This document shows, in pieces, positions 1 through 29,000 of a stretch of DNA of 29,000 bases. The DNA is from a virus. Position numbers and translations under genes: made by a program. The notes beneath the pieces are model-generated. The model did not search any database and was not told where the DNA came from. It worked only from the letters and a program-made list of their open reading frames with translations. How positions within the stretch are numbered: the stretch's first letter is position 1; each line of letters begins with the position of its first letter. The stretch is from the IMG/VR virus record IMGVR_UViG_3300010885_043950, positions 1 through 29,000 of that record. The stretch is one strand, 5' to 3'.

Positions 1-131
1 AAAAGTTAATTAACGACACTCAATATAAAGATCAATTCTTATTATGCAACAACTATTTTAAAAAATATTTGCATTTTATAAAGCCTTATGTTTACTTGCC
101 AAAATACTTGTCAACCATTATTTTTATCAAA

Positions 132-587
132 ATGAATAAAGAATCTTTAAGAAGAAAAAACTTTGCGCCTGATGATTTTTTTGTATCAACCAAAGCAAAA
201 GAATTGAAAATAAACAATGTTACTGATAATGTTAATATTCTGACTTGCTTGAATAAAGTAGCAGATAAGCTGCAAGAGATTAGAGATAAAATTAATGCAC
301 CAATTACAATCAATAGTGCTTATCGCTGCCCAGAAGTAAACAAAGCTGTTGGCGGATCTCCTTCGTCTTGGCATCAACAAGGATTGGCAGTAGATATTAA
401 TGCAAAAGGCTACACTCAAGACCAACTTGTGAAGTGGATTAGAGATAGTAAGATTAGTATTGATAAGTGCTTTGTCGAAAGAGGCTGTGTTCATATTCAG
501 TTTAACTTGAATGACGAAAAGAATAGAAACTTCTTTGGCACTGCTGAATTGGTTAAGGGAGAATGGAAAGTCAAACAATTATCTTAA
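132..587 (+). CDS. M15-family peptidoglycan peptidase, probable endolysin
   Basis: A 151-residue protein that probably cleaves peptide bonds in host peptidoglycan at lysis. The zinc-ligand pattern of peptidase M15 (D-Ala-D-Ala carboxypeptidase type) is visible: SAYRCP, then SSWHQQGLAVDIN with His81 and Asp88, then CVHIQF with His121. Length matches a bare catalytic domain; no cell-wall-binding domain, signal peptide or TM segment is seen. I use ATG132 rather than an upstream TTG at 69, because residues encoded before 132 look unrelated to the family. It has no Shine-Dalgarno, only an A/T-rich leader. It stands apart from the other late genes in this window. An alternative role is a virion-associated lysin acting at entry. 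Family confident, role inferred. Confidence 0.85.
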   Translation: MNKESLRRKNFAPDDFFVSTKAKELKINNVTDNVNILTCLNKVADKLQEIRDKINAPITINSAYRCPEVNKAVGGSPSSWHQQGLAVDINAKGYTQDQLVKWIRDSKISIDKCFVERGCVHIQFNLNDEKNRNFFGTAELVKGEWKVKQLS

Positions 588-594
588 TTTAAAG

Positions 595-619
595 GACTTG
601 TCGGAAATCCCGACAAGTC
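595..619 (+). terminator. Perfect 10-bp hairpin after the endolysin gene
   Basis: GACTTGTCGG and CCGACAAGTC pair perfectly around a 5-nt loop, 7 nt after the endolysin stop. No T-run follows, so this may be a transcript-end stabiliser, a weak terminator or a binding site rather than a classical intrinsic terminator. Confidence 0.5.
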
Positions 620-645
620 ATCTACTACATTAAAACAATCATAAA

Positions 646-882
646 ATGGGAAAAATATTTAATGCAATAAAAGCAATCTGCATATCTTGCAAGAAACCTG
701 AAAGCATAGAAGGAGAATACTATTGCCCTTGTTGCATGGCAAAAGAAAAGATAAGGGAAGACTGGGCTAAAATGAAGAAAGCTGAAAGAGTGGAAGCTTC
801 AATCCACATGATGGAAAAGAAGCTCCCTTTTGTTGGACAGGTTAGAGTTTTCTTTAATGGAGAGAGGAGCCGCAAGGTTTAA
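646..882 (+). CDS. Small protein with a zinc-ribbon-like cysteine cluster
   Basis: Unrecognised 78-residue protein. Residues 13-16 are CISC and residues 28-31 are CPCC, a spacing that suits a small zinc ribbon near the N-terminus. The rest is basic and helical, with no TM segment. The ATG is preceded by an A-rich leader without Shine-Dalgarno. It follows the endolysin gene in the same direction, after a 10-bp hairpin, and converges on the minus-strand early genes. Zinc binding is an inference from cysteine spacing; no function can be assigned. Confidence 0.65.
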   Translation: MGKIFNAIKAICISCKKPESIEGEYYCPCCMAKEKIREDWAKMKKAERVEASIHMMEKKLPFVGQVRVFFNGERSRKV

Positions 883-908
883 TTATTTTCAATTATAAGA
901 ATCATAAT

Positions 909-1145
909 TTACTCCTTTAATAATTGATAAACATTTAGGTCAAACTTTACGCCTTTATTTTCCAGCTCTTTCAACCTAACAATAACTGCATTAATTGATT
1001 CACCAAATGTTTCGCCCTCAATCCACTCGTTAATATCTCCTGCTTGAATTGAAGTATAAAGAGCGAATCCTTCCTTTTTAGTTTTATGATGTGCGGATGC
1101 GTATAAATAAACATCGCAATCATTGGAAAATCTCAAATATGCCAT
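909..1145 (-). CDS. Hypothetical phage protein (78 aa)
   Basis: Unrecognised 78-residue protein beginning MAYLRFSNDCDVYLYAS, a mixed alpha/beta composition without TM or cysteine motifs. AAGGA lies at a good distance before the ATG. It is the last sizeable gene of the minus-strand early array, 10 nt after its upstream neighbour. Its own last codons (AAG GAG TAA) form a Shine-Dalgarno before a further ATG that opens only eight codons, probably a relic of a downstream gene. Confidence 0.65.
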   Translation of the reverse strand: MAYLRFSNDCDVYLYASAHHKTKKEGFALYTSIQAGDINEWIEGETFGESINAVIVRLKELENKGVKFDLNVYQLLKE

Positions 1146-1155
1146 AATTTATTCC

Positions 1156-1698
1156 TTAATTATTATTAATTATCTTTTTTAAAACATTAGGCAAATCATT
1201 CTCAATTTGCTTCCATTTATATTTTTGCTCCTCATTTAGAAAATCATCATCGTTTTTATCTTTTTCTATATCCCAGCCAAGAATATCTTGGATCATTTTA
1301 TTTCTCTCACTTTCCCATCCAGCTTCATAATAATAAAGTTCCAAGCCGAAATGATTTTGGTCTATCCTTTGCATATCAAAGCTTTTTAGTAGCTTCAGGC
1401 AGTCACTTGTTGTATCATATTTATATTTATTGATATTTTGCTCTACCTTTGAAGCTTCAAAGCGTTCAAGAATCCAAGCCTTTAATTTTTCAAGATTCTC
1501 AATTCTTTTTTGTAACTCCTCAACCTTATCAAGGCTAACTCTTTTTTCTTTTAAAATCTTAATCGCCTTTTCAATTACAGTTATGGCGTTTAGTCTCTTC
1601 AAACTATCCAGCGCCTTATCTAAATCAGGAATAATCTTATAACTCCAATAAACATGGTTTATATTTTCTAAAGCGTTCTTGATCTCTATGTTATTCAT
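1156..1698 (-). CDS. Hypothetical coiled-coil protein (180 aa)
   Basis: Unrecognised, charged, largely helical protein. Residues about 45-85 have a heptad-like pattern (KILKEKRVSLDKVEELQKR) that predicts a coiled coil. No signal peptide, TM segment or catalytic motif is seen. AAGGAG stands 7 nt before the ATG, so the start is secure. It sits in a minus-strand run of small early genes, 10 nt upstream of the next one. Confidence 0.65.
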   Translation of the reverse strand: MNNIEIKNALENINHVYWSYKIIPDLDKALDSLKRLNAITVIEKAIKILKEKRVSLDKVEELQKRIENLEKLKAWILERFEASKVEQNINKYKYDTTSDCLKLLKSFDMQRIDQNHFGLELYYYEAGWESERNKMIQDILGWDIEKDKNDDDFLNEEQKYKWKQIENDLPNVLKKIINNN

Positions 1699-1708
1699 AA
1701 TTTACTCC

Positions 1709-1831
1709 TTAATTATTATTATTTTCATGCTCGTCAAAACATTCCTCACAGCATTCCTTACCGTCTAATTCAGCGCAGTTAAAATCGCCGTCTTTTTGTT
1801 GATTGCAGATTGTGCAGATGTATATGCTCAT
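1709..1831 (-). CDS. 40-aa cysteine-rich microprotein, probable zinc finger
   Basis: A short ORF read from the gap: MSIYICTICNQQKDGDF and onward, with cysteines as CxxC, a single Cys, then CCxxC and a His. This arrangement fits a mini zinc finger. It ends just before the Shine-Dalgarno of the next gene, and starts 8 nt after the previous small gene, so spacing supports a real gene. No Shine-Dalgarno precedes it; translation may be coupled to the gene upstream. Function unknown. Confidence 0.55.
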   Translation of the reverse strand: MSIYICTICNQQKDGDFNCAELDGKECCEECFDEHENNNN

Positions 1832-1838
1832 AGTTAGT

Positions 1839-1943
1839 TTATTGGTTCATAAAAAATAAAATAATTTCATCGTGATATAAAATAGCAAAAAATAACATAA
1901 CCGACAAAATTGCATTTATTACATTTAAGTTTAAGTATTTCAT
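1839..1943 (-). CDS. 34-aa single-TM microprotein
   Basis: A short ORF read from the gap: MKYLNLNVINAILSVMLFFA and onward. One hydrophobic segment spans about residues 9-31, ending NQ. A GAGG Shine-Dalgarno sits 6 nt before the ATG. It lies in a minus-strand row of tightly packed small genes. Single-span phage microproteins include holins, lysis inhibitors and superinfection-exclusion proteins, but nothing here decides between them. Confidence 0.5.
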   Translation of the reverse strand: MKYLNLNVINAILSVMLFFAILYHDEIILFFMNQ

Positions 1944-1962
1944 TCTTACCTCAATTTAATTG

Positions 1963-2223
1963 TTAATATTTTCTATAATGATAGACCGCATACTTCATAA
2001 TCCTTTTATCAATAAAGATTTTTCCACATGTGTCAGGTTCTTTAACATCGGCAATAAACCTTTCTGCCGCCGTTCTTGATCTAAAATATACCGCCTCTTT
2101 TATAATTCTGTTTTCTCTTAAATACTCCTTACTTTTTACTTGCTCTTGTTGAGTTTTGAACGCAGTAGATATTTGGGGCATCTTTCTACCAACTATCTTT
2201 TTAGTAATAAAAAAACTTTGCAT
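1963..2223 (-). CDS. Hypothetical protein (86 aa)
   Basis: Unrecognised basic protein with predicted helix then strands, ending in an aromatic YAVYHYRKY. The segment around residues 45-60 (VYFRSRTAAERFIADVK) looks like a small DNA- or RNA-binding fold but has no diagnostic motif. The first ATG has no Shine-Dalgarno; a second in-frame ATG at 2181 (residue 15) is an alternative start. Confidence 0.5.
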   Translation of the reverse strand: MQSFFITKKIVGRKMPQISTAFKTQQEQVKSKEYLRENRIIKEAVYFRSRTAAERFIADVKEPDTCGKIFIDKRIMKYAVYHYRKY

Positions 2224-2279
2224 GATTAAAAATTATTTATTTTTATTGCTAATCTTTAAAATATCCGACTCTCTCTCAA

Positions 2280-2492
2280 TTAAAATCCGCTCGATAGAAA
2301 GGTTTTTAAGTCAAAAGTGGTGTTAGCCTTGATTATCTCCTCTATCTTCCCAAACTTCCCCGCCCATATCAAAGCATCATATTGCTCTGAACTGTCGAAG
2401 TATCTTAAGAATTTCTCCTTGTTGTGATAGTAAAATTTAGCTTTACTTGCGTTTGTGGTGATTTTTGCTAGTATGTCTTTAATGTGTATCAT
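2280..2492 (-). CDS. Short ankyrin-like helical protein (70 aa)
   Basis: Unrecognised 70-residue protein. Residues about 38-55 (YDALIWAGKFGKIEEIIK) resemble the helix-turn-helix core of one ankyrin repeat. It starts 4 nt after the methyltransferase stop, so it is probably co-transcribed with the replication and methylation genes. A fuller ankyrin protein is encoded at 8519-8725. Confidence 0.55.
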   Translation of the reverse strand: MIHIKDILAKITTNASKAKFYYHNKEKFLRYFDSSEQYDALIWAGKFGKIEEIIKANTTFDLKTFLSSGF

Positions 2493-2496
2493 AAAT

Positions 2497-3165
2497 TTAA
2501 AATAAATTACCTTGTCTTAATTCAACCTCTATTCTTTCGCACATTTTCTCAAAATAAACTGGGTCTAATTCGCAACCAATTAAACGCCGCTTTGTTCTAA
2601 TGCAAGAAATAGCAGTTGTGCCAGAGCCTAAGAAGCCGTCAAAAATTAAGTCACCTTCTTTTGAATTATTGAGTAAGCACCAATTCATTAATGTTATTGG
2701 CTTTTGTGTCGGGTGAATTTTCCCATCCTGCAAAGCTTTTGATCTTGCATAAGTAAAAATTCGCATTGCTTTGTTGAAGCTTGTCCACGCCATTTCACCA
2801 TCTGCTAAAGAAAAGTCACGCTGTCCTTTATCCCAGATAAGCCAACATTGGCTCGGCGACAAATAATTTGAAAAATAATTCCCGCCCCATATAATTTGAT
2901 TTTTAGAAATTCTTTTTAATTCATCGAAAATTTTTAAATCAGGAGGGGCTGCATCCCAATCTGGGCAGCCATAATCTTTCCAGCCGTGCTTATCTGCTCC
3001 ACCGCTTCCGTTACCTTTGCCCTTAAGTTGCGCCCCATAATTTATGCCATAAGGAGGATCAGTTAGAACCAGATCAACCCCCCCCCTCACTATTTGACTC
3101 ATTACTTTAACACAATCAGCGTTATAAATAACAATCCGACCATCTAAAAATTCTCTTTTTATCAT
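2497..3165 (-). CDS. DNA adenine/cytosine-N4 methyltransferase (beta class)
   Basis: S-adenosylmethionine-dependent methyltransferase of the N6/N4 family. In the 222-residue product, catalytic motif IV DPPYG is at residues 36-40, the HPTQKP motif at 151-156, and the SAM-binding DGFLGSGTT at 176-184, followed by ELD at 199-201. The order, motif IV before motif I, is the beta class. I choose ATG3165 because AAGGA stands 6 nt before it and it follows the helicase stop by 7 nt; a longer in-frame start at 3222 would overlap the helicase by 50 nt. There is no linked restriction gene, so it is an orphan methylase, plausibly for protection against host restriction or for marking replicated DNA. Confidence 0.9.
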   Translation of the reverse strand: MIKREFLDGRIVIYNADCVKVMSQIVRGGVDLVLTDPPYGINYGAQLKGKGNGSGGADKHGWKDYGCPDWDAAPPDLKIFDELKRISKNQIIWGGNYFSNYLSPSQCWLIWDKGQRDFSLADGEMAWTSFNKAMRIFTYARSKALQDGKIHPTQKPITLMNWCLLNNSKEGDLIFDGFLGSGTTAISCIRTKRRLIGCELDPVYFEKMCERIEVELRQGNLF

Positions 3166-3172
3166 ATAATCC

Positions 3173-4447
3173 TTAAAATTTCTTTTCAGTAAATCTGTTA
3201 AACTCGCCATCAAAATTGACAACTAAGCCTCCTTTCATTCCATTACGATTTTTAGCCACTTCAATATTAACTGGTTTAATTGCGCTGTCTTCCATATCAT
3301 CTGAATCAGTCCAAAGATTAATCACACAATCAGAATCTTCACCCATCCCCCCGCTTCCTTTTAAAGCTTTTAGTCCAGGCTTTCCTCCTAACATGTCTTT
3401 TGTAAGCTGACTCAAAGCAATTGTGCAAACATGGTATTTAGTAGCTAATTCCTTTAATCCTCTGATATTTTCCTTAATCAAAGAAGCTTCACTAATATTT
3501 TTGCAATCTCTAAGTTCCATAATTTGGATATAGTCAACCACTAATAATTTAATAGGATTGGTCTTTATCTTGCGTTTAAGAGTACTTTCTATCTTTTTAA
3601 GGCTCAAGGTACCTTCTGTCATAAAATAGTTTTCTTTTAGGCTATTCCAGCGTTTTAAACTTAAATCAAATTTATCTGTCTCGTGTTTAAAAATATTATT
3701 GATTAACATTCTAAACGGATTGATTGAATTGAAACTTGCCAAGAATCTGACAAAAAGATTTTTTCTTTCCATTTCCATTGAGATAAACAACACGCCAAAT
3801 TTCTTTTCCAAAGCGTTTATGATGATTTGTTGTGCCATCGAAGTTTTGCCAGTACCAGGAGCCGCCCCAATTGTATAAAGTTTATCAATCGTAAAGCCAC
3901 CATTCAACATTTTATCAAGCTTTTCAATCCCACTTGGTATAATAATGCTTGAAGATCCATCTTTCCAAGAATCAAGCAAAGATTGCTCTAATCCTTCCCC
4001 ATCAAAAATTTTAACTTCTGTTGAATTTGAATCAATTGAAGCAATTAAATCTTGTGCTTTCAATACAACATCACTTGCATTTTGAGTTTCAAGCAAAGTA
4101 ATCATTTCATGGAAGCCAGCAAATAATTTCCTTTTTTCATAAAGCTCAATTAGCTGAAAAGCATAATCACGAGTTCGAAAGAAAGTGGATACATTAATCA
4201 GTTGATATAAATAATCTAAACCCTCTGGTAAGGTTTGAAAAAATGGTCTAAGCGTAACATGATCGGCAAGTAAGCCTTCTTGATTTATCTTCTTTAAAAG
4301 TTCATCATAGATTTTCTGGTTACTTTCAAAAACAAAGTGTTCTACTTTTAAAATATCACTTACCTTTTGCAATGCTTCATTGCTCATTATTATCAATCCT
4401 AGAATTGATGCTTCGGCAGTTAGATTTGAGTATTCTGTTAGTTGCAT
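3173..4447 (-). CDS. dnaB: DnaB-type replicative helicase
   Basis: A 424-residue hexameric 5'-3' helicase for phage DNA replication. The N-terminal helical domain (residues about 5-110) matches the DnaB primase-interaction domain. The RecA-like core has Walker A GAAPGTGKT at 194-202, SMEME at 223-227, Walker B LLVVDYIQIM at 301-310, LSQL around 345-348, and the KNRNG arginine-finger region at 399-403. The length is near the usual 430-470. Its ATG shares one base with the stop of the upstream DUF1376 initiator gene, so translation is probably coupled and the two proteins work as loader and helicase. No primase domain is fused. Confidence 0.95.
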   Translation of the reverse strand: MQLTEYSNLTAEASILGLIIMSNEALQKVSDILKVEHFVFESNQKIYDELLKKINQEGLLADHVTLRPFFQTLPEGLDYLYQLINVSTFFRTRDYAFQLIELYEKRKLFAGFHEMITLLETQNASDVVLKAQDLIASIDSNSTEVKIFDGEGLEQSLLDSWKDGSSSIIIPSGIEKLDKMLNGGFTIDKLYTIGAAPGTGKTSMAQQIIINALEKKFGVLFISMEMERKNLFVRFLASFNSINPFRMLINNIFKHETDKFDLSLKRWNSLKENYFMTEGTLSLKKIESTLKRKIKTNPIKLLVVDYIQIMELRDCKNISEASLIKENIRGLKELATKYHVCTIALSQLTKDMLGGKPGLKALKGSGGMGEDSDCVINLWTDSDDMEDSAIKPVNIEVAKNRNGMKGGLVVNFDGEFNRFTEKKF

Positions 4448-5268
4448 TAGTTAATTTGAATTGATTGCTTAAATTCAGCTTTAATTTTGTTTTTAATCTC
4501 TTCTGGCAAAGAATAAGCTTTGGTTTTCATTCCATCGTTGCAAGTGATTATAACTTCATTTCCAATAACAACTGACTTAAAATAACTTCCACCAGCGATT
4601 TGATTTAGTTTATTTGTAATAGGGTCTTGAGATGTTTTAACATCAGATCCTTCATTAATCCAATCATTGGCATAAAATTCTGGTGAATTAATCCAAGCCT
4701 CAAATGCTTTCTTTTTTCTCCATTCGGCAGTAGATAAATATTGAAGATAGTCTTTGATATTTTGCTCAAGTTCTTCAAAAGTTATTTCTTTCAAGCAGTT
4801 CTGAAATTTTGCTTTAAGTTTATCAAAGGGAATAACTTTTATATTTTTACCCTGATTGTATAATTTATAAATTTTTTCAAATTGAGATTTTATATCATCA
4901 ATTGCTTCTGGTTTGCTTCTGGTTTGCTTGCCGCTTGCTTCTGGTTTGCTTGGATTCCATCTCTCATTTGCTGCATCTTGTCTTTTTTTAGATCTTTCTT
5001 TTATGTTATTAATCTCTGATAGCCAAGAATTATTAACCAGTGAACCTTCCGTTACTGTAAAAATCTTTTTAGAAACAGCGACAAGTTTATCTTTATCTCC
5101 AAAGAATTTGCAGCGTTGACATAAATTATCTTCTTTCAGTTCACCAGAATATTTAAAGTAAGCAGCTTTCAGAATAAAATAGATTCCAATCTCTTCTGGA
5201 GTAAATTCGTCTTGAAGGTCTAATATATCGTTTGACTTTTCTTGGAAGTAATAAATTTTATCTTTCAT
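4447..5268 (-). CDS. DUF1376-type replication initiator or helicase loader
   Basis: A 273-residue protein. Residues 1-105 match the DUF1376 phage replication domain (YYFQEKSNDILDLQDEFTPEEIGIY..), a winged-helix-like fold. A low-complexity linker (NPSKPEASGKQTRSKPEA) follows, then a helical C-terminal part with LYNQGKNIKVIPFDKLKAKF and AFEAWI. In phages such proteins usually sit next to the DnaB-type helicase, as here, and are taken to recognise the origin and recruit it. The linker DNA holds tandem 11-bp repeats beside an AT-rich stretch, as in lambda gene O. It is the first gene of the replication operon; its leader holds inverted repeats at 5353-5386. Confidence 0.8.
   Translation of the reverse strand: MKDKIYYFQEKSNDILDLQDEFTPEEIGIYFILKAAYFKYSGELKEDNLCQRCKFFGDKDKLVAVSKKIFTVTEGSLVNNSWLSEINNIKERSKKRQDAANERWNPSKPEASGKQTRSKPEAIDDIKSQFEKIYKLYNQGKNIKVIPFDKLKAKFQNCLKEITFEELEQNIKDYLQYLSTAEWRKKKAFEAWINSPEFYANDWINEGSDVKTSQDPITNKLNQIAGGSYFKSVVIGNEVIITCNDGMKTKAYSLPEEIKNKIKAEFKQSIQIN
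4856..4956. repeat. Tandem 11-bp repeats plus AT-rich tract inside the initiator gene, candidate replication origin
   Basis: TTGCTTCTGGT occurs exactly at 4902-4912, 4913-4923 and 4935-4945. A degenerate unit (TTGCTTGCCGC) fills 4924-4934 and another (TTGCTTGGATT) follows at 4946. The 11-bp period is one helical turn and is not a multiple of three, so protein repetition does not explain it. Directly beside it, 4856-4900 is almost pure A/T. Iterons inside the initiator gene next to an AT-rich unwinding element is the lambda ori layout. Origin function is inferred. Confidence 0.55.
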
Positions 5269-5286
5269 GTTTATATAGAATAAAAG

Positions 5287-5386
5287 TTAATATATAAACT
5301 AATAAAACTATAAACTATAAACAACAAACTATGTTTAGCATATGCAAAACTAATGCAAGTGCAATGCAAGTGCATTGCACTTGCAT
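5287..5386. promoter_or_regulatory. Leader of the replication operon with direct and inverted 11-bp repeats
   Basis: ATGCAAGTGCA is present twice head-to-tail (5353-5363, 5364-5374). After one T, its exact inverse TGCACTTGCAT follows (5376-5386), giving an 11+1+11 perfect palindrome. Between this and the DUF1376 start (5268) lies an A/T tract with repeated ACTATAAACTATAAAC-like units. The position suits an operator controlling the replication operon, autoregulation by the initiator, or part of an origin. Confidence 0.6.
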
Positions 5387-5400
5387 ATATACTATTGATT

Positions 5401-5601
5401 TTATTGATTGTTTGATTTTTCATTGTTTGACATTTCATTAATTAACATTTCACAGATATTATTCTTGAAAGAATAAAGCATCTTTTTTATCGATGTTTTT
5501 TGATTAACATCTGCTTGCATAGATTCAAGTACTGGCATGATATAGCCAACCAGTCGCTTAGTCTCTTCATTTATTAATTCTTCTAGCTGATTTTGGTTCA
5601 T
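5401..5601 (-). CDS. Hypothetical helical protein (66 aa)
   Basis: Unrecognised, entirely helical protein beginning MNQNQLEELINEETKRLVGY and ending in a polar NNEKSNNQ tail. The amphipathic pattern suggests a dimerising helix hairpin. It lies between the candidate large RNA (upstream) and the repeat-bearing leader of the replication operon. A small regulator of replication is possible but unsupported. Confidence 0.5.
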   Translation of the reverse strand: MNQNQLEELINEETKRLVGYIMPVLESMQADVNQKTSIKKMLYSFKNNICEMLINEMSNNEKSNNQ

Positions 5602-5619
5602 TGCATGTTTGACATTAAA

Positions 5620-6557
5620 TTATTCCATTACTTCTTATCCGTTATTATCCATTAGATTGCTACAAACTCTAAGGATAAGACTTGCATTTTATCCATTCTC
5701 AACCCCTATTCCTAAGAATCAAGATAAAACCAACGCCCCTAGCCCGAGCTTCCATTACTGGCTGGTCTTTACTCCCACGGTTTGTCTTTCGACTTAACGC
5801 TAGCGATTGCGTTGGTTGTTTTATTCTTAATTCATATTTCTAAGAATCAAGATTTATTTGCCTTTTTACAGAAGGCTAACTGGCTAATTCCAATTTCTTA
5901 GGCTATAGCTAGCAATAGTATTAATTATTTAAGCATAAACTACCAACGCATTGTCGCTATTTTCCGACAGTCATCTTGCTGGCTTGCAATAAACCAGTTT
6001 GCCGAGCTGACATCGCGTATTGCTACGATTGCAAATCACTCTTGCCTTCATCTCTACCTAGGCTAGGTTGCCGTCTTTCCGAGCTGCCAGCTACATTAAA
6101 GTATATTCTTTACCCTCCAAGGCTTCTTACAGCAGCTACGATAAAGGTTTCTTCTTTGTTTTACGCTTGTGTAAGTTCTGCACTAATCTTTAGCCGTGCC
6201 GACTTGTCCCCCGCTGGTGCGATCCTTTCGGGTTCGTTCGGGGGCACTATTGGCAAGATTTTATTGGCTTTCGCCTCACGGCAGGAGACTTGCCAGCCCC
6301 TTAGTCCGAAGCTTGAACTGTTATTTCACTTGTCCACCTTGCGGCAGGGAATATTTGTCAGAAAGCTAACGCATTTCTGCGCTTTTCTATACACATTTTT
6401 TAGATATGTATAGAAAAGCAAAGAAAATATACAAACCCCGCAAGTCATTGTCTAGAATAACTTGCGGAGGTACTAGATACAGTTGCAACGCTTAATTACT
6501 TTTGCAACCGCTCTAGTCCCAGATCAAGAACCGAGAACCCTCAATACTTGTCTGATT
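5620..6557 (-). ncRNA. Candidate large ornate structured RNA 1 (GOLLD/ROOL-like in style)
   Basis: About 940 nt with no credible gene on either strand and visibly more G+C than its flanks. Perfect or near-perfect helices (plus-strand coordinates): 5634-5640/5673-5679, 5724-5736/5809-5824 (13 bp, one 3-nt bulge, extended by 5713-5717/5825-5829), 5739-5743/5799-5803, 5952-5956/5965-5969, 6208-6213/6239-6244, 6251-6257/6289-6295, 6381-6393/6407-6419 (13 bp), 6438-6445/6460-6467, 6472-6477/6512-6517 enclosing 6482-6488/6502-6508. Hairpins at 5784-5793, 6266-6275 and 6370-6381 have TTTC loops, which are GAAA tetraloops on the minus strand, giving the orientation. The loop at 6450-6456 contains TCTAGA and could form a pseudoknot. 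A promoter fits at 6564-6591. The 3' end is not defined. Size, nesting and phage setting recall GOLLD; identity untested. Confidence 0.7.
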
Positions 6558-6563
6558 GACTTA

Positions 6564-6591
6564 ATAATAAACTTTAACTCTAATTAAACAA
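6564..6591 (-). promoter_or_regulatory. Candidate sigma-70 promoter for structured RNA 1
   Basis: On the minus strand TTGTTT (6591-6586) and TATTAT (6569-6564) are 16 bp apart. The predicted start near 6557 coincides with the 5' edge of the structured region. It overlaps the end of the upstream gene. The -35 is weak. Confidence 0.4.
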
Positions 6592-7071
6592 GCTTTTTTT
6601 AAGGATCTCCAATTTTCTTGGTGAATTACCAACAGAATTAATTTTAACGGCTCCTAGATTCGACAAGTCGCCAATGTGTCTGGTCAAATCTGAATGATTA
6701 TGTATCGTCAAATTTCTTTCTTTGCAAGTTGCGAGCAATCCAGCACTTGAGTAGTCCGACACTTCGTTTAAAATTCCAAGAAAACGATTTAATTTATCTA
6801 AATAACTTGCTCTAAAATCACTTAGTTCAACTTGACCTTGTCTAAATTCTTTCGAACTTCTGTTTTTTCTGACAAAACCAAGCTTAGTTAGTCGAAAATG
6901 AGGGCTATATGACGCATATTTGCCATGCTTTGCATAATTTATTTTAGTGATTCTAGTAAATTGCTTGAAGCAATTATCTTTGTCAAAATTCTGATCTAGT
7001 TTTAGCTTGCCAATTTCAAGATCAATGCTTTTAATGATATTTCTATCGACAATATCTAGTTCTTGCAACAT
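6580..7071 (-). CDS. Hypothetical protein, possibly winged-helix (163 aa)
   Basis: Unrecognised 163-residue protein. The N-terminal half is basic (YAKHGKYASYSPHFRLTKLGF), and the C-terminal part (SAGLLATCKERNLTIHNHSDLTRHIGDLSNLGAVKI) has the helix-turn-helix-wing rhythm of a small DNA-binding domain. AGGGGG stands 6 nt before the ATG. It directly precedes the large structured RNA in the same direction, so read-through or regulation of that RNA is conceivable. Function unknown. Confidence 0.6.
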   Translation of the reverse strand: MLQELDIVDRNIIKSIDLEIGKLKLDQNFDKDNCFKQFTRITKINYAKHGKYASYSPHFRLTKLGFVRKNRSSKEFRQGQVELSDFRASYLDKLNRFLGILNEVSDYSSAGLLATCKERNLTIHNHSDLTRHIGDLSNLGAVKINSVGNSPRKLEILKKSLFN

Positions 7072-7140
7072 ACAATCCCCCTAAGTTTAGCAAATAGTGC
7101 TGATTTTGTGCTTCTTATGCGCTTTAATAGCTGTTTAATT

Positions 7141-7341
7141 TTATATTTCATTTTCACGCTCCTGATTCTTTAAATATTTTTTGCATTCTTTAACAACAAA
7201 AATTGTCTTTGGTCTTTCTTGTTCAAACTTTCGCACTTCTTCGTTTACTAATTCACCATCGCAATCAGTGAATTTAAGGGCAATATCAAATTTATCTAAT
7301 TTATTCTTTCTTACGATTGCTTGAGCTATTCTTTTAAGCAT
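7141..7341 (-). CDS. Hypothetical small protein (66 aa)
   Basis: Unrecognised, charged 66-residue protein beginning MLKRIAQAIVRKNKLDKFDI. A GAGG Shine-Dalgarno precedes it, and its ATG overlaps the stop of the upstream gene by one base, which indicates translational coupling. No motif is visible. Confidence 0.6.
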   Translation of the reverse strand: MLKRIAQAIVRKNKLDKFDIALKFTDCDGELVNEEVRKFEQERPKTIFVVKECKKYLKNQERENEI

Positions 7342-7529
7342 TATTTAACCTCCGTTTCTAATTGTTCCAATAAAAGCTCAGAATCAAATTGATCTGATAA
7401 GCCTAAATTTTTAGCGTTCTCAATTCTATAATAGCAATCGTCAATTAACTGTTCTTTATTCGATCTCTTGCTGTCTTTCAGTAGTTCAAGGATTTTAGTG
7501 TTGAACTCGATTATTTTGTCTTTGTGCAT
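7341..7529 (-). CDS. Hypothetical helical protein (62 aa)
   Basis: Unrecognised acidic, all-helical protein (MHKDKIIEFNTKILELLKD..). AGGAG stands 5 nt before the ATG. Coupled to the following gene through an overlapping stop/start. The repeated hydrophobic spacing suggests a helical hairpin or dimer. Confidence 0.6.
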   Translation of the reverse strand: MHKDKIIEFNTKILELLKDSKRSNKEQLIDDCYYRIENAKNLGLSDQFDSELLLEQLETEVK

Positions 7530-7540
7530 AAATCTCCTTT

Positions 7541-7975
7541 TTAATTAAGTTTCTTACCATGTGCCGCCGCTACTATCTCAAGTAGTAAATCTTTGTGAAC
7601 TTTTGACTTATCGCTTTCAAGTAAATCTGATTGTAAATTTTCTAATTGTGAAAATGCGTGATCTCGCGCTTTCATTACTCTTTGCACTGTGTCTCCTAAA
7701 GCTTTATTTGCCGCTTTTAGTTCAATGATTTCTTGATTCTCATCTTCTACTTTAAAACCATCAGCTAAGTCATAATGCCAAATATAATATCTTTTAGTTT
7801 CACTTTGCCAATCGGAAGCCTCAAATTTATACAAAGAATTTTTGTGAAAAAAGAAAAGCTCTGGTGATCTTTCTTGTGTCCAAGATACCCCTAATAATTC
7901 TGCTATTTTGTCTTTATCTGTATTGATTGATAATTCGTCTGGAATTCTTGGTAATGATAGTAATTGTCTTTTCAT
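7541..7975 (-). CDS. Hypothetical protein with C-terminal coiled coil (144 aa)
   Basis: Unrecognised. Residues 1-75 look like a compact mixed fold rich in Trp, Tyr and Phe (SPELFFFHKNSLYKFEASDW..). Residues about 80-130 are a coiled coil (EIIELKAANKALGDTVQRVM). The first ATG has only an A/T-rich leader. It is followed downstream by a 62-aa helical gene after 11 nt. Confidence 0.6.
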   Translation of the reverse strand: MKRQLLSLPRIPDELSINTDKDKIAELLGVSWTQERSPELFFFHKNSLYKFEASDWQSETKRYYIWHYDLADGFKVEDENQEIIELKAANKALGDTVQRVMKARDHAFSQLENLQSDLLESDKSKVHKDLLLEIVAAAHGKKLN

Positions 7976-7983
7976 TTTATTTT

Positions 7984-8109
7984 TTATTTAATTATTATTG
8001 ATATAAACCAGACTCCAGCCCAAGCAATTGAAACCGTTGCAACTACTAGAGCCGCAACTGGTAGAGGGCTTTCACTTTCAAATATTGTGTCTATTAAGTC
8101 TCTTTTCAT
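7984..8109 (-). CDS. 41-aa single-TM microprotein
   Basis: A short ORF read from the gap: MKRDLIDTIFESESPLPVAA and onward. A hydrophobic span covers about residues 17-40, ending IIIK. AAGGAG stands 5 nt before the ATG, overlapping the end of the upstream gene, so expression is well supported. Topology is a short charged cytoplasmic N-terminus and one TM helix. Possible roles are lysis timing or superinfection exclusion; nothing decides. Confidence 0.6.
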   Translation of the reverse strand: MKRDLIDTIFESESPLPVAALVVATVSIAWAGVWFISIIIK

Positions 8110-8304
8110 TCATTCTCCTTTAATTATTTTAAAGTAACCTCTAGCAGCTTTTTTGTAACTCTCAAAGCCTTTTTCTTCCAAAAGTTTCAATCCACCTTTT
8201 CCAAGAAAATGATGGAAAATTTCAGATAAACCTAAAAAGCTGATTTTTTCAATAGCCAATTCTGCCAAAGCTTTTGAGATTTTTTGATGATATTTTTGTT
8301 TCAT
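8110..8304 (-). CDS. Hypothetical small basic protein (64 aa)
   Basis: Unrecognised basic protein with two helices around FHHFLGKGGLKLLEEKGF. It is the first gene downstream of the strong promoter at 8358-8386. No Shine-Dalgarno: the leader is A/T only. Its terminal codons supply the ribosome site of the following TM microprotein. Confidence 0.6.
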   Translation of the reverse strand: MKQKYHQKISKALAELAIEKISFLGLSEIFHHFLGKGGLKLLEEKGFESYKKAARGYFKIIKGE

Positions 8305-8357
8305 AATAATAATAATTAAATTGATTAATATTTCTAAACCGTTTTGGTTGTCTTGTT

Positions 8358-8386
8358 ATAATACCCCGCCTCTGTTTCTTTGTCAA
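8358..8386 (-). promoter_or_regulatory. Strong sigma-70 promoter
   Basis: On the minus strand TTGACA (8386-8381), 17 bp, TATTAT (8363-8358). It drives the run from 8304 leftwards. The near-consensus elements imply use of host RNA polymerase early in infection. Confidence 0.75.
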
Positions 8387-8421
8387 GAAATAAATAAGAA
8401 TAAATCTTTATAAGATTAATA

Positions 8422-8509
8422 TTGTATCAATTTAATACAAGTTAAGTTTAGAGCCTTTGTTTAAAGGGCTTAGGAGCTTGTCAAACTATTTCTTTTTGAC
8501 TGTGTCAAA
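8422..8509. promoter_or_regulatory. Two inverted repeats upstream of the 8386 promoter, candidate operators
   Basis: TTGTAT (8422-8427) and ATACAA (8435-8440) are inverted around 7 nt. TTTGAC-TGT-GTCAAA is a 6+3+6 palindrome at 8495-8509. Both lie in the 214-nt gap between genes, upstream of the strong promoter, where an activator or repressor could bind. No gene is seen in this gap. Confidence 0.4.
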
Positions 8510-8518
8510 TTGAACTAT

Positions 8519-8725
8519 TTAATTTTTTTTCAAGTTTTCTAAATACAAAACTATTTTATGATGACCCGCAAGCTTTGCTACTTGTAAAGCGGTTTGATTT
8601 TTAAACCAGCATTCTTTATCTTTTGCAAAAGGATTGATCCCTTCTTTAATTAATTTTTTTACGCCTTGGAGATTGCCGTTCCAAGCAAATCTTCTTAAAA
8701 TATATTCTTTGTCCGTATTTGTCAT
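8519..8725 (-). CDS. Small ankyrin-repeat protein
   Basis: A 68-residue protein made of roughly two ankyrin repeats. Residues 11-31 (RRFAWNGNLQGVKKLIKEGI) and 44-66 (TALQVAKLAGHHKIVLYLEN) carry the TALxxAxxxGHxxIVxxL consensus. Ankyrin modules bind other proteins; the target is unknown. No Shine-Dalgarno is visible, and the gene starts 5 nt after its HTH neighbour, suggesting coupling. Confidence 0.75.
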   Translation of the reverse strand: MTNTDKEYILRRFAWNGNLQGVKKLIKEGINPFAKDKECWFKNQTALQVAKLAGHHKIVLYLENLKKN

Positions 8726-8729
8726 AATT

Positions 8730-8891
8730 TTAATCTTTTAGAATTACTTTTGGTCTTGCTCCCATTTTTTTCTTTTCGCAGCCGTTTTTCTTAGCTAATG
8801 AAATTAGAGTTGGGATTGAGATTGAAAGCTTTTTAGCTAAGTCTTTGTTGCTTAGGGTTTGGTAGAGTTGTTTAAATTCTTGTTTAGTCAT
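8730..8891 (-). CDS. 53-aa helix-turn-helix DNA-binding protein
   Basis: A short ORF read from the gap: MTKQEFKQLYQTLSNKDLAK and onward. Residues about 13-35 form a helix-turn-helix (SNKDLAKKLSISIPTLISL) followed by a basic tail with KKMGARPK. It overlaps the upstream zinc-protein gene by 8 nt and precedes the ankyrin gene by 4 nt, so it belongs to the same operon. Likely a small transcriptional regulator or nucleoid-binding protein; target unknown. Confidence 0.65.
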   Translation of the reverse strand: MTKQEFKQLYQTLSNKDLAKKLSISIPTLISLAKKNGCEKKKMGARPKVILKD

Positions 8892-9258
8892 GTTTAATTA
8901 TTTCCTTAAAATTAAAAACTCTTGGCTTCCTTCTTTCTTTATATTCTAAGTCAGCTCCGCAATGTTTACAAAGTTTATGCTCTTTAGCGCAATCAATGCA
9001 AATCTCATCGGTGTTGCTATTGCCAAACCATAATTCTTTGTTGCAAGATTTGCAGCTGGTGTGAACACAAGCATTAGTAACCATCCCGCCGCCTCTATAC
9101 CAACAAACAATACATTCGCTGGCTTTGAGTCTCTCTTTTTTGTCAGGATCTTTTTGGAGATTTTCAGCAAGTTCTATGGTTTGTTTAACATAATCCGACT
9201 TTCCCCAATTTTTAAAGCTAATATCTGAATCTGTTAATTTTGGTCTTTGTCTAATCAT
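8884..9258 (-). CDS. Multi-cysteine zinc-binding protein (124 aa)
   Basis: Unrecognised protein with CIVC, then CVHTSCKSC, then CIDC and CKHC from about residue 49 to 99, enough for two or three zinc sites of ribbon or treble-clef type. The N-terminal 45 residues are polar and helical. A GAGG Shine-Dalgarno precedes the ATG. Such proteins in phage early regions often bind nucleic acid or host regulators; this is inference. Confidence 0.7.
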   Translation of the reverse strand: MIRQRPKLTDSDISFKNWGKSDYVKQTIELAENLQKDPDKKERLKASECIVCWYRGGGMVTNACVHTSCKSCNKELWFGNSNTDEICIDCAKEHKLCKHCGADLEYKERRKPRVFNFKEIIKHD

Positions 9259-9259
9259 C

Positions 9260-9532
9260 TTAAACCTCTTCTCCCTTTAATTTTGTTAAATCGAACTCCA
9301 AACACTTAAACCTTTTTTGATCTGCAAAAGTAGCTTTTTGAAAGGCACTTTCAGTTTTAATCGGCATTTTGTTTTCTTTAAAAACCAATTTCCAATCTTT
9401 TGCCCACCATCTTTGCTCTCTAATCTGATTCATAACTGCGCTTTTTGCAGCACCTTTAGAAATCCAAGATTGTTTTGCTTTATGTTTCCAAAAATCGTTT
9501 GTGGTTGTGTCTAAAATTGTATAGATTTTCAT
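9260..9532 (-). CDS. Hypothetical protein (90 aa)
   Basis: Unrecognised protein beginning MKIYTILDTTTNDFWKHKAK. The pattern of a short strand, a conserved-looking W-K-S-KGAAKSA segment and later strands resembles small phage proteins of unknown role. Its start overlaps the stop of the zinc-ribbon gene upstream by one base; 1 nt separates it from the next gene. Confidence 0.6.
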   Translation of the reverse strand: MKIYTILDTTTNDFWKHKAKQSWISKGAAKSAVMNQIREQRWWAKDWKLVFKENKMPIKTESAFQKATFADQKRFKCLEFDLTKLKGEEV

Positions 9533-9906
9533 TAATAATCCCTCATATGGTCGTTAAAATCCAATTCTTCCAATAATAAAGAGTTAAGTTTTTCTTCTTT
9601 GGCTTCTAGCTCTTCTCTCCATTGTTCACAAAACTTAGCATAGCGAGGTTCTTTTTTACTATGTCGAATATTATTTTTTAAACTTTTAATCTCGTCTTCT
9701 AAAACTTCTTCCAAAGTCATAGATTTTCTCGAATAGCTAACGCTACAAATTTGCCAATATTCACGGTCACAACCTCCGCAAGTCACCTCTCCCGATTCAT
9801 CATCATTCCAAGTTAAAGATTCGGCGTCATGCTCGGTTTCTTCACCGCAATATGGACAAATAGTTTCAAGTTTATTATTTGTGTAAGTATCAAATTCCTC
9901 TTTCAT
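9532..9906 (-). CDS. Zinc-ribbon protein with coiled-coil tail (124 aa)
   Basis: Residues 17-20 (CPYC) and 43-46 (CGGC) form a four-cysteine zinc ribbon with a 22-residue spacer. Residues about 65-115 are strongly charged and heptad-like (EEVLEDEIKSLKNNIR). The whole protein is very acidic. It is translationally coupled to the next gene by a one-base overlap. A nucleic-acid or RNA-polymerase-binding role is possible. Confidence 0.7.
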   Translation of the reverse strand: MKEEFDTYTNNKLETICPYCGEETEHDAESLTWNDDESGEVTCGGCDREYWQICSVSYSRKSMTLEEVLEDEIKSLKNNIRHSKKEPRYAKFCEQWREELEAKEEKLNSLLLEELDFNDHMRDY

Positions 9907-9916
9907 AAAATTTTAT

Positions 9917-10213
9917 TTAATAAATTGATTCAAATTCTAAATTTTTTTGGTCAGTAAAGTAGAAGCATTCGTAGTTCTTCCCATCCCCACCTCTAAATCT
10001 ATCGGCTTGCAAAATATCTTTCTTTATTAGCGACCCTAAAATTCCTTTCACGCTATTAATATCTAATCCACACCCTTCCGCTATATCTTTACAATCAACA
10101 TCGGTGAAAGTATCGCCGAAATGGTCGCTTAAAGCTAAGTTTAGGAACTTTAAAACCCTGATTTCTTTTTCGGTAAAATCACCCGCTTCAATTATTTCAC
10201 GTACTGTTTTCAT
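9917..10213 (-). CDS. Winged-helix protein (98 aa)
   Basis: Helices around residues 15-30 (EKEIRVLKFLNLAL), 40-50 (CKDIAEGCGL) and 52-66 (INSVKGILGSLIKKDIL) followed by a wing-like hairpin are the MarR-type winged-helix arrangement. This suggests a small DNA-binding regulator, though many phages carry non-regulatory versions. The specific family is not identified. Confidence 0.65.
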   Translation of the reverse strand: MKTVREIIEAGDFTEKEIRVLKFLNLALSDHFGDTFTDVDCKDIAEGCGLDINSVKGILGSLIKKDILQADRFRGGDGKNYECFYFTDQKNLEFESIY

Positions 10214-10224
10214 ATTATTTAAAT

Positions 10225-10464
10225 TTAATGGTTTGAAAAAGATTGATCTTGAATAACTTTTCCGTTGTCATCATAGACTAATTGCCAAGCTATTTTACCG
10301 TTTTCGTTGTATTTTATGCTTTTGTTTAGTCTTATGAAATGCTGTCCAAATTCATTTTTGATTGAGTTATTTATTCTTGGGTCGCTTTCAGATATAAATA
10401 AAATTGTTTCTTCGTATCTTTTAACGCCGCTTTTGTCGAATGTTTCGTGTAATTGAGGCAACAT
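10225..10464 (-). CDS. Hypothetical protein (79 aa)
   Basis: Unrecognised protein beginning MLPQLHETFDKSGVKRYEET. Predicted beta-rich, with a C-terminal KIAWQLVYDDNGKVIQDQSF strand pair. No Shine-Dalgarno; the start lies 1 nt after the stop of the preceding 49-aa gene, so it is probably translated by reinitiation. Confidence 0.55.
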   Translation of the reverse strand: MLPQLHETFDKSGVKRYEETILFISESDPRINNSIKNEFGQHFIRLNKSIKYNENGKIAWQLVYDDNGKVIQDQSFSNH

Positions 10465-10465
10465 A

Positions 10466-10615
10466 TTATTGTTTCATTAAAGTTGAAAAGTATTTCTTTC
10501 TGAAAAAGTAACCAATTGGCTTTAAAACTTTTCTTTTAAGAATCTTTACAAGAGTTGAATCACTCTTTAGAACAGCGCAATCTAAGCGAGTTAAATTTTT
10601 GTAAATTGTAAGCAT
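10466..10615 (-). CDS. 49-aa basic microprotein
   Basis: A short ORF read from the gap: MLTIYKNLTRLDCAVLKSDS and onward, with the basic stretch KILKRKVLKPIGYFFRKKYF. AAGGGG stands at a good distance before the ATG, provided by the end of the upstream gene. Strongly basic with amphipathic helix potential, so nucleic-acid or membrane association is possible. Unrecognised. Confidence 0.55.
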   Translation of the reverse strand: MLTIYKNLTRLDCAVLKSDSTLVKILKRKVLKPIGYFFRKKYFSTLMKQ

Positions 10616-10617
10616 AA

Positions 10618-10962
10618 TTACCCCTTTAAACAATATTGTTCCGCTTCGTCAAAGAAGCTAAAGCTTTCACAGCGACCGATATTATCGTGACTAGTTTGGA
10701 ACTCATTAAAAAGCTTGTTATAGCTGATTTTATAGCCATTTACTAAGAGCCTAGTTTTGCCGTCAGATAGTTTTTTAAGAACATCAAAGTCACGAGGGAA
10801 AAGACCTAGTTGGAATTGGTCGATTAGTTTAGACCAAACTGGAACTTTTTTGAAATAAAGAAAATGCTCTTCGTTGTTTAGAGTTACTATTGCTCTAAGA
10901 TAGCCTTTTAATTCGTTGTCTAGTTCGAGTAATTTTTTGTTTTTAATGATTAAATGTTTCAT
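10618..10962 (-). CDS. Hypothetical protein (114 aa)
   Basis: Unrecognised, mixed alpha/beta protein beginning MKHLIIKNKKLLELDNELKG. No cysteine cluster or TM segment. Ends in LKG whose codons make the Shine-Dalgarno for the next gene. Member of the tightly packed minus-strand array. Confidence 0.6.
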   Translation of the reverse strand: MKHLIIKNKKLLELDNELKGYLRAIVTLNNEEHFLYFKKVPVWSKLIDQFQLGLFPRDFDVLKKLSDGKTRLLVNGYKISYNKLFNEFQTSHDNIGRCESFSFFDEAEQYCLKG

Positions 10963-10985
10963 AATTCAAAGATTTTTAATTATTA

Positions 10986-11234
10986 TTAAGCAATTCCTAA
11001 AGCGTCCATTTCTTTATAGATAGCGTCAAAATCTGCTTTCGTTGGTTTCTTAGATTTAGCAACTGTAAAGCCTGCTTTTCTAAGTTGTCTTATTGTGCTT
11101 TTGGCGTGTATATTAAAGACTTGCGGCAAACCATCAAATTTAACCGCAATTTGATATTCTGCTCGCTCGCCTTCTTTTGTTTGTGCGTAAAATGTGGTGA
11201 ATAAAGCGTTTTGAGTATAGATTAAGTCTGTCAT
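10986..11234 (-). CDS. Hypothetical protein (82 aa)
   Basis: Unrecognised protein beginning MTDLIYTQNALFTTFYAQTK. Beta-rich N-terminus, then a helix, strand and basic patch (STIRQLRKAGFTVAKSKKP). No known motif. A 14-nt gap separates its upstream end from the frameshifted C-terminal frame at 11248. Confidence 0.55.
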   Translation of the reverse strand: MTDLIYTQNALFTTFYAQTKEGERAEYQIAVKFDGLPQVFNIHAKSTIRQLRKAGFTVAKSKKPTKADFDAIYKEMDALGIA

Positions 11235-11247
11235 ATTTCTTTACTTT

Positions 11248-11378
11248 TTAGTTGTTGATTGTTTTTAGTTTTAATAAAGTTTCTTCTAAATCATGAAAAT
11301 TAAGCTCTTTTATTTCAGCAAAAAAGCTGAAAGGGGTTTCTAAATAGCCTAAATTGCTAATGAGGGTATTTTTTGATC
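11248..11378 (-). other. Open C-terminal frame reached by a -1 shift from the 11349-11726 gene
   Basis: An open frame without ATG reads SNLGYLETPFSFFAEIKEL and on to a stop at 11248. It joins the upstream gene exactly if one base is slipped at the run of six A (minus strand; 11369-11374). The peptide is protein-like. This could be programmed -1 frameshifting, a phase-variable homopolymer, a natural truncation or a sequencing error. Confidence 0.45.
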
Positions 11379-11726
11379 CAAAACAACCTCATTGTTGATT
11401 GTGTCATTTATGTCAAATTCTAAATTTTTGCTTATTTTGGCGAAAAACTTTTTTGTTGCTGCAAAAGTTTTATTTATTTTGAAGATTTTGAAAGAATAGG
11501 TTGTTTGATCGTAAGAATAATTTTTTGCTCCTTTTTCTAAAGATGTTATTATTTCGTCAATTTCTTTGTCGTTGTTTCCGTTTTTATCCAATTCTGCCCA
11601 TCTTTTTAATTCTTCTTTTGCTTCGCCAAAAGCTTCGTTTTTAGAGCCAAAGCAATCTATTTGCTTTTTTTCAGTTGCAAAATGCGCGCCTGCTTTTTTT
11701 GTGTAAAATTTTATTATTCTTTTCAT
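11349..11726 (-). CDS. Hypothetical protein, probably truncated by a frameshift (125 aa)
   Basis: Unrecognised basic protein beginning MKRIIKFYTKKAGAHFATEK, with a two-domain feel: strand-rich residues 1-50 and a KIFKINKTFAATKKFFAKI segment later. In frame it ends PSLAI, but a -1 shift at a run of six A near the end would add about 40 residues. The true product may therefore be near 160-165 residues. No Shine-Dalgarno. Confidence 0.55.
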   Translation of the reverse strand: MKRIIKFYTKKAGAHFATEKKQIDCFGSKNEAFGEAKEELKRWAELDKNGNNDKEIDEIITSLEKGAKNYSYDQTTYSFKIFKINKTFAATKKFFAKISKNLEFDINDTINNEVVLDQKIPSLAI

Positions 11727-11757
11727 ATTTTTAGTTTTTAAAGGTTGTTAAAGGTTG

Positions 11758-11838
11758 TTAAAGTTGATTTAAGATTAGTTTCCAACGCTTGCGGGCGTTG
11801 TAGTTGTATCTGATTTTTGCTATTAGTTTATTTATCAT
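11758..11838 (-). CDS. Possible 26-aa basic leader peptide
   Basis: MINKLIAKIRYNYNARKRWK and onward. Its ATG overlaps the stop region of the preceding 24-aa frame. A GC-rich hairpin (CAACGC/GCGTTG) lies within the coding sequence. Tiny and basic; could be a leader peptide or chance. Confidence 0.3.
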   Translation of the reverse strand: MINKLIAKIRYNYNARKRWKLILNQL

Positions 11839-11902
11839 TGTTTAAAATTGTTATGCTTTTTTTGTTTTCTAAATTAGTTATTTTAGTTTTTACTAAATTC
11901 AT
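11828..11902 (-). CDS. Possible 24-aa peptide
   Basis: MNLVKTKITNLENKKSITIL and onward, starting 5 nt after the stop of the 82-aa gene. No Shine-Dalgarno. Supported only by its snug position between genes and overlap with the next tiny frame. Confidence 0.25.
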   Translation of the reverse strand: MNLVKTKITNLENKKSITILNNDK

Positions 11903-11907
11903 AAATG

Positions 11908-12156
11908 CTACTTAATTTCATATTTAGTTGAATCCGCGAAAACAAAGACATAACCGTTATTGAATCCGCCGCTTATAAGTTCGCCTTTCCAGTTCATTTT
12001 CTTACAAAGCTCAATTGCGGCTTTTGCGTGCAGCTCTTCACTGTTGAGAGCATTGTCATAACTAATTGTTTTTTGATTTTTGCCGCCGTCATAAGCTTTA
12101 ATTCGGCTTCCTTTTGTGTTAGTTGCTGGTATATATTTTGTAAAAATGGCTTTCAT
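11908..12156 (-). CDS. Hypothetical conserved-looking phage protein (82 aa)
   Basis: Begins MKAIFTKYIPATNTKGSRIK and ends with a GYVFVF strand, a pattern I recognise from small uncharacterised phage proteins. Mixed beta-alpha fold with a helix HAKAAIELCKKMNW. It is the first gene of the minus-strand early array, facing the small-terminase gene across 333 nt. Function unknown. Confidence 0.65.
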   Translation of the reverse strand: MKAIFTKYIPATNTKGSRIKAYDGGKNQKTISYDNALNSEELHAKAAIELCKKMNWKGELISGGFNNGYVFVFADSTKYEIK

Positions 12157-12260
12157 AATTTCTTACTTTTTAATTATTATTATTTGTTGGTGGTGGTGTA
12201 AAAAAGAGTTTATCTGGTATAAAATAAGAGTCTACAATTATTTAATATATATTTGATATT

Positions 12261-12289
12261 TATTTAATACTAACAATAAAGTGCGTCAA
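12261..12289 (-). promoter_or_regulatory. Possible early promoter in the 12157-12489 gap
   Basis: On the minus strand TTGACG (12289-12284), 17 bp, TAAATA (12266-12261). The -10 is poor. The 333-nt divergent gap otherwise holds A/T-rich sequence, a run of GGTGGTGGTG at 12187-12197 and no gene. Confidence 0.35.
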
Positions 12290-12489
12290 AATAATACAAT
12301 AAGAAAAAAAGAAGGCGTGGAGCTTAGAGCCTAGAGACTTGCAAGAAAAAAAGTGATGGTGGTTGAAAGATTTTTTTTAGTGTATCAAATTGGGAAAGAT
12401 GATAAAAAGAAAATAAAGAAATTTCTTGATATTTAAAATATTTGTGGTACGGATTTTAAGATTATTAATTTTACTGAAATTGTAGGAAA

Positions 12490-13080
12490 ATGACTGAAGA
12501 GGAAAAGAAAGAGAGAAAAAGATTATCTAATCGCACAGGGATAAAGAAAGTAAGGCGTTTAAATAATAGACAAAAAACTTTCGCTAAGTTACTTCCTATA
12601 AGTAACTCGCAAACCGAAGCGGCTGTAGGTGCTGGCTATCCAGTGAGTAGGGCGCATGTTGCTGCCAGCCAGTTGGTAAGGAATGATAAGGTAATTGCTG
12701 AAGTGGCAAAGGTTGAACGCAATTTAAAAGAGCATTTGAACGCTAAAGGAATGGATGATTCTAATATTGCTGATCGGATAATTAGCTACATAAATTATAA
12801 TAGTGAAGAGGTCGAAAGGGGAGGCAATGAAGGAGGAAGAGTTGTTGTGGAAATGAGAGATTCAAGAGGCGTGGCTAACATGCTAACTAATGTTGTAAAA
12901 TTCAAGGGTGCAAGCTTAGAGAATACGAGCGCAGGGATAATAAATGAAATAAATTCTGATACTGCATGGTTGGCAATAAAAAGTTTGGTTAGAAAATTAT
13001 CAGTCGATCAAGTAAAAGAGCTTAGAGATTCTTGTGATGCAATGCTGGAAAGTAAGGCGCAAATAGTTGCTGAAGCTTAG
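12490..13080 (+). CDS. Terminase small subunit-like protein
   Basis: A 196-residue protein likely to bind the packaging site on phage DNA and present it to the large terminase. Residues about 22-75 (RRLNNRQKTFAKLLPISNSQ..AAVGAGYPVSRAHVAASQLVRND) match the N-terminal helix-turn-helix of the Terminase_2/XtmA type. A charged helical region and a short C-terminal helix follow. AGGA stands 5 nt before the ATG. It lies 14 kb from the large subunit, in the opposite orientation, which is unusual. An alternative is a related HTH DNA-binding protein. Confidence 0.65.
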   Translation: MTEEEKKERKRLSNRTGIKKVRRLNNRQKTFAKLLPISNSQTEAAVGAGYPVSRAHVAASQLVRNDKVIAEVAKVERNLKEHLNAKGMDDSNIADRIISYINYNSEEVERGGNEGGRVVVEMRDSRGVANMLTNVVKFKGASLENTSAGIINEINSDTAWLAIKSLVRKLSVDQVKELRDSCDAMLESKAQIVAEA

Positions 13081-13370
13081 AGCTGGGAGGGGTGAGAGGA
13101 GGAAATAGATAGGCGGGGAATTGAGGGGGGTATTGTTGAGAAATAGACGACCCCCACCCCTCCTAGTTTAAATACCTACCCCAACCATTTCTAAAAAAAA
13201 ATCCCCACCAGACCTAATTCACAACTTAACAATCACAACAAACTAATAATAAACCCCCTTTTTAGCCTCACACAACACTTTTCTGCTAATAAATACACAA
13301 TCACCCATTAAACATTTCTAAAACCCTTCCTACCCCCCTCTTTTTTAAAACTGATTTTTCTTTTTTTTTA
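13081..13370. other. Gene-free spacer with abrupt strand skew
   Basis: Right after the small-terminase stop the plus strand is G-rich (13083-13133: GGGAGGGG, CGGGG, GGGGGG). It then turns C/A-rich and almost free of G from about 13145 to 13345. GGAGGGGTG (13085-13093) pairs with CACCCCTCC (13156-13164). No gene is visible. Candidate packaging (pac/cos) site, terminator or replication-linked skew switch. Confidence 0.4.
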
Positions 13371-13523
13371 TTTTCCAAAATCCATTTTAGAGTTTTCTAA
13401 AAATTTTTCCATTTAAACCTTTTTTCAAAATCTAATAATAAGATGTATTGAATATGGTTTTTGTCCGAGTTTGTTAAAAGTACGATAATAACACATATAA
13501 AATAGAGATAGGAAATGGATTTT

Positions 13524-13564
13524 AAAAAAAAGCTGGAATCCTTACTCTCTGTGTCTATTCCAGC
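13524..13564 (-). terminator. Intrinsic terminator on the minus strand
   Basis: GCTGGAAT (13532-13539) and ATTCCAGC (13557-13564) form a perfect 8-bp stem. On the minus strand it is followed by eight T (13531-13524). No minus-strand gene lies immediately upstream, so it implies a short minus-strand RNA starting somewhere to the right. Confidence 0.6.
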
Positions 13565-13566
13565 CC

Positions 13567-13662
13567 GTGAAACATTTTTGACTTATATATCCCCAATATA
13601 TAACTATTATACTGTGGATATACAAGTTGTATACTGTGGATATACAAGTGTAAATGTTTCAC
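13567..13662. repeat. Repeat block before the RepL-like operon, candidate origin or maintenance site
   Basis: TATACTGTGGATATACAAGT occurs at 13608-13627 and 13630-13649, a 22-bp period. On the minus strand each contains ATATCCACA, one mismatch from the DnaA box TTATCCACA; a third relative (ATATCCCCA) lies at 13587-13595. GTGAAACATTT (13567-13577) and AAATGTTTCAC (13652-13662) bracket the block as an 11-bp inverted repeat, and their GTGAAACA/TGTTTCAC cores equal ParB parS half-sites. If transcribed leftwards, the block plus the terminator would make a roughly 140-nt RNA. Confidence 0.55.
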
Positions 13663-13737
13663 ATATATTATCTATTGATTATTAGTTTTTAATTGGTAAG
13701 TTTTTAGGGGTTAATAATTAAGAAATAAGGTTATGAA

Positions 13738-13947
13738 ATGACTTATCTGCCATTTAAAGAAGAAGTTAAACAACAAAAAACTGCGAAACGAATCTTAGAA
13801 GAGCAAAATTATCAGATAATACTTAATGAACTTTCTGAAAAGTTTGAGGCTAAAATGGCTGATGAATGTCGTATTGAGAGATATTTATGGAAAGGTACTA
13901 AAGAATATAAAGAAAGATTTAGCAAAGAAAAGGAGAAAGTAAAATGA
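13738..13947 (+). CDS. Hypothetical charged protein (69 aa)
   Basis: Unrecognised, helical, highly charged protein (KEEVKQQKTAKRILEEQNYQ). AAGG lies about 8 nt before the ATG. Its stop overlaps the start of the next gene (ATGA), so the three genes 13738-14682 form a coupled operon ending at a terminator. Confidence 0.6.
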   Translation: MTYLPFKEEVKQQKTAKRILEEQNYQIILNELSEKFEAKMADECRIERYLWKGTKEYKERFSKEKEKVK

Positions 13948-14234
13948 TTACTACGGCAATTGCTATTACAACAACACTCTTTATAATCCTACACTGGATC
14001 GCAGCAAGTCGTAAGTACAAAATATGGGAATATAGATTTTTTCTTAAAATTTTAAGAGACTGCAAGAAAGATAGAAGTTTAAATGAAAGTTTGAATCGAA
14101 TTTGTTGCATTTTCCCAAATTTTAGTAAAATTTTTTTAACTTATTACTCAAGAAAGCAAAAAAAGTACTGGAAAAATGAGTTTCGCATACTTAATAGAAC
14201 TTTAAAAGAAATAAGAAAATATAATGGCTCGTAA
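13944..14234 (+). CDS. Membrane-anchored small protein (96 aa)
   Basis: One N-terminal TM helix (residues about 2-20, TAIAITTTLFIILHWIA) followed by a basic cytoplasmic or periplasmic tail rich in Lys, Arg and aromatic residues. Overlaps both neighbours by 4 and 11 nt. Placed between an unknown gene and a RepL-like gene; a membrane-tethered replication accessory is one idea, without direct support. Confidence 0.6.
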   Translation: MITTAIAITTTLFIILHWIAASRKYKIWEYRFFLKILRDCKKDRSLNESLNRICCIFPNFSKIFLTYYSRKQKKYWKNEFRILNRTLKEIRKYNGS

Positions 14235-14682
14235 AATTAAAAATCAAACAATCACCAATTTTATTGATGAATTTGGAGAAGTTCACCAAAAAGAGAGTTT
14301 TCAAAGCTATTCGATTGCTGGCGAGGATGATTACATAAAAATCTACATTAAACACATAAACTACTTATCAAATCTGCCTTCTGGCTTGGAAGGGTTGATT
14401 TATGAGCTAATTAAGTGCATGAGTTATGGGAATAAGATTATAATCAACTCCTACATCAAAAGAGATATTGCCGTTAGACTTGGTAAAACCTTCAATACTG
14501 TAAATCAATATATTACCAAATTGTCTGAAAGCAAAATACTTATTCGTGAGGGAAGAGGTGTTTATTATCTCAACCCTCTATTCTATGGAAAAGGCAAATG
14601 GAAGGATATTTTAGAGCTAAGGGAGAAATTAGAGGTAAAAATAAGTTATGAAGATGGAATTTATAAAATAAGCCATAAATAA
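14224..14682 (+). CDS. RepL-like winged-helix replication protein
   Basis: A 152-residue protein. Residues about 80-125 carry a winged helix (KRDIAVRLGKTFNTVNQYIT) followed by LIREGRGVYYLNPLFYGKGK and W-K-D-I-L-E-L-R, the signature ending of the RepL family of plasmid and phage replication proteins. RepL-type proteins initiate replication or regulate it at an origin. The repeat block with DnaA-box-like units at 13567-13662 lies upstream of this operon, which fits. The gene ends just before an intrinsic terminator. A general winged-helix regulator is the alternative. Confidence 0.65.
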   Translation: MARKIKNQTITNFIDEFGEVHQKESFQSYSIAGEDDYIKIYIKHINYLSNLPSGLEGLIYELIKCMSYGNKIIINSYIKRDIAVRLGKTFNTVNQYITKLSESKILIREGRGVYYLNPLFYGKGKWKDILELREKLEVKISYEDGIYKISHK

Positions 14683-14728
14683 TTCAGTTTTTAGTTTCAA
14701 CCAATATCTAGGCTAAGTTAGGGCGTAG

Positions 14729-14758
14729 AAATCCCTTCTATAAAAAAAGGGATTTTTT
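14729..14758 (+). terminator. Intrinsic terminator of the RepL-like operon
   Basis: AAATCCCTT (14729-14737) pairs with AAGGGATTT (14747-14755) and continues into a run of six T. It ends plus-strand transcription 47 nt after the RepL-like stop. The 12-bp TTTCAACCAATA is repeated on both sides (14695-14706, 14772-14783). Confidence 0.75.
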
Positions 14759-14764
14759 ACTAAA

Positions 14765-15238
14765 ATAGGTTTTTCAACCAATAGAGCCGAGTATAAGCCT
14801 TTTAGTATTTTATCTTGCAAGTTCCTTTCGGATTCTAATTTAATTTAGAAGGCAGGCACTTCTAAGAGCTGTTCGGCTCTCCACTTGCAGAAATCATTGT
14901 ATAAAACAATAAGTGCGGTCGAGTTTTTAAGCTCACTTAGTCTTTAAAGCCAGATAAACGACAATAAAGGTTTTTTCACTTTCTACACAGAGCTTTGGGA
15001 ATCAATTCAAAGGTTCAACAGCAATGTCCGTAGCTTTCGCTTGGAACGGGAGGATGGGGTTTTTAGTTTTTCTAAAAATCTAATTTCTTAGATAGTTTTT
15101 TTTATTGTGTATCTACCATTTGCTGTTATTTTTATTTGTTTTTTTCCGCCATTGCTAAATTCTTAGGGAGATAGTTTCCTACCTCCCCAAATAAAAATAA
15201 CAATAAAGGCGATAAACCTACGAGGGATCAGCTCGCAC
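14765..15238 (-). ncRNA. Candidate large ornate structured RNA 2
   Basis: About 475 nt without a gene. Helices (plus coordinates): 14816-14822/14883-14889 closes three hairpins (14823-14832; 14845-14851/14859-14865; 14865-14869/14876-14880). Also 14896-14900/14906-14910, 15060-15066/15072-15078, 15078-15083/15088-15093, and a perfect 15-bp helix 15124-15138/15188-15202 enclosing hairpin 15166-15187. TTTC loops at 14772, 14826, 15035, 15084 and 15175 read as GAAA tetraloops on the minus strand. In hairpin 15166-15187 the plus strand has an A-C mismatch where the minus strand has a G-U pair, which fixes the orientation. A consensus TTGACA at 15271-15266 puts the start near 15236. It converges on the RepL operon terminator. 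Family unassigned; ROOL or a new class. Confidence 0.72.
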
Positions 15239-15265
15239 AATAAAGACTAAAGATAAAAAATCATT

Positions 15266-15271
15266 TGTCAA
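15266..15271 (-). promoter_or_regulatory. -35 element of a probable promoter for structured RNA 2
   Basis: Perfect TTGACA on the minus strand. The -10 is poor (TAGTCT at 16 bp), but the expected start near 15236 coincides with the 5' edge of the structured region. Confidence 0.4.
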
Positions 15272-15295
15272 TAAATATCTTGCTAATTAAATGCT

Positions 15296-15329
15296 TATAA
15301 TTATTTTTTGGCGAATTACTACTCACCAC
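15296..15329 (+). promoter_or_regulatory. Upstream signals of the portal/late operon
   Basis: TATAAT at 15296-15301 is a consensus -10 without a clear -35. TCACCAC at 15323-15329, 10 nt before the portal ATG, is shared with other late-gene leaders in this window. No Shine-Dalgarno is present. Confidence 0.45.
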
Positions 15330-15339
15330 ATAATAAAAC

Positions 15340-17229
15340 ATGGCTTTTGAGAACTTTAAAAGAAAGATAGCTCTAAATTACTTAGAAAAGAAGGGAAGTG
15401 CTTACAGTCCTCTATTGTTTAACTTTCTTACTAATGATTTTGCCTTTGGCACTACATCTGGCAAATATTTAGAATATTACTGCCAAGTCGCCCCTGTTGG
15501 AGATGCTATCAATAAAATAGCTAGTGAAACTGCTTGCGTTGCTCTTTTTCCTTACGCTAAAGCTGAAAAGGAATCAAGAATAGCTTTAACGAATAGCCCT
15601 TTTGTCAAAACTTTCCGTAAACCTAATTTTAAGCAAACTGGGATAGATTTTAAACAAGAGGGTTTTATACACTACTTAGCTACTGGAAATAATTATATTT
15701 ATCTTTCTAGTGTTTTAAGTGCTGACAAGAGAAGTGTTTATCAAAGTCCCTTAGAAGTCTATAATCTACGCCCTGATTACATTACGCCAGTTCAAGACAT
15801 GTCTGGCTACCCAGAATATTACCTTTACAACCCAAATGGAAAACAAAAATGTTTCCATAAGAGTTATATAAATAACATAAATGGTCAATTAATTGAAGCT
15901 TATGTTGAAGATGAGGGCTTTGGAGTGTTATTGCATTGGAAAGAACCTTCCAATAATCAACTATTCTCAATGCTTTATGGTGATTCACCTTTGCAGAATG
16001 TTGAAATCGAAATTAATCAGTATTTAGAAGCGTCAATACACAATGCTAACCTTTTGAGGAACGGTTTGTCTTCTAAGATGTTGTTTACTCCTAAAGATGG
16101 ATCAAATCCGCCAAATCAAGATCAGCTAGATAAAATAAGAGATTATTTAAAAAGTGCTTACTCTGGTTTTAATAATGCTGGCAAGAACCTACTTATTGGA
16201 ATGCCTTTTGATGTTAAGCCTTTGGATATAAACCTCAAAGACATGGATTTTGAGAAGTTGATGCGAAGAATGAGGGTGGCTATTTACAATAAACTAAATA
16301 TTCCGCTTCCTATGGTTGAAGGTGAGTTCACCTCAAATACAAACATGAAAGAGGCTAACCTAAACTTTTATGACAAAGCCGTTCTGCCGCTTCTTGCTAA
16401 ATATTGTGAATATTATTACTGTTTTGTTTATTCCAACTTTTACAAAGATGATGGTGTTTTTGAGATTGGTTTTGAAGAATCTTCAATTCCAGCTTTGCAA
16501 CCTCGTTTATTTGAAACAGTGCAAGTTTTACAAAAAGCTAAAATAGCTACTTCAAACGAACTAAGAGAATTTATTGGATTAGGACGCTGCGGAGTTGGTG
16601 GCGATGCTCTTTATGTTGATGGAAACCAAGTTGCGGTTGCTGGTGATGAAAATATGAGTGATACTATTGGTATTCCAGCAGGAATGGTAAATATGCCTGA
16701 TGACGAGGAAGGAGAGTTGGACGAAGAAGAGGAAGAAACTCTTGAAGGCGATGAAACTGAATTTGAGGAAGAAGACGAATCGGAAGAAAAAGCAGTGGGG
16801 ATTAATCTAAAGCCTACTGATACAATGGCGAGAAATGCTGCTCGTGGTTTAGAGCTTCGTAAAAAATATGGAAGAGGTGGTACTGATGTTGGAGTAGCTC
16901 GTGCAGTTCAATTAAGAAGCCGTGAAAACCTAACACCTAGAATAGTTGCCAGAATGGTTAGTTTTTTTGCAAGACATGGCGTAAATGAAGGCAAAAATAA
17001 GAAACCTAATGGCGAACCTTCTAATCATTATATTGCGTGGTTGTTATGGGGTGGTGATTCTGGACGCTCTTGGGCTAACTCTAAATGGAAGCAAATCCAA
17101 AACTCAAGAATGAAGACTAAAGAAACAGAAAATGATATTCTTGCCAAACTTTTAAACACGACTCTTGACATTAAGGGTAATAGGGTTTATTCTGATGAGG
17201 AAGTGGAGAAGTTGGTTGCTGGTGAATAG
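15340..17229 (+). CDS. HK97-type portal protein with C-terminal extra domain
   Basis: A 629-residue protein. Residues 1-430 are the dodecameric portal that forms the DNA channel at one capsid vertex: the N-terminal FENFKRKIALNYLEKKG, ...VAPVGDAINKIA..., MVEGEFTSNTNMKEANLNFY and the ...LRRFIGL-like region are typical. An acidic linker (about 450-485) follows. Residues about 488-590 form a separate domain (MARNAARGLELRKKYGRGGT.. with HYIAWLLWGGDSGRSWANSK) seen in various phage head proteins. The usual portal length is about 400-500, so this is a fusion. Start ATG15340 has no Shine-Dalgarno. First gene of the head operon. Confidence 0.9.
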   Translation: MAFENFKRKIALNYLEKKGSAYSPLLFNFLTNDFAFGTTSGKYLEYYCQVAPVGDAINKIASETACVALFPYAKAEKESRIALTNSPFVKTFRKPNFKQTGIDFKQEGFIHYLATGNNYIYLSSVLSADKRSVYQSPLEVYNLRPDYITPVQDMSGYPEYYLYNPNGKQKCFHKSYINNINGQLIEAYVEDEGFGVLLHWKEPSNNQLFSMLYGDSPLQNVEIEINQYLEASIHNANLLRNGLSSKMLFTPKDGSNPPNQDQLDKIRDYLKSAYSGFNNAGKNLLIGMPFDVKPLDINLKDMDFEKLMRRMRVAIYNKLNIPLPMVEGEFTSNTNMKEANLNFYDKAVLPLLAKYCEYYYCFVYSNFYKDDGVFEIGFEESSIPALQPRLFETVQVLQKAKIATSNELREFIGLGRCGVGGDALYVDGNQVAVAGDENMSDTIGIPAGMVNMPDDEEGELDEEEEETLEGDETEFEEEDESEEKAVGINLKPTDTMARNAARGLELRKKYGRGGTDVGVARAVQLRSRENLTPRIVARMVSFFARHGVNEGKNKKPNGEPSNHYIAWLLWGGDSGRSWANSKWKQIQNSRMKTKETENDILAKLLNTTLDIKGNRVYSDEEVEKLVAGE

Positions 17230-17264
17230 TATCATTGCTAATTAACTTCTTTCTTTAAGATAAA

Positions 17265-17402
17265 TTCGAGTGGTGGAATGGTAAACACACTCAGAGCGGC
17301 TAGAAATAGCAATGCGAGCGTATCCTGAATTGACAGGAAGTTCTTGTATGTGAGATAGGGGTGTTTAATATCTCCTTTGTGGGTTCGAGTCCCACCTCAG
17401 AA
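17265..17402 (+). ncRNA. Oversized tRNA-Leu-like RNA
   Basis: The D-arm region TGGTGGAATGGTAAACACAC closely follows bacterial tRNA-Leu, and the T-arm GTGGG-TTCGAGT-CCCAC (17379-17395) is perfect. The acceptor TTCGAG (17265-17270) pairs with CTCaGAA (17396-17402) with one bulge. But the RNA is about 138 nt, against about 85 for tRNA-Leu. No credible anticodon loop is seen. The middle instead holds GCTA-GAAA-TAGC (17299-17310), TCCTG/CAGGA (17323-17338) and GAGATA/TATCTC (17352-17374). TAAACAC (17282-17288) could also pair with GTGTTTA (17361-17367). No CCA is encoded. Read as a tRNA-like non-coding RNA; a tRNA with an insertion is the alternative. Confidence 0.65.
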
Positions 17403-17426
17403 AACACATACCTTAATTTATCACTT

Positions 17427-17705
17427 ATGGCAGAAATTATTAATTTAGCGGAATATCGCAAAAAGAAAGAGCGAGAAAAATATATTGCGAACTGCCAGAC
17501 AAGAATTGCGGTTTCAGATATTAGTTTTTCTAGTTTAAACGAAATCGAACAAAGACTAATTGACCACCTTATAAAGGAGGGAGAGTCTAAGATGTTGATT
17601 CTTGATGATCCAATAAGTTGTGGCTATGTACCAGATGAGAATTTCTTAAAAGAATATTCAAAAAATTTTAAATACAGAATAGACTTTGATAATGAATCTT
17701 CGTGA
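17427..17705 (+). CDS. Hypothetical protein between portal and MuF genes (92 aa)
   Basis: Begins MAEIINLAEYRKKKEREKYI, then a helical and strand-rich acidic part ending DNESS. I start at ATG17427 because a longer frame would run into the T-arm of the tRNA-like RNA. No Shine-Dalgarno. It overlaps the MuF gene by 14 nt. Unrecognised; position suggests a head-assembly or expression-control accessory. Confidence 0.6.
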   Translation: MAEIINLAEYRKKKEREKYIANCQTRIAVSDISFSSLNEIEQRLIDHLIKEGESKMLILDDPISCGYVPDENFLKEYSKNFKYRIDFDNESS

Positions 17706-18603
17706 AATTGACATCGAAAAAAGAAAAATAGAAAGCCGATACATAAAGCCTATCCGTTCTATTTTTCGTCAAATGAACCAAGATGCCATTAATCTTTACA
17801 AAGCAACTAAATCTGTAAATGCTGAATCGGTTGCTAGAAACTACACCCCAGACTTTTTAAAAGTTTGCAAAGACTGTCTAAGAGAAACAATCCAAACTTT
17901 TGGCTATTTGGAACGCAAGCCAAGTAAAAAAGCCATAGATGCAGAAATAAATCAAGATCAACTAGAAAACATCAACAAAGAGTTTGAAAGACTCGCTATT
18001 CTCTTTATAGCAACAGAAAGCGAACGCCAAGCCCTTTATATTCAAGACACCAATGCAAAAGAATTATCAGAAGCCCAAATCAATGCTTTAACTAAGCACA
18101 TCAGAAAAGAAGCGAGATTGCAGACGGCTATCCAAGAATTAGAGCAAAGAATAATGCAAATCCGTTTTCAAGGTTTTATTCAAGGTAAAGAAACTGATTT
18201 AAGCAAATTAGATGCAAGATTGGCTAAATACAAAAAAGAACTAACTGCTTTGCAAAAAAACAAAGATAATGCGGTTGCAGAAGAGATAAATATTGCTTTA
18301 GACAAGAAAGAAGAATCAAGAGCAGAGTTAATTGCCGAAACCTTGGCTGGAAATGCTGAAAGTTGGTCAAGACAAGAAGAGGCAACTTTGATTGCCTTAA
18401 ATCTTGGAGTGCAGATAAAGAAAGTTTGGCGTGGATTTTTAGATGATAGAATTAGACCAAATCATTTAGCGGCAAATGGACAAACAGTACCTTTAAATCA
18501 AAACTTTATTGTCGGTGGTTATTTAGCACAAACGCCCAGAGATTCTAAGCTTCCCGCTTCTGAAACTTTAAGATGCCGTTGCTATGTTGATTATTTAAGA
18601 TAA
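17692..18603 (+). CDS. MuF-like minor head protein
   Basis: A 303-residue protein with a long helical N-terminal part (residues about 1-235, including a coiled coil around 130-205). The C-terminal domain (about 243-303) has KKVWRGFLDDRIRPNHLAAN, GQTVPLNQNF and the closing LRCRCYVDY, the Phage_Mu_F (PF04233) signature. MuF proteins are injected or head-internal minor capsid proteins near the portal, which is where this gene lies. Starts at ATG17692 within the upstream gene. No toxin domain is fused. Confidence 0.88.
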   Translation: MNLREIDIEKRKIESRYIKPIRSIFRQMNQDAINLYKATKSVNAESVARNYTPDFLKVCKDCLRETIQTFGYLERKPSKKAIDAEINQDQLENINKEFERLAILFIATESERQALYIQDTNAKELSEAQINALTKHIRKEARLQTAIQELEQRIMQIRFQGFIQGKETDLSKLDARLAKYKKELTALQKNKDNAVAEEINIALDKKEESRAELIAETLAGNAESWSRQEEATLIALNLGVQIKKVWRGFLDDRIRPNHLAANGQTVPLNQNFIVGGYLAQTPRDSKLPASETLRCRCYVDYLR

Positions 18604-18615
18604 ATCAGGCATTGA

Positions 18616-18734
18616 GGAGATTAGAGTTAAATAGAAAAGCACTGTTAATTCCCCGAAAACTCTAAACATCTCCCCCCTCTTTCGACCCGCTGCCTGTTGT
18701 CGAGTCTTCTTATGTCGGGGCAGTGCGTTCTTTT
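18616..18734. ncRNA. Structured element with a large pseudoknot
   Basis: Helix A: GGAGAT-t-AGAGTT (18616-18628) with AACTCT-aaac-ATCTCC (18658-18673), 12 bp. Helix B: GCACTG (18639-18644) and CCCCGA (18651-18656) with TCGGGG-CAGTGC (18715-18726), 12 bp. The 5' strand of B lies in the loop of A and its 3' strand outside, a pseudoknot. TCGAC/GTCGA (18682-18686/18699-18703) adds a hairpin. It starts 13 nt after the MuF stop. All three helices are perfect Watson-Crick, so strand cannot be fixed. AAAA and TTTT at the edges could also let helix B act as a two-way terminator. Confidence 0.55.
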
Positions 18735-18747
18735 AACTTTCGTTATT

Positions 18748-18972
18748 CTAAGTAAAATCTCTTAATTTGTAATTGCTATTGAGAAAAGCACAGAGTTCTT
18801 CAAAAGCTTTGTCTCGGGCTTCTTGTGATTCATAAATAAAGCCAAAACCTTCTGTACCAATTGTTTTAAAAGTTACAACAATCGACAGACGATTTTTATC
18901 CTTCCCAATTCCAAGTATTGTATCTAAGGCAATCAAACAATCATTAATAGCAGTTGAACTTCTTATAAACAT
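18748..18972 (-). CDS. Hypothetical protein of the inverted cassette (74 aa)
   Basis: Unrecognised protein (MFIRSSTAINDCLIALDTIL..), beta strands then a helix with EARDKAFEELCAFL. No TM or cysteine motif of note. Last of three minus-strand genes embedded in the plus-strand head operon. Confidence 0.55.
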   Translation of the reverse strand: MFIRSSTAINDCLIALDTILGIGKDKNRLSIVVTFKTIGTEGFGFIYESQEARDKAFEELCAFLNSNYKLRDFT

Positions 18973-18992
18973 ATTATTTCTTTAGTAATTTG

Positions 18993-19235
18993 TTATTTAA
19001 ATGATATTTGTCTGTAAGTACTGGTATTCAAAAAAAATCCCTCACCTTTTGAATTGCTTGCAATAAAATGACTGCCACATAATTTACAGGAAGGAGCCAT
19101 TTCTCCATCTTTTAAAATGGATTGATGCCAGTCAAAATCTAACGCACTCATTATATCACCTTCTTTAAGATCTACTAAAGCTGTAGCGATTAAATGATCT
19201 TCAGTACAAAATATTTTAATTCCTTTTTTTATCAT
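18993..19235 (-). CDS. Hypothetical protein with one CxxC pair (80 aa)
   Basis: Unrecognised. Residues about 30-57 read MSALDFDWHQSILKDGEMAP then CKLCGSHF, resembling small phage proteins with a single CxxCG knuckle. Middle gene of the minus-strand cassette, 2 nt after its upstream neighbour. Confidence 0.55.
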   Translation of the reverse strand: MIKKGIKIFCTEDHLIATALVDLKEGDIMSALDFDWHQSILKDGEMAPSCKLCGSHFIASNSKGEGFFLNTSTYRQISFK

Positions 19236-19236
19236 A

Positions 19237-19509
19237 TTATTTTTTCAGCAATTCATTAAGTTGTTTTTCTAAATTGTCCCTGTCTTCTCGTAGATCCTTG
19301 ATTTCTTCTAAAAGTTCCGCAACAACATAAAAAACTTTCCTTAAATCATTTTTTTCATAAAGTTTTATCCAATATGTTTTACCATAGCCAAGATAATCTC
19401 CAAAAAAAGATTCCCTCGTAGGTTCTTTCATTTTTCCTTGGTCAACTAGATCAGAATAAAATTCTCTTATTCTAATTAAATATTGATATGTTTTTGAAGT
19501 TCCGCGCAT
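19237..19509 (-). CDS. Hypothetical coiled-coil protein of the inverted cassette (90 aa)
   Basis: Unrecognised, basic N-terminal region (MRGTSKTYQYLIRIREFYSD) and C-terminal coiled coil (residues about 62-90, LEEIKDLREDRDNLEKQL). The layout suits a dimeric DNA-binding protein but no HTH is clear. The 19-bp palindrome lies directly upstream of its ATG, so this cassette seems to have its own promoter facing away from the protease gene. Confidence 0.55.
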   Translation of the reverse strand: MRGTSKTYQYLIRIREFYSDLVDQGKMKEPTRESFFGDYLGYGKTYWIKLYEKNDLRKVFYVVAELLEEIKDLREDRDNLEKQLNELLKK

Positions 19510-19514
19510 AAATA

Positions 19515-19605
19515 ATTATTAACTTAAAGTTAATAGAGATTATTATTAATTGCTATTTAATAAGCAATAGCATTTATTGAAAAAATTATTAACCATAATC
19601 ACCAC
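19515..19605. promoter_or_regulatory. Divergent late control region with palindrome and TCACCAC motif
   Basis: TATTAACTT-A-AAGTTAATA is at 19517-19535, with TATTAATTGC 8 nt further on (19544-19553). Both elements and their spacing recur at 28644-28682. TATTAACCATAATCACCAC (19587-19605) combines a palindrome half with TCACCAC and ends one base before the protease ATG. Confidence 0.55.
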
Positions 19606-19606
19606 T

Positions 19607-20716
19607 ATGGAATTAAGCTACAAGCAATTTACATTAGAAGTAAAAGAACTCAAAGAAGATGGCTCTTTTGAAGGCTATGTTGCTGCCTTTAATAATATTG
19701 ATTTTGGCAATGATATTTTAGATTCAAAAGCTTTTGAAGAAGAGGTTGTTGGAAAATATTACCCACTACTTGCTGACCACGATACTAAGAAGCCAATTGG
19801 TAAATTCCAAATAGAATTTGATAACTATGGTGTAAAATTCAAAAACGCTAAGTTTAACTTAATGCGTGATGAAAAAACTGGCAACTTCTTAGTTCCTTAC
19901 GCTGCTGAAAAATATGCCAACCTTAAAAATGGTGATATTTCTGGTTTCTCAATGGGCTATATGACTAAAGCAGATGATTGTGAATTTAAAACAATTGAAG
20001 GCAAAAGATGCAGGGCAATTAAAAAAGCTCAATTAATGGAAGGATCAGTTGTTACCTTCCCAATGAATGATAAAGCCAGACTTACTGCAATCAAAACAGT
20101 TAATCCAACAACTAACTTTCCTTTCGCTGATAGAAATTATGAATGGGACTCTTCAAGTGCTGAAAAAAGAATAAGAGAATATACTGAAAGCGAAAATGAG
20201 CCTGCCGCTTCTTACAACAGATACTTTATGTATTTTGATAATGGTCGTTCAAAATTCTTCGATGCCTACAAATTACCTTTCATAGATATTATTGACGGCG
20301 AGCCTCATATTGTGCCAAGAGCTATTTTTGCTATTGCTGGAGTTTTAGAAGGCGCAAGAGAAGGGGTTAATATACCAGAATCAGACAAAGCTAAAATCAA
20401 AGAAATTATCAACAACATATATATTGCGATGGAAAAAGAGTTTAATGACCCTTCTTTAACAAGTCCTTTAAAAGGTAAAAGCCTTGATGAGGTTTCTTCT
20501 ATTAAAGAAGTGGAGTCTATTTTGAAAGAAAGCGGTTTCTCTAATAAAGAAGCAAAAACACTTATTTCAAAAGTAAAAGAATTTTCTAATCAAGTTCAAT
20601 GCGATGTTGAAGGCGATAAGATAATAAAATCGTTGCGTGATGCAACAGAACAAATGAAATTTGATAACTTTTTAACTTCGCTTAATTGCGAAAATATTTT
20701 TAACAAACAATCTTAA
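19607..20716 (+). CDS. Prohead maturation protease with C-terminal extension
   Basis: A 370-residue protein. Residues 1-165 are an HK97-type serine protease (PF04586): FEGYVAAFNNIDFGNDIL, His58 in LLADHDTKKPIG, Ser115 in GFSMGY, then MEGSVVTFPMN. It cleaves the capsid delta domain and scaffold during head maturation. Residues about 180-300 form a second domain (RIREYTESE.., FFDAYKLPFIDIIDG, PRAIFAIAGVLEGA) found behind other phage proteases. The tail (ESGFSNKEAKTLISKVKEF) is helical. The usual protease is 180-230 residues. ATG19607 chosen; a TTG at 19577 would add ten residues. Directly precedes the capsid gene. Confidence 0.9.
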   Translation: MELSYKQFTLEVKELKEDGSFEGYVAAFNNIDFGNDILDSKAFEEEVVGKYYPLLADHDTKKPIGKFQIEFDNYGVKFKNAKFNLMRDEKTGNFLVPYAAEKYANLKNGDISGFSMGYMTKADDCEFKTIEGKRCRAIKKAQLMEGSVVTFPMNDKARLTAIKTVNPTTNFPFADRNYEWDSSSAEKRIREYTESENEPAASYNRYFMYFDNGRSKFFDAYKLPFIDIIDGEPHIVPRAIFAIAGVLEGAREGVNIPESDKAKIKEIINNIYIAMEKEFNDPSLTSPLKGKSLDEVSSIKEVESILKESGFSNKEAKTLISKVKEFSNQVQCDVEGDKIIKSLRDATEQMKFDNFLTSLNCENIFNKQS

Positions 20717-20721
20717 ACAAA

Positions 20722-21897
20722 ATGAAAGATTTCACACCACAAAATATGATGGAAGCCGTATCGGCTCTTCAAAACGCAGTAAAAGAAAATAACGAAGGTG
20801 TAATTACCAAAGTTACTTCTTTCATTGATTCACAAGAAAAAAAGAACCAAGAATTAGTAAAACAACTTGAAGCTGAAAAAGCTGAAAGACTTAAATTTGC
20901 TGATGAAGTAAAAGCTCGTGAAGCTATCCTTTCTCGCCCTAATTTTGATGTTAAATCAGAAGCAGGAAAAGAAGAAATGAAGGCTTTTGATGCTTTTTTA
21001 AGAACTGATATTAAAGGCATGTCTGAAGCTGAGAGAAAATATCTTCGTACTGATTCTTTAGTTGATGGTGGTGCTTTAGTTCCTGAAGCTTTTTCAACTG
21101 ATATTACTAAAAAAATCATTGAAATTTCTAATTACAATGGAGTTATTAACTTCATGCGTGTTGGTGCTAAAACAACTAGACTTCCAGTTAGAAATACTCT
21201 TTTAACTGCCTCAATGGTTGGTGAAGGTCAACAAGATTCTCTTTCTAATTCTAAATATGGCGAACAGCTTTTAACTTTGAAAAAAATGCAAGTTACTGTG
21301 CCTGTTACTATTGAAGAATTGGAAGATGCAGGAGTTTCTATTTCTGAACAAATTAACCAAGATGTTGCTGAAGCATTTGCAGTTAAGTTAGGTCAACAAA
21401 TTACTACTGGTACTGGCGCACCTACTCAACTTCAAGGCTACATGGCTTCTGGTGTTGTAACTCAAGAAATTAATTCTGGCATTGCTGATGCAATTACTTG
21501 GAAATCAATGACTCTTTTAACTGGTCAATTAAAAACTGGCTATAATCCAATCTATGGTTTCAACCGCTTAACTCGCGCTACTTTGTTAGCTCAAGAAGAC
21601 GGTGTTGGTCGCCCACTATGGCAACCAGGTAATCTAGTTGCTGGTATTCCAAATACTATTAATGGTTATGCTTACCTAGAAATACCTGATATGGCTGATA
21701 TTGGTGCTGGTAATTATCCAGTAGTTTTTGCTGACTTCGCAAGAGGTTATGCTGCTGGTAATGGTATCGACATGAGAGTTATTAGAGACGAAGTTTCTCG
21801 TAAAAGAGAAGGTATCGTTGAATATACATTTATGAGAAGAGCTGCTGGATTAGTAAAACTTGCTGAAGCTTTTGCTAAATTAAAAATCTCTGTTTAA
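20722..21897 (+). CDS. Major capsid protein (HK97 fold)
   Basis: A 391-residue protein. Residues 1-105 are a charged coiled-coil delta/scaffold domain (ENNEGVITKVTSFIDSQEKK..), removed by the protease encoded just upstream. Residues 110-391 are the HK97 capsid fold (PF05065): LVDGGALVPEAFSTDITKKI, GVINFMRVGAKTTRLPVRNT, LKKMQVTVPVTIEELEDAGV, and TGTGAPTQLQGYM. Length and position are as usual for HK97-type phages. The codons favour A/T endings in a regular way, consistent with high expression. No Shine-Dalgarno, only an A-rich leader. Confidence 0.95.
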   Translation: MKDFTPQNMMEAVSALQNAVKENNEGVITKVTSFIDSQEKKNQELVKQLEAEKAERLKFADEVKAREAILSRPNFDVKSEAGKEEMKAFDAFLRTDIKGMSEAERKYLRTDSLVDGGALVPEAFSTDITKKIIEISNYNGVINFMRVGAKTTRLPVRNTLLTASMVGEGQQDSLSNSKYGEQLLTLKKMQVTVPVTIEELEDAGVSISEQINQDVAEAFAVKLGQQITTGTGAPTQLQGYMASGVVTQEINSGIADAITWKSMTLLTGQLKTGYNPIYGFNRLTRATLLAQEDGVGRPLWQPGNLVAGIPNTINGYAYLEIPDMADIGAGNYPVVFADFARGYAAGNGIDMRVIRDEVSRKREGIVEYTFMRRAAGLVKLAEAFAKLKISV

Positions 21898-21921
21898 TTT
21901 TAACTTTAATTTATATATAAA

Positions 21922-22335
21922 ATGTTTGATTTACATAATACTACTGCAAAACAACAAGTTTTAACTCCAGTAGCAATCACCGATAATACCGCAAGAGTGG
22001 GAACTGTTGTTGATCTAGTTGGTTTTGATGCTTTAGAATACACAATTAATATTGGCACATTAGCTGATGCTGATGCTACCTTTACTGTGTTAGTGGAAGA
22101 TTCTAATGACAATGTGACTTACGCTGCTGTTGCTGATGATTTCCTTTTAGGAACTGAAGCAGAGGCAAGTTTCACATTTGCACAAGATAATAAAGAGCGT
22201 TCAATTGGTTATGATGGTTCTAAAAGATATAATAGAATCACTATTACCCCAGCTAACAACACTGGTTCTGCTGTATTTGGTGTAACTGCAATCTTAGGCT
22301 ATCCTTTGAATGCTCCGACCACTAATAACGCTTAA
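21922..22335 (+). CDS. Capsid-associated beta protein, possible decoration protein
   Basis: A 137-residue beta-rich protein (MFDLHNTTAKQQVLTPVAIT.., DLVGFDALEYTINIGTLADA, DNKERSIGYDGSKRYNRITI). Such proteins commonly lie immediately after the capsid gene and are thought to decorate or stabilise heads. Followed by a hairpin at 22342-22365. Family resemblance is recalled, not tested. Confidence 0.7.
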   Translation: MFDLHNTTAKQQVLTPVAITDNTARVGTVVDLVGFDALEYTINIGTLADADATFTVLVEDSNDNVTYAAVADDFLLGTEAEASFTFAQDNKERSIGYDGSKRYNRITITPANNTGSAVFGVTAILGYPLNAPTTNNA

Positions 22336-22341
22336 TTAAAC

Positions 22342-22365
22342 TAAGGGGGCGTAAAAACCCCCTTA
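22342..22365 (+). terminator. 8-bp hairpin after the capsid block
   Basis: TAAGGGGG (22342-22349) pairs with CCCCCTTA (22358-22365) around CGTAAAAA. No T-run follows, so it probably attenuates transcription or protects the abundant capsid mRNA end. Confidence 0.5.
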
Positions 22366-22380
22366 ACAATTAAATAAACT

Positions 22381-22707
22381 ATGAAATTTAAAGTTCTGAA
22401 AACATTTAAAGCCTCTTTAGATGGATTTAATTTAGCTGATTTTAATAATGGCGAAATCTTGCAAGAAAATGATAGTAGATTAACAGAGCATTTTCTTATT
22501 TGGGCTTCTGCTAATAAAGGTTTTATTGAAAAAATTAAAGAAGAAAAGATGTTACCAAAATTTGAAAACAAAGCTATTTTTTCCTCTCCTGAAAACAAAG
22601 AAGAAGAAATAATTCTTAAAACTGAAATTGTTGAAGAAGCCGAAGAAGCTCCTGAAAACAAAGAAGAAGAAATTAAAATTAACAATAAAAAGAAAGGTAA
22701 AAAATAA
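22381..22707 (+). CDS. Hypothetical head-region protein with acidic repeat tail (108 aa)
   Basis: Residues 1-55 look like a small globular domain (MKFKVLKTFKASLDGFNLAD) related in style to the protein at 28766. Residues 70-100 are acidic with the segment PENKEEEI repeated twice, then a Lys-rich end. The stop overlaps the next ATG by one base. Function unknown. Confidence 0.65.
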   Translation: MKFKVLKTFKASLDGFNLADFNNGEILQENDSRLTEHFLIWASANKGFIEKIKEEKMLPKFENKAIFSSPENKEEEIILKTEIVEEAEEAPENKEEEIKINNKKKGKK

Positions 22708-23141
22708 TGGAAACAAAAAACTATTTTAAACCAGTAACTACTGGACAAGACAATCCTTTGATTTTAGGCGGAACTGTTGAAACTGCAACTGGTCAATCAC
22801 TTAAAAAAGTTTATTTGCCTGTTGATATGACAAATATTTCTTCTGCTGCGGTAGTTTATTTACCATGTCCAGTCGCGGGAACTATTACCAAAATTACAAC
22901 TATTATTAATGGAGCTATTGCAACAGCTGACGCTATTTTAACAGGTAGAATTGGATCAACTGCAATTACTGGTGGCGCAGTTACAATTCCCTTTTCTGGC
23001 TCTGCTGCTGGTCAAGTAAATTCTACAACTCCTACCGCTTTAAATACTGTTGTTGCAGGAAATAATATCAACTTTACTGCTAATAATGCCTCTACTAATA
23101 CAGTTAGAGCAACTATTGTAGTCGAAATCACATTAAGCTAA
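22707..23141 (+). CDS. Beta-rich structural protein (144 aa)
   Basis: Ala/Thr/Ile-rich protein with regular beta strands (GTVETATGQSLKKVYLPVDM.., GTITKITTIINGAIATADAI). Typical of head fibre or decoration proteins of marine and freshwater phages. One-base overlaps with both neighbours show translational coupling across the block. Exact role unknown. Confidence 0.65.
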   Translation: METKNYFKPVTTGQDNPLILGGTVETATGQSLKKVYLPVDMTNISSAAVVYLPCPVAGTITKITTIINGAIATADAILTGRIGSTAITGGAVTIPFSGSAAGQVNSTTPTALNTVVAGNNINFTANNASTNTVRATIVVEITLS

Positions 23142-23500
23142 TGGCTACTAAAGACTTTCAACCAGTTTTAAACTTTGATTTACAAGCTGTAATTGCTAAT
23201 GGTGCAACAACATCTAATGCAGTGGATTTATTAGGTACTAGTCTTTTAGCCTTTGTTACCGATGCTGCATTAAATGGGACTGCTTTTACTTTTACAGTTT
23301 CTGACAATTTAGCTGGAACTTATGTGCCGCTAAAGAGAATGTCTGATGGGACAACTTTAACTGCTGTTGTTGCTGTATCTGGGCAATATGCAACAAACCC
23401 TGCTGACTTTGCTTCAGTTAGGTTTTTAAAGATTGTTTCTGGAACTGCTCAAAGTGGAGCGGCAACTACAATTAAATTAGTAAATAGAAGATTAGCGTAA
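23141..23500 (+). CDS. Beta-rich structural protein (119 aa)
   Basis: Similar in composition to its two upstream neighbours (ATTSNAVDLLGTSLLAFVTD.., YVPLKRMSDG). Probably another head decoration or head-completion protein. Coupled to the connector gene by a one-base stop/start overlap. Confidence 0.65.
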   Translation: MATKDFQPVLNFDLQAVIANGATTSNAVDLLGTSLLAFVTDAALNGTAFTFTVSDNLAGTYVPLKRMSDGTTLTAVVAVSGQYATNPADFASVRFLKIVSGTAQSGAATTIKLVNRRLA

Positions 23501-24168
23501 TGGCAAACAACACTAACTGGCTACCTTTCCAGCAACCACTTAACTATATTTTGGTAACTGGAGCTGGATCAACATTGCCAGTTAGTTTGTCTGATGTTAA
23601 AACTTGGTTGAAAGTACCTAGCACTATTACTGCTGATGATAATCTAATCACTGCCGTTATTAAATCTGGTGCCGCAACATTTGAAAAAATAACAGGCAGA
23701 GATTTAATCAACAAGACCTATAAAACTTACCTAGATTCTTTTCCTTGCGTTGATGGGCTTAATTATTATACAGGTGTAAGTTCCTTAGCTCCGAAATATA
23801 ATGACAACGGAATTATTTTAAAAAAATCTAAGCTACAATCAATTACCTCAATTCAATATTATCTTAACGGAGTTTTGACAACTTGGAGTTCCACTAATTA
23901 TTATATTACAGACTTACCTGATTATTCTGCAATTTACTTAGTAGCTGACAAAGAATTTCCATCTGATATTGACATTAGAAAACAAGCTGTTGTAATTAAC
24001 TTTGTTGCTGGCTATGGCTCTTCTGATGCAAATGTGCCAGAAGATGCAAAACAAGCTCTTTTACAATTTATTACTTACCTTTATGAAAATAGAGGGGATT
24101 GTGCAAGTTCAAAAGATATGCAAGCAGCAATGGACTTATTCAGCCAATTTAAAATTATTGATTTCTAA
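23500..24168 (+). CDS. Head-tail connector (HK97 gp6-like)
   Basis: A 222-residue protein. LPVSLSDVKTWLKVPSTITA, DDNLITAVIKSGAATFEKIT and GRDLINKTYKTYLDSFP are the helical signature of gp6-type adaptor proteins (Phage_QLRG / phiE125 gp8 types), which form a ring beneath the portal. The central part is strand-rich, with YLNGVLTTWSSTNYYITD and an FVAGYGSSDANVPEDAKQAL segment typical of the larger members. Translationally coupled to its neighbours. Confidence 0.82.
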   Translation: MANNTNWLPFQQPLNYILVTGAGSTLPVSLSDVKTWLKVPSTITADDNLITAVIKSGAATFEKITGRDLINKTYKTYLDSFPCVDGLNYYTGVSSLAPKYNDNGIILKKSKLQSITSIQYYLNGVLTTWSSTNYYITDLPDYSAIYLVADKEFPSDIDIRKQAVVINFVAGYGSSDANVPEDAKQALLQFITYLYENRGDCASSKDMQAAMDLFSQFKIIDF

Positions 24169-24563
24169 TGGGAAGTTGCGTAAGAATTAAAATAAGACCA
24201 GCTAAAGCTTGTATAGGTGATATGAAAGCCTATATTTCTATTTATAAAAAAACAAAACAAGCTACAAGCACCACTGCCGTTGATCCAAATCTAAATCTTA
24301 CTTTAGTTGTTGCAACTTGGGCTTTACAAAAAAGTGTAAGTGGTGAAGAGATATTTGATGGCGTAAATATGATTGGCAAAATTACTGACCATTTCTTTAT
24401 TCGTTATGGTGCAATCACTGCCTCAAAAATCCATCTTTTAGAGTATTCTGGCAATAGATATGAAATTGTTGAAGTAATCCCAGATTACGAAGGAAGAAGT
24501 GAACTAACGCTTCTTAAATGCTCAATTAGAGGTAGTTCAGCTTTAACAAATACCAAGATATGA
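24168..24563 (+). CDS. Head closure protein (SPP1 gp16-like head-tail joining)
   Basis: A 131-residue beta-barrel-type protein: IGDMKAYISIYKKTKQ, ATWALQKSVSGEEIFDG, HFFIRYGAITASKIHLL and YEIVEVIPDYEGR match the Phage_H_T_join (PF05521) pattern. It seals the connector and provides the docking site for the tail. Overlaps the next gene by 4 nt. Confidence 0.82.
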   Translation: MGSCVRIKIRPAKACIGDMKAYISIYKKTKQATSTTAVDPNLNLTLVVATWALQKSVSGEEIFDGVNMIGKITDHFFIRYGAITASKIHLLEYSGNRYEIVEVIPDYEGRSELTLLKCSIRGSSALTNTKI

Positions 24564-25033
24564 ATGTTAAGTCTAAAATTCCAAAATCAATTTTTAATCT
24601 GGATAAGATAATCCAACAAGGAATTAAGAAAGGCTTGCAAAATAGCTCAATAGAAATTGCAGGTAGTGCAGGAACTACAACAGGCGGACTTATTAAAGAT
24701 GAAATGAACAAGCCTAAAACAGGCAGAATTTACCCAATAATTGTAAAGAAAAGAAGAAGATATATAAATCATCAAGCCTCAAATAAAAGTGGATTAGAAA
24801 GCTCTGCAATCTTATCTGGAGAATCAGCAAGAAGCGTTAGAGGAAAAACACTTGGTACTAATAGATTAGAAATTTCTGCAAATACACCTTATGTAGCTAT
24901 TCAAGAGAAAGGCGGTAGAAATGAAAGCGGAGCTTATATCGCCCCAAGAAACAACCTTATTCGCCCAATTACTTTAGCTCGCGGCAACATTATGAACAAC
25001 ATAACACAAGCCATAAACTCTAAAATAAAATAG
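24560..25033 (+). CDS. Tail completion / neck protein (HK97 gp10-like)
   Basis: A 157-residue basic protein. The N-terminal helix (LDKIIQQGIKKGLQNSSIEI), then KPKTGRIYPIIVKKRRRYIN with HQAS, then ILSGESARSVRGK and ANTPYVAIQEKGG match the HK97 gp10 / tail-component pattern. It joins tail tube to neck. Shares 4 nt with the upstream gene. Confidence 0.82.
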   Translation: MNVKSKIPKSIFNLDKIIQQGIKKGLQNSSIEIAGSAGTTTGGLIKDEMNKPKTGRIYPIIVKKRRRYINHQASNKSGLESSAILSGESARSVRGKTLGTNRLEISANTPYVAIQEKGGRNESGAYIAPRNNLIRPITLARGNIMNNITQAINSKIK

Positions 25034-25050
25034 TTATTGTAAGTTATTTT

Positions 25051-25071
25051 TATTAACCATAAGTTAATAAT
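25051..25071 (+). promoter_or_regulatory. Palindromic late control element, third copy
   Basis: TATTAACCATAAGTTAATAA at 25051-25070 differs at two central bases from the minus-strand form of the copies near 19515 and 28644. It precedes the secreted-protein gene by 28 nt and is oriented towards it. Confidence 0.5.
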
Positions 25072-25097
25072 TGATTAAGAATTTATTAGAAAATAAT

Positions 25098-25385
25098 ATG
25101 GAAAAACTATCAATTATTATAATGTTACTTTTCGCTTCTTGTCAACCAGCTCACGCAGTTGATGCCGCCCAATACTTTGAGAAGTTACAAGGAAAATCAG
25201 AAAAAGAATATAACAAGCTTTGCAAACAAATTAATCCAAAAACCGATAGAGAAAGAATTAATTGCTTAGAAGCTAAAGTTGAATATTTAACTAATGCTTT
25301 TTTAGTTTACAGAGAATATTATGAGAATACCATTACAATCTTAGATTTAAGATATGGTAATGGATTAAAAAATACGAGGCAGTAA
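25098..25385 (+). CDS. Secreted or lipid-anchored small protein
   Basis: A 95-residue product from ATG25098. Residues 1-21 (MEKLSIIIMLLFASCQPAHA) are a signal peptide. Cleavage could be by signal peptidase I after AHA or, less typically, as a lipoprotein at Cys15 (FASC). The mature part has two Cys and a coiled-coil-like helix (INCLEAKVEYLTNAFLVYRE). Within a tail operon an exported helical protein could be a spanin, a superinfection-exclusion factor or an envelope protein. It has its own palindromic element upstream. A TTG at 25071 is a less likely start. Confidence 0.65.
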   Translation: MEKLSIIIMLLFASCQPAHAVDAAQYFEKLQGKSEKEYNKLCKQINPKTDRERINCLEAKVEYLTNAFLVYREYYENTITILDLRYGNGLKNTRQ

Positions 25386-26752
25386 TGAAAACCGAAGAAA
25401 TAGTAAACCAGCTTAAAGCAATATTACCAAGATATACTGGTGATTTCACAACTAATTTATCAGTTAGTTCTTTAACACAAACAGCAGGAGTTGCAACGGC
25501 TACAACAGCAACAGCTCACGGACTAGCAGTTGGAGAAAAAGTTTTAATTGTTGGGGCAAAAGTGCCTTTATCAATTACATCTTTAACAAGAGTTGGTAAT
25601 TATGTTTTAGCAATTACATCAGGCAAGCACCCTTTAATTAGAGGCAATACAACAGTTGAAATAAGTGGAGCTAATCAATCTAGCTACAATGGAACTAAAA
25701 CACTTTATACTGATAAAAATCACTTCTTATCTGCGCCGCTTATTGATATTGAAAGCATAACTATTAGTGGGACTACTGCAACAGTAACCACTAAAACAGC
25801 TCATGGATATGTTAATAACGCAAATGTTGAAGTGCAGATTTTTGGTGCCAGTAATGAGAACTATAACAAAGTTACTACACTTAACAGCGTACCAACCAGC
25901 ACAACATTTACATATACTGTTTATGGTGCGACACAAGATGCAGTTGCAAGCCCCGCTAGATCCTTGCAATGCAAACAACTAATTAATGCTTACACTTTTA
26001 TTTTTGAAGTAAGCGGTAATCCTGTAACCCCAGCAACTGGCACAATCACCCAGCTAACAACTTACAAAGATGGTTATAACGGATATAAAACTGTTGCATC
26101 AATACCAACATCTACAACTTTTACTTACGCTTGCACTTCAACTTTAGGAACTCCAGCACAAGGCACTATTTTAACAAGACTTGATCCATGTATTACTGGA
26201 GCTGTTGATTATGAAAGAGCGGTGGCAATGTTTCAAAGTGATGTTGATAGTGGACAATCAAGTAAATGGGCGGTTGTTGTTTTGGGAGAAGAAACAACCT
26301 CCAAAAACCAAAGAAATACTGGGGATGGGATAAGCAACAACTTGAACGGCGAATCAATAAGAGAAAACTTCTATCAAAATGCAACTGTTTATATTTTTAT
26401 TCCATGTGGAGGTACAAACGATGAATTACTTTACGCTTTAACCAAAGATAAAGCATATTCTTATAAACCTAATATCTTCAAGGCGTTACTTGGATTTAAA
26501 CCAAGCTCTAACCTTGAGTTAGTAAGATATTCAAGCCTTATTTCTGTAAGCAATGGAATGTTTTTGTTTAATGGCTCTTACTATGTGCATCAATATACTT
26601 TCCAAGCTAATGGTTGGTTTAATCAAGGTGATGGAGTTGAGCCTGATGATGTATTCGCCTTTAGAACATTTGATTTTGATGTTTTAGATAATGAAGGCTT
26701 TGAAACTTCTGTAATGGAAATTGCAGGAGATGTTGATGAAGAAAACTCTTAG
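25385..26752 (+). CDS. Probable tail terminator with inserted beta repeats
   Basis: A 455-residue protein. The C-terminal third (ALTKDKAYSYKPNIFKALLG, FKPSSNLELVRYSSLI, then YTFQANGWFNQ) resembles tail terminator / completion proteins, and the N-terminus (MKTEEIVNQLKAILPRYTGD) fits as the other half. Between them are about three beta modules with the pattern TAHG(Y/L).., V.I.GA....YN and VPTSTTFTYTV, at about residues 33-105, 115-195 and 195-260. Such modules occur on phage tails and other surface-exposed phage proteins. The family's usual length is 140-200, so the insertion is marked. Overlaps its upstream neighbour by one base. Confidence 0.6.
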   Translation: MKTEEIVNQLKAILPRYTGDFTTNLSVSSLTQTAGVATATTATAHGLAVGEKVLIVGAKVPLSITSLTRVGNYVLAITSGKHPLIRGNTTVEISGANQSSYNGTKTLYTDKNHFLSAPLIDIESITISGTTATVTTKTAHGYVNNANVEVQIFGASNENYNKVTTLNSVPTSTTFTYTVYGATQDAVASPARSLQCKQLINAYTFIFEVSGNPVTPATGTITQLTTYKDGYNGYKTVASIPTSTTFTYACTSTLGTPAQGTILTRLDPCITGAVDYERAVAMFQSDVDSGQSSKWAVVVLGEETTSKNQRNTGDGISNNLNGESIRENFYQNATVYIFIPCGGTNDELLYALTKDKAYSYKPNIFKALLGFKPSSNLELVRYSSLISVSNGMFLFNGSYYVHQYTFQANGWFNQGDGVEPDDVFAFRTFDFDVLDNEGFETSVMEIAGDVDEENS

Positions 26753-26942
26753 AAATGAAAGATTGGTTAGATTATGCGAGGTAATGTTTGCCGCAAGTTT
26801 GTGTAAAAATAAATCAAATTCTCAATTTACTAAATGTAAAAAAATATTAACTAAATTTGGAAAACTTACAGAATTTTTTATTGCCAATGATTCTGCTTGT
26901 TTCTATTTGGGTGAAAACATGGTAAGTATAGTTAAAAGATAA
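26736..26942 (+). CDS. Small tail-region protein (68 aa)
   Basis: MKKTLRNERLVRLCEVMFAA and onward; basic, helical, four Cys. AGGAG stands 6-7 nt before ATG26736, inside the end of the upstream gene. Position after a tail terminator suggests a small tail assembly factor or chaperone. Unrecognised. Confidence 0.55.
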   Translation: MKKTLRNERLVRLCEVMFAASLCKNKSNSQFTKCKKILTKFGKLTEFFIANDSACFYLGENMVSIVKR

Positions 26943-26956
26943 AAAAATTTTAAATT

Positions 26957-27154
26957 ATGCCTAATAAACAAGAGCAAAGATTTTGCAGATGTTGTGATAA
27001 AATTATGCCAGCAAATAAAAAAGTGCCTAATCATATTCTGTACTTTATCTTAGGTATTCTTACTTATGGATTTTGGATATTTGTTTGGTTGATTCTTATT
27101 CTTTGCAACTCAAGCGAACCTTTTTATTGCGAAAAATGTGGTAGTTGTATTTAA
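26957..27154 (+). CDS. Zinc-knuckle membrane protein (65 aa)
   Basis: CRCC near residue 10 and CEKCGSC at the C-terminus flank one hydrophobic segment (residues about 26-50, HILYFILGILTYGFWIFVWL). The PNH before the TM and the split cysteine pairs recall small bacterial LITAF-like or zinc-ribbon membrane proteins. Both cysteine pairs could meet if the segment is a re-entrant hairpin. In a phage this could remodel the envelope or block superinfection. It ends 4 nt past the stop of the convergent terminase gene. Confidence 0.65.
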   Translation: MPNKQEQRFCRCCDKIMPANKKVPNHILYFILGILTYGFWIFVWLILILCNSSEPFYCEKCGSCI

Positions 27155-28629
27155 AACACCGAAAACATTTTATCCCAATCAATAGAGTTATTCTTAAAAT
27201 ATGTAAGGAATTGAGCCAAACAATCTGGGTCTTCATCATGAGAGCCATTTGGAAATTGCATTAAAGAATCTTCAAAATCAAATAACCAAGTAGCTTGTTT
27301 TGGAATATAAATATTACCATTAGCCATTGCACCAGTTGAATTATAAAACCTAATCTCCTTCTTAATTCCACCATGAGAAATTGCAACTATACCAAAATTA
27401 CACTCTTTTGGTAATTCTTGAATTAAAGACGAACCAGTATTTGCATCTTCAATTAAAATAGAGTTTGCAGTTGGAAATTTAGAGGCAAACATTAAAAGAT
27501 TTTTCTTTGTGTCTTGATAAATTGCCCTTTGATTATATCGATCAATAAGATAAATAGAAGTGCCTTTTACGCCAAATTTCAGAAACCCAGAAGGGTCATT
27601 TATTTCTTTTACTTTTTGAGCAGTATCTGCACTAACATACACAGAATCAAATTGCATATAAGGCAAGTTCTCAAGGTCGAATCTTTGAAACCATTTCATG
27701 TCAACCATGTTACCACCTTCTGCAACTGGCTTTTGCATGTATTGCGTATAGAATACTTGCTTACCATTTGCAATTCCTGTTTCAGTATCTACGGTGCGGT
27801 TTTTTAGTTCATCAACTTTCTCTCTTGTAAATCTTGGCAATTCTGGGGCAAGCAAGTCTCCTTCGTTAATTTCTTTCTTAAAATCACCAAAATAAAAATA
27901 CTGTTTTTTCTCAAACTCTACTGGCAAACACAAGTGAGTATATTCTTTGCCTCTAGTTCTTAGAAGAAAGCCAGTTAAATCACTTACGCCAAGTCTTTGC
28001 TCTATTATTACAAAGCTATTTCTTACAACACTTCCACGGCTTTCAAATGTATCTGCAAACTTATTCAAAAGCCTAATTTTAGTGGCTTCTGATTGCATCA
28101 TTGTGGAAGACATGTAGTCATCAAATAAAAGATAATTTGCTCTTTCGCCTGTGATATTTCCTTCTGTTGCAAAGCCTTGCATTTCACCACCCATTGTAGT
28201 TCTAAAATGTGTTTCAGTATTTTTTCTATCATCAGCTTTAAATTCTGGGAAAAGCTCTTGGAATCTTTTTGTTTCAGTAATTCTTTTAGTCCAACCAATA
28301 TTTCTATTTACAAGGTTTTCTTTGTTTGAAATAGCGAAGATTTTTTCGTAAGGAGTTCTGCCAAGAATATAAGAAGGAAGACCAGAAGACCATATTGTGG
28401 ACTTCATTAGTCCAGGTGGAATATTTATGATAAGCCTTTCAATTTCACCATCAGCAACGGCTTGAGCATATTCGCACATTAAATCAATGCTCCAAGTCTC
28501 AATTAATGGAGAACTAGGATGAATAAACGGATAAGCAAATTTCTTAAAGTAATCTCTAAAATTGCTTTTGATTGTCTCGTTTGCACTTTCTTGTGCTAAT
28601 TTGGCTAGGAAGTTCGGGTCTAAGTTCAT
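27151..28629 (-). CDS. terL: Terminase large subunit
   Basis: A 492-residue ATP-driven DNA packaging motor and nuclease. The N-terminal ATPase has the deviant Walker A of this family, NIPPGLMKST (69-78), and Walker B LLFDD (167-171). The C-terminal RNase-H-like nuclease has VSADTA (Asp335), LIEDANTGSSLIQEL (Asp395) and HDEDPDCLAQFL (Asp469), the three-acid pattern expected. Full length. Unusually it is on the minus strand, downstream of the tail genes and 14 kb from the small subunit. Its leader has the palindrome and TCACCAC motif, so it shares late control with the head genes. Confidence 0.95.
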   Translation of the reverse strand: MNLDPNFLAKLAQESANETIKSNFRDYFKKFAYPFIHPSSPLIETWSIDLMCEYAQAVADGEIERLIINIPPGLMKSTIWSSGLPSYILGRTPYEKIFAISNKENLVNRNIGWTKRITETKRFQELFPEFKADDRKNTETHFRTTMGGEMQGFATEGNITGERANYLLFDDYMSSTMMQSEATKIRLLNKFADTFESRGSVVRNSFVIIEQRLGVSDLTGFLLRTRGKEYTHLCLPVEFEKKQYFYFGDFKKEINEGDLLAPELPRFTREKVDELKNRTVDTETGIANGKQVFYTQYMQKPVAEGGNMVDMKWFQRFDLENLPYMQFDSVYVSADTAQKVKEINDPSGFLKFGVKGTSIYLIDRYNQRAIYQDTKKNLLMFASKFPTANSILIEDANTGSSLIQELPKECNFGIVAISHGGIKKEIRFYNSTGAMANGNIYIPKQATWLFDFEDSLMQFPNGSHDEDPDCLAQFLTYFKNNSIDWDKMFSVF

Positions 28630-28637
28630 ATTAATAA

Positions 28638-28748
28638 GTGGTGATTATTAACTTAAAGTTAATAACAACTAATATTAATTGCAACTTGTTTTTTTATAAG
28701 TTTAATTATTTTCAAGGTATCACCACTACCAAATTTTTAGTTCACCAC
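28638..28748. promoter_or_regulatory. Divergent late control region between terL and the rightward genes
   Basis: TCACCAC on the minus strand (28644-28638) lies 8 nt before the terminase ATG and abuts the palindrome at 28646-28664. TATTAATTGC follows at 28673-28682. On the plus strand TCACCAC recurs at 28720-28726 and 28742-28748 before the 28766 gene. Confidence 0.55.
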
Positions 28749-28765
28749 ACTAAACAAAATAAAAA

Positions 28766-28966
28766 ATGAAAGCAGAATTAAAGTTTTTAAAAGACTTTTA
28801 TATCAAGAAAAGATGGTATAAAGCAGAAACTTCAATAGAAATTGAAGTAGATGAAGCTAACACTCCCCTAGATTCCATTTGGTTTGAACAACTTAGATTT
28901 GAAGAAAATAAATCTAACTTCCAACTTATTACAAAATCATCACTTAAAACTAAATCAAAAGAATAA
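28766..28966 (+). CDS. Hypothetical small protein (66 aa)
   Basis: MKAELKFLKDFYIKKRWYKA and onward, acidic middle and Lys/Ser-rich end. Resembles in style the N-terminal part of the 22381 gene product. A-rich leader, no Shine-Dalgarno. First gene of a rightward late operon that continues out of the window. Confidence 0.6.
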   Translation: MKAELKFLKDFYIKKRWYKAETSIEIEVDEANTPLDSIWFEQLRFEENKSNFQLITKSSLKTKSKE

Positions 28967-28968
28967 TT

Positions 28969-29000
28969 ATGGCTGGTACTTATCCTATTTCAGAATTTAA
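28969..29000 (+). CDS. Start of a further late gene (truncated by window end)
   Basis: ATG28969 opens MAGTYPISEF and remains open to the edge. It starts just after the stop of the 66-aa gene. Too short to classify; tail protein expected from context. Confidence 0.5.
   Translation, partial: MAGTYPISEF

Follow-up and report, generated by a model that had tools for sequence, protein, structure and literature searches.

What occupies the 657 bases that separate the RepL-like gene from the portal gene in this virus? The sequence analyzed, hereafter the window, is a 29,000-nt stretch of IMG/VR virus record IMGVR_UViG_3300010885_043950 with 33% G+C, in which the RepL-like gene (152 aa; PF05732, E 7e-9) is located at 14224-14682 and the portal gene at 15340-17229. 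A first-pass annotation had assigned positions 14765-15238 to a large structured RNA of the minus strand that points in the opposite direction to the head operon. The direction holds and the features it described are present, but the interval is a little short: the alignment of filled and empty sites and the identities of the flanks place the complete optional element at 14683-15276 (~590 bp, minus strand), and conservation and structure suggest a noncoding RNA of ~545 nt at 14695-15237. No ORF longer than 35 aa was found inside the element, and a protein-coding reading was ruled out for this reason. The nearest tRNA gene is tRNA-His at 17323, and no tRNA cluster adjoins. The plus-strand head operon is broken up by three small minus-strand genes (18748-19509), one of which (19237-19509) holds the same position in most relatives.

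Relatives of the portal protein were taken from IMG/VR, and eight contigs contain the junction of the RepL-like and portal genes. The element is carried by three of the eight; L001 is exactly the window sequence, and the copies in L003 and L004, which are other IMG/VR contigs, are diverged and lie at the identical genomic place. The other five (L002, L005, L006, L007 and L008) have an empty site, with the two genes ~65 bases apart. Because L002 lacks the element and yet shows 97% identity to the window in both flanking genes, gain or loss of the element is recent. L069 and L070, which are more distantly related, have a terminase gene between RepL and portal, and the junction is therefore a plastic spot; the terminase gene of L069 (3920-5332) sits exactly where the window has the RNA element. 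In the window, the large terminase gene (27151-28629, minus strand) lies far away from both the portal gene and the small terminase gene. Two element carriers, L003 (3385-4665) and L004, have a seryl-tRNA synthetase gene (PF00587, PF02403) immediately upstream of the RepL-like gene, and the window has none there.

This distribution, with a unit that some relatives have and others cleanly lack at the junction of the same two genes, is the one that characterizes a phage moron. Morons are usually described as coding for protein and as having a promoter and a terminator of their own, whereas the element appears to be RNA only and its promoter is weak; the likeness lies in the optional unit between genes that are adjacent in close relatives. 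Clean presence and absence would also suit a mobile element with catalytic activity, or a non-autonomous remnant of one, such as an intron or an IS-derived or HEARO-like sequence. In accordance with that, a 7-bp direct repeat, ATAAATA, brackets the element at 14675-14681 and 15271-15277, and the empty sites contain a single copy of it or a variant. The repeat may be a target duplication or a coincidence in A+T-rich DNA. We consider a mobile origin highly improbable, because the element was found at this one site only in the IMG/VR scans, its ends lack terminal inverted repeats, it matches no Rfam intron or HEARO family, splicing would be purposeless outside any gene, and the repeat is short and made of A and T only.

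Inspection of the minus strand of 14765-15238 revealed five GAAA tetraloops (at 15178, 15087, 15038, 14829 and 14775), counting only those closed by at least 3 bp, compared with a mean of 0.39 in shuffled sequences (P about 0.0005) and none on the plus strand. This agrees with the number annotated earlier, and all five loops stay GNRA in the other copies. The other elements of the earlier fold were also recovered, namely a perfect 15-bp helix (15202-15188/15138-15124) around a 9-bp hairpin (15187-15166) that is continuous on the minus strand only, where it has G-U in place of the plus-strand A-C, and, at 14889-14816, a closed domain of three hairpins.

Read from its predicted 5′ end, the RNA would begin with a 6-bp hairpin (15219-15237), 100% paired and with one compensatory pair, whose invariant 7-nt loop CUGAUCC contains the palindrome GAUC. 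Next comes segment X (15188-15207), the 5′ arm of a long helix with segment Y (15119-15138); the 15-bp helix is part of this inverted repeat, a 20-nt arm pair with 90% complementarity. Between the arms lies the 9-bp hairpin, with three compensatory pairs and a GNRA loop that is GAAA in the window and L003 and GCAA in L004. A 6-bp helix with one compensatory pair (15111-15106/14989-14984) spans 14984-15111, a region that also holds the invariant hairpin CCGU..AGC-GAAA-GCU-ACGG (15028-15049) and segment Z (15017-15024), described below. Toward the 3′ end are a 7-bp hairpin with one compensatory pair (14894-14912), the three-hairpin domain, and the invariant hairpin GGUU-GAAA-AACC (14768-14779). 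The three-hairpin domain is closed by a 7-bp helix, includes the hairpin UCC-GAAA-GGA and is nearly invariant, and hence falls outside covariation testing.

Covariation, which had been suggested as a check on the structure, was examined in an alignment of the window, L003 and L004, three distinct sequences of which two are close, so that covariation here consists of few events. Across the three versions, the 15-helix structure described here is 99.6% paired and 11 pairs have changed on both sides, whereas sliding the partners by 1-3 columns gave 38-49% pairing and 0-2 compensatory pairs. The helices were selected for pairing in these same sequences, which biases the 99.6%, and the compensatory counts weigh more. 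A strand-neutral scan detected three helices with at least two Watson-Crick compensations each, where column-shuffled alignments gave 0.21 such helices on average; one of the three had four compensations, and none of 200 shuffles exceeded two. The X-Y helix was among the three, in a register that arose from the placement of gaps. In its own register, as read manually, it has lengths of 20, 16 and 17 bp across the versions and shows compensatory changes; the window has a single A-C mismatch and L004 a single bulge.

The strand was judged from folding energy and from mismatches. Relative to shuffled sequences, 14765-15238 folds with z = -3.7 on the minus strand and -2.2 on the plus strand; among the three copies, the minus-strand values range from -3.2 to -4.5 and those of the plus strand from -2.8 to -3.6. 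The scanned helices contain 33 G-U and 15 A-C cells, and in the 9-bp hairpin the three aligned copies show four G-U cells and zero A-C cells. This excess of G-U, together with the GNRA loop kept through the change of GAAA to GCAA, favors a minus-strand RNA, although, since the plus strand also folds better than shuffled sequences, the strand is deduced and not proved. A plus-strand RNA would serve the portal operon as a structured 5′ leader, in which alternative helices control transcription or translation of the head genes. The location directly upstream of the portal gene and the plus-strand folding fit such a leader, as does the Y-Z pairing described below, which is equally good on both strands. 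Nevertheless, we regard it as quite unlikely, because the five GAAA tetraloops and the G-U bias all belong to the minus strand, a plus-strand version of the 9-bp hairpin contains C-A mismatches, and the portal gene is expressed in the absence of the element in L002 and four further relatives.

The preference for G-U over A-C, and the exchange of GAAA for GCAA that is typical of RNA, also bear on action at the DNA level, where hairpins in single-stranded DNA would serve as a strand-specific single-stranded origin or as a replication or packaging signal. The neighboring RepL-like gene suits this idea, and so does GCGAAAGC, which makes an unusually stable DNA mini-hairpin. However, five relatives with the same RepL gene do without the element, and we think this explanation very unlikely. 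A large structured RNA from the minus strand, as first annotated, is thus well supported by the compensatory changes, the retained GNRA loops, the G-U bias and the constrained 3′ domain.

The RNA consists of two domains that change at different rates. Comparison of the window with L003 gives a difference of 4.2% in the 3′ domain (14698-15053, minus strand) and of 28% in the 5′ domain (15054-15241, minus strand), against 22% at the four-fold degenerate sites of the portal gene. The rate of the 3′ domain, which is the conserved body, is therefore about one fifth of that of silent sites (P = 2e-9), indicating strong constraint at the level of its sequence. In the 5′ domain, sequence constraint relative to silent sites is absent in this comparison (P = 0.26), while its helices are preserved. 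Between L003 and L004, the 5′ domain differs by 10.5%, against 6 of 207 silent sites in two neighboring genes (Fisher P = 0.002). This excess reflects either rapid evolution or import by recombination, two causes that three sequences cannot separate.

Within the 5′ domain, segment Y has a second potential partner. Positions 15127-15120 of Y pair perfectly over 8 bp with segment Z (15024-15017) in all three versions, with four compensatory pairs, and the same part of Y forms the outer part of the X-Y helix, so that X-Y and Y-Z are mutually exclusive. Y-Z is within the lowest-energy fold of the window version, with a mean pair probability of 0.85, and in L003 and L004 the Y-Z state lies 8.5 and 4.5 kcal/mol above the minimum, respectively. 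Judging from these energies, the RNA could adopt either of two folds of similar stability. A two-state 5′ domain is probable, in which Y would switch between X and Z. Y-Z could form a pseudoknot with the 15111-15106/14989-14984 helix if both exist, or it could be an intermolecular pairing.

Transcription signals were sought at both edges. A perfect TTGACA, a candidate -35 box, is located at 15266-15271 on the minus strand, as the first-pass annotation had noted, and is kept in the three copies. The start that it predicted, near 15237, is weak: the candidate -10, TAGTCT (15249-15244, minus strand), is poor although the spacer is 16 nt, and no promoter-like site in the element passed a promoter scan with a 9-of-12 cut-off. 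At the other edge, a hairpin at 14729-14761, inverted repeat I14, reads AAATCCCTT/AAGGGATTT followed by a T-run on the plus strand and is invariant in the three copies. It is a candidate intrinsic terminator that may end transcription of the RepL-like gene; the terminator scan, whose loop limit is 8, did not call it. On the minus strand, the same bases are the last hairpin of the RNA, with no U tail. No minus-strand terminator was found by the scan before the RepL-like gene; among terminator-like hairpins, only the plus-strand one just described carries a T tail.

These signals permit a cis-acting interpretation, in which the element is a boundary that uncouples RepL from the portal operon in the phages that have it: the plus-strand terminator would end the RepL-like mRNA, and the minus-strand RNA would regulate by antisense pairing or interference. 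The invariant terminator-like hairpin lies just past the RepL-like gene, the element RNA is convergent to RepL, and the scan found nothing to halt it before that gene, all of which would be in keeping with a boundary. A boundary or an antisense RNA, however, has no need of ~545 nt of GNRA-rich, covarying structure, and relatives do without the element; we therefore hold this interpretation unlikely.

Is the RNA a member of a known family? GOLLD and ROOL had been named at first as the families to check, and membership of neither is supported by the searches. Scanning the window with Rfam 15 (cmscan) at gathering score yielded no family, including group II intron, HEARO, RNase P and tmRNA, and scanning 14650-15340 up to E = 5 yielded chance-level matches only. 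Searches of G000, G001, G003 and G004 with the GOLLD model (RF02032; membership cut-off 150 bits) gave no match at E <= 10. The ROOL model (RF03087; cut-off 99.1 bits) also gave none at E <= 10, in a search run without a positive control. No match to the group I intron (RF00028) or the P7 core was obtained at E <= 10, and the positive controls of this search were detected. The element thus most likely represents, as far as its sequence can tell, a new family of large structured phage RNA.

Structures of GOLLD and ROOL have been solved, and we know of no function for either. The element RNA resembles GOLLD as a large, phage-encoded, structured RNA, and a lake is among the origins of GOLLD. It falls short of the 800 nt that many GOLLD RNAs have and is not beside a tRNA cluster. 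GOLLD has a conserved 3′ region and a less conserved 5′ region (PMC12286853), the arrangement seen here with 4.2% and 28% between the window and L003, although this is a resemblance of layout only. With ROOL the element shares phage encoding, a similar length (574 positions in the model), richness in helices and a pseudoknot, which in the element is a possible one, but cmscan finds no common sequence motif. ROOL is non-essential where tested (PMC12286853).

Further copies were searched for in several collections. Scans of IMG/VR with six exact patterns from conserved segments returned the same three contigs and chance matches, with no further homologue. The matches in L023 and L027-L030 are chance matches in coding DNA, rejected by reading them or by nhmmer, and the remaining loci were rejected because the profile match was not significant (nhmmer). 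One 20-mer from the element had no match in bacterial genomes, a search of bacterial genomes for relatives of the major capsid protein, intended as a lead to the host, found none, and blastn of 14000-16000 against a phage collection gave no match.

On balance, we judge it probable that the element is a self-contained optional gene for a large structured noncoding RNA of the minus strand, gained and lost like a moron and most likely acting in trans. The RNA, ~545 nt long, would start near 15237 and end near 14695. Near-identical relatives dispense with the element, which speaks against a central part in replication, packaging or expression of the head genes; this dispensability and the GOLLD-like layout suggest a function in trans. 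A constrained body joined to a fast-changing 5′ domain that keeps its structure points to action on a varying partner: the GNRA-rich 3′ domain would form the body, and the 5′ domain would be the part meeting the changing partner. By analogy with what has been suggested for GOLLD and ROOL, the RNA would most likely act during infection as a folded scaffold or decoy. A more specific proposal, which we offer only tentatively, is a new class of large phage RNA whose body is invariant and whose two-state 5′ domain evolves fast and recognizes a changing factor of the host or of a rival. Such an RNA may self-associate through the GAUC loop, and it would belong to a set of at least three unrelated large RNAs that are shuffled among these lake phages. 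Phages that are ~97% identical in the flanks, with and without the RNA, provide a natural comparison for testing its function, and the contrast of conserved body and fast-changing domain hints at where a partner may be sought.

The phage has another large structured noncoding region at 5640-6570 (minus strand; z -5.75 on the minus and -6.5 on the plus strand). Staphylococcus phage K offers a precedent for two long noncoding RNAs in one phage; its two long structured RNAs, likened by the authors to GOLLD and ROOL, adjoin tRNA genes and were shown to be transcribed (PMC9241854). The suggestion that the two RNAs of the window are partners was unsupported: they have no significant sequence in common, their predicted duplex (-201.6) is no better than that of shuffled sequences (-208 +/- 8), and they are not co-inherited, since G006 has the other RNA with an empty element site and G003 has the element RNA with part of the other. 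The homologue of 5640-6570 in G006 (35457-36403) is diverged (E 3e-53) and that in G003 (1354-1620) is partial; in both, islands of 87-96% identity alternate with unalignable stretches, and G003 has parts only.

At least two further noncoding regions that are large and structured occur in the related contigs, and such RNAs may be common cargo here. A large noncoding region of G006 (23267-24256; L077 3267-4256) has 42% G+C and z about -4.8 and -3.2, and its minus strand has an exact 30-base module, AGCCAGTTAGCCTTCTGTAAAAAGGCAAAT, in common with the 5640-6570 RNA, as if modules had been exchanged between RNAs. Noncoding regions at G009:4360-5220 (L081) and G002:26125-26553 (L072 12125-12553) show folding on one strand with z about -7.7 and -7.0, respectively (15 shuffles). 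Finally, a noncoding stretch of ~620 bases (window 13100-13740) follows the small terminase gene and is 80-95% conserved in all close relatives; it has a G-run-rich and a C-rich half, a large inverted repeat around TGTGAAACATTT and repeated TATACTGTGGATATACAAGT.

Follow-up and report, generated by a model that had tools for sequence, protein, structure and literature searches.

An anticodon-less tRNA-Leu-like RNA in a phage head operon and a candidate class of non-decoding tRNA mimics

Phage tRNA genes are usually interpreted as translation helpers. Among RNAs that share parts of the tRNA shape, the bacterial Y RNA YrlA – reported in phages too – mimics tRNA and has parts resembling the D and T arms, mitochondrial t-elements are tRNA-like structures used in transcript processing, and tmRNA joins a tRNA-like end, from which the anticodon is absent, to pseudoknots. 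The nearest published relatives that we found of the RNAs described here are the tRNAs of Lak megaphages, enlarged tRNA genes with enigmatic introns (PMC6784885); both sets are found in gut or environmental phages, but Lak tRNAs become tRNAs after intron removal, whereas the RNA at the centre of this report and the main class of its relatives do not.

That RNA was found in a 29-kb virus record (the window, that is, the whole stretch of 29,000 nucleotides analysed). Like bacterial, type II tRNA-Leu, it has a Leu-type D arm, G18G19, a T arm, U48 and A73; unlike tRNA-Leu, it has no anticodon arm, and it carries a 90-nt insert and a bulged acceptor stem. A73 and A14 are Leu identity features. The class to which it belongs differs from tmRNA in having Leu- rather than Ala-type features and in that many of its inserts (down to ~20 nt) are too short for a pseudoknot and a tag ORF; membership was rejected, as the Rfam tmRNA covariance model, at its gathering score, matched neither the window nor 15 class loci. 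It differs from YrlA in having a full acceptor stem, and most carriers have no TROVE/Ro60 gene: such a gene was absent from two sister contigs of the window, and of 24 class contigs (which are fragments) only three carry one; Y RNA membership was rejected on these grounds. From t-elements the class is set apart by its phage location, its structured, variable insert and its full D arm. Of the suggestion in the first-pass annotation that this is a tRNA mimic comparable to Yrl RNAs or tmRNA, mimicry remains the leading idea, while membership of those two families has been dropped.

The RNA in the head operon

A home-made covariance model of tRNA-Leu-type bodies (R1), built from other tRNA-Leu-type RNAs, aligns over its full length to 17265-17403 with 50.8 bits (E 8.5e-12, E-values from this model being rough). 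The RNA is therefore 139 nt long, on the + strand, within one base of the 138 nt (17265-17402) first assigned to it, and lies in the intergenic gap between the portal and head-morphogenesis genes. As ordinary tRNA-Leu genes reach 51.8-52.8 bits with R1, about level with the window RNA, the match tests the tRNA body only and not the missing anticodon arm. The features of the locus are as follows.

15340..17229 (+): portal protein gene, upstream (PHROG 12, E 2e-35)
17265..17403 (+): whole tRNA-Leu-like RNA (R1 match as above), discriminator A at 17403, CCA not encoded
17265..17270 (+): acceptor stem, 5′ strand UUCGAG, paired to 17396-17402 with one A bulged
17273..17288 (+): D arm, stem GUG/CAC (17273-17275/17286-17288), loop GAAUGGUAAA including G18G19 (from the sequence and R1)
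17289..17378 (+): insert of 90 nt replacing the anticodon arm and variable region, its last base U being position 48; removal of a single intron gives no credible anticodon arm
17299..17310 (+): hairpin GCUA-GAAA-UAGC, in predicted folds
17312..17349 (+): hairpin AUGCGAG/CUUGUAU around UCCUG/CAGGA (17323-17338), in a constrained fold only
17352..17376 (+): third hairpin, GAGAU/AUCUC or AGGGG/CUCCU, in predicted folds
17379..17395 (+): T arm GUGGG-UUCGAGU-CCCAC, from the sequence; a C to U change in a related contig (L007) leaves a G-U pair
17396..17402 (+): acceptor stem, 3′ strand CUCAGAA (R1 match)
17427..17705 (+): 92-aa ORF starting 23 nt past the RNA, with no family above cut-off
17686..18603 (+): head-morphogenesis gene, downstream (PHROG 2468, E 9e-26)

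The observation of an anticodon-less tRNA-Leu-like RNA is confirmed. The acceptor stem, D arm and T arm of a canonical tRNA-Leu are all present in the R1 match, the acceptor (UUCGAG/CUC-A-GAA) with six pairs and one bulged A that the first-pass annotation had not remarked on, an arrangement expected by chance at ~0.6% per 6-mer; the Leu-type D arm and intact T arm that had been read from the sequence are there in every element, from G18G19 to the UUCGAGU loop. The missing anticodon arm, too, was correctly noted: folds of the unspliced RNA and a search for intron solutions gave no 5-bp anticodon stem with a 7-nt loop, nor did removal of a single intron yield a credible one. ARAGORN, run without intron options, makes a sole call in the window, a spurious-looking tRNA-His at 17323-17403. 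The base at position -1 is A, as is that at 74. An 8-bp AT-rich complementarity flanks the RNA (17257-17264 and about 17411-17418; GATAAATT/AATTTATC) and is mostly retained in L007.

The architecture of the insert is less secure. Since the fold of the RNA as a unit is no more stable than those of its shuffled versions (z -1.0; 36 of 200 shuffles equally good), no single hairpin is proven, and the three originally described, one with a GAAA tetraloop, appear in predicted folds without any being individually established. The AGGGG/CUCCU alternative of the third stops 2 nt short of the T stem, a placement shared with other class RNAs, and with only 5 bp is not significant alone. The 7-bp match said to link the D arm to the loop of the third hairpin does exist (17282-17288 with 17361-17367; p ~0.012 against shuffles, for a pairing chosen post hoc), but D-arm/insert pairing is not enriched in related RNAs (4.23 versus 4.47 in shuffles) and was rejected as a class feature.

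A class of tRNA-Leu-shaped phage RNAs

Two scans of a viral collection each returned tRNA-Leu-type bodies without an anticodon arm from at least 80 viral contigs – counts to be read as lower bounds, with a search pattern that fixes the D and T loops and contigs that are fragments. The first looked for a Leu-type D loop, 70-100 nt and a T loop; 6-7 acceptor pairs are found in 94 of the 117 distinct matches listed (unselected), their acceptor sequences are highly varied, and ARAGORN without introns detects almost none of them. The second, based on the commonest 5′ end (AGTCAGGTGGCGGAAT...), gave at least 111 distinct RNAs, 70-162 nt long, whose 3′ ends match and whose inserts are unrelated, and one extra match of 272 nt that covers two elements. 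With ordinary tRNAs removed, at least 173 RNAs with at least 148 non-redundant inserts remained. That the window RNA has such a large set of relatives could not have been seen in the first-pass annotation.

Strong covariation is seen in their acceptor stems. In a set pre-selected for at least six acceptor pairs, all seven pairs have changed on both sides, and 99.4% of cells are paired, compared with 74% after shuffling. Conservation of the D and T loops is partly imposed by the search pattern, but position 48 lies outside it, and here 137 of 146 class RNAs listed have U, as the 15-48 contact of the tRNA-Leu fold would need. U-1 (76%, against a background of 27%), A73 (85%) and C74 (90%), with CCA not encoded, are frequencies among the class matches listed that point to tRNA-type end processing. 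The window RNA shares the Leu-type D arm, the T arm, U48 and the absence of an anticodon arm, its own insert structure being unproven; it has none of the perfect 7-bp acceptor, U-1 and C74, which are majority rather than universal traits. It is an outlying, divergent member, and its bulged acceptor and missing U-1 and C74 mean that it may be a decaying copy.

The inserts, for their part, tend to be folded. Those listed have a mean folding-energy z of -0.91 (sem 0.10), and helices whose 3′ strand stops exactly 2 nt short of the T stem occur in clear excess, both with at least five pairs (49 versus 19.1 in shuffles) and with at least six (29 versus 6.2). In several members (L214, L173, L195, L126, L048, L136 and L227), the 5′ strand of this helix lies within the loop of an earlier hairpin, forming an H-type pseudoknot. 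Compensatory changes were taken from true homologue pairs only, all-pairs alignments being too gappy: pairing in the helix next to the T stem is preserved through two double changes between L213 and L227 and through one between L048 and L126. In the shortest members, whose inserts measure 20-24 nt, no structure is apparent in the insert.

On some contigs, several copies whose inserts differ lie among ordinary tRNAs that include normal tRNA-Leu genes, so that class RNAs do not replace tRNA-Leu. A search for a fixed protein partner among neighbouring genes found mixed phage genes and no such partner, and a search upstream for the Bacteroidota promoter motif gave nine matches in the last 10 nt and overall no clear signal. 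Shine-Dalgarno-like sequences precede 4% of ORFs on main-class loci, versus 20% and 30% in comparison sets; from their scarcity and the lack of an encoded CCA we infer Bacteroidota hosts, and many carriers probably infect this phylum. In the window, 2 of 22 ORFs have such a sequence.

Searches beyond the viral collection turned up little. The 84,980 prokaryote genomes searched gave three matches, all on MAG contigs, of which one bears the label Chitinophagaceae; another 117 Bacteroidota genomes lack the GTCAGG 5′ end; and blastn did not find the class inserts in 50,697 phage records. End-sequence searches of cultured phages returned mostly ordinary tRNAs, plus one enlarged gene in Sulfitobacter phage phiCB2047-B, an unannotated tRNA-Leu-like gene whose anticodon loop is enlarged (L273, 1496-1588). 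No Rfam family covers the class, though some members are scored as tRNAs bearing a large insertion, and a literature search that covered few subscription papers, and so is weak evidence of novelty, found no description of it. The class is apparently large, carried by uncultured phages and undescribed. If it is real, tRNA finders have been missing or miscalling tRNA-shaped, non-decoding phage RNAs.

Locus and possible functions

As had been noted, the RNA sits in a head operon, with the portal gene upstream and the head-morphogenesis, protease and major head protein genes downstream. A search of related phages found it again, with the 92-aa ORF, in two further contigs: IMGVR 3300009160_000168, identical to the window across the RNA/ORF region, and 3300012667_000989 (L007), 98.5% identical over 200 bases around the RNA and with two substitutions within it, which affect the first base of the insert and the T stem. 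In the contigs found, the ORF was seen only together with the RNA. In other relatives (those compared across the variable site, window 17229-17690, include L009, L017 and L008), the portal/head-morphogenesis gap is empty or holds a GroES-like gene (Cpn10) or a different small ORF. The gap is a cargo site, in which the RNA and ORF act as one cassette. Another relative (L011; portal 59% identical) has, at 8918-9060 (-), a 143-nt tRNA-like stretch whose CCA is encoded and whose T loop is unusual, next to an ordinary tRNA-Thr.

A swap at such a site could have left a decayed or passenger tRNA-Leu pseudogene, a serious possibility for the window copy even if a fairly improbable account of it on balance. 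The defects of its acceptor and ends would fit, as would the occurrence of the RNA in two phage populations only and the changing contents of the site; against decay, the insert is the same in the window and L007 except for its first base, while flanking coding DNA has diverged by a few percent, the T-stem change preserves pairing, and U48 is kept.

The leading reading is that the window RNA belongs, if divergently, to a tRNA-Leu-shaped, non-decoding phage class and would act as a host-matured tRNA mimic, which we consider plausible though somewhat short of an even chance. For the class as a whole, we come close to even confidence in a widespread phage ncRNA that retains the tRNA-Leu body for processing and recognition and has exchanged the anticodon arm for a fast-diversifying, often pseudoknotted domain, yielding non-decoding mimics mostly in Bacteroidota phages. 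The R1 match, acceptor covariation, U-1/A73/C74, U48, the folding and compensatory helices of the inserts and the presence, beside normal tRNA-Leu genes, of copies whose inserts differ within one genome all favour mimicry. The RNA would be co-transcribed with the surrounding genes, excised by host RNase P and tRNA 3′-end enzymes and given its CCA; once mature, it might occupy at least one host protein able to recognise the acceptor or elbow of tRNA-Leu – candidates are leucyl-tRNA synthetase, EF-Tu and tRNA-modifying or tRNA-targeting enzymes – with the insert perhaps providing stability or a second binding surface. The earlier thought that it decoys tRNA (anticodon) nucleases sits less well with an RNA that has no anticodon loop. 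A large set of such non-decoding RNAs, with structured domains that diversify, would represent a new means of conflict between phage and host or of RNA processing in phages.

The end signatures also suit the main rival, itself unlikely, in which the RNA is a tRNA-punctuation processing signal: RNase P and tRNA 3′-end nucleases would cut the operon transcript, parting portal mRNA from an mRNA that begins with the 92-aa ORF, and the insert would be a spacer. Class RNAs are intergenic, with both neighbour genes co-directional in 85 of the 121 loci listed, and the start of an ATG ORF with 30 or more codons' worth of protein (at least 30 aa) falls 10-35 nt past the RNA in 23% of main-class members and in 35% of the remainder, compared with 4% in the antisense control; the ORF start in the window falls within this range. 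Most members, however, have no ORF so near, many lie within ordinary-tRNA clusters that would be cut anyway, the window copy itself has neither U-1 nor C74, and a spacer leaves structured inserts with compensatory changes unexplained.

Hypervariable inserts, differing among the copies of one genome, would also be expected of a tRNA-scaffolded regulatory RNA whose ends shield a variable antisense or guide segment. We regard this as quite improbable, given that complementarity of inserts to the surrounding phage DNA is not in excess: across 131 loci the longest antisense match to the insert's own contig averages 9.35, versus 9.56 in shuffles. Antisense action on the phage's own contig was rejected at this chance level.

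Introns and other enlarged tRNAs

A tRNA with a short intron, like those of Lak phages, whose splicing rebuilds the anticodon arm, is a very improbable account of the window RNA. With a variable region of at most 18 nt, its best single-intron solution is poor (6.5); allowing up to 25 nt gives CUCA|UCUUGUAUGUGAG, which scores 8.5, but 6% of shuffles match this score, the implied anticodon UGU is ill-suited to a Leu body, and the outer (27-43) pair is broken in L007. A normal Leu anticodon arm restored through an intron, which the first-pass annotation had named as the finding that would overturn it, is thus not what the tRNA models give, their best solutions being at chance level. Among 88 main-class members, whose acceptors are AGTCAGG-like, one is restored by taking out an intron, no better than the 2.3 of shuffles. 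With other acceptors, 6 of 41 reach 8.5, against 0.7 shuffled, so this group includes some tRNAs that may well splice (e.g. L154, L158 and L106). L158 and L154 are tRNA-Leu(UAA) genes with the anticodon loop enlarged by an insertion of 44 to 62 nt; in L158 the insertion is apparently at U34/A35, the site of the cyanobacterial group I intron, and is far too short to be one.

Some further support for splicing in phage tRNAs comes from a scan for type-I D arms, run as a control and expected to be empty, which returned enlarged type-I tRNAs; enlargement as such is therefore not Leu-specific. Among these, L281-L400 (e.g. L356, L371, L387, L350, L309 and L375) have type-I bodies with inserts of ~40-54 nt in the anticodon stem, and removal of one insert yields canonical Thr, Asn, Ile, Lys and Gly tRNAs (25% perfect, versus 0% in shuffles). 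Many of these inserts have a common hairpin with ACAGCAA after it. The inserts are similar to the unexplained introns in the tRNAs of Lak phages and may form a separate small intron class.

A second enlarged type-I tRNA-like RNA, marked by the motif CTCATGGTGAAGGACC, recurs in L282, L361, L391, L386, L329, L388 and L311, and Bacteroidota genomes contain tRNA-Leu-like genes with a greatly lengthened anticodon stem (L402, L403 and L405). Three large phages of 175-207 kb (G011, G012 and G013; loci L408-L412) encode both class RNAs and TROVE/Ro60 proteins, and the tRNA-like RNAs near the TROVE/Ro60 gene in G013 could be Y RNAs.
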